Shown here piece after piece: positions 1-34,086 of a stretch of DNA of 34,086 nucleotides (position 1 is its first letter; each line of letters opens with the position of its first letter). The notes beneath the pieces were generated by a model. The model was not told the origin of the DNA. It did not search any database and saw only the letters and a program-made list of their open reading frames with translations. The position numbers and the translations under genes are program-made. Source of the DNA: Deltaproteobacteria bacterium (GTDB taxonomy: Bacteria; Myxococcota_A; UBA796; UBA9615); assembly GCA_023954745.1 (NCBI GenBank), contig JAGSHC010000042.1, positions 1-34,086 on the forward strand, written 5' to 3'.

Positions 1-593
1 ACCATGCGCGCGCCTCTCCATGGGGCCGCCGGGCTGGCCAGGGCCTTCGCGAAGCGGACCGGGTCGATCCCCTTCTCCGACCGAAGCGAGGGCAGCAGTC
101 GCTGGTCCACTCCATCGGAGATCGCGCGGACACCACACCACGGGATCCCCCGGTCGGCGCAGGCAAGGGCCACCCACGCCCCCTCCATATCGCACGCGAC
201 GGCCTGGTGGCGCTCGGCCAGCGCGCGCTTGTCCTCGGGCCGATGCACGAAGGCCGGGACCGTCACCAGCGAGCCCTGGGCCAGGCGTCGGGGGAGTCGA
301 GCGAGAGCCCCGCGGAGGCGGTCTAGGTCGCTGGAAGGAACGGGAGGAGGGACCTCACCCGCAGCAAACACCTCTGTCACGAGGAGGAGGTCTCCTTCAG
401 TGAGCCCGGCGCGGAGTCCGCCTGCAAAACCAACCTGCAGCACGCGCGCCGGTCGCCGGGCTTCCAGATGGGCGATGGCGCGCTCCGCACCCTTGCGACC
501 CACTCCACAGACGAAGCGTTCGACGTCCGCCAGGTCGGTTGGGACGCCCCGAAGCTCGACCTGTAGGGCCGCGACGAGCAGGAGACCGCTCAT
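1..593 (-). CDS. Nucleoside phosphorylase-family protein (MTA/SAH nucleosidase-like), C-terminus cut by window edge
   Basis: Reading leftwards from ATG at 593 gives about 197 codons without a stop, so the gene runs off the left edge. The protein begins MSGLLLVAALQVELRG. It has the family's glycine-rich segment VGFAGGL (about 54-60), then GDLLLVTEV (68-75), and the purine-binding signature CDMEGAWVALAC (about 134-145), where the Met-Glu pair normally contacts the nucleoside ribose and base. This is the PNP/UDP phosphorylase fold, which splits nucleoside N-glycosidic bonds. Hopanoid-associated HpnG-type phosphorylases share this short architecture, so the substrate is not fixed by the sequence. 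A GAGGG about 8 nt upstream supports the start. It is divergent from the CysQ-like gene with only 17 nt between start codons, so each promoter must lie inside the other gene or be leaderless. The fold is confident; the exact substrate is not. Confidence 0.8.
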   Translation of the reverse strand, partial: MSGLLLVAALQVELRGVPTDLADVERFVCGVGRKGAERAIAHLEARRPARVLQVGFAGGLRAGLTEGDLLLVTEVFAAGEVPPPVPSSDLDRLRGALARLPRRLAQGSLVTVPAFVHRPEDKRALAERHQAVACDMEGAWVALACADRGIPWCGVRAISDGVDQRLLPSLRSEKGIDPVRFAKALASPAAPWRGARM

Positions 594-597
594 GCAG

Positions 598-603
598 TAC
601 CCT
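598..603 (+). promoter_or_regulatory. Candidate leaderless -10 element of the CysQ-like gene
   Basis: TACCCT (TANNNT) ends 7 nt before the ATG at 611, and there is no SD-like sequence between them. A transcript would start at or next to the start codon. The element lies within 5 nt of the divergent gene's start codon, so polymerase binding here would also cover that gene's start. Confidence 0.4.
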
Positions 604-610
604 CGCCGGC

Positions 611-1432
611 ATGATCCCAGACGCCACTTTGCTGCAAGGCACTCTCGCCGTGGTCCGCAACGCCGCCCACGAGGTGATGTCCCGCTACCGCTCCCAACAG
701 ACCATCTGGGACAAAGATGACGCGGGGGCGGAGAGCGGTGGGCACGCCGGCAACCCGGTGACCGAAGCCGACCTCGCCGCGGACCGGGTGCTGCGCGAAG
801 GGCTTCTCGACCTCCTCCCCGAGGCCGGTTGGCTCTCGGAGGAGACCGCCGACGAGCCCTCCCGACTGGAGCGAGACCTCGTCTGGATCGTCGACCCGAT
901 CGATGGAACCCGGGAGTACGTGGAGGGGATCGACCAGTTCGCGATCTCGGTCGCTCTCTCGCACCGTGGCTCCCCCGTCCTCGGGGTGTTGCTCAACCCG
1001 GCGACGGACGAGCTGCTCTGCGCGGTGGCGGGAGGCGGCGTGACCCTCAACGGGGCACCCGTGAGCGCGATGCCGTCCCGTCCCCTCGACGGCGCCACTC
1101 TCCTCGCGAGCCGGACGGAGAGCCGGAAGGGCGAGTTCGACCCCTTCAAGGAGCGCATGGTGGTCCAGGACATGGGCAGCACCGCCTGGAAGCTCGGCCT
1201 CGTCGCGGCCGGCAAGGGGCACGCCTACTTCACCCGCAAGCCGCGCAACGAGTGGGACATTGCCGCGGGGGTCATGCTCTGTCGCGAGGCAGGCGCGGAG
1301 GTGACGGACCTGGACGGCAACGCTCACGTCTTCAACCGCCCAGACCCTCTGTTGCGGGGGGTCGTGACGGCCGTCCCTGGGGTGCACGCCGAGGTGATGG
1401 CGATGATCCGAGAGGTCGGCACGCTCCTCTAA
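611..1432 (+). CDS. cysQ: CysQ-like 3'(2'),5'-bisphosphate nucleotidase / inositol-monophosphatase family
   Basis: The 273-residue protein belongs to the Mg2+/Li+-dependent phosphatase family. It shows TEADLAAD (51-58), the metal-binding EE pair (77-78), the hallmark DPIDGTREYVEG (95-106) and a C-terminal EWDIAAG (214-220) with the third metal Asp. CysQ members hydrolyse 3'-phosphoadenosine 5'-phosphate to AMP, clearing a by-product of sulfate assimilation and sulfotransfer. The DGTREY variant and the length favour CysQ over a plain inositol monophosphatase, which remains the alternative. An in-frame extension upstream to about 539 would overlap the divergent gene, and the ATG at 611 gives the family-typical N-terminus. 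No SD precedes this ATG; instead a TACCCT lies 7 nt upstream. No sulfate-assimilation gene is adjacent. Confidence 0.85.
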   Translation: MIPDATLLQGTLAVVRNAAHEVMSRYRSQQTIWDKDDAGAESGGHAGNPVTEADLAADRVLREGLLDLLPEAGWLSEETADEPSRLERDLVWIVDPIDGTREYVEGIDQFAISVALSHRGSPVLGVLLNPATDELLCAVAGGGVTLNGAPVSAMPSRPLDGATLLASRTESRKGEFDPFKERMVVQDMGSTAWKLGLVAAGKGHAYFTRKPRNEWDIAAGVMLCREAGAEVTDLDGNAHVFNRPDPLLRGVVTAVPGVHAEVMAMIREVGTLL

Positions 1433-1480
1433 GGGCACGAGCCGCTCACGGGGGAAGGGCACGAGGCGCTCGCGGGGGCT
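1433..1480. repeat. Two-copy 24-bp imperfect tandem repeat between convergent genes
   Basis: Bases 1433-1456 and 1457-1480 match at 20 of 24 positions; both begin GGGCACGAG and contain CGCTC followed by a run of G. They fill the whole gap between the stop of the CysQ-like gene and the stop of ygfZ. No clear terminator stem is seen, so this looks like a local duplication. Confidence 0.7.
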
Positions 1481-2520
1481 CAGACGTGCGCCCGGATCGT
1501 GGCCTCGGGGCCGCCAGCTTCACCCACCGCCAGGGTCATCCCCACCTCGTTGCTCCGCTTCTTCACGTATCCGAGGAAGACCCCGCCGCCGAGTCGGGCC
1601 GATTGCACCGCCGAGGTGACGTACCCCACGTTCTTCCCCCCGTTGAAGAGCTCGGTCCCCGGGGCCGGAGCCACGTCCGCCTGGAGCTGCACGAGCAACC
1701 TCGCCGGCGTTCCGATGGAGTCGAGGCGGCAGATGACCTCCTGGCCGATGTAGCAGCCCTTGGTGAAGGACACGGCGCGGTCCTTGAGCCCTCCTTCGAG
1801 GACGATGTTGAGCGACGTGACGTCTCCGCCAGGGCGGGGCAAGGCGCTCTCGATGCGAGCCGCTTCGAGCTGAGCTGGGGTCGCCGAAGGGAGTCCCAGC
1901 GCTGCCGCGAGGGCGTCGGCTGCCTCCGCGGGCCCGACGAGGACGAAGCTCTCCGGAACCCCGAGGTCGCGGCGGATCACAGTCACTTCCACGTCCCCGA
2001 GGTTCGATGCGCAGTGACGATGCTCCCCCTCCTCTGGGAGGGCGGCGCCGGCCGATGCGAGGGCAGCCCCAGCGCCGGGTCCCACGACGGCAAACGCCAC
2101 ATGATCGGTCACTTCGAAGTAGACCTTCTCGGCGATGACGTACTTGTCCAGCATCTCCACGAAGGCGGCGGATGCGCCTCGCTCGAACAAGCCCAACATG
2201 TGCCCGGTCTTCTTCTCTCCGTCCACGAGGTAGATGTGCGCGTCCGCCACCAACCGGCCCTGCACCGAGTTGAGCGTGGCCCGGACACCGTGTCCTGGAC
2301 CCGCCTTGTCCAGCAGGACGATGTCGTTGGACAGCATGGCGTGGAGGAAGCGCACGCGGTCTCGCCCGTCGATCTGGAGGACGTCGACGGGCAGCGGGCC
2401 CACCAGGTGCGCTTCGAGGAAGAGGGACTCGGTGGAGACAGGCCCCGCGGTCGCGAGATCTTGAAAGGACTGGCGCACTCCGGGGAGGGCTGCCTCGGAC
2501 CATTTGGCGAAGATGCTCAT
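1480..2520 (-). CDS. ygfZ: YgfZ/GcvT-like folate-binding protein (tRNA-modifying/Fe-S maintenance)
   Basis: The 346-residue protein has the YgfZ signature KGCYIGQE (254-261) with the conserved Cys256. An N-terminal GcvT-like half contains VDVLQIDGRDRVRFLHAML (about 45-63), a family-typical segment. YgfZ proteins bind tetrahydrofolate and help keep or repair certain Fe-S enzymes, including the tRNA methylthiolase MiaB; they are cytosolic. The frame is open upstream to 2757, but that stretch overlaps the divergent OmpA gene and is low-complexity. The ATG at 2520 gives the homologous-looking N-terminus MSIFAKWSEAA. There is no SD; AACACT sits 6 nt upstream, a weak match to the -10 pattern seen elsewhere here. 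It converges on the CysQ-like gene and is divergent from the OmpA gene. Confidence 0.9.
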   Translation of the reverse strand: MSIFAKWSEAALPGVRQSFQDLATAGPVSTESLFLEAHLVGPLPVDVLQIDGRDRVRFLHAMLSNDIVLLDKAGPGHGVRATLNSVQGRLVADAHIYLVDGEKKTGHMLGLFERGASAAFVEMLDKYVIAEKVYFEVTDHVAFAVVGPGAGAALASAGAALPEEGEHRHCASNLGDVEVTVIRRDLGVPESFVLVGPAEAADALAAALGLPSATPAQLEAARIESALPRPGGDVTSLNIVLEGGLKDRAVSFTKGCYIGQEVICRLDSIGTPARLLVQLQADVAPAPGTELFNGGKNVGYVTSAVQSARLGGGVFLGYVKKRSNEVGMTLAVGEAGGPEATIRAHV

Positions 2521-2529
2521 GGCGGCAGT

Positions 2530-2585
2530 GTTTGCACGAGATGGCCCGATGGCAAACGCCGTCTGTCGGTCACGGCGACCGTGAC
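2530..2585. promoter_or_regulatory. Inverted repeats in the divergent ygfZ / OmpA intergenic region
   Basis: Two inverted repeats sit in the 106-bp gap between divergent genes. GTTTGC (2530-2535) pairs with GCAAAC (2552-2557) across 16 nt. GTCACGG (2569-2575) pairs with CCGTGAC (2579-2585) across CGA. The second lies just upstream of the OmpA -10 candidate, a plausible operator position. No regulator family is recognised. Confidence 0.35.
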
Positions 2586-2591
2586 GCCCGC

Positions 2592-2622
2592 TGCTACCAT
2601 CGCGTCGGCCTGTTTGAGGAGG
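2592..2622 (+). promoter_or_regulatory. Extended -10 and Shine-Dalgarno of the OmpA/TSP3 gene
   Basis: TGCTACCAT (2592-2600) reads as an extended -10 element (TGnTANNNT). GAGGAGG (2616-2622) is a strong SD ending 4 nt before the ATG at 2627, implying a leader of about 20 nt. This is the SD-led contrast to the SD-less genes elsewhere in the window. Confidence 0.5.
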
Positions 2623-2626
2623 TCCG

Positions 2627-4504
2627 ATGTCCGCTCGCTCTGCCCTCTGTCTCGCGTTCGGGGTCGCCCTCGGGCTGCTCTGTCCGCCGAACTCCGCGCT
2701 CGCGCAACCGACGCCGAGCTTCGATAGCCAGCGGTACCTTCCAGCCGGGAATACCAATGGCTTCCTGGTGGTGCCCGAGGCGCACGTGCTCCCGAAGCTG
2801 AAGTTCGGCTTCGACGTGCAGCTGAACTTCGCCTATCGCCCACTTCAACTCCTGAGCACGAACCAGCAACGGGAGGGCGCGGTCATCGATGCGCTCTTCG
2901 CCGGGCACGCTCGCGTGGGCTTCGCCCCCACGGACTGGATTCAAGTCGACCTCAAGCTGCCCTTCATGCAGTTCGCGAGCACGGGGTCGGGCCTCAGTCA
3001 GCTCAATGGCAACACGGCAGGGGTGTTCTCTCTGGGAGACCTCTGGCTCGAGGGGCGGTTTCGCCTGCTTCGGGAAGAGAAGCACGTCGTGAGTGTGGCG
3101 CTGATGCCCTTCGTGACGTTCCCCACCGGCAACCCCCGGATGATGCTGAGTTCCGGCGTGCCCACGTTCGGCGCCCAGGCAGCGTTGAGCCGTGTGATCT
3201 GGCGCTTTCGGCTCGCGGGGGCCATTGGGTACCGCTTCAAGCTGGGCAACCCCGGGTACCTCCTGCTCGGCGACCGCGTCGCCGCGGACGATGAGATCCT
3301 CTACTCCGCAGGGCTGGGCTTCGCCATCGTGCCGGAGCGCCTGGACGTGAATCTCGAGCTCTTCGGCACCGGCATCGTGGGTCCTGGCCGCTCTCCGGGG
3401 GTGGTGACGGACTATCCCGGCAAGGGGAGCCTGCACAGCCCGCTGGAGGCTCTTGTCGACTTCAGAATTCAGCTGGCAAAGGGCTTCTCTGCCGTCGTCG
3501 GGGGAGGGTGGGGCATCACCACGGGCGTGGGGACGCCCGCCTTCCGAGTCATCGCCGGGGTGAGCTACGCACCCTCCCGCGATCGTGATGGCGACGGGAT
3601 CCTCGACGGGGTCGACGAGTGCCCCGAAGTGGAGGAGGACATGGACGGCTTCGAGGACGAAGACGGCTGTCCCGAGGTCGACAACGACGAAGACGGCGTG
3701 GTGGACGGCGAGGATGGCTGCCCACTGGACCCCGAAGACGTGGACCAGTTCGAGGATGCCGATGGTTGCCCCGACCCCGACAACGACGGCGACACCTTCC
3801 TCGATGGCGTGGACGACTGCCCCGACGCGGCCGAGGACGTGGACCAGTTCGAGGACGGGGACGGCTGCCCCGACCCGGACAACGACGCAGACGGGGTGCC
3901 CGACGCAGACGACGCGTGCCCGAACGCGCCCGAGGACCTCGACACCTGGGAGGACGAAGACGGCTGCCCGGACGAGGACAACGACGGGGACGGGTTCCTC
4001 GACGCCGACGACCTCTGCCCACTCGACGCCGAGAACGTCAACGACTTCAAGGACGACGACGGCTGCCCCGACGACACCATCGCGGTGGTCAAGGACGACA
4101 AGATCGTCATCCTCGACAAGATCCTCTTCGTCACTGCGAAGGACGTCATCCTGCGTCGGAGCTATCCGATCCTCGAGGCGGTCAAGAACACGATCCTCGA
4201 CAACCCGCGCATCTTGAAGGTCCGCATCGAGGGACACACCGATGACCGCGGTTCGGACGGCTACAACCAGCGCCTCTCGGACCAGCGCGCGGCGGCGATT
4301 CTCCGCTACCTCATCGCGGCTGGCGTCTCGGCGGAGCGGCTGGAGTCGGTGGGCTATGGCGAGGTCCGGCCCATCGACAGCAACGACACCGCGGATGGTC
4401 GCGAGCGCAACCGCCGGGTCGAGTTCACCATCCTGGAGTTCGAGAAGCTGATCGAACAGCAGGGCGTCGATCTACCGGCCAGGGAAGACAAGCGCGCCGA
4501 CTAG
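2627..4504 (+). CDS. OmpA-family outer-membrane protein with TSP3-type Asp-rich repeats
   Basis: The 625-residue protein has three parts. A signal peptide (about 1-26, ending ALAQ) leads into a roughly 290-residue region rich in alternating hydrophobic residues, read as a beta-barrel. Residues about 319-483 hold at least five TSP3-like repeats, with DxDGDG loops alternating with DGCP/DxCP cysteines; such repeats bind Ca2+ in known proteins. The last ~130 residues are an OmpA peptidoglycan-binding domain with EGHTDDRGSDGYNQRLSDQR (about 535-554) and a C-terminal ERNRRVEF. The barrel would sit in the outer membrane, the repeats would act as a stiff Ca2+-dependent spacer, and the OmpA domain would hold peptidoglycan. 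This barrel-TSP3-OmpA layout is common in Myxococcota. It has its own promoter, and argE follows after 25 nt. Confidence 0.9.
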   Translation: MSARSALCLAFGVALGLLCPPNSALAQPTPSFDSQRYLPAGNTNGFLVVPEAHVLPKLKFGFDVQLNFAYRPLQLLSTNQQREGAVIDALFAGHARVGFAPTDWIQVDLKLPFMQFASTGSGLSQLNGNTAGVFSLGDLWLEGRFRLLREEKHVVSVALMPFVTFPTGNPRMMLSSGVPTFGAQAALSRVIWRFRLAGAIGYRFKLGNPGYLLLGDRVAADDEILYSAGLGFAIVPERLDVNLELFGTGIVGPGRSPGVVTDYPGKGSLHSPLEALVDFRIQLAKGFSAVVGGGWGITTGVGTPAFRVIAGVSYAPSRDRDGDGILDGVDECPEVEEDMDGFEDEDGCPEVDNDEDGVVDGEDGCPLDPEDVDQFEDADGCPDPDNDGDTFLDGVDDCPDAAEDVDQFEDGDGCPDPDNDADGVPDADDACPNAPEDLDTWEDEDGCPDEDNDGDGFLDADDLCPLDAENVNDFKDDDGCPDDTIAVVKDDKIVILDKILFVTAKDVILRRSYPILEAVKNTILDNPRILKVRIEGHTDDRGSDGYNQRLSDQRAAAILRYLIAAGVSAERLESVGYGEVRPIDSNDTADGRERNRRVEFTILEFEKLIEQQGVDLPAREDKRAD

Positions 4505-4515
4505 CCGGGCTCGTT

Positions 4516-4521
4516 TAGACT
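4516..4521 (+). promoter_or_regulatory. Candidate leaderless -10 element of argE-like gene
   Basis: TAGACT lies in the 25-nt gap after the OmpA gene and ends 8 nt before the ATG at 4530. The intervening CCGCCCTC has no SD character. No convincing -35 is seen 17 nt upstream. Confidence 0.4.
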
Positions 4522-4529
4522 CCGCCCTC

Positions 4530-5657
4530 ATGCACGAGCCCATAGCCCTGACCGAGCGTCTGGTGTCCAGCGACACCGTGTCCGCGCGCCCCAATGCACC
4601 CATGGTTGCGGACTTGCAGGGCCTCCTCGCTGGGGTCGGCGCCCACGTCGAGCTGCACGGCAAGCCCGGGGACGACAGCCAGCTGAACATCCTCGCGCGA
4701 CTCGGACCTGCCGATGGCGAGGGGGGGCTTCTCATGGCGGGGCACACCGACACCGTGCCTTGGGACGAGAGCATGCGGGCCACGACGGCTCCTGAGCGGG
4801 ATGGGCGCCGTCTCTACGGACGCGGCACCTGCGACATGAAGGGAGCCATCGCCGCGATGGTCTGCGCGTCGGAGCGCATTGACGCCTCGCGGCTCCGCAA
4901 GCCGCTGTGGCTCGCCTTTACGTTCCAGGAGGAGATTGGGTGTCTGGGCGCCAAGGAGCTCGCTCACGGCCCCGTCCATCTCCCCGTGGACCACTGCATC
5001 ATCGGCGAGCCGACGGGGCTCCGCCCCGTGACCCGGCACAAGGGGTACGTGATCAGCCGCGTGCATCTGCGGGGGGTGCCGTGCCACAGCTCGGACCCCA
5101 CCCAAGGAGTGAGCGCGATCCACGCCGGAGCTCGCGCCATCGACGCGCTGCTTCGGCTCGGCGAGGAGTGGAAGGGCCGGCCGGTCGACGCTGGGGGGCT
5201 CACGCCGCCCTACACGACCCTCAACATCGGGCTGTTCGACGGTGGCGCGGCGCGGAACATGGTGCCGGAGCGCTCGTCTTTCACCATCGAGGTTCGTCCG
5301 TTGCCCGGGCTCGATCCCGAAGCCCTCCTCGACGAGGTCGAGCAGGTCGCACGCGCCGCCGCCACCACTGTCAGCGGCATTGGCTTGCAGTTCGAGCGAG
5401 TGGAGGTCGACGAGCCATTGTTCACCGCCGACGACGAGCAACTCGTCCAGTGGCTGGTCGCGCAGACGGGCTTCGCCCCCAGCACGGTGCCGTTCTACAC
5501 CGAGGGCGCCTTCTTCACTCAGATGGGGGCCCGCACCGTCATCTGCGGGCCCGGCGAGATCGACCAGGCCCACCGGGTCGATGAGTGGGTCGCCCTCGAT
5601 GCCCTCGAGGAGGCCGCGCAGCTCTACACCCGTGCCATCGAGGAGTTCTGCACGTGA
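4530..5657 (+). CDS. argE: ArgE-like N-acetylornithine deacetylase (M20 metallohydrolase)
   Basis: The 375-residue protein has the M20 di-zinc motifs: GHTDTVPWD (71-79, His72 and Asp74), [10 protein letters not shown] (98-106, bridging Asp102), the catalytic EE pair in [13 protein letters not shown] (131-143), and [10 protein letters not shown] (157-166, metal Glu160). The [15 protein letters not shown] segment and the length fit acetylornithine deacetylase, which releases ornithine for arginine synthesis. Succinyl-diaminopimelate desuccinylase or another M20 deacylase cannot be excluded. The lid domain starts around VRHLRG-like strands near residue 175 and a late His lies in DQAHRVDEW. The gene overlaps the next one by 4 nt (GTGA), so it is translationally coupled to the AAA+ ATPase, an unusual neighbour for argE. 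No other arginine gene is in the window. Confidence 0.82.
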
Positions 5658-6469
5658 CCGACCCGAACCTGCAGGGCATCAGCCCCTGGACGGTCCCCGA
5701 CGAGCCCTACTACGTCTCCACCGGGGAAGAGGTGGCCTTGTTCGAGCAGGCTGCGGCCCAGAAGATCCCGGTCCTGCTCAAGGGGCCCACGGGCTGCGGC
5801 AAGACGCGGTTCGTGTCGTACATGGCGCATCGGCTCGGCCGGCCCCTCGTCACGGTGGCGTGTCACGAGGACCTCACGGCGAGCGATCTCGTGGGTCGCT
5901 TTCTCTTCGTGGACGGAGAGACTCGCTGGGTGGATGGGCCCCTGACGGCGGCCGTGCGCATGGGAGCGATCTGCTACCTGGACGAGGTGGTAGAGGCGCG
6001 CAACGACACGCTCGTGGTCATCCATCCGCTCTCGGATGACCGCCGCATTCTTCCGGTCGAGAAGCGCAACGAGCTGCTTCACGCGGCGGACGGGTTCCAG
6101 CTGGTCATCTCGTACAACCCGGCCTACCAGTCGGTCATGAAGGACCTCAAGCAGAGCACGCGCCAGCGATTCGTCGGGATCAGCTTCGACTACCCCGAAC
6201 GCGACATCGAGACCCAGGTCGTGGCGTCCGAGGGCGGCGTCGACGAGGACCTGGCCAGCCGGCTCGTGCGGGTCGCACACCGGGTGCGCAAGCTCCGGAA
6301 CCACGGCCTCGAGGAGGGAGTCAGCACCCGTCTCCTCATCTACGCCGCCCGCCTCGTGGGGGCGGGCCTCAGCCCCGAAGTGGCCTGCCGGGCCGCCATC
6401 GTCGAGCCCCTCTCCGACGATCCCGACTTGCAGCGCTCCATGACCGAGGTAGTGCGCGACTTCTTCTAG
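5654..6469 (+). CDS. CbbQ/NirQ/NorQ-family MoxR-type AAA+ ATPase
   Basis: The 271-residue protein starts at GTG 5654, inside the stop of argE (GTGA overlap), with GAGGAG upstream. It has Walker A GPTGCGKT (44-51), Walker B ICYLDE (106-111), sensor-1 Asn in SYNP (153-156), and the arginine-finger segment STRQRF (168-173). A C-terminal CbbQ_C-like helical region follows. CbbQ/NorQ ATPases form hexameric rings that work with a VWA partner to remodel or load metal into a target: Rubisco for CbbQO, nitric-oxide reductase for NorQD. The VWA partner is the next gene. No Rubisco or nor structural gene is visible, so the client here is unknown. The first 20 residues ([19 protein letters not shown]) are typical of this family. 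Confidence 0.9.
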
Positions 6470-6470
6470 G

Positions 6471-6493
6471 GGCCGGCTCTCGGAATCCCGGCC
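6471..6493 (+). other. GC hairpin between the AAA+ and VWA genes
   Basis: GGCCGG (6471-6476) and CCGGCC (6488-6493) form a 6-bp stem with an 11-nt loop, right after the AAA+ stop codon. There is no U-tract. It could weaken read-through or mark an mRNA processing point between the two genes. Confidence 0.35.
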
Positions 6494-6499
6494 TACAAT
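6494..6499 (+). promoter_or_regulatory. Candidate leaderless -10 element of the VWA gene
   Basis: TACAAT, one base from the consensus TATAAT, ends 8 nt before the ATG at 6508. The spacer GCGGGGGC leaves no room for a normally spaced SD. This suggests the VWA partner can be transcribed separately from the ATPase, making a leaderless message. Confidence 0.45.
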
Positions 6500-6507
6500 G
6501 CGGGGGC

Positions 6508-9270
6508 ATGGCCGACAGCGACGACACCCGACGCAAGCCCGGGGCGGGCATCCGCCAGCGCCTCGGCGCGCTGAAGGTCGGTGACGCAGCAGAGCTCCTG
6601 GTCCTGGCCCGGGAGCGCATTCGTGAGAGCCCCGTCGAACATGCCAAGGCGGCCGCAGACGCCACCAGGTCTCTAGCTGCTGCTCGCAGCACGCTGGAGC
6701 CGCGGGTCTACGACACCGTGCGCAAAGCGGTGCTCGGGGTCGCGCGCCGCGACTGGACCGCCGCCGCCCACCTCGCGGAGACCCTGCCAGACCTGGCCCG
6801 TCTCCATGGGGAGTCCGTGCAGTGGGTGGGCGACGCCGTCGCCCGTGCGGTGCAGGCGGACCGCACCCTCGCGAGGCAGCTGGCCCGCGTGCTGCCGCGC
6901 TGCGCGAGTGAAGTGTCCGATCGGGCCCCGCGGCTTCGCATCATCACCGCCTTGTCCGACCTGTGCCGGCGCTACCCGGGGCTGGGGCTCGCAGCGCTCC
7001 CCACCGTCACCCGACTGCTCGAGGACGGCTCCGCCGCTGCCTTGGCCTCCTTCCTCGAGGAGGCGCTGACCCTGGCGGCCCGAAACGAGTCCGTGGCCCG
7101 GAGCTTTCTCCTCCGCGAGTCGCGTCTGGGGCAGGAGGCCTGGGACGCGCAGCGCGATGGGCTGTCCCTCACCGAGGTTGCCCGCACTCTGCAGCTCTAC
7201 GCCGAGGCGCACACCGGCTCCCGGGTTTCCATCCGGAGCACGTCGGACCTGCCCGAGACCATGGCGCTCCCTGCATCCGCGGTCGCACTGACGGACGGCC
7301 ACACCGTCTGGCTCGCCCCGCGCCTCGACCGATTCCCCGACGACGACCGCAACTTTCTCCTCTACAAGGTGGCCCTTGCGCACGAGGTGGGCCGCATCGA
7401 GTTTGGGACGTTCGACCTGGACCCCCTCGCGGTCCCCGGACTCGACCCCATCGTGGTGCACGGCGACCCCGAGGACGTCGTGGAGGGGAACCCCGTGCTG
7501 GTGTTCGCGGCGCGCTTCCCCGACAGCGGCCTGGCCCGCCGGGTGTTCCTCTTCGCCGACGACCTGCGAGTCGATGCCTGCTTGCGGCGGGAGTACCCAG
7601 GGCTTGCCCGGGACATGGAGCTGATCGCGCGCCTCGATCGGGCGTCCCGGCCGGACATCGACAGCCTCGACGGGGTCGACCAGTCCCTGGAGCTCCTCGC
7701 CAGGCGCCTCTGGTACGGCGAAGAGCTTCCCGAAGGAAGCGCGTTTCAGCGCTACCGGGAAGCGGCGTGGCTCTTGGAGTCCTTGAGGCACCCGTCGGCG
7801 AAAGCGAGCGACGCGGCATCCGCTGCCTCCCGGCTCTACCGGCTCCTTGGTGGAGAGGGAGAGCCCGGGGATCTGCCCGAGGAGCCCGTCTCCCCCGGCG
7901 CGGCGTTGGCGTTTCTTCGAGGAGAGCCGGTCTCCGACGAGGAGCCTGGCAGTGGTGCGGGGGGAACCCTCGTGGAGTTGCCGGCGGGGAGCCTCGGGGA
8001 TGAGGACGGGGAGCCGACCTCCCGTGGAGGGAGCGGCGAGGGCGACGGGGCAGGGGAGACAGGGAGCGGTGGCCTCCCCGCCAGCCCCGGAGGCCGCATC
8101 TATCACACAGATGTCGTCCCCGATGCCGATGGGCCTCGTGAGCAGGAACTTGCCGACCGCGCGGAGCGTGTCCAACGCGCGCTGGACGCCCGAGGTGTGC
8201 CGGCGTCCCTTCGCGAGATCATGTCCGCGCTCTCCCTCGACCCCGAGATCTCGGACCTCGCGTTGGAGCGCAACCTCGCCGAGTCGTTCCGGGAGGAGCT
8301 GCGGCGGGGTGGCGACTCCGTGCAGACGGGGCTGTTTTCGCCCAACCAGGACCCCGAGTCGCGGGATCTCAAGGTGGCGCGCTACCCCGAGTGGGACGAA
8401 CAGATCGGGGACTACCGACCCCGCTGGTGCACGGTCTGGGAACGCCGGGCGTCCGGGAGCGCAGGCGTGTTCGTGGACGCCGTGCTCGCAGAACATGGTC
8501 CGATGGTTCGGCGTCTGCGCCGCGAGTTCCAGATGCTCCGCCCCGAGGGGATTGGAAAGGAGCGCCGCGCTCGAGAAGGCGACGCCCTCGATCTGGACGC
8601 CCTGGTGGGCGAGCTCGTGGACACCCGCCTCGGTCGACCGGGCGAAGGCCGGGTGTATCTGCGGCGGGTGCGCAAGGAGCGGGACGTCGCGGTCGCGTTC
8701 CTCGTGGACCAGTCCGCGTCGACACGGGAGCTCATCGTCGAGGGTGGGAAGTCCGTCATCGAGGTCGAGAAGGAGTCCCTTGTGCTCCTGGCCGAGGCGC
8801 TGGAAGCCTTGGGCGACCGCTACGGGATCTTCGGGTTCTCCGGCCGGGGACGCCAGATGGTGACCTTCGACGTCTTCAAGGACTTCGAGGAGCGGTGGGA
8901 CGATTCGGTCCGCGGGCGCATCGGCGCCATGACCTATCGGATGGAGAACCGCGATGGAGCCGCGATTCGACACGCGACCAAGCGCCTCGCCGAGCTCGAC
9001 GCGAAGGTGCGCCTCCTCGTGCTCCTGAGCGATGGCAAACCGCTCGACTGCGGCTGCGATCTCTATCAGGCGGCCTACGCCCAGGCGGACACCCGCATGG
9101 CCCTACGCGAAGCGCGCGAGCAAGGCGTGCACCCGTTCTGCATCACGGTGGACCCATCGGGGGCCGAGTACGTGGGTGCCATGTACGGAGACGTGCGCTA
9201 CGCGGTCATCGAGTCCGTCGACCAGCTGCCGGCTCGGCTCCCAGCGATCTACCGCCGCCTCACCACCTGA
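6508..9270 (+). CDS. NorD/CbbO-type VWA-domain protein, partner of the AAA+ ATPase
   Basis: The 920-residue protein has an alpha-helical N-terminal half, a low-complexity Gly/Glu/Ser linker (about 471-530), and a C-terminal von Willebrand factor A domain. The MIDAS metal site is visible as DQSAST (Asp734, Ser736, Ser738) and LLSDGKPLD (Asp842). The NorD-typical MENRDGAAIRHA and the ending HPFCITVDPSGAEYV are also present. In the CbbQO and NorQD systems this protein bridges the ATPase ring to the client through the MIDAS. Its size is larger than NorD and CbbO as I know them, mostly because of the N-terminal half and the linker. It follows the ATPase by 38 nt and converges on a secreted-protein operon with a 19-bp gap. 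Family assignment is strong; the client is unknown. Confidence 0.88.
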   Translation: MADSDDTRRKPGAGIRQRLGALKVGDAAELLVLARERIRESPVEHAKAAADATRSLAAARSTLEPRVYDTVRKAVLGVARRDWTAAAHLAETLPDLARLHGESVQWVGDAVARAVQADRTLARQLARVLPRCASEVSDRAPRLRIITALSDLCRRYPGLGLAALPTVTRLLEDGSAAALASFLEEALTLAARNESVARSFLLRESRLGQEAWDAQRDGLSLTEVARTLQLYAEAHTGSRVSIRSTSDLPETMALPASAVALTDGHTVWLAPRLDRFPDDDRNFLLYKVALAHEVGRIEFGTFDLDPLAVPGLDPIVVHGDPEDVVEGNPVLVFAARFPDSGLARRVFLFADDLRVDACLRREYPGLARDMELIARLDRASRPDIDSLDGVDQSLELLARRLWYGEELPEGSAFQRYREAAWLLESLRHPSAKASDAASAASRLYRLLGGEGEPGDLPEEPVSPGAALAFLRGEPVSDEEPGSGAGGTLVELPAGSLGDEDGEPTSRGGSGEGDGAGETGSGGLPASPGGRIYHTDVVPDADGPREQELADRAERVQRALDARGVPASLREIMSALSLDPEISDLALERNLAESFREELRRGGDSVQTGLFSPNQDPESRDLKVARYPEWDEQIGDYRPRWCTVWERRASGSAGVFVDAVLAEHGPMVRRLRREFQMLRPEGIGKERRAREGDALDLDALVGELVDTRLGRPGEGRVYLRRVRKERDVAVAFLVDQSASTRELIVEGGKSVIEVEKESLVLLAEALEALGDRYGIFGFSGRGRQMVTFDVFKDFEERWDDSVRGRIGAMTYRMENRDGAAIRHATKRLAELDAKVRLLVLLSDGKPLDCGCDLYQAAYAQADTRMALREAREQGVHPFCITVDPSGAEYVGAMYGDVRYAVIESVDQLPARLPAIYRRLTT

Positions 9271-9289
9271 GGTTGCGGCTGGGGGTGCC

Positions 9290-10285
9290 CTACGGCTGGG
9301 CTGGCTTGCAGCTCGGGGTCACGGCATCGGACCCAGTCGCGTGCTCCTGGCGGCATCGCACGATGTGACCAGTGAGCTCCTGCTCCTTGTCCATCGCCCT
9401 CTGAATGCGGCCGGAGTCCCCACTCAGCAGGCCTTCGATGGCTCCGCCGTACGCCTGCACCTGGTCCTTCAGGACCCGCAGTTCGACCTGCTGGATCTCC
9501 GAAAGAGACGCCTCCCCGGCGCAGTTGCGCAGGCTGCTCTCGATGCCCACCCGTGTCGCCGTGAGGTCTCGGAGCGCTTTCTCCTCCCGCTCGGGTGGCG
9601 GCAGCACCATCTGGCTGCGAATGGCACCGGCGAGGTCCTGGCTGGTGCGTCGGATCTGATCGACACACGAGTTGGTCCGCTCGCTCTCGAGCCAGGCACC
9701 GTCCCAGAACACGGCGTGGGACTGGAGCCACGAGCCGTAGTTGGTGAGCTGGGCGCGGAAGGAGAGGGCGGCTGCGTCGAGCTCCGGGCGAGGCTTGTCG
9801 TCGAGCCAGGCCTGGCAGAGCCCCACGAGAGGGGCCCAGACGCGCTCCATCTGGTCCACCTCCCAGATGAGCGTAAGAGCAGTGATCGACGACCGGCCGA
9901 GGGACCTCCGGGCGACGCGACAGCCGGCGGTGTTGTCCTCCCAGCGCTCGCGGGCCTCAGCCAACTCGATGCCGAGGGTCTCCCGGTCCATGGCGCCGGT
10001 GCGCACCAGCTCCCACTGAGCGGCCAGGGAGTTGATGTCATCGACCAGCACGTTGCAGGTGGCCCGCGCATCCTGGCTACCTCGAATGAGGCGAGCGGTC
10101 GCCAGTTCTTCGCCGTCCTCCGCCGCTTCGGACTCCGACGCCCGCCACGCGGCGTAGTCGAAGTCCTCGAGGGGGTCGGCGCCTCCCCCGTCCTGGGCGC
10201 GCGCCGTGCTCGCCAGCCCCAGAACGAGCAGAGGCAAGAGGGCGATCACGCCGCTCCTGCCTCTGCGAAGGGGGTCTATGATCAC
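9290..10285 (-). CDS. Exported helical protein of unknown function
   Basis: The 331-residue protein has an N-terminal signal peptide with a hydrophobic core VIALLPLLVLGLAS and a cleavage-like STARAQ around residue 31, so it should be periplasmic or outer-membrane associated. The mature part is predicted mostly helical and has seven cysteines spread along it, suggesting disulfides. No known domain is recognised. The start is GTG at 10285 with GGAG four nt upstream, one nt after the stop of the TSP3 protein gene, so the two are almost certainly co-transcribed and translationally coupled. No ATG exists near the signal peptide as an alternative. Function unknown; partnership with the TSP3 protein is inferred from the coupling. 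Confidence 0.75.
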   Translation of the reverse strand: MIIDPLRRGRSGVIALLPLLVLGLASTARAQDGGGADPLEDFDYAAWRASESEAAEDGEELATARLIRGSQDARATCNVLVDDINSLAAQWELVRTGAMDRETLGIELAEARERWEDNTAGCRVARRSLGRSSITALTLIWEVDQMERVWAPLVGLCQAWLDDKPRPELDAAALSFRAQLTNYGSWLQSHAVFWDGAWLESERTNSCVDQIRRTSQDLAGAIRSQMVLPPPEREEKALRDLTATRVGIESSLRNCAGEASLSEIQQVELRVLKDQVQAYGGAIEGLLSGDSGRIQRAMDKEQELTGHIVRCRQEHATGSDAVTPSCKPAQP

Positions 10286-10286
10286 C

Positions 10287-11255
10287 CTACTCCGGCGACT
10301 CGATGGCCTTGAAGGTGGCCTTCTTCACCTGGCTCTTCTGGGTCTCGCGCAGGTCCTTCTGGAGCTTCGCGACGGCCTCGTTCTCTTCCTCGGACTTCTC
10401 GAAGCCGAGCATCTTGTACAGGTACCACTGGAGGCCCCGCTGCTTCTCGACGGCCTCGCAGGAGTCGCCGGAGCACTCCAACCCGTCGATCCAGAAGTCG
10501 AGGCGGTGCATCTTGCGGTCCAGCACCCGGTGGGTGCCCTTGTGCTCGCTCGTTCCGAGCTTCACGACCGTCGGGTGCTTCAGGGTGCACTCCCAAGTGG
10601 GGGCCTCACCGAGCTCCTGCACGCCTTCGCTGTAGCAGTCGACGCCCTCGACGAAGTTCACCTTCTCCGAGGTGAGGGACTTGACGTTGCTCCACTCGGT
10701 GTCGAACTCGGCCTCGTCGCCCACGATGATCCCGACGGTGGTGGGCTCGTGCGGCTCGGAGTCGGGGGCGTCTTCGTCGGTCGCCACGATGCGCACGACG
10801 GTGCCCTTCACCGTGGTGCCGTCCATGAGGGTGGCTTCGATGGTGAAGGGCTTGATGGCCGCTTCCTTCTCGGGGCAGCCATCCTCGTCGGCCCAGCCGT
10901 CGACGTTCTCGGCCTCGAAGGGGCAGCCGTCGGCGTCGTCGTTGATGCCGTCGGCGTCGTTGTCCGGGTCCGGGCAACCGTCCTCGTCCTCGAACATGTC
11001 GATGTCCTCGGCCTCCTCGACGCACTTGTCGTCGGCGTCGATGACGCCGTCACCGTCGCCATCGGGCGGGGGCGGCGGGGGCGTCTCGGGCTCCGCGTTC
11101 TTCTTCTTCTTCTTGTTCTTCTTCGGCTTCTTTCCCTTGGCGCTCTGCACCCCAACATCGTCGGGAATGGAGACGCCTCCAGGGAGGTCGAGAGCGAAGC
11201 TCGTCGCGGGAACCAGTAGCGCCAGGGCGCCGGTGAGGCACAAGAGCGTGCGCAT
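10287..11255 (-). CDS. Secreted TSP3-repeat protein with Lys-rich and Pro-rich linkers
   Basis: The 322-residue protein has a signal peptide (about 1-21, ending SFALD). Next come a Lys-rich stretch KGKKPKKNKKKKK (40-52), a Pro run (59-64), and an acidic block with two to three TSP3-like units (about 65-130) using DGDGDGVIDADDKC and DEDGCPDPDNDADG. The C-terminal ~190 residues are not recognised; they include a beta-rich part with TTVKGTVVRIV and paired cysteines. The TSP3 units probably bind Ca2+. They resemble those in the OmpA-like protein, but the fold after them differs and there is no OmpA domain. GAGGAAG about 8 nt before ATG 11255 is the SD. First gene of the two-gene operon with the exported helical protein. 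Confidence 0.8.
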   Translation of the reverse strand: MRTLLCLTGALALLVPATSFALDLPGGVSIPDDVGVQSAKGKKPKKNKKKKKNAEPETPPPPPPDGDGDGVIDADDKCVEEAEDIDMFEDEDGCPDPDNDADGINDDADGCPFEAENVDGWADEDGCPEKEAAIKPFTIEATLMDGTTVKGTVVRIVATDEDAPDSEPHEPTTVGIIVGDEAEFDTEWSNVKSLTSEKVNFVEGVDCYSEGVQELGEAPTWECTLKHPTVVKLGTSEHKGTHRVLDRKMHRLDFWIDGLECSGDSCEAVEKQRGLQWYLYKMLGFEKSEEENEAVAKLQKDLRETQKSQVKKATFKAIESPE

Positions 11256-11311
11256 ATGGGATCTTCCTCGTGTTCGTTTCTGAGCGGAGCGGCCGCAGTC
11301 TACGACAGTTC

Positions 11312-11337
11312 CCGCCCCCCTGAAAGACGGGGGGCGG
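11312..11337 (-). terminator. Hairpin downstream of dusB
   Basis: CCGCCCCCC (11312-11320) and GGGGGGCGG (11329-11337) form a perfect 9-bp GC stem with an 8-nt loop, 12 nt past the dusB stop on the minus strand. The downstream U-tract is poor, so it is a stem-only or weak terminator separating dusB from the TSP3 operon. Confidence 0.55.
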
Positions 11338-11349
11338 CCCCTCAGTGGG

Positions 11350-12402
11350 TCAGGCGGCGGCGAGCAGTGACTCGGTCTCCGCCCGCACGGCGTCGTCCCA
11401 ACCCCAGGCGTCGTCGGCGGCCTCGAGCACCGCCTCCACAGTGAGCAGCTCGTTCAGCCGCGCCCGGAAGCCATCACGCCCTGGGGCCCCCTCCATGTAG
11501 CGAATGAGGTGTCCGCGGAGGAACGCCATGGCGCGCCCCTCGGCCGTCTTGCCTCGCCGCGTGGTGTTGCGCGTGGCCCAGCGCTCGAATCCATCCTTGG
11601 CCACCGCGAGGTGCCGCACCAACATCGCTCGCCGCTGGGCGGGCGTGGGCAAGGTGACGGGACGCCCGTGCCAGAGATCGTCGATCTGCCCGAAGAGCCA
11701 GGGGTTGCCCAAAGCACCCCGCCCCACCATCACCGCGTCAATGCCCGTGGCCTCGCGCATGGCCAGCGCACCTTCGGGGGTGGTCACCCCGCCATTTCCG
11801 ATGACCGGGATCGACAGCTCCGCCTTGATCTGGGCAAGAAGCTCCCAGTTCACGGGGCCTTCGTGCCGCTGGGCCCGCGTCCGGGCATGCACCGCGAGCG
11901 CCTTGCCCCCGCCCTGCTCGACGGCTTTCCCCACGGGAAGGGCGTTGAGCTCGGCGTCGTCCCAACCGGAGCGGGTCTTGGCCGTCACCGGCAACGAGAC
12001 GGCGTCCGACACGGCGCGCACGAGGCGCTCGACCAGGGCTGGATCCCTCATGATCGCGGCGCCAGCGCCACGGCTGACGATCTTCGGGACCGGACAGCCC
12101 ATGTTCAGGTCAATGAGGTCGCACTCGATGTTCTCTTCCACCCAGGCGGCTGCGTCGGCGAGGACCGCAGGATCGTGGCCGTAGAGCTGCACTCCGACAG
12201 GCCGCTCGTCGGCGCCAACCTCCACGTTCTGCAACGAACGATGAGCCCCCTGGAGGAGGAGCCGCGCATGGACCAGCTCGGTGTAGACGAGTGAGCACCC
12301 CTCGGCCGCGCAGAGCCGCCGAAACGACAGATCGGTCATGCCGGCCATGGGGGCCAGCACGGCGACGCCATGCACGGTGAGCTGGTCGATCTGGAAGGTC
12401 AC
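11350..12402 (-). CDS. dusB: tRNA-dihydrouridine synthase (DusB-like)
   Basis: The 350-residue flavoenzyme reduces specific uridines in tRNA to dihydrouridine using FMN and NADPH. Visible features are the N-terminal APMAGMTDLSFRRLC (17-31), the active-site Cys103 in DLNMGCPVPKIVSRGAGAA (98-116), TAKTRSGW in the barrel, the RNA/FMN-contact VHARTRAQRHEG, and the phosphate-binding GNGGVTTPEGA plus MVGRGALGNPW. The order and spacing match DusB. Start is GTG at 12402. There is no SD; TAGATC sits 6 nt upstream within a sequence very like that before the neighbouring lipoprotein gene. The next gene upstream on this strand is 46 nt away. A second Dus subfamily is possible, but DusB is the common form in this group. 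Confidence 0.93.
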   Translation of the reverse strand: MTFQIDQLTVHGVAVLAPMAGMTDLSFRRLCAAEGCSLVYTELVHARLLLQGAHRSLQNVEVGADERPVGVQLYGHDPAVLADAAAWVEENIECDLIDLNMGCPVPKIVSRGAGAAIMRDPALVERLVRAVSDAVSLPVTAKTRSGWDDAELNALPVGKAVEQGGGKALAVHARTRAQRHEGPVNWELLAQIKAELSIPVIGNGGVTTPEGALAMREATGIDAVMVGRGALGNPWLFGQIDDLWHGRPVTLPTPAQRRAMLVRHLAVAKDGFERWATRNTTRRGKTAEGRAMAFLRGHLIRYMEGAPGRDGFRARLNELLTVEAVLEAADDAWGWDDAVRAETESLLAAA

Positions 12403-12408
12403 GGGCCG

Positions 12409-12414
12409 GATCTA
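12409..12414 (-). promoter_or_regulatory. Possible -10 element of dusB
   Basis: On the minus strand TGCTAGATC ends 6 nt before the GTG at 12402. It fits the extended -10 pattern except for the last base. The 20 nt ending in the start codon match about 16 of 20 with the same segment before the lipoprotein at 13015. Confidence 0.3.
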
Positions 12415-12448
12415 GCAGGCGATTGCCCGCGGGGGGGCGCGTTCTGCG

Positions 12449-13015
12449 TCAGCAGTCGTCGTTCCCTGCCACCGAGTTGATGAAGTACCCCTCCACGTAG
12501 GTGTTCGACGGCTGGGCTGCGGCATCGAGTACGTACCAGGAGAACTCGTAGCCGACTCCCCGATCGATCCCGTCCTCGCCGACCCGGAGGAGATGCGTGA
12601 TGGTGCCGCCCGAGAACATGTCCTGCTCCACGGTGAAGTTGAGCAGGGGAGACGCGCCCCCAGTCTCGACATTGTCGTACTGGAGGTAGTAGCGAATCGG
12701 GGCCAGGAGATCGCCGTCGGGGTCACTGATCTCAATGGAGAACCTCAGGTACTCCGTGCCCACGATCTGCGTGTCACACACGTCCACGTTCTCGACGACG
12801 GGCGCCGTGGCGCTCCCCGTCGCGTCATCATCGTCCGCTGCGTCGTCGTCGTTTGCGGCGTCGTCATCGTCAGAGGCTGAGTCGTCGTCGTCCGCGACCG
12901 CACTGTCGTCGTCGTCGTCGTCCGACGCATCGTCGTCGTCGTCGCCTCGGACGGAACAGCCGGTGCTGAAGACGAGGAGCAGCATGAGCAAGGCGCGTGA
13001 GACGGTGGACGACAT
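12449..13015 (-). CDS. Lipoprotein with poly-Asp spacer and a beta-rich C-terminal domain
   Basis: The 188-residue protein has a lipoprotein signal peptide with lipobox FSTGC (Cys20, Ser at +2, so no inner-membrane Asp signal). Directly after it comes an Asp-rich spacer of about 42 residues built from DDDDSA- and DDDDAA-like units. The C-terminal ~120 residues (about 69-188) look beta-rich, with FSIEISDPDGDLLAPIRYY reminiscent of a PKD/Ig-like domain and two Cys (VCDTQ and the terminal NDDC). A comparable spacer occurs in the lipoprotein at the right edge and before the C-terminal tag of the propeller protein. Function unknown; a surface-displayed domain on a charged stalk is inferred. No SD; a TAGGTT lies 6 nt upstream of the ATG. 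Confidence 0.8.
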   Translation of the reverse strand: MSSTVSRALLMLLLVFSTGCSVRGDDDDDASDDDDDDSAVADDDDSASDDDDAANDDDAADDDDATGSATAPVVENVDVCDTQIVGTEYLRFSIEISDPDGDLLAPIRYYLQYDNVETGGASPLLNFTVEQDMFSGGTITHLLRVGEDGIDRGVGYEFSWYVLDAAAQPSNTYVEGYFINSVAGNDDC

Positions 13016-13021
13016 GCGCCG

Positions 13022-13027
13022 AACCTA
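13022..13027 (-). promoter_or_regulatory. Candidate leaderless extended -10 of the poly-Asp lipoprotein gene
   Basis: On the minus strand TGCTAGGTT gives a TGn-extended TANNNT whose last base lies 6 nt before the ATG at 13015. No SD intervenes. Confidence 0.4.
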
Positions 13028-13030
13028 GCA

Positions 13031-13067
13031 GGGGCCCCGTGGTCCGGGGGGGGCGCCACGGGGCCCC
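13031..13067. repeat. Perfect 12-bp inverted repeat between divergent genes
   Basis: GGGGCCCCGTGG (13031-13042) and CCACGGGGCCCC (13056-13067) are exact reverse complements around a 13-nt G-rich loop holding eight consecutive G. Each arm also contains the self-complementary GGGGCCCC. The site lies upstream of both divergent genes. It could be an operator, a cruciform or a terminator blocking cross-talk. Confidence 0.7.
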
Positions 13068-13117
13068 CCGGGGGGCTGCACCGCACTCCTCGCGACGAGT
13101 CACTGGCGACCTGGTGG

Positions 13118-13123
13118 TAACGT
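13118..13123 (+). promoter_or_regulatory. Candidate leaderless extended -10 of the glycosyltransferase gene
   Basis: TGGTAACGT carries TAACGT (TANNNT, TGn-extended) ending 8 nt before the GTG at 13132. This supports GTG 13132 as the true start rather than the ATG at 13189, which has neither an SD nor a close -10. Confidence 0.4.
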
Positions 13124-13131
13124 CCGGCGCC

Positions 13132-14859
13132 GTGTCGACCCCCAACACTGACCTGTCGAACCTCCGTGACCGCCCCGCCTGGGCCGGCATGGAGTACCTC
13201 GTCCTCCTCGGCCTCGCGGCCCTCCTCGGCTACTGGCAGTGGCAGTACCGTGGGTACGTCAAGGACGATGCGTTCATCTCCCTCCGCTACGCGCGAAACC
13301 TCTCCCAGGGGCTGGGCGTGGTGTTCAACCCCGGCGACCGGCTCGAGGGCTACACCAACTTCCTGTGGATCATCTTCTCCGTGCCGGCCTTCTGGCTCGG
13401 CATCGACCCGCTGACGTGGGTGAAGGCGCTGGCGTGCTTCTTCGGCCAGGTAGGCCTCCTCATCACCTTCTGGGCGTCTCGCTTCTTCGCGGGGGACCGC
13501 CACGACGGCTACACCCTCCTCGCCCCGGCGCTGTGGGCCACGTCGACCTCAGTCGTGCTCTGGTCGCAGGGTGGCCTCGAGCCGACGCTGATGGCCACTC
13601 TGTGCTCCGGGGGCACGCTGTTGGCGATGATGCTGTGGTCCCGGGATGGCGACCACGACCCGGACGCGCGCATGCTGGCCATCGGCTCGGCCGTGCTCCT
13701 CGCCGGGGCCGGCTTGACCCGGCCCGACGCCCATCTCTTCGGCCTGGTGGCGGGCGCCTTCGCGGTCGCGGACATGGTCCGCCGCCGATCCATTTCCCGC
13801 CATTGGTTGCTGTGGGGGGCCATCCTTCTGGGGGTGCTCGCGCCCTACCACGCGTGGCGGTTCACCTACTTCGGCGACCTCTTCCCGAACACGATGTACG
13901 TCAAGGCGTCCGCGGGGCCCGAGGTCTGGGCGAAGGGTCGCGAGTTCGTGGCTTCGCTCCTCGGCTTCAACGTCAACCCCGCTGTCTTCGGACTGGCGGT
14001 GCTCGCACCCCTGGGCGCCCCGCGGCGTATCGCAAAGCTGTGGGGCCTCCTTCTGACGACCCTCGTCCTCCTCTACATGGTCAAGATTGGCCGGGACGAG
14101 ATGAAGTACTTCAGGCTCTTCCTTCCGCTCTACCCACTGACCCTCGCCCTCGGCGGGGACGGGGTACGGCAGATTGGCCGGGGGCTCGCGCGCGGTCTGG
14201 AGATGACCGGAGTTCCTCCCGCCAAGTCCTGGGTGCTTCCCGTCCTGCTGGCCCTTGGGGTGGGCGCCTGGGGCGCCGCCTTCTGCGTGGACTTCACCGC
14301 GAGCAAGCAGAAGTGGAACAGCAACTTCCTGCGCTGGTCCGAGCGCTCGTTCATGGAGATGGGCAACTACGTCTCCGAGCGCAGCGAGCCCGGCGATGTC
14401 ATCGTCTTCCAGGACATGGGGGCGGCGCCGTTCACCGCCGGCGAGCTCACCTGGATCGACACCATCGGGATCCTCAGCCGCTTCGTCGGTGAGCAGTGTC
14501 GCAAGCACCGGGTGAACCCCTTCATGAAGGGGATTCGCCGACGGACCGAAGGCGGGCGCGAGGCCGTCGCAGCTTACGAAAAGGCCATTCGGGAGCACAT
14601 CTTCGAGAACGACCCGGACTGGATCGCTTTCATCGCCTACGTGCCGAAGAACAAGCGAACCAAGTTCGGGAGGAGCGTGAAGAAGGCGGTCCGGGGAGAC
14701 GGCGACGTCGAGGCGTTGTTTCGACCCCGGCTCCGGTCCAATGGTCACACCCAGGGCGTGACGTCAGACCGCCGGTTCGCCGAGGGCTACACCTTCGAGG
14801 CCCACTGGAAGCGCAACGCCGGCTATTGGGTCGTCCTCTACAAGAAGAACGAGAGCTGA
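13132..14859 (+). CDS. GT-C fold integral-membrane glycosyltransferase (AftB/ArnT-like)
   Basis: From GTG 13132 the protein has 575 residues. It has many hydrophobic helices in the N-terminal two thirds and a soluble C-terminal part. The first extracytoplasmic loop carries [17 protein letters not shown] (44-60), then [18 protein letters not shown] (62-79). This DD...RYA...[12 protein letters not shown] block is the catalytic-loop signature of lipid-linked-sugar GT-C enzymes such as mycobacterial arabinosyltransferase AftB and bacterial relatives. Such enzymes take a polyprenyl-phosphate sugar and add it to an envelope glycan on the outer side of the inner membrane. Donor and acceptor cannot be told. 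It overlaps aroC by one base (TGATG) and is divergent from the lipoprotein gene. An ATG at 13189 is the alternative start. Confidence 0.82.
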
Positions 14860-15953
14860 TGGCGGGCAGCAGTTTCGGAGCGCTCTTTGCGGTGCACACC
14901 TGGGGCGAGTCCCACGGTGGCGCGGTGGGCTGTGTGGTGGACGGCTGCCCTGCGGGCCTGACCCTGGACCTGGACGCCGTGCAGCACGAGCTCGACCGAA
15001 GGCGTCCGGGCCAGAGCAAGCTCGTCTCGCAGCGGAAGGAGACCGACGAAGTCCAGGTGCTGTCTGGGCTCTCGCGCGAGGGGGTCACTCTGGGCACCCC
15101 CCTGTTGATGCTCGTCCCCAACAAGGACGCGCGTCCTGGCGCGTATGCGGACCTGGCTGATCTCTATCGGCCGTCGCACGCGGATTTCACCTACGAGGCG
15201 AAGTACGGGCTCCGGGCCCTCAGCGGCGGCGGCCGAGCCTCTGCTCGAGAGACGGTGGGGCGTGTCGCTGCGGGTGCCGTGGCTCGGCAAGTGCTCCGGG
15301 AGGTCTTCGCCGTCGAGGTGGTCGCCTGGGTGGACCGTGTCGAAGCCGTGGCCGTCCCCGAGGGCGCCGTCGATGAGGCCCAGCTCAGCGCCACAGACGT
15401 CGATGCACACCCCACGCGGTGCCCGCACCCTCCCACGGCTTCCGCGATGGAGGAGGCGATCGTGGCGGCGCGCTCCGACGGAGACTCGGTGGGCGGTGTC
15501 GTGCGCTGCGTCGCGCGAGGCGTTCCGGCGGGCTGGGGTGAGCCCGTCTTCGACAAGTTGGAGGCGGACCTCGGCCGAGCGATGTTGAGCCTCCCTGCAG
15601 TCAAGGCGTTCGAGGTCGGGTCGGGCTTCCCCGGAACGCGGCTTCGCGGCAGTACCCACAACGATGCCTTCGTTCCCGGCCCCGCCGGCCCGCGCACGCG
15701 CACGAACCACAGCGGCGGCATCCAGGGCGGGATCAGCAACGGAATGCCCATCCGGCTGCGCGTTGGGTTCAAGCCCACCGCGACCATCTTCATGGCCCAG
15801 GACACCGTGAACCGGGCAGGGGAGGCGAGCACCATCTCGCCCAAGGGCCGACACGACCCCTGTGTGGTGCCCCGCGCAGTTCCCATCGTCGAGGCGATGG
15901 CTGCGCTGGTGCTGCTCGACCACGCGCTCCGACACCGGGCCGCCACGCTCTAG
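14859..15953 (+). CDS. aroC: Chorismate synthase
   Basis: The 364-residue enzyme converts 5-enolpyruvylshikimate 3-phosphate to chorismate, the last shared step of aromatic amino-acid synthesis, with reduced FMN. Visible signatures are [21 protein letters not shown] (near 13-33), [19 protein letters not shown] (48-66), [20 protein letters not shown] (107-126) continuing into [17 protein letters not shown], and a C-terminal [20 protein letters not shown]-type segment followed by FKPT. Length and motif order are complete. ATG at 14859 overlaps the stop of the glycosyltransferase gene (TGATG), so translation is coupled, a strange pairing of functions. The window contains no other shikimate-pathway gene. 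A weak hairpin follows. Confidence 0.96.
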
Positions 15954-16002
15954 ACGGGCTCCCGTCCACCGGAGGCACGGCACGTCGGCCCTCCAAGCAG
16001 AA

Positions 16003-16024
16003 ACGGCGCCCCGGGGGACGCCGT
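16003..16024 (-). terminator. Hairpin between convergent aroC and the PKD-like lipoprotein gene
   Basis: ACGGCG (16003-16008) and CGCCGT (16019-16024) form a 6-bp stem, with CCCC and GGGG inside that can extend it. On the minus strand the stem is followed by TTTCTGCTT, a short U-rich run, fitting a terminator for the gene ending at 16045. It may also serve aroC. Confidence 0.55.
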
Positions 16025-16044
16025 CTCCACGCTCTGGACGGACG

Positions 16045-17001
16045 CTACTCCTGGTAGCTGGGACCGCCGAGGGCTTCGTGGCTGTCGATGCTGTTGATCA
16101 GGCTGAACGTCCGGTCGGGCCAGCTGAGCGTGCCGACGACCCAGACGTCCCCCTTCAACAGGGGCTCTGCGGGGGAGACCTCGTCAATGGTGTTGTCCAG
16201 CGCCCTCACGGTGACCGTCGGCGTCGACGGGGTTGCCGAGCCGCCCTGGAGGTCGCTGTGGTCGCTGTAGTAGTGCACGCGAATGAGGTAGTTCTCGCCC
16301 GTGGTCTCCACCGGAGTGTCCACGAACACCGACTCGCGGTACGGGCCAGCGCCCTCGCCGTCCTCGTCGCCCTCGAGGAGGGGGTTGTCGAGGGCGAGGC
16401 TTCCGTCGCCCCAGTCCGGGTTCGGGTTCCAGGAGAAGCAGTCCGACCCGTTCTCGAAGTCGAAGTACGTCCCACCTGGTCGGGTGAAGTGCACGTCCAG
16501 GTCCGCGCCGGGCTCCGTCCAGTCGAGCTGAATCCGCAGCCCGCTGGGGGGCACCGCCTGCACGAAGACCAACGCCACGTCGGACGTGCCGCCGTCCTCA
16601 TCGGTCACCATCAGGCCCACCCGGTACGTGCCGAGCACGTCGGGCGCGAAGGAGACCAAGGCCGCCTCGTTGGTCTCCGTCTCGGGATCGTCCTCGCCGA
16701 GGACGAGGTCCTCGACGGTGAGGGTGCTCTCCTCGGGTTGGTCCTCGAAGGTCCAGGTGTACGTCAGCGTCGCCAACGAATCGTCGGGATCGAAGCTCAG
16801 AGAGCCGTCAAGCGTCGCCAGCTCGTCCACCAGGGAGTACCCGAGGAACTGCGCCGTGGTCTCGTCCAAGCCGTCGGCGTCGTAGATCGCTGCGCGCGAG
16901 ATGGGGTCCGCGTTGGGGATGCCCGTCAGGACGATGCGGTCGCCGCAGCCCGTGGCGAGCAGAGCGGCAGGAAGCAGAAGCAGAGAGAGTCGGTTCAACA
17001 C
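16045..17001 (-). CDS. Lipoprotein with PKD-like and DUF2135/YfaP-like beta domains
   Basis: The 318-residue protein starts at GTG 17001 behind GAGAGG. Its signal peptide ends in lipobox LATGC (Cys20, Gly at +2). An N-terminal Ig/PKD-like part (about 30-150) contains LDGSLSFDPDDSLATLTYTW and GTYRVGLMVTDEDGGTSDVA, the classic PKD pattern. The second part has LDWTEPGADLDVHFTRPGG, Cys in SDCFSW, WGDGSLALDNP and YLIRVHYYSDH. This resembles the surface beta-sandwich found after PKD domains in many Myxococcota lipoproteins. Role likely surface binding or structural. It begins 11 nt after the stop of the MYXO-CTERM gene, so the two form an operon. A longer upstream frame on this strand has no start signal and overlaps the preceding gene. 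Confidence 0.8.
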   Translation of the reverse strand: MLNRLSLLLLPAALLATGCGDRIVLTGIPNADPISRAAIYDADGLDETTAQFLGYSLVDELATLDGSLSFDPDDSLATLTYTWTFEDQPEESTLTVEDLVLGEDDPETETNEAALVSFAPDVLGTYRVGLMVTDEDGGTSDVALVFVQAVPPSGLRIQLDWTEPGADLDVHFTRPGGTYFDFENGSDCFSWNPNPDWGDGSLALDNPLLEGDEDGEGAGPYRESVFVDTPVETTGENYLIRVHYYSDHSDLQGGSATPSTPTVTVRALDNTIDEVSPAEPLLKGDVWVVGTLSWPDRTFSLINSIDSHEALGGPSYQE

Positions 17002-17012
17002 GTCAGCACCTC

Positions 17013-18476
17013 TCAGCGGCTGCGCCGGCGGAGCAGAGCGCCACCGAAGAGGAAGAGGAGCAGGAAGGCCGGCGACCCCGAAGACGCGACGATGGAGTTG
17101 CACCCGCGGCTGCTGCCGCCGCCGTTGTTGTCCGGCGGAGCCGCGGCGTCGCTCGAGAACTGGAAGGGGTATCCCGGAGCGGAGATGAGACCGTTGGAGT
17201 TCTCCACGACGATCTCGGTCCAGCCGGAGGCCATCTCGGGGGTCTTGAGGATGATCTCCATGCCACCCTCGAGCTCCTGGACCACCTCGACCTGAGCCTC
17301 GCCGACGACGGGGTTCCCGTCCTCGTCTTCACCGATGAAGCTCACGGCGGAGTCCACGTCGAAGCCGATTCCGCGCACTCGAATCTCGGTCACCGCATCC
17401 GGCCGCGCGCTCGACGGGACGACCGAGGTCACCCGCGGGGGCACTTCACCAGTGGCACCGTCCCAGTAGGTGTAGCCATCGCCGAGCACGACCTCTTCGG
17501 GGCCGCGGGTCAGGACGATGTCCACTGGCCCGCCGCCTGCGACCCCAGCCGCGTCGGCGCTAGGGAGGCTGTTGAGGACGAGGGCATCCGAGCCGTCCAC
17601 GGTGATGTCGGTGACGGCGGTACCGCCCACAAAGACCGTGATGTCCGGGGTGAAGTTCACTCCGTGCAGGGTGATGGGGTTGCCCCCATCGAGGCTGCCT
17701 TCCTTGGGGCTGACGAAGAAGACCGAGATGGGGTTCTCGGGGGTGTCGTCCCCGGTCCACGGACCATCCCCGGGAGGCGGGGTCTCGCTGAACTGGAAGT
17801 TGTCGATCATCACGGCCGAGTCCCACACGCCGTCCGCGACGTCGTAGACCTCGAAGGAGATGCTCATGGTCTCGCCGCCGGTGCAGGGGGCGATGGTGGT
17901 GACCCAACCCGTCGCGCCGTCCTGGTCGAATCCCGTGCCGACGAGCTGGGTCGGGTTGGTGACCGCGAAGAGCGCGTTGTTCACCGTGACCGGGTTTCCG
18001 AACGCGTCGAAGACGATCTGGCCCTGGTAGCTCTGGCTGTCGAGCCACACCTCGAACGTGTCGTTGTACGCCTGGCCGACCCACTCGGGGTACTCGCGCG
18101 AGAAGAAGTTGAAGTTGAAGGAGAACGAGTTCGCGTACTGCGGGACCGCCAGATCGAACTGGATCGTGGCGTGGTCACCGGCCGACGTGTCTGCCCCCGA
18201 GCCGGGGTAGTCGTAGTCCTGCAACTGCGTGATGTTGTCGACGTTCCCGGTCGACAGCAGCGCGGTCGTCGGCGCGTTCTGGGCGCTGAAGTTCCCGAGG
18301 GAGCTGCGGACATCGAACATCGTCGGCGAACTGTTGGGGGTCGAGATCCCACCGGCCAGCAGGTTCGAAGGGATGTCCATGGCTGCCACGAGATCCTGGG
18401 CAGCGGCGGCTCCGAGGGCGCTCGAGGGGACGAGCAGTGCAGCGGAGGCGAGGGCGGCGTGAAGCACACGCTTCAT
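17013..18476 (-). CDS. Secreted IPT/TIG-domain protein with choice-of-anchor-like domain and MYXO-CTERM tag
   Basis: The 487-residue protein starts at ATG 18476 with AAGGAG six nt upstream, which fixes the start against a longer open frame. A signal peptide (about 1-25, ending ALGAAAAQ) is followed by a beta-rich N-terminal domain holding FNFNFFSREYPEWVGQAYND, the pattern of choice-of-anchor-type domains. Two IPT/TIG-like units follow: SPKEGSLDGGNPITLHGVNF with FVGGTAVTD, and VPSSARPDAVTEIRVRGIGF. The C-terminus has a Pro/Asn/Gly/Ser linker, then GCNSIVASSGS, a hydrophobic helix AFLLLFLFGGALL and RRRSR. This fits a MYXO-CTERM tag, thought to be processed by a myxosortase and lipid-modified for the cell surface. 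The lipoprotein gene downstream is probably co-transcribed. Role likely cell-surface or adhesion related. Confidence 0.85.
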   Translation of the reverse strand: MKRVLHAALASAALLVPSSALGAAAAQDLVAAMDIPSNLLAGGISTPNSSPTMFDVRSSLGNFSAQNAPTTALLSTGNVDNITQLQDYDYPGSGADTSAGDHATIQFDLAVPQYANSFSFNFNFFSREYPEWVGQAYNDTFEVWLDSQSYQGQIVFDAFGNPVTVNNALFAVTNPTQLVGTGFDQDGATGWVTTIAPCTGGETMSISFEVYDVADGVWDSAVMIDNFQFSETPPPGDGPWTGDDTPENPISVFFVSPKEGSLDGGNPITLHGVNFTPDITVFVGGTAVTDITVDGSDALVLNSLPSADAAGVAGGGPVDIVLTRGPEEVVLGDGYTYWDGATGEVPPRVTSVVPSSARPDAVTEIRVRGIGFDVDSAVSFIGEDEDGNPVVGEAQVEVVQELEGGMEIILKTPEMASGWTEIVVENSNGLISAPGYPFQFSSDAAAPPDNNGGGSSRGCNSIVASSGSPAFLLLFLFGGALLRRRSR

Positions 18477-18711
18477 GGGGAGCTCCTTATTTCTCTGCGC
18501 GCGCGAGGCACGAAGTGGGCGATCAATAGCCCAATAGGACGTAGGCCGACAAGGAACAAGCGGGGTGCGGCCATCTCGCCACAACTCCACAACAACTGAC
18601 GGCAAGCCAGCGTCCTCAATCCGTACCGTGTGCCAGGACCGCGCCTTCGATCCGGGCAGTTAGACACCCGGTCACCCTCCTGACCATCAGCTCGCGCGTC
18701 GAGAACGAGCC

Positions 18712-19476
18712 CTACTCCCCGAGCCCGCCTTCGTCTTCGGGCCGAAAGTCGTGCAGGACGTCATGGACCGCGTCGGCTGGCAAGCGAGTGAGCAGCGCGG
18801 CGAGAGCACGGTCGAGGTTGGTCTGATCCGGCGCCTCCAGGGTGAGCAGCACGCGCCAACCGTCCTGTCCGCGGCGGGGGTAGCTCCCGATGTCGGCGGC
18901 GGGCACCTCGGCCAACGTGTCCTCCAGATAGGGGACGAGCTCCGTCTCGCGCAAGGTCGTGCGCACCGCCGAGCAGGGGAGGCGCTCCCCCGCGATGGTG
19001 GACTCGAACTGCTCGAACTTGCTGCGCACCAGGGCGGGGACCCCCGGCAGAATCAGCACGTTGCGAAACTGAATCGTCGGAAAGGCACCGCCTTCGCGTA
19101 GGACTGCGCCGTCAGGTACCCGCGCGAGGCGCCGCTGGTGCTCCGTGAGGTCCTCGCCGATGTGCGACGCCAGCAGGGCGATGAGATCGGGGTGCTCCAC
19201 GACGTCGACTCCGAAGCCCCGGGCGACCGCCGCCATCGTGATGTCATCGTGAGTGGGGCCCACGCCACCCGTCGTAATCACCCAATCCGCCGCCTCAGCA
19301 TCGGTGCGCACGGCCTCGGCGACCCCCGACATCGTGTCCTGGACAATCTGTACACCGGTACATACGGCCCCGATCTGCCGCAGACGCCCGAGCAGCCAAG
19401 GGGTGTTGGCGTCGGCGATCTTGCCGGAGAGAACCTCGTTGCCGATGATTACGAGACGCACCGTCTTGCGGGTCAC
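18712..19476 (-). CDS. CinA N-terminal (MoCF/COG1058) domain protein without the amidase domain
   Basis: The 254-residue protein matches the molybdopterin-binding-like N-terminal domain of CinA. It has IIGNEVLSGKIADANTPWL (10-28) and TTGGVGPTHDDITMAAVA (68-85), with the GGVGPTxDD motif typical of this fold. FRNVLILPGVPALVRSKFEQ follows. Full CinA proteins (about 410-420 residues) add a C-terminal nicotinamide-nucleotide amidase domain; here the protein stops near residue 254, so it is the stand-alone COG1058 form. These proteins are linked to ADP-ribose or NMN metabolism, but the stand-alone role is not settled. Start is GTG 19476 with AGGAGG four nt upstream. It is divergent from the AgmX-domain lipoprotein gene with 82 bp between. 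Confidence 0.85.
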   Translation of the reverse strand: MTRKTVRLVIIGNEVLSGKIADANTPWLLGRLRQIGAVCTGVQIVQDTMSGVAEAVRTDAEAADWVITTGGVGPTHDDITMAAVARGFGVDVVEHPDLIALLASHIGEDLTEHQRRLARVPDGAVLREGGAFPTIQFRNVLILPGVPALVRSKFEQFESTIAGERLPCSAVRTTLRETELVPYLEDTLAEVPAADIGSYPRRGQDGWRVLLTLEAPDQTNLDRALAALLTRLPADAVHDVLHDFRPEDEGGLGE

Positions 19477-19558
19477 GCATCCTCCTGGGTGTGGACACAG
19501 CGACGATCGTACCCGATGATCCGTCGTCGGCCCCTCGGCCGGATGAGGACCTCGTTCG

Positions 19559-20119
19559 ATGATTCGACTGCCCGTCGCCCTCGTGGCCTTCCTTCTTCTG
19601 CTCCCTGGCTGTGGGGAAGAGCCCGTGCCCGAGGAGCCGGAGACGGCAGCCCCGGCCCCAGCTGCTGACGCTCCGTTGTTCGCGAGCGCCGCCGAAGAGA
19701 TCGTGATGAAGGAGGCGCCCGCCTCCAGCGTCTTCGCGAAGGCCGAGGCAGAGAAGAAAGCCGCGGCGCAAGCGTCGAAGGAGTCGACCGCCGCCCGCGG
19801 CGGTGAAGCTGAGTATCAAGGAGGGCGTACGCTGACCGCCGACCAGGTGAAGGCGGTGATCAAGGCGAAGACGCCCCAGGTGCGCGCTTGCTACGAGCGG
19901 GAGCTCAAGAAGCACGACGGCCTGCGCGGCAAGGTGGTCATTGGCTGGACGATCCGAGCCAACGGCAGCGTCTCCGGCGCGCGGGCGGTCCAGAACACGA
20001 CCCGCAACCAGACGATGATCCCCTGCATGACCCGCGCAGTTTCGGACTGGCGCTTCCCCCGCGCCGAGGCGTCCTTCGACGTCGAATACCCCTTCAAGTT
20101 CAAGCCGCGCGACTGGTAG
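19559..20119 (+). CDS. Lipoprotein with AgmX/PglI C-terminal domain (TonB-C-like)
   Basis: The 186-residue protein has a lipobox LLPGC (Cys18, Gly at +2) followed by a Pro/Glu/Ala-rich linker. A short helical Ala/Lys/Glu stretch (about 55-80) comes next. The C-terminal ~90 residues are the AgmX/PglI-type domain: VRACYERELKKHDGLRGKVV with Cys111, then NGSVSGARAV and a second conserved Cys156 in MIPCMTRAVSDWRFP. The domain is TonB-C-like. It was named from Myxococcus gliding-motility proteins and is found in many Myxococcota envelope proteins. The two cysteines may form a disulfide. A GAGG about 10 nt upstream is a poor SD. The next gene starts 16 nt after the stop, suggesting an operon. Specific function unknown. 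Confidence 0.82.
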   Translation: MIRLPVALVAFLLLLPGCGEEPVPEEPETAAPAPAADAPLFASAAEEIVMKEAPASSVFAKAEAEKKAAAQASKESTAARGGEAEYQGGRTLTADQVKAVIKAKTPQVRACYERELKKHDGLRGKVVIGWTIRANGSVSGARAVQNTTRNQTMIPCMTRAVSDWRFPRAEASFDVEYPFKFKPRDW

Positions 20120-20135
20120 CGGCCCCGGAGACCTC

Positions 20136-20852
20136 ATGAACGCAGCTCGGTGCTCCTTCGTCCTCGCCCTCGCTCTCGGTGGTCTCAGCGGCTGTGCCGG
20201 GGGGAATGCCGGCAACTACTTCCAGTTCGAGGAAGGCAACACCTGGGACTTCTTCGTCCGCAACAGTGAGCTGAACGACGAGAGCTGGACCCTGGCCATC
20301 AAGGACGCGGACGACAACCAGCAGGGCTCCCGAGGCCAGCTCTATTACGAGCTCACGCGGACCTACACGGACGACAACAACCCCAACCTCGAGTACACCG
20401 ACTTCCTCCGTCGCTTCAACGTCTCCGCCGACAACGGTGGCCTCGGTGAGGAAGCCCCGGTCATCGCGTGGCAGTACAAGCAGGTGAACAACGACGAGGG
20501 TCTTCGGAACGAGAACTTCGTGATCCAGCCCGAGGCGTCCTCGGACTGGGCCGACGCCTGGGACTTCGACGTGGATGGCGAGAATGGTGGCTCCGACTTT
20601 GAGTTCGAGGTCACTGCATCCTTCGCCACCGAGAGCGTGCAGACATCACTCGACAACTACGAAGACACCCTGCACGTCGTCAGAATCCGGCGGACCATCT
20701 CCAACTCCGGGGGCAACGAGTCGGTCCTGACCAACACCCGCGAGGAGTGGTACGCGCTCGATGTGGGCCTGGTGCAGTACCGGGAGACAGGGGCGGACGG
20801 GCTCTCCGTCGAGGGTGTGCTTCGCAACACCTCGGTCGCGGTCCCCGAGTAG
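20136..20852 (+). CDS. Hypothetical lipoprotein
   Basis: The 238-residue protein has a signal peptide ending in lipobox LSGC (Cys20, Ala at +2). The mature part is acidic and rich in Asn, Asp and Glu, with aromatic residues regularly placed (NYFQFEEGNTWDFFVRN, TREEWYALDVGLVQYRET). This suggests a beta-rich domain. Many such lipoproteins carry a FxxGxxWxY-like start, and FEEGNTWDFF recalls it, but no family can be named. GGAG about 6 nt before the ATG is the SD, and the gene follows the AgmX lipoprotein by 16 nt. It converges on another lipoprotein gene with 30 nt between. Function unknown. Confidence 0.75.
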   Translation: MNAARCSFVLALALGGLSGCAGGNAGNYFQFEEGNTWDFFVRNSELNDESWTLAIKDADDNQQGSRGQLYYELTRTYTDDNNPNLEYTDFLRRFNVSADNGGLGEEAPVIAWQYKQVNNDEGLRNENFVIQPEASSDWADAWDFDVDGENGGSDFEFEVTASFATESVQTSLDNYEDTLHVVRIRRTISNSGGNESVLTNTREEWYALDVGLVQYRETGADGLSVEGVLRNTSVAVPE

Positions 20853-20873
20853 CCCAGCGGCAGGCACCCCTCT

Positions 20874-20887
20874 CGTAGCCCGCTACG
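20874..20887. other. Short palindrome at the convergent lipoprotein gene ends
   Basis: CGTAGC-CC-GCTACG is a perfect 6-bp inverted repeat in the 30-bp convergent gap. It overlaps the stop codon of the minus-strand gene. Likely a chance or weak terminator element; the loop of 2 nt is too tight for a stable RNA hairpin. Confidence 0.35.
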
Positions 20888-21947
20888 GAGCGGCGTCCTC
20901 CGAACAGAGCAGAGCTCTGGACCCCTCGGGGGTCACCTGGGCCAGGAACCCATCGAGCTTGCGGGCGATGCGTCGAGCCTGCTCGTCGGTGACGGTGCTC
21001 AGGTTTACGCGAATCAACCCCACGCGCTCACGCGAGTCCACACGAGGACCGAGGGCGGTCGCGGGCGACATCGAGAGCGCGAGGAGCAGCTGCGCCGCCT
21101 CGGACCGGCTTCGCGGCAGGGTGAACGCCTCCTGCGTGCCTCCCCGAAGGCCCTGTCGAGTCACCTTGAGGTCGTCGACGATGGTGAACGTCTGCGCGAC
21201 GCGCGGGAGGCTCTCGGCCTTGTTCTGGAACTGCTCGAGGACCGCGAGGTGGGCAGGCTCCTTGAGCCCGCCGTCCTCCCCCGCGTCGTAGAGCCCCACG
21301 ATGGCCCGCGCGCTGGGGCCGTCCCCCGCCAGCTCCGCGTAGGCCGCGCTGGTGGGCTCTCCGGGGACGTCGAGTTCCCCGTCGAGGAGGTCCTGACCCG
21401 CGAGGAGCGTCCTGGTGAGAGCAGGAAGATCGACCCCGTCGAGAGACACGAGGGGGAGGTGCACGAAGGCGCGGGTGCCGGTGACGTCGATGGTGTCCCG
21501 GAAGGCGAACTCCAGGCTCGTGCCCAGGGCCTCGACCCATGCCCGATGTGCCTCGTCCTTCAGCGGAAGCTCGTCCCGTAGCACCACCATCTTCGGGGGA
21601 GCTCCCTTGCGCGACTCCATCAGAGACACGGACGTGATGCACTTCACCGCGATGTCGAACTCGGTCTGCTCCTCTTCGTAGCCCGCGCAGAGTCCGTCGA
21701 GGGCGGTCAGAACGTCGCTTCGCCACAGCGAGCCGCCATCCTTTGCCCGCACCGCGAGGAGCGCCGCATCCTGGGGGAGGAACGCGTCGCTCACCTCCTG
21801 CGCGCAAGAAGTGGGGTCGAGCACCGGCGTGGGGACGCGCTTGCAGCCCCCCAGTGCGACGGCGACGCCGAGGAACAGCAGTGCCCCGGTATGCTGCGGC
21901 CGACGGAGGAATGATCCTTGGAAGGTGTGCTTCAGGGGCTTGTCCAT
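20883..21947 (-). CDS. Hypothetical lipoprotein, 354 residues
   Basis: From ATG 21947 the protein begins MDKPLKHTFQGSF. The signal peptide core LLFLGVAVALGGC leads to lipobox LGGC (Cys35, Lys at +2). The n-region is long and basic, with RR in it. The mature protein is about 320 residues with few Cys (SCAQE, LCAGY, VKCIT, LLCSE), and alternating helix- and strand-like stretches including TRTLLAGQDLLDGEL and VGLIRVNLSTVTDEQARRIA. No family is recognised. The frame stays open far upstream into the acyltransferase gene, but that part is antisense to a clear gene and low-complexity. The start has no good SD. It overlaps the start of the plus-strand acyltransferase gene by about 30 bp, a head-to-head overlap. 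No alternative ATG, GTG or TTG lies before the hydrophobic core. Confidence 0.72.
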   Translation of the reverse strand: MDKPLKHTFQGSFLRRPQHTGALLFLGVAVALGGCKRVPTPVLDPTSCAQEVSDAFLPQDAALLAVRAKDGGSLWRSDVLTALDGLCAGYEEEQTEFDIAVKCITSVSLMESRKGAPPKMVVLRDELPLKDEAHRAWVEALGTSLEFAFRDTIDVTGTRAFVHLPLVSLDGVDLPALTRTLLAGQDLLDGELDVPGEPTSAAYAELAGDGPSARAIVGLYDAGEDGGLKEPAHLAVLEQFQNKAESLPRVAQTFTIVDDLKVTRQGLRGGTQEAFTLPRSRSEAAQLLLALSMSPATALGPRVDSRERVGLIRVNLSTVTDEQARRIARKLDGFLAQVTPEGSRALLCSEDAAP

Positions 21948-23489
21948 GCGGCCGCGTGGGCGGCGGGAATCGGGCTCGCCATCGTGGCCTACGAGATCCT
22001 GCGGGCGTCCGTCCTGCGGCGGGTGCGTTTGCGCCTGGAGCGCTCGGTCAGCCGTTATCTGAGTCGCCATCAGGTCCGACTCGACCGGTTCAAGTTCACC
22101 CACAAACACTACATCCGAGAGGCACTGCTCGCCGACGCCTCCCTCAACGAGTTCGCATCCCACCGCGCGCGGGTCGAGGAACTGCCGGTCACCGAGCTCC
22201 TCCTTCGCGCCGAGGAGTACATCGAGGAGATCGTCCCGTTCTTCAATCTCGTCTCGTATTACAAGTTTGGCTACGGGCTCGCCCGCCCCCTGATGAGGCT
22301 CTTGTACTCCGTCGAGTTTTCGCCTGCGAACCTGGCGGCCATCGAGGGACGGCTCAAGCCTGGGGTGGCCACGGTCTACGTGCTCAACCACCGAAGCAAC
22401 GCCGACTACGTGCTCTTCGCGGTGTGCATGAGCAAGCGGGTCGCGCTGTCCTATGCGGTCGGGGAGTGGGCACGGGTGTGGCCGCTCGAGGTGCTCTTCA
22501 AGTCGTTCGGGAGCTACTTCGTCCGCCGGGGCGAGAAGGACCCGCTCTATCACAAGGTCCTCGAGCGCTACATCCAGGTGGTGTCGAAGGGAGGCCTCAC
22601 CCAGGGCATCTTCCTCGAGGGTGGGCTCTCGCGAGATGGACACTTCCGGTCGCCGAAGGTGGGACTCATCGACTCGCTCCTCGGGGTGACCGAGGCTGGC
22701 GGTGACGTCCAGTTCGTCCCCGTGGGACTCAACTTCGACCGCGTCCTCGAGGACACCAACTTGCTCAAAGAGGCCGGCGGCCGTGCGGAGAAGCCGGACG
22801 CTGCGAGCAAGGTGCGGTCGCTGCTTTGGCTGGTCGTGACGCTGCCGAAGGCGGCGGCGTCTCGTGCGGCAGCGCTGCTGGTGGGCGCCTGGAAGGTGGC
22901 TCGGCGACGATCCGTTGGTTTTGGGGTGGCGGCCGTCTACGCCGGGGAGCCGGTGAGCCTGCGTGAGGCCCTGGGGGACGAGCTGGAAGAACTCAGGGGA
23001 CAGTCGCGCAAGGAGCGACGGGAGCGGCTCGAGGAGTTCGCCGGCGAGCTGATGAAGCGCATCGGGGGCCTCGTGCCGGTGACAGCGGTCCCGCTCGCCT
23101 GTCGCGCGATGCTCGAGGCCGGAGCCGACGAAGGCGCGACAGAGATGGACGTGCGCCGCGAGATCGAGTCGATGCTCAAGACCCTGCGTGAGATCGCGGC
23201 CCCCGTGCTCCTCGGGCCGGCGTTTGCCGGGCTGCGCTCCGAGATGGCCGCCCTGGAGGACGAGGCGTCGGGCTCGGGGCGACCACTCCTGGACCTCACC
23301 GCGGATCTCATCTCGGGGGAGGAGGCGCAGCGCGTGTGGACCGCTGCCCGAGCGATGCTGCGTCCCCGGGGTGTCTTCGCCAGCTCCGAATCGACGGTGA
23401 AGCTGCGCCCGGAGGCCCGACCGCTCATCGAGTACTACGCGGCATCCCTCGATGGGTATCCCTTTGAGGACATTCGCCCGAAGAGTTAG
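21918..23489 (+). CDS. PlsB-like glycerol-3-phosphate acyltransferase family protein
   Basis: The 523-residue protein starts at TTG 21918, supported by GGAGG seven nt upstream. A short hydrophobic N-terminal segment (about 10-29) may anchor it in the membrane. All four acyltransferase blocks are present: NHRSNADY (157-164, His158 and Asp163 of HX4D), GSYFVRRG (198-205), FLEGGLSRDG (232-241) and FVPVGLNFDR (266-275). These define PlsB-like enzymes, which acylate glycerol 3-phosphate at the sn-1 position for phospholipid synthesis. E. coli PlsB is about 807 residues, so this is a shorter form with a helical C-terminal extension. Other acyltransferase substrates are possible. FabG and an acyl-reductase-like gene follow after 239 bp, giving a lipid-related run. 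Confidence 0.88.
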   Translation: MEGVLQGLVHAAAWAAGIGLAIVAYEILRASVLRRVRLRLERSVSRYLSRHQVRLDRFKFTHKHYIREALLADASLNEFASHRARVEELPVTELLLRAEEYIEEIVPFFNLVSYYKFGYGLARPLMRLLYSVEFSPANLAAIEGRLKPGVATVYVLNHRSNADYVLFAVCMSKRVALSYAVGEWARVWPLEVLFKSFGSYFVRRGEKDPLYHKVLERYIQVVSKGGLTQGIFLEGGLSRDGHFRSPKVGLIDSLLGVTEAGGDVQFVPVGLNFDRVLEDTNLLKEAGGRAEKPDAASKVRSLLWLVVTLPKAAASRAAALLVGAWKVARRRSVGFGVAAVYAGEPVSLREALGDELEELRGQSRKERRERLEEFAGELMKRIGGLVPVTAVPLACRAMLEAGADEGATEMDVRREIESMLKTLREIAAPVLLGPAFAGLRSEMAALEDEASGSGRPLLDLTADLISGEEAQRVWTAARAMLRPRGVFASSESTVKLRPEARPLIEYYAASLDGYPFEDIRPKS

Positions 23490-23493
23490 CGAG

Positions 23494-23523
23494 ATATCCA
23501 CACTGTGGGCAACCTGTGGACAA
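23494..23523. promoter_or_regulatory. Cluster of DnaA-box-like 9-mers
   Basis: Three 9-mers near the DnaA box TTATCCACA lie within 30 bp right after the acyltransferase stop. ATATCCACA (23494-23502) has one mismatch. TGTGGGCAA (23504-23512) and TGTGGACAA (23515-23523) read on the other strand as TTGCCCACA (two mismatches) and TTGTCCACA (one mismatch). The two orientations flank each other. No dnaA, dnaN or rpmH is nearby, so a DnaA-responsive control site is likelier than an origin. Confidence 0.45.
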
Positions 23524-23673
23524 GTAGCCCAAGTGCCCGAACTTTCAGCACACACGACCCTCGTGGTTTGTGGGTTTCTTGGCCCCCGGTGAGGGGTTGA
23601 GATCCAACCAGGCCCCAGGATCCCGCTCGGAATGGGTCCGTTGCGTGGCACATGGGTCTCCCACCGCGCCCGA

Positions 23674-23702
23674 TTTGCTCTCCTTCGCCGGGTCGGTACC
23701 GT
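23674..23702 (+). promoter_or_regulatory. Possible promoter of fabG
   Basis: TTTGCT (23674-23679) and TACCGT (23697-23702) are 17 bp apart, weakly matching -35 and -10 elements. The leader would be about 20 nt and carries GGAGG (23720-23724) four nt before the ATG at 23729. Confidence 0.35.
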
Positions 23703-23728
23703 AGGCGCCGACGGGGGTTGGAGGACGC

Positions 23729-24472
23729 ATGCGTTTCAAGGGAAAGACCGCCTTGGTGACCGGAGGGTCCCGAGGCATCGGGGCCGCCACGGCGCGACGG
23801 CTGGCTTCGGAGGGGGCCCAGGTGTGGGTCGGCTATCGAGAGCGCGCGGACAAGGCAGCCGAGGTTGTCGCGAGCATCGAGGAGGAGGGAGGGGTCGCTC
23901 ACTCCGTAGCCATCGACGTCACCTCCTCTGTGTCCGTGCAGTCCGCTGTCGACACGGTCCTCGCCACGTCGGACCGCATCGATGTGCTCGTCAACTCCGC
24001 CGGAATCACCCGCGACGGCCTGCTCCTGGCCATGGACGAGGACCAGTGGTCCGAGGTGCTCGACACCAACGCCGGCGGGAGCTACCGCGTCGTCAAGGTC
24101 GTCGCTCGCACGATGCTGCGGCAGCGCAGTGGGTCCATCGTCCTTCTCTCCTCGGTCGCGGGCCAGAAGGCGGGGCGCGGGCATGCGAACTACGCGGCGA
24201 GCAAGGGCGCAGTGGAGGCGATGACCCGTGCCCTCGCCAACGAGCTCGCTCGCAAGAAGATCCGGGTCAACGCGGTGGCCCCCGGCGTCATCCTCACCGA
24301 CATGTCTGCCCGGGTCCGTGAGGCAGCGGCGGATGTGATCAAGGGGGAGATTCTCCAGAAGCGCTTCGGTGAGCCCGAAGAGGTTGCAGCCGCCATCGCA
24401 TTCCTTGCATCCGACGACGCCTCCTACGTGACAGGTCAGGTCCTGTCCGTGGACGGCGGGTTCAAGATGTAG
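23729..24472 (+). CDS. fabG: 3-oxoacyl-ACP reductase (FabG-type SDR)
   Basis: The 247-residue protein is a classical short-chain dehydrogenase. It has TGGSRGIG (11-18) for NADP(H) binding, NSAG (89-92), Asn114, Ser142 in LLSSVAG, and YAASK (Tyr155, Lys159) completing the catalytic tetrad at FabG spacing. The C-terminus has NAVAPGVILTDM and SYVTGQVLSVDGGFKM, both typical. FabG reduces 3-oxoacyl-ACP to 3-hydroxyacyl-ACP in fatty-acid elongation; a PhaB-like acetoacetyl-CoA reductase or another SDR is the alternative. The SD GGAGG is well placed. The acyl-reductase-like gene begins two nt after the stop, so both are one operon. No fabD, acpP or fabF is nearby, so it may serve a special lipid rather than bulk fatty-acid synthesis. 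Confidence 0.88.
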   Translation: MRFKGKTALVTGGSRGIGAATARRLASEGAQVWVGYRERADKAAEVVASIEEEGGVAHSVAIDVTSSVSVQSAVDTVLATSDRIDVLVNSAGITRDGLLLAMDEDQWSEVLDTNAGGSYRVVKVVARTMLRQRSGSIVLLSSVAGQKAGRGHANYAASKGAVEAMTRALANELARKKIRVNAVAPGVILTDMSARVREAAADVIKGEILQKRFGEPEEVAAAIAFLASDDASYVTGQVLSVDGGFKM

Positions 24473-24474
24473 CC

Positions 24475-25614
24475 GTGGGACGGGTCTTCCTCACTGGGGT
24501 GACGGGGTTCGTGGGGCGCTATGTCGCAGCTCGACTCCTCGCCCGGCCCGACGTCGAGGGCCTCGATGTATTGGTCCGGGCCCGCGACGAGGCTCACGCG
24601 CGCGAGCGCCTGCTCGACTCCATGACCCACGCCGTCTCGCCCGACGACGCCCCGGAGCTCGTGGCGCGGATGACGCCCATCATTGGAGACCTCCGCCGCG
24701 ATCGATTCGGTCTGGACGAAGAGGCCTGGCACGCCCTCGCTGGCCGGACCACTCACGTTCTGCACGGGGCGGCCAACGTGCGCTTCGACCAGGACCTCGA
24801 GGACGCTCGCTCCTACAACGTGTTCGGGACCGAACAGGCGGCGCTGTTGGCGCGAGAGGCCAAGGGCAGGGGAGGGCTCGATCGCTTCGACTGGGTGGGC
24901 ACCGCGTTTGTGGCTGGTCTGCGGCGGGACCGGGTCCTGGAGTCAGAGCTCGAGCACGCAGCCGGCTGGAAGAACCCCTACGAACAGAGCAAGTACGAGG
25001 CGGAGCAGTGGCTACGCGCCCACGCTGCGGATCTCCCCCTCACGGTGTTCCGGCCGTCCATCGTCGTCGGCGACTCCTCCACCGGAGCGACCACGAACTT
25101 CGGGATGCTCTACTGGCCAATTCGACTCTACGCCAAAGGCTGGTGGCGGACTGTCGTGGGCTCGGCGGAGACGCCGGTGGACATCGTGCCGGTGGACTTC
25201 GTGGCCGACGCCATCGACGCGCTCTCCCAGCCGGGGCAGCCGGTGGGCGCGACCTATCACTTGACCTCGGGAGTCGAGGGCGCCGTCACGATCGGGGCCC
25301 TGGCGCAGCTCGCCCAGGACTTCTTCGGCGGGCGTCCTGCGCGCTTCGCGGACCCGGACTTCTTCATGACCTGGGTGCGGCCCGTCGTGGACCTCTTCAT
25401 CTGGGGCCCGAAGCGTCGGGTCCTGAGGCAGGGCGGGCGCTTCTTCATCCCCTACATGTCGGGCAATCCGCTCTTCGACAACACCGAGACCACCGCGGCC
25501 CTGGCGGCGCACGGGGTGGAGGTGCCGCAGGTCCGCGAGTACTTCTCCAACTTGCTGGCCTACGCGAAGAGCACGGACTTCGGGAAGAAGCCGGCGGAGA
25601 CTCCTCCCGCCTGA
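24475..25614 (+). CDS. NAD-binding reductase/epimerase-like extended SDR (thioester/acyl reductase-like)
   Basis: The 379-residue protein starts at GTG 24475, two nt after fabG. It has the nucleotide-binding VFLTGVTGFVGRYVAARLL (4-22) and an extended-SDR core with HGAANVRFDQDLEDARSYNV, FDWVGTAFVAG and NPYEQSKYEAEQWL carrying the catalytic Tyr-x3-Lys. FRPSIVVGDSSTGATTNF follows. These match the NAD_binding_4 (male-sterility) group that includes fatty acyl-CoA reductases and thioester reductases. Such enzymes reduce acyl thioesters to aldehydes or alcohols, for wax or ether lipids for example. The C-terminal ~80 residues are shorter than in full fatty acyl-CoA reductases. The fabG coupling supports a lipid role, but a sugar or steroid epimerase function remains possible. 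Its stop is two nt from that of the convergent multiheme gene. Confidence 0.8.
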   Translation: MGRVFLTGVTGFVGRYVAARLLARPDVEGLDVLVRARDEAHARERLLDSMTHAVSPDDAPELVARMTPIIGDLRRDRFGLDEEAWHALAGRTTHVLHGAANVRFDQDLEDARSYNVFGTEQAALLAREAKGRGGLDRFDWVGTAFVAGLRRDRVLESELEHAAGWKNPYEQSKYEAEQWLRAHAADLPLTVFRPSIVVGDSSTGATTNFGMLYWPIRLYAKGWWRTVVGSAETPVDIVPVDFVADAIDALSQPGQPVGATYHLTSGVEGAVTIGALAQLAQDFFGGRPARFADPDFFMTWVRPVVDLFIWGPKRRVLRQGGRFFIPYMSGNPLFDNTETTAALAAHGVEVPQVREYFSNLLAYAKSTDFGKKPAETPPA

Positions 25615-25616
25615 AC

Positions 25617-26990
25617 TCAGGGCCCAGGCGTCGAGTCCGTCTGCACACAGGTGCCCAGGACCGGCCCGGTCCACTCGAGCGCCGCGTCCACGAGCTCGAA
25701 GGTGGGCATCTCCGCCCTGAAGGCAGGGTCGAGGTGCCCGCTCTCGATGAGGTCGTCGAGCACATCGAGGCCGATGGGGCGCTCGAAGAGGCGCAAGCTG
25801 ACGCGGTCGGGCTCCGTGAAGGCCGGGCCCACGAAGTCCCAGACCCGAATCTCCTCGGCCCCGAAGACCCGAATCCCGTTGAGCACATCGCGCTCCGGCG
25901 GCTCCGCCACGTCCCAGAACATGTGGACCTCTTCGCCGTCGGCGCCCTTGAGGTAGTCGCGCAGAATGATCCCGGTGTCTGGACCCAGCAGCTCCGACGC
26001 GGGCGTGCCCTCGGGAACCACTCCGCTCTCCCAGAGGAGTTCGTCTCCGTCGAACGCCTGTATCTGGGCCCAGATACGTCGGTCCTGACTCGACCCGCTC
26101 GGGAAGCTGTGGCCAGCCTTGATGTTCTCGAGCCCCACCGTGACCCGCCACCCCGGCGGCTCCGAGTCCACGCAGATCTCCGAGCGCACGGTGTCCTCGA
26201 GCTCGGCCTGGACCATCTGGCGGTACTCCTCACGCCCTGCCCAAGGTGTGATCGCCACGTCCACTCCCGGCATGCTGTGGTCGTGTAGCAAGCGCGCGGG
26301 CACGCCCTCGACGTCAGCGATGGGGCCCGGCTCGCTGGACGCCGGCATGTGGCAGTTGCCGCAGGTGGTCAGGGTGAGGTCGTCCGCGAAGACCGTGTTC
26401 TGCCACTCCAGGTAGGTCTGCTCCAGATGCACGCCGTTGTCGAGGACGATGTCGTGACACGGCCCGCAGATCTCGGTGCTCTCACGCTGGTTTCGGTCCA
26501 TGAAGGGGGAGTACTCCGCCCGGTGAGCAGGGTCTTGGAAGGGGTCGTCGAACGGCCCCTTGATGACCAGCCTGTCGTCGATCTCGATGGGGTTGTTGCT
26601 GTCTCCCTCGGAGTGCGCCGCGAGGTGGCAGAACGCGCAAGTGACGCCCTTGAAGTACTGCGGGAAGTCGTCTTCTTCCAGCTCGAGCCCGTCCTCGACC
26701 TCGCCCAACTGCACCGCCAGTGGCGCATGGCAGTTGATGCAGAAGCTCCCCAACTCTCCGTTGGTCTCCTCCTGGCCTCGGCGGTTCATCGCGAGGAAGA
26801 CCGGATCATCGCCAGCGTAGGCGTGCATGGACATCCCCCACTGCTCGACGTGAGTGGGGTGACACTCCTCGCAGCTGGCGGGGTCGTAGACCTCCTGCCG
26901 GGTCAACTTGTCCGGCGAGCACGCACCGAGGACCAGGCTCACGACAAGGAGCGCGAGGCTCCAGATCCGAAGGGGCGGGAGTGTGTTCAT
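25617..26990 (-). CDS. Five-heme c-type cytochrome lipoprotein (cytochrome c554-like)
   Basis: The 457-residue protein starts at ATG 26990 in an ATGA overlap with the preceding gene's stop. The signal peptide ends in lipobox LGAC (Cys24, Ser at +2). Five CxxCH heme motifs are in the N-terminal half: CEECH (40-44), CINCH (84-88), CAFCH (118-122), CGPCH (175-179) and CGNCH (210-214). Further His residues near each, such as HPTHVEQWGMSMH, could be distal ligands. The C-terminal ~240 residues lack heme motifs and look beta-rich (GWRVTVGLENIKAGHSFPSG). The layout resembles cytochrome c554 / multiheme electron-transfer proteins. Being outer-membrane or periplasmic-facing, it probably shuttles electrons in the envelope. 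Last gene of a three-gene operon; the convergent acyl-reductase gene's stop is two nt away. Confidence 0.88.
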   Translation of the reverse strand: MNTLPPLRIWSLALLVVSLVLGACSPDKLTRQEVYDPASCEECHPTHVEQWGMSMHAYAGDDPVFLAMNRRGQEETNGELGSFCINCHAPLAVQLGEVEDGLELEEDDFPQYFKGVTCAFCHLAAHSEGDSNNPIEIDDRLVIKGPFDDPFQDPAHRAEYSPFMDRNQRESTEICGPCHDIVLDNGVHLEQTYLEWQNTVFADDLTLTTCGNCHMPASSEPGPIADVEGVPARLLHDHSMPGVDVAITPWAGREEYRQMVQAELEDTVRSEICVDSEPPGWRVTVGLENIKAGHSFPSGSSQDRRIWAQIQAFDGDELLWESGVVPEGTPASELLGPDTGIILRDYLKGADGEEVHMFWDVAEPPERDVLNGIRVFGAEEIRVWDFVGPAFTEPDRVSLRLFERPIGLDVLDDLIESGHLDPAFRAEMPTFELVDAALEWTGPVLGTCVQTDSTPGP

Positions 26991-27397
26991 CGAGCGGCTC
27001 CGGCATCGATCCACAGTTGGACCATGCAGCTCTGCGGATCAGACAACGGCGAAGAGGGGGGCATCTGGTAGTTGGCGTCGTCGCTGTGGACGCGCTTCAT
27101 CACGTCACTGCAGGAGGCGTCGCCAGGGACGATCCGCGCCGCGATGTCGAGGGGCTCCACCAGCTGCTCCCAAGCGGTCTCCTCGTCGCCGAGATCGAGG
27201 CCGCCGGCGCTCCCTTCGGTGGCGTGACAGCTCACGCCCGGGGAGGCACAACTCGACACGACCACCGTGCTGTAGACGTTGCTCCAGCTGAGGTCCTGGG
27301 AGAGGGGCGCACAGGCGTCGTCGAGGTCCGCCACGCAGGGGACTTCGGCGGGACACCCCACAACGAGGAGCGAGGCTGCGGCGAGGAAGGCTCTCAC
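26987..27397 (-). CDS. Small lipoprotein, cytochrome-c-like with atypical C-x6-CH motif
   Basis: The 136-residue protein starts at GTG 27397, inside a GTGA overlap with the stop of the propeller gene, and ends in the ATGA overlap with the multiheme gene. Lipobox VVGC (Cys15, Pro at +2) follows a hydrophobic segment. The body has SSCASPGVSCHATEGSAGG, where the normal CxxCH is replaced by Cys, six residues, Cys-His. GGLDLGDEETAWEQLV and QMPPSSPL then resemble the heme-binding (PSCyt1-type) cytochrome c domains of Planctomycetes and Myxococcota, with a Met ligand candidate in QMPP. Two more Cys (ASCSDV, QSCMVQ) may form a disulfide. Whether heme is bound is unclear. Its fixed place between propeller and multiheme genes suggests a shared electron-transfer or surface role. 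Confidence 0.78.
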   Translation of the reverse strand: MRAFLAAASLLVVGCPAEVPCVADLDDACAPLSQDLSWSNVYSTVVVSSCASPGVSCHATEGSAGGLDLGDEETAWEQLVEPLDIAARIVPGDASCSDVMKRVHSDDANYQMPPSSPLSDPQSCMVQLWIDAGAAR

Positions 27398-28689
27398 GAG
27401 CGACGCCGTCGAGCCAGACCGAGACCGAGACCGAGAGCGAGGAGGGAGGCCGCTGCAGGAGTGTCGGTCGCGGGAGCCGAGCAGGCGCAGTCGTCGTCGT
27501 CCCCGGGGTCGTCGTCGTCGGACACCGAGTCGTCGTCGTCGTCGCCCGAAGAGCAGATACGGTCCTCGCGATAGAGATCCAGCACCTGGCAGGCCGCCTC
27601 CCACAGCGGTCCGCAGACCTGGGCGTGGCGGCTGCCCGCGGGGCAGCTCATCTCGGAGACCACGTCGCCGTAGCCCATCAGGTACGCAGGAGCGCCGTCG
27701 ACGATCTGGGCCACGGTGTCGTCCTCGGTGACGTTGAGCGCAAACGTGACGGACCCGTCGACACAGGCCGCCCCCTGGCTCGAGGGCCAGTCCTCCTCGA
27801 TGGCGAAGGTCTCTCCGGCGTCGGCGCTGGCCAAGGGGCTCCCACCCGCGCGGGTCAGGACCGTCTGCGCCCCGCAGACCACTCCGTCGGTCACGCGAAG
27901 AGACCCTCTGTAGACCTCGTCGAAGGTCTCCCCGCCGTCGAGGGTCCGGTAGACGTAATCCTGGGAGGCGTCCTGGGCCCGAACCCAGGCAATCAAGGGG
28001 TCCGTCGGGTGCGCCATGGGGAGCACGAAGTCCTGGAGTGCGCCTCCCTCTGGGAAGAGGAAGTCGTGTGACTCCCAGGTTGCGCCACCATCGAGGGAGC
28101 GCCACACGCTCGCGGAGGTGGGGGAGAGAGACGTCGCCCACGCGACGCCGTCGGGGCCCGGCTCCACCGACAGCACCAGCCCGTCAATGGCCACCGCGTC
28201 CGAGTCATCGAAGTCCGCGCCGTCGAGGGAGTAGAAGAGCCCGTTGTCGACGTCCTGGTCCGCGCTGCCAGCCACGACCGTGCTGCCGTCCGCCAGGACT
28301 GCGAGAGCCGCGACCGTGCGGTTGGTGAGGCCCTGCGTCGCGGTCCAGTCGCAGCCGCCGTCGGTGCTGTAGTAAACATCGACGTCCGGGGAGAAACCCA
28401 GGCCGAGGCTGCGTAGCGTCACCAGAAGGGCGTCGTCGGACCGCGCATAGCGAGGCAGCTGATTGGACGGGTTCATCGGGTCCAGGAGAAGGGCTTCGTG
28501 ACAGGTGAGGCTCCACTCCTCGCCATCGTCGCTTCGGAAGAGCGCGAACGTGGACTCGAAGTCCAGCGGGGTCCCGCCGCCGGGCGGATGGACCATGTCG
28601 ATGCCGTCGGGCTGCAATCCGATGTGCGCCCCCGCGGTGGAGGGAGCCAACAGCAGCATGACCAGCAGAAGGGGGCTCTTTGGGTGCAT
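27394..28689 (-). CDS. Secreted beta-propeller (BNR-like) protein with poly-Asp linker and MYXO-CTERM tag
   Basis: The 431-residue protein has a signal peptide (about 1-21, ending STAGAH). It carries repeats of the BNR/sialidase type with S-x-D-G-G-x-x-W: YYSTDGGCDW, VWRSLDGGATW and YRTLDGGETF, and related strands. This indicates a beta-propeller like photosystem-assembly or VPS10-type domains. Near the C-terminus an Asp-rich linker (DDDDDSVSDDDDPGDDDD) leads to CACSAPATDTP, a hydrophobic helix AAASLLALGLGLGLA and RRRRS. That is a MYXO-CTERM-like anchor, expected to be processed by a myxosortase. It heads the operon; the next two genes overlap by 4 nt each. The ATG at 28689 has no SD; a TAGAAT lies 6 nt upstream. 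Function is a surface protein, possibly a scaffold for the multiheme protein. Confidence 0.82.
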   Translation of the reverse strand: MHPKSPLLLVMLLLAPSTAGAHIGLQPDGIDMVHPPGGGTPLDFESTFALFRSDDGEEWSLTCHEALLLDPMNPSNQLPRYARSDDALLVTLRSLGLGFSPDVDVYYSTDGGCDWTATQGLTNRTVAALAVLADGSTVVAGSADQDVDNGLFYSLDGADFDDSDAVAIDGLVLSVEPGPDGVAWATSLSPTSASVWRSLDGGATWESHDFLFPEGGALQDFVLPMAHPTDPLIAWVRAQDASQDYVYRTLDGGETFDEVYRGSLRVTDGVVCGAQTVLTRAGGSPLASADAGETFAIEEDWPSSQGAACVDGSVTFALNVTEDDTVAQIVDGAPAYLMGYGDVVSEMSCPAGSRHAQVCGPLWEAACQVLDLYREDRICSSGDDDDDSVSDDDDPGDDDDCACSAPATDTPAAASLLALGLGLGLARRRRS

Positions 28690-28695
28690 ACAGCG

Positions 28696-28701
28696 ATTCT
28701 A
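28696..28701 (-). promoter_or_regulatory. Candidate leaderless -10 of the propeller/multiheme operon
   Basis: On the minus strand TAGAAT, one base from TATAAT, ends 6 nt before the ATG at 28689. The region just upstream (CTTTTTCTGAGAAGCGG) is unusually AT-rich for this window, as expected of a promoter. No SD is present. Confidence 0.45.
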
Positions 28702-29097
28702 AACCGCTTCTCAGAAAAAGTAGGGCCTCCTGCTGGCGCCTGCTCTGACCGCTTCGTACAGAACGCCGCGACACGCGACCGCGAATGGAGCGTGAGTCTG
28801 CTCAAGAACCGGGCCATGCCGGCCGATGAGGGGTGCCCAGCGACCCCCGCCTGGAGCCATCAGTGACCGACCGCGGCAACCTCCTCGGATTCCTCCTCGT
28901 GGGCGGAATACGCTCCATGTCCCGCTCCGTCGTGGGCGGCAGCTGCCGCATGATGGAGGTTGAGTGCGAGCTCCCCGACAAGCTCAATTGAGCCACTGCC
29001 TGCAGGACCTCGGTCCTTCGCTGGGAGAGGCGCCCCGGGCGCGTGCGTGCGGTAGACTCGCGCCGCCTCGGGGCTGGCCCGTCTCGCGGAGAACCTG
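28702..29097. other. Intergenic region between the cytochrome and LolA-like operons, about 400 bp
   Basis: No convincing gene is visible; short frames here lack start signals and codon pattern. The right part carries a palindrome AGGACC-TC-GGTCCT (29004-29017) and a second, GCGCCC-C-GGGCGC (29030-29042). TAGACT (29053-29058) is a -10 candidate for the LolA-like gene, and the palindromes sit where an operator would. GGAGA (29088-29092) is that gene's SD. The left part (28702-29000) shows nothing recognisable. Confidence 0.4.
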
Positions 29098-29883
29098 ATG
29101 CATATTCGACTCGCCTTCCTTTGCGTCCTGCTGTTCGCTCTCCTTGGACCCGCTCCCGCTTGGGGCGGCGATGGACTCGCCGTGATGAAGCGGGTCGACG
29201 GCGCGATGCGCAGCCAGGGTGAGGAGATGACGGTCCAGATGCAGCTCGCGAACGCGGCGGGCAGCACCGAGACCCGCACGTTCAAGATGTGGACCCGGTC
29301 TCCGGTCGGGAAGCCAGCGAAGACGCTGATCCGCTTCGAGTCACCGGCGAGCATCGCCCGGACGGCGCTTCTCACCGTGACGCGCACGGGCGGGGGTCAG
29401 GACAACTGGCTCTACGTGCCCGCCCTTGGTCAGACGCGCCGCGTCGCTCCCCAGGACCGAAGCGAGTCCTTCGTCCAGAGCGACTTCACCATCGAGGACC
29501 TCACGGTCACCATCGACGCGGAGAACCGGGTCTACACGGTGCTTGGCCAGGTGGACTGCGGAGGTCGGGCCTGCACCCAGGTGGAAGACAAGCCGGCGAA
29601 TGATGCGGCGGCGAAGCAGAGTGGCTACGGCCGCGTCGTTCTCTACATCGACGATGAGCGAGCCGTGGTGCATCGGGTGGACTTCTACGACAAGAGCGAC
29701 GCTCTGTTGAAGGTGCTCCAGGCCGACGGCCTGGTGCAGGTAGGGGACAACTGGCGATTCGATCGCGCCGTCGTGACCAACGTGCAGAAGGGGAGCCGAA
29801 CGGTGATGACGGTGATCTCCCGGGCGCACGGAGCCTCTGTGGATGACTCCATCTTCTCGGCCTCGAGCCTCGATGCGCTCTGA
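29098..29883 (+). CDS. LolA-like outer-membrane lipoprotein-sorting-type protein (COG2834/PF17131 type)
   Basis: The 261-residue protein has a signal peptide (about 1-23, ending PAWGGD) and a LolA-like half-barrel core. The PF17131-like block is visible as TLIRFESPASIARTALL, then NWLYVPALGQTRRVAP and SESFVQSDFTIEDLTV, matching the usual WLYxPxxxxxRRI...SFxGSDFsyeDL pattern. These periplasmic proteins are typically encoded next to RND/MMPL-type exporters and are thought to carry hydrophobic molecules or lipoproteins toward the outer membrane. Here an RND-like protein is the third gene and a barrel the second, giving a plausible periplasm-spanning set. The ATG at 29098 has a reasonable SD. It overlaps the barrel gene by 11 nt. 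Confidence 0.88.
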   Translation: MHIRLAFLCVLLFALLGPAPAWGGDGLAVMKRVDGAMRSQGEEMTVQMQLANAAGSTETRTFKMWTRSPVGKPAKTLIRFESPASIARTALLTVTRTGGGQDNWLYVPALGQTRRVAPQDRSESFVQSDFTIEDLTVTIDAENRVYTVLGQVDCGGRACTQVEDKPANDAAAKQSGYGRVVLYIDDERAVVHRVDFYDKSDALLKVLQADGLVQVGDNWRFDRAVVTNVQKGSRTVMTVISRAHGASVDDSIFSASSLDAL

Positions 29884-31660
29884 GACGGCGGCGGCGAGCT
29901 GGCTCGCGCTGAGTCTGGGGGTCGCGCTCGTGATCTCGCCAGCGATGGCAGACGAGGGGCCGCAGGATGAGCCCACTGCCGAGGAGGAGGCTGCTCCCGA
30001 GGAGGAGGCCACTCCCGGGGAGGAGGCCACTCCCGAAGAGGACGAAGAGGACGAAGAGCCTGCCCCCGAGGAGGACGAAGAGCCTGCGCCCGAAGAGGCC
30101 CTCCCGCCCGCTCCGCCCGTGCCGGACGTGCCCGGCCTCCCGCCGCTCCCCCCCCTGGAGCCGCTCGAGTCGGCGCCCCCGGTCCCTGACGTGGGCACTC
30201 CGGGGCCAATCATCCCCACCGCCCCCATCGTCATGCCTCCACTGCCGGAGGTCCGTCTCGGCGGGTTCATTGCGTTTGACTGGCAGCCCTACCTGATCGA
30301 GGTCCCCGGGGCCGTCGATTCGGTGGCTCAGCTCCGCGTGGCCCCGCGACTGGAGGCCCGATACCAGTTCCTCCGCGCAGTCGCCGAGATCGAGTACCGC
30401 CATGACTTCGTGGATTCTGGCCGCAACCGACTGATCGTCCGCGAGGCCTTTGCTGGCTTGCGGTGGAAGGGCTTGCGCCTGGAGGCCGGGGCCCTGCTCC
30501 CACGGTGGGGGAAGATGGACGTGCAGTCGCCGACCGACAACGTCATCGCCCACGACTACGAGGACCTCTTCTTCTCCGAGCCTCTTCCGGTTCCCGGGAT
30601 TCTCTTGGGCTTTGCGCGGGGCCCCATCGCGGTGGAGGCCCTCGTGCTGCCCGCGTTTCGGCCTTCCCGGTTCCGCGGTGGCTCGGTCTCCCGCTGGGAC
30701 ATCACTCGGTTCCTCCCCAGCGAGCAGGAGATCCCGATCCTGTTCGACACGGCCACCGTGCAAAACAACTACGGCTCGTTCCAGCCGTCGGTGATGGACG
30801 GCGAGGCGCCCCTGGGGCGCGGGATCGAGGTCGGGGGTCGGGTCGACCTGAGCCTGCCCGTCGTCGACATCGGGGTGTCGTTCCTGGCCACGCGTGATCG
30901 ACTCCCGAGCTACACGGCCTACCGCACCCTGAACTCGGACGACGCGGACGGCGACGGGACCCCTGACGTCCTGGTGTCCGGGGTCGCCGACCTGGAGATC
31001 ACCCCGCACCACCGGCGCATCTACGTGCCCGGCGTGGACATCGCCGCGGCCCTCGGCCCGGTGGTGGTGAAGGGCGAGGCGGCCTTCTTCGCCACAGAGG
31101 ACCCCTCCCGCGCGTCGTGTTTTGTGGACGATCCCTACGTCAAGTACGCCTTTGGCGCCGAGCTGGTGCTGGCGAACCTCGTGGGGGACTTCGATCTGGC
31201 GCTGCGCGCGCAGTACAACGGGGACGTGGCGCTCCCTGCGGGGAACAGCGACGGGCCAGACCGCTTCGGCGCCGTCGACTTCTTCTACCCCGATGGAGGC
31301 GAACGCACGAACTACGAGCGTGGCTGCCTCGGAGTTTCCTACTCCGACGAGCAGGAAGCCCCCCTCCCCACCGACTACGCCACGGGCTTCTCGGGCACGC
31401 CGGAGCAGCGCCATCCCTACCAGCACGGATTCTTCTGGAACGTGAACATGGCCTTCACCCGGTCGGTCGTCCTCGACCTGCGTGGCTTCGTCGATACCGC
31501 AGGCGACGCGCTCCTCATGCCGAAGCTCCAGGTCCTGCTCCTGGACCGACTCAACCTCACAGCCGGGGCGACCCTCATGCTCGCGACCGGCGAGGACACG
31601 ATCTTCGCCGCCTACGGGAAGAACCATCGCGTCGAGCTGGGTGTTCGCTACGACTTCTGA
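29873..31660 (+). CDS. Outer-membrane beta-barrel protein (DUF1302-like) with acidic/Pro-rich N-terminal region
   Basis: From ATG 29873 the protein has 595 residues and a signal peptide (MRSETAAASW to about residue 27, ending PAMADE). Residues about 28-75 are nearly all Glu, Pro, Ala and Asp, and 78-125 are Pro-rich; such a disordered segment could cross the periplasm or bind peptidoglycan. The remaining ~460 residues are amphipathic strands ending in RVELGVRYDF, a C-terminal Phe typical of outer-membrane barrels recognised by BamA. One loop contains SDDADGDGTPDV, a TSP3/EF-hand-like Ca2+ site. The class recalls DUF1302/DUF1329-type porins linked to RND exporters. It overlaps the LolA-like gene by 11 nt and the RND gene by 20 nt, so the three are tightly coupled. 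A role as the outer-membrane channel or receptor is inferred. Confidence 0.82.
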   Translation: MRSETAAASWLALSLGVALVISPAMADEGPQDEPTAEEEAAPEEEATPGEEATPEEDEEDEEPAPEEDEEPAPEEALPPAPPVPDVPGLPPLPPLEPLESAPPVPDVGTPGPIIPTAPIVMPPLPEVRLGGFIAFDWQPYLIEVPGAVDSVAQLRVAPRLEARYQFLRAVAEIEYRHDFVDSGRNRLIVREAFAGLRWKGLRLEAGALLPRWGKMDVQSPTDNVIAHDYEDLFFSEPLPVPGILLGFARGPIAVEALVLPAFRPSRFRGGSVSRWDITRFLPSEQEIPILFDTATVQNNYGSFQPSVMDGEAPLGRGIEVGGRVDLSLPVVDIGVSFLATRDRLPSYTAYRTLNSDDADGDGTPDVLVSGVADLEITPHHRRIYVPGVDIAAALGPVVVKGEAAFFATEDPSRASCFVDDPYVKYAFGAELVLANLVGDFDLALRAQYNGDVALPAGNSDGPDRFGAVDFFYPDGGERTNYERGCLGVSYSDEQEAPLPTDYATGFSGTPEQRHPYQHGFFWNVNMAFTRSVVLDLRGFVDTAGDALLMPKLQVLLLDRLNLTAGATLMLATGEDTIFAAYGKNHRVELGVRYDF

Positions 31661-33761
31661 GCCGCTGTCGAAGGGCCCGACCATCCTGCTCGCCCTGCTC
31701 TGCCTGGCGGCGGCGGCCGGGATTCCGCGGCTCGTGGTGGACCCCGAGGCTCCGTTCCGTGGCGATCCCGAGTCCGCCTTCGAGCGCACCGACCGGGCGT
31801 TACGTGAGGGGACCGGCGGAGACGATGTCGTGGCGGTCGTGCTCTGGGACCGGCGTGGCCGCTTCGAGTCCGCGGGCCTCGCAGCCGTGGACGCGGTGCA
31901 CGCCGCGCTCCTCTCCAAGCCGGCTCTGCTCCGAAGCCGTTCGTTCACCAGGGCACCGCTGCTCGTCTCCCACGAGGGAGTACTCACGGCAGCCACTCCG
32001 CTGCACCCCCTCCCGGCAGGCCCGGAGCTGGTCGATGCGTTCGATCAGGTCCTCGCCGATCCTTTCGCGGCCGGGACCCTCGTCACGCCCGACGGCTCCA
32101 TGGCGATGCTTCCCTCCTGGGTGCGAAGAGAGTCCGTCCCATCCGTCCTCGTGGGCATCGCAAGCTCGGCGCTTCAAGACGCGGACGTGCGCGCGGCCCC
32201 GGAGGGAGCGGCCTGTAAGCAGGCGGTGGATCAGGGACGGCTCGCAGTCGTCCTGGGCGAGAGCGCCGGGCCCGCCGACGTCGAGGTGGCCCGCCGCCTG
32301 ACGAACCTCGCGACCTCAGGCAACAGCCTCGCGAAGGACTGGCTCAGCGCCGCGGAGCGCCAGGCCGCGGACCCGGACCAGGCGGCCCTCGATGCGGCTA
32401 GGGAGGCCCTCGATTCGGTGTCCCTCCCCGAGGGCGTGACGGGGGTCGTGCTCGGCGAAGGCGCGGTGCAGGAGACGCTCGCCGCCCGGTTCCCCATCGC
32501 TGTTGCCCTCGCGCTCCTGGGCGTTCTCGCGGGAGTGGGCCTGGTGACGCGTCGCGAAGGTGGCGCGCTCGCGACACGCGCGGTCGTGTCGGGGGTGTGC
32601 GCCGCCGGCGCCGTGGCCGGTGGAATGGGCTGGGTCGGCGCCCCCCTGCACTCGTTCACGGCGCTGGCCCCGCTCTGCGCGGCCCTCGTGGCGGGTCTTG
32701 CGTCGGTTCGCGCGGTGTCGCCGGTGCACATCCTCGGCGCGGTTGCCCCGCTCTTGGCCCTCGCGGTGGGGGGGCGGGTGACTCCGGGCCTGGCTCCCGC
32801 GTTGCTTCTGCTCACCACGACGGTGCTCGCCTCCAACGCCCTCGCCCCCCGCGAGACGGCAGCAGGCCCTGTGCCGCCACGACGCGTCGTGCTGGTCGGC
32901 GCGGCCCTGGTCCTCCTCTGCGCGGCCTCCATGGCCCCCCGTCCCCTCGGGCTGGATCCGAGCGGACAGATTGGCCGACAGCACCCACTGGGCGCGGCCA
33001 TGCACGCCCTGGACCATCACGGGATGGCCACCCCCGCCCAGATCGCCCTGGTGGGTGACGGGCCCCGGGCTCTGGCAGCACCGGACAGGTTGCGCGCCCT
33101 TCGGGGCGCCCAGGACCGCCTGGAGGCCCACGAGAGCGTCTCGGGCACCGTCTCTTGGGCGGACTTCGTGCGCGCGCTGCACGGCGCGGTCTCTGGCGCC
33201 GAAGGCCTCCCAACCGATCCCGCGCTGGTGGACCAGTACCTTCTGCTCTTCGGGCGCCCCGAGGACGTTCGGCCCCTCGTGGCTGCCGACCTTGGAGTGG
33301 GGGGCGGTGTGTTGCGCATGGCCGCAGGGGAGGGGGCCCACCTCGGGCCCCTGGCCGGCGAGGTCAGCGACGGAGTGATGGTGGTCGGGGGGGCGGCCCG
33401 CGTGTCCGGGGCCGGACATCGCCTCGCGCGATCCACCCTTGGGGCCGGAGGGTTGGGCCTACTCATCGGAGTCGTGCTGCTCGGCATGAGCCGTCGCGAA
33501 GGGGTGGTCCTGGGCCTGGCCGCGGGAGCGGTGGCGATGGCAGTGACGACGGCCTGGTCAGGAGCAGTGGGGTTCGAGGCGCTCCTCGCCGCCGGGGTCA
33601 TCTGGGCCCTCGCCGCGACATCCCCACACCGGATGGCTCTGGCCGGCCTGTTCGGGGTGCTGGCGCTGGCGACCCCGGTGGTGAGCGTCGCGGCGCTGGC
33701 CGTTGGAGTGGCGTCGGGAGCGGCCGTCACGAGCCTTCTGGGGCGCTGGACGAACCGGTGA
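31641..33761 (+). CDS. RND/MMPL-type 12-TM membrane protein, apparently lacking the proton-relay acids
   Basis: From GTG 31641 the protein has 706 residues. The pattern is TM1 (about 14-29), a ~250-residue periplasmic domain, TM2-TM6 (about 284-405), TM7 (about 416-433), a second, shorter periplasmic domain, and TM8-TM12 (about 600-700). This 1+5+1+5 order is that of RND exporters (COG1033/MMPL). TM4 aligns with the family's GxPLxxxTALxP segment (GAPLHSFTALAPL, near 333), but the usual GVDY that follows is replaced by GLASVRA, and the matching second-half segment also lacks Asp. The loops are shorter than in most RND pumps. It completes the operon with the LolA-like and barrel genes. Either it uses another energy source or it is a non-transporting scaffold. 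The GTG start, 20 nt inside the barrel gene, is the first start before TM1. Confidence 0.75.
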   Translation: MFATTSEPLSKGPTILLALLCLAAAAGIPRLVVDPEAPFRGDPESAFERTDRALREGTGGDDVVAVVLWDRRGRFESAGLAAVDAVHAALLSKPALLRSRSFTRAPLLVSHEGVLTAATPLHPLPAGPELVDAFDQVLADPFAAGTLVTPDGSMAMLPSWVRRESVPSVLVGIASSALQDADVRAAPEGAACKQAVDQGRLAVVLGESAGPADVEVARRLTNLATSGNSLAKDWLSAAERQAADPDQAALDAAREALDSVSLPEGVTGVVLGEGAVQETLAARFPIAVALALLGVLAGVGLVTRREGGALATRAVVSGVCAAGAVAGGMGWVGAPLHSFTALAPLCAALVAGLASVRAVSPVHILGAVAPLLALAVGGRVTPGLAPALLLLTTTVLASNALAPRETAAGPVPPRRVVLVGAALVLLCAASMAPRPLGLDPSGQIGRQHPLGAAMHALDHHGMATPAQIALVGDGPRALAAPDRLRALRGAQDRLEAHESVSGTVSWADFVRALHGAVSGAEGLPTDPALVDQYLLLFGRPEDVRPLVAADLGVGGGVLRMAAGEGAHLGPLAGEVSDGVMVVGGAARVSGAGHRLARSTLGAGGLGLLIGVVLLGMSRREGVVLGLAAGAVAMAVTTAWSGAVGFEALLAAGVIWALAATSPHRMALAGLFGVLALATPVVSVAALAVGVASGAAVTSLLGRWTNR

Positions 33762-33788
33762 GCTTCGTGCCCGTTATGTCAACGGCCC

Positions 33789-33817
33789 TTGCGCGTCTGT
33801 CAGGATTCGGTCATAAC
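33789..33817 (+). promoter_or_regulatory. Possible promoter of the tandem-repeat lipoprotein gene
   Basis: TTGCGC (33789-33794) and CATAAC (33812-33817) are 17 bp apart, giving weak -35 and -10 matches. A small stem CCGTT-ATGTC-AACGG (33771-33785) lies just before, after the RND stop, and could be its terminator. Confidence 0.35.
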
Positions 33818-33883
33818 TCCGGCCGCGTGACGCTGCTGGGCCCTGGGGGCCGCGGCTGCGTCCGGGGCACACAGGAGATGAAC

Positions 33884-34086
33884 ATGCTGAACAAGAACAA
33901 CTTCTTTCTTACGCTGATGCTGCTGCTCGGAACCGCCATGGTCGGAACCGGTTGCCCCTTCACCGGTGGTGACGACGACGACTCCGCTGGCGACGACGAC
34001 GACTCCGCTGGCGACGACGACGACTCCGCTGGCGACGACGACGACTCCGCTGGCGACGACGACGACTCGGGCCCGGACCCGCTCGT
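33884..34086 (+). CDS. Lipoprotein with DDDDSAG tandem repeats, C-terminus cut by window edge
   Basis: The ATG at 33884 has AGGAG six nt upstream; the in-frame ATG at 33878 abuts the SD and is less likely. The signal peptide core FFLTLMLLLGTAMV ends in lipobox VGTGC (Cys24, Pro at +2). After FTGG the protein enters four perfect DDDDSAG repeats and a fifth partial unit, then GPDP, where the window ends. The rest, presumably a folded surface domain, is missing. It parallels the poly-Asp lipoprotein at 12449-13015 but is more regular. Role unknown. Confidence 0.8.
   Translation, partial: MLNKNNFFLTLMLLLGTAMVGTGCPFTGGDDDDSAGDDDDSAGDDDDSAGDDDDSAGDDDDSGPDPL
33971..34069 (+). repeat. Perfect 21-bp in-frame tandem repeat encoding DDDDSAG
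   Basis: Four identical 21-bp units (33971-33991, 33992-34012, 34013-34033, 34034-34054) are followed by a 15-bp partial unit. Every Asp uses GAC. Identity at third positions points to recent expansion by slippage or recombination; unit length keeps the frame, so only protein length would vary. Confidence 0.9.

Follow-up and report, generated by a model that had tools for sequence, protein, structure and literature searches.

Organization of the locus

The window, by which we mean the whole 34,086-nucleotide stretch of DNA analysed here (contig JAGSHC010000042.1 of assembly GCA_023954745.1), carries three genes on the same, forward strand that are tied together by overlaps of 11 nt (29873–29883) and 20 nt (31641–31660), exactly as the initial annotation had described. 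The first (29098–29883, +) encodes a putative periplasmic carrier-like protein of 261 amino acids, with a signal-like hydrophobic stretch at its N-terminus and a clear match to the LolA_like family PF17131 (E 1.1e-44; 152.7 bits, for a curated cut-off of 30). The second (29873–31660, +) encodes a predicted outer-membrane beta-barrel of 595 amino acids ending in Phe, in which a Pro/Glu-rich arm of 98 residues follows the signal. The third (31641–33761, +), whose GTG start was picked from the 20-nt overlap, encodes an RND-fold protein of 706 amino acids without relay acids.

The lolA–barrel–rnd order is retained in genomes G000, G001, G002 and G006. The operon of G005 is split across two contig ends, in an arrangement compatible with this order, approximately 16 kb separate the barrel and rnd genes in G003, and the locus of G004 is incomplete for this comparison. 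Orthologues of the LolA_like protein were found in G001, G002, G005 and G006, and those of the barrel in the same four genomes and in G003.

The assignment of the second protein as a barrel relies on its position in the operon, its orthologues and a structural model (m5e3363972b9f; pLDDT 73.9, with a weak segment at residues 332–388) whose Foldseek matches are porin- and AlgE-like. Its sole Pfam match is DUF3530, below the cut-off (E 0.041), and the Pfam scan returned no match to DUF1302 (PF06980). A distant relative (L101:5518-7236), with which the window barrel shares a WG..D...P motif, reaches 21.9 bits against DUF1302, under the cut-off of 23.2. The acidic, proline-rich arm (residues 27–124; 29951–30244, +) was also correctly recognized from the sequence: its 98 residues include 31 Asp/Glu and 29 Pro. 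This arm is not present in the G006 orthologue.

Homology and predicted fold of the third protein

The RND-fold protein has no match in Pfam, in NCBIfam or among PDB sequences at E-values up to 1. Nevertheless, although it is not recognized as MMPL by direct Pfam search, comparison of profiles clearly places it among the homologues of MMPL-type RND proteins: hhalign, run with a profile of five orthologues against one built from 19 further class RNDs, gave a probability of 99.9 (E 3.8e-37, 533 columns). The AlphaFold2 model (pLDDT 85.7, pTM 0.86; 30 input sequences) is not independent of the RND alignment, because 23 of its sequences are other RNDs. It predicts TM1 at residues 11–25, TM2–6 at 273–401, TM7 at 414–431 and TM8–12 at 584–705, that is, 12 helices and two periplasmic domains, in agreement with the 1+5+1+5 layout put forward initially. 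The best structural matches are MmpL4 and MmpL5 (MmpL5 8zkp_A: Z 19.4, rmsd 5.9, 566 residues aligned), at 12% identity. By profile comparison and predicted fold, the protein is thus a 12-helix RND homologue, which we file as RND-derived rather than as a proton antiporter because no relay acid was found in TM4 or TM10.

The periplasmic loops had been described as short, which proved wrong: loop 1 spans approximately 240 residues, versus approximately 174 in L002, a paralogue from the same genome (loop 2: approx. 152 versus 191). Loop 1 holds a predicted helical insert (about residues 166–262; 32136–32426, +) that appears specific to this family; indeed, when an insert profile was compared with the 1757 ORFs of the gathered loci, matches were confined to the RND-fold family, the next best having an E-value of 0.57. 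Conserved periplasmic motifs, such as LVEQYLLLFGRP, are also found in the family.

Loss of relay acids and linkers

RND proteins are generally regarded as proton-driven. Relay positions were read from an alignment (A4) of seven family rows and 23 other RND rows of the class, a subset of 34 RND ORFs that excludes near-duplicates and sequences that aligned poorly or had long extensions. Two orthologues are cut by contig ends, so that G001 covers neither TM4 nor TM10 and G004 covers TM10 only. The TM4 relay column holds Asp in 19 of the 23 other RNDs and Ala354 in the window protein, and none of the five family rows covering it has an acid (A, L, L, L, A). At TM10 (column pair 882/883), Asp occurs in 23/23 other RNDs, the window protein has a gap, and five of six family rows have no acid; the exception is G002, with a Glu in two alignments. 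As a hydrophilic stretch comes after it, this Glu may lie at the cytosolic end of the helix, but its presence means that the relay loss is not uniform in the family. The claim that TM4 and TM10 of the window protein have no acid is consequently upheld at the relay columns, where alignment with RND relatives places none. Among the family rows that cover the helices, the loss is complete for TM4 and holds for TM10 save in G002.

According to model and alignment, both helices are also shortened, TM4 to 13 residues (342–354; 32664–32702, +) and TM10 to 14 (645–658; 33573–33614, +), and the modelled links past them measure approximately six residues each. The amphipathic linkers (HxxxRxRE...GRAI..T) that other RNDs carry after TM4 and TM10 are missing from the RND-fold family. 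Glu646, at the start of TM10, is the sole acid within the modelled TM4 and TM10, and is not common to the aligned orthologues. In or near the helices, Asp, Glu or His is shared by at least three of five orthologues at four positions only (277, 278, 620 and 663), all helix ends.

Single losses are found elsewhere: four of the 23 other class RNDs, and also the barrel-linked L100 and L101, have no TM4 acid and keep that of TM10. Therefore, it is the loss of both acids that, in sequence terms and among the proteins compared, is the mark of the RND-fold family. As a separate observation, L015, L108, L011 and L055 form a distinct class RND subfamily in which Ser or Cys replaces the TM4 acid and the TM10 VDD motif is intact.

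Distribution and conservation

When 377 genomes from the phylum were searched with the family profile (E up to 1e-25), members were detected in seven, namely all six genomes of the window's family (its own included) and one from a sister family in the same order. A search of 71 genomes of the class returned the identical seven as strongest matches; the others at E up to 1e-10 were weak and partial and, where aligned, turned out to be ordinary RNDs. A contig scan with a single RND-fold sequence gave no matches, and one with the family alignment gave four loci; L118, the RND part of which lies at a contig end, was left out.

The pattern of conservation is inverted relative to other RNDs. For the latter, 169 of 171 pairs are more alike in the membrane part than in the periplasmic part, whereas in the RND-fold family this is so in three of ten pairs, each involving G006, and the four full-length members from the window's family show the reverse in 6/6 pairs (membrane higher in 0/6). 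By region, identity in the RND-fold family is lowest in TM4–6 (0.24) and highest in PD2 (0.39), whereas in class RNDs it is TM8–12 that scores highest (0.38–0.39). These membrane values are to be read with caution, as helices rich in Ala, Leu and Gly align poorly and apparent identity may be lowered.

Comparison with known systems

Comparable gene sets have been described. In AmeABCD of Castellaniella defragrans, a DUF1302 outer-membrane protein, a LolA-superfamily periplasmic protein and an RND protein are encoded together and handle a hydrophobic cargo (PMC6394551). The grouping of barrel, LolA-type and RND genes is thus shared with the window operon, but AmeB is a DUF1329 protein, the gene order is different and AmeABCD includes an extra COG4447 protein, AmeC (PMC6394551). 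We found no COG4447 component, a feature of AmeABCD-type exporters, in the window operon.

The BstABC sterol system and HpnN likewise combine an RND inner-membrane protein with periplasmic and outer-membrane partners in a proposed lipid conduit; BstA is assigned to MMPL (pfam03176; PMC10942540), unlike the window protein, which has no such Pfam match. The aryl polyene cluster of Escherichia coli places a LolA-like carrier, ApeL, and an RND protein, ApeM, alongside a ketoreductase (PMC8253772). Read by eye, the relay of ApeM is only partial, with Asp in TM4 (SADYT) and Asn in TM10 (GINYT), which recalls the window protein. However, ApeM keeps the TM4 Asp and has a Pfam MMPL match, and a LolB-like protein, ApeN, adjoins it, unlike in the window operon. 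The Tyr–Asp relay described for MmpL3 (PMC10171966) is absent from the window RND-fold protein.

The plan is thus known from AmeABCD, BstABC and ApeL/ApeM, and the window system appears to be set apart by its relay loss. Among the titles and abstract openings of open-access literature that we searched, no RND protein without both relay acids was described beside a LolA-like protein.

Proposed role and alternatives

The initial annotation had suggested either an exporter-like complex moving its cargo without standard proton coupling or a scaffold derived from a pump. As the absence of the relay is real and common to the clade, the lack of standard proton coupling is supported at the sequence level. 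Between the two forms of the proposal, the scaffold fits better than the exporter, because linkers were deleted along with the acids and because conservation has shifted from the membrane to the periplasm. Sequence and prediction together show the homology and the fold, the disappearance of both acids and linkers, the inversion of conservation and the linkage in an operon; that the RND-fold protein acts, with the LolA_like protein and the barrel, as a pump-derived, non-energised periplasmic bridge for hydrophobic cargo is, in our estimate, an even call.

Under this model, the ancestor would have been an MMPL/HAE3-type transporter whose membrane engine was dismantled (acids and linkers gone, TM4 and TM10 short), while its periplasmic halves were retained, one of them with the helical insert, as alignment and model show. 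The protein would then serve as a non-energised platform in the inner membrane, taking a hydrophobic molecule from the outer face of that membrane; the periplasmic domains would pass this cargo on to the LolA_like protein, for delivery to the DUF1302-like barrel. Movement could follow a concentration gradient or be directed toward a sink, in either direction. We regard as plausible, if falling somewhat short of an even chance, the fuller proposal that an RND pseudo-transporter has become fixed in two families of one order, its engine removed and its periplasmic domains kept and extended, to form with its two partners a passive lipid bridge, inner-to-outer or the reverse. If this is true, a clade-wide RND family that has lost relay and linkers and is still constrained within an envelope operon would make it possible to separate the role of the periplasmic domains from that of the proton engine, and to ask about passive lipid crossing of the periplasm via such a protein.

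Alternatively, the protein could still be an energised exporter, drawing on an unrecognized ion site or on energy supplied by a second protein such as the product of a neighbouring small gene. The G002 Glu near the TM10 position and the ATP-driven help by ApeG proposed for ApeM (PMC8253772) point that way, as does a small Cys-containing protein conserved in G001, G002 and G005, where its intact gene lies directly upstream of lolA. However, this gene is reduced in the window to an apparent 24-residue remnant (28914–28985, +; tblastn 54% over 24 aa, E 1e-4), the operon holds no ATPase, and the shared Asp, Glu or His residues are found at helix ends only, so that we judge an energised exporter unlikely. 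A small protein encoded upstream of rnd in G003 was considered as a homologue of that of G001, G002 and G005, and was rejected by tblastn.

As in mixed RND pumps such as MdtBC, the window protein could be the non-catalytic protomer of a mixed complex in which an intact RND paralogue of the same cell provides proton coupling. Its own genome does encode MMPL-type paralogues with relay acids, namely L002 (IGVGD, AANDT) and L109, and also L108, with the TM10 acid only. Such a partnership likewise seems improbable to us: the operon is without any RND paralogue, the identity of the window protein to other class RNDs is just approximately 16–22%, and deletion of whole linkers exceeds what is expected of a silent protomer.

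That the rnd gene is decaying and functionless, an idea suggested by its fast evolution, is a good deal less probable. Between G000 and G001, the RND-fold protein is 44% identical (N part, 172 codons), whereas LolA, the barrel and an acid-intact RND paralogue reach 77%, 67% and 74%, respectively; the corresponding NG86 dN/dS values, calculated at a dS (0.7 to 1.1) close to saturation, are 0.54, 0.17, 0.31 and 0.29. A ratio near 0.5 means that the gene is still constrained. Moreover, its reading frame is full-length in five genomes and partial at contig ends in two, spanning two families, with no internal stop in 7/7 genomes, and both the operon linkage and the conserved periplasmic motifs argue against decay. 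Finally, the sequence is very divergent and its local alignment in TM10 is gapped, but the two alignments made with MAFFT are concordant with hhalign and with the helix map, and the helix cores have no conserved acid in any register, which makes misaligned acids in an ordinary proton-driven exporter the least probable reading of all.

Neighbouring genes and putative cargo

For a passive bridge of the kind proposed above, the neighbouring genes provide a possible indication of cargo. A FabG-like ketoreductase (23729–24472, +) and a thioester-reductase/NAD_binding_4 protein (24475–25614, +; PF07993, E 5.9e-57; MxaA reductase in the PDB, E 6.4e-25) are conserved neighbours and possible cargo enzymes. 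In G002, six tightly spaced genes on the same strand encode the FabG-like protein, the reductase, the small protein, LolA, the barrel and the RND-fold protein. In G000 and G001, too, the enzyme pair lies close to the operon; it was not seen in the G006 stretch read. A broad NAD_binding_4 search of 10 genomes placed the reductase on the operon contig in G000, G001 and G002. Given this synteny in three genomes, the cargo might be an acyl or polyketide-type lipid.

Divergent from the operon lies a gene for a BNR/Sortilin-like secreted protein (27397–28689, −), syntenic in G001, with what we take to be a MYXO-CTERM-like tail. It was considered as a counterpart of AmeC and rejected, owing to this divergent orientation and because no counterpart of the gene turned up in the G002 stretch.

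Downstream of the G006 operon, at a distance of approximately 1.7 kb, another ORF (L021:12291-14594, on G006:C149) begins with a lipoprotein-like signal, has no Pfam match and resembles RND periplasmic domains in its C-terminal part (phmmer 9e-9 to an RND), without membrane helices. At the contig end of the window (33970–34070), tandem units encode DDDDSAG repeats, and similar DDDD runs occur in the proteins encoded at 12452–13015 and 27397–28689.
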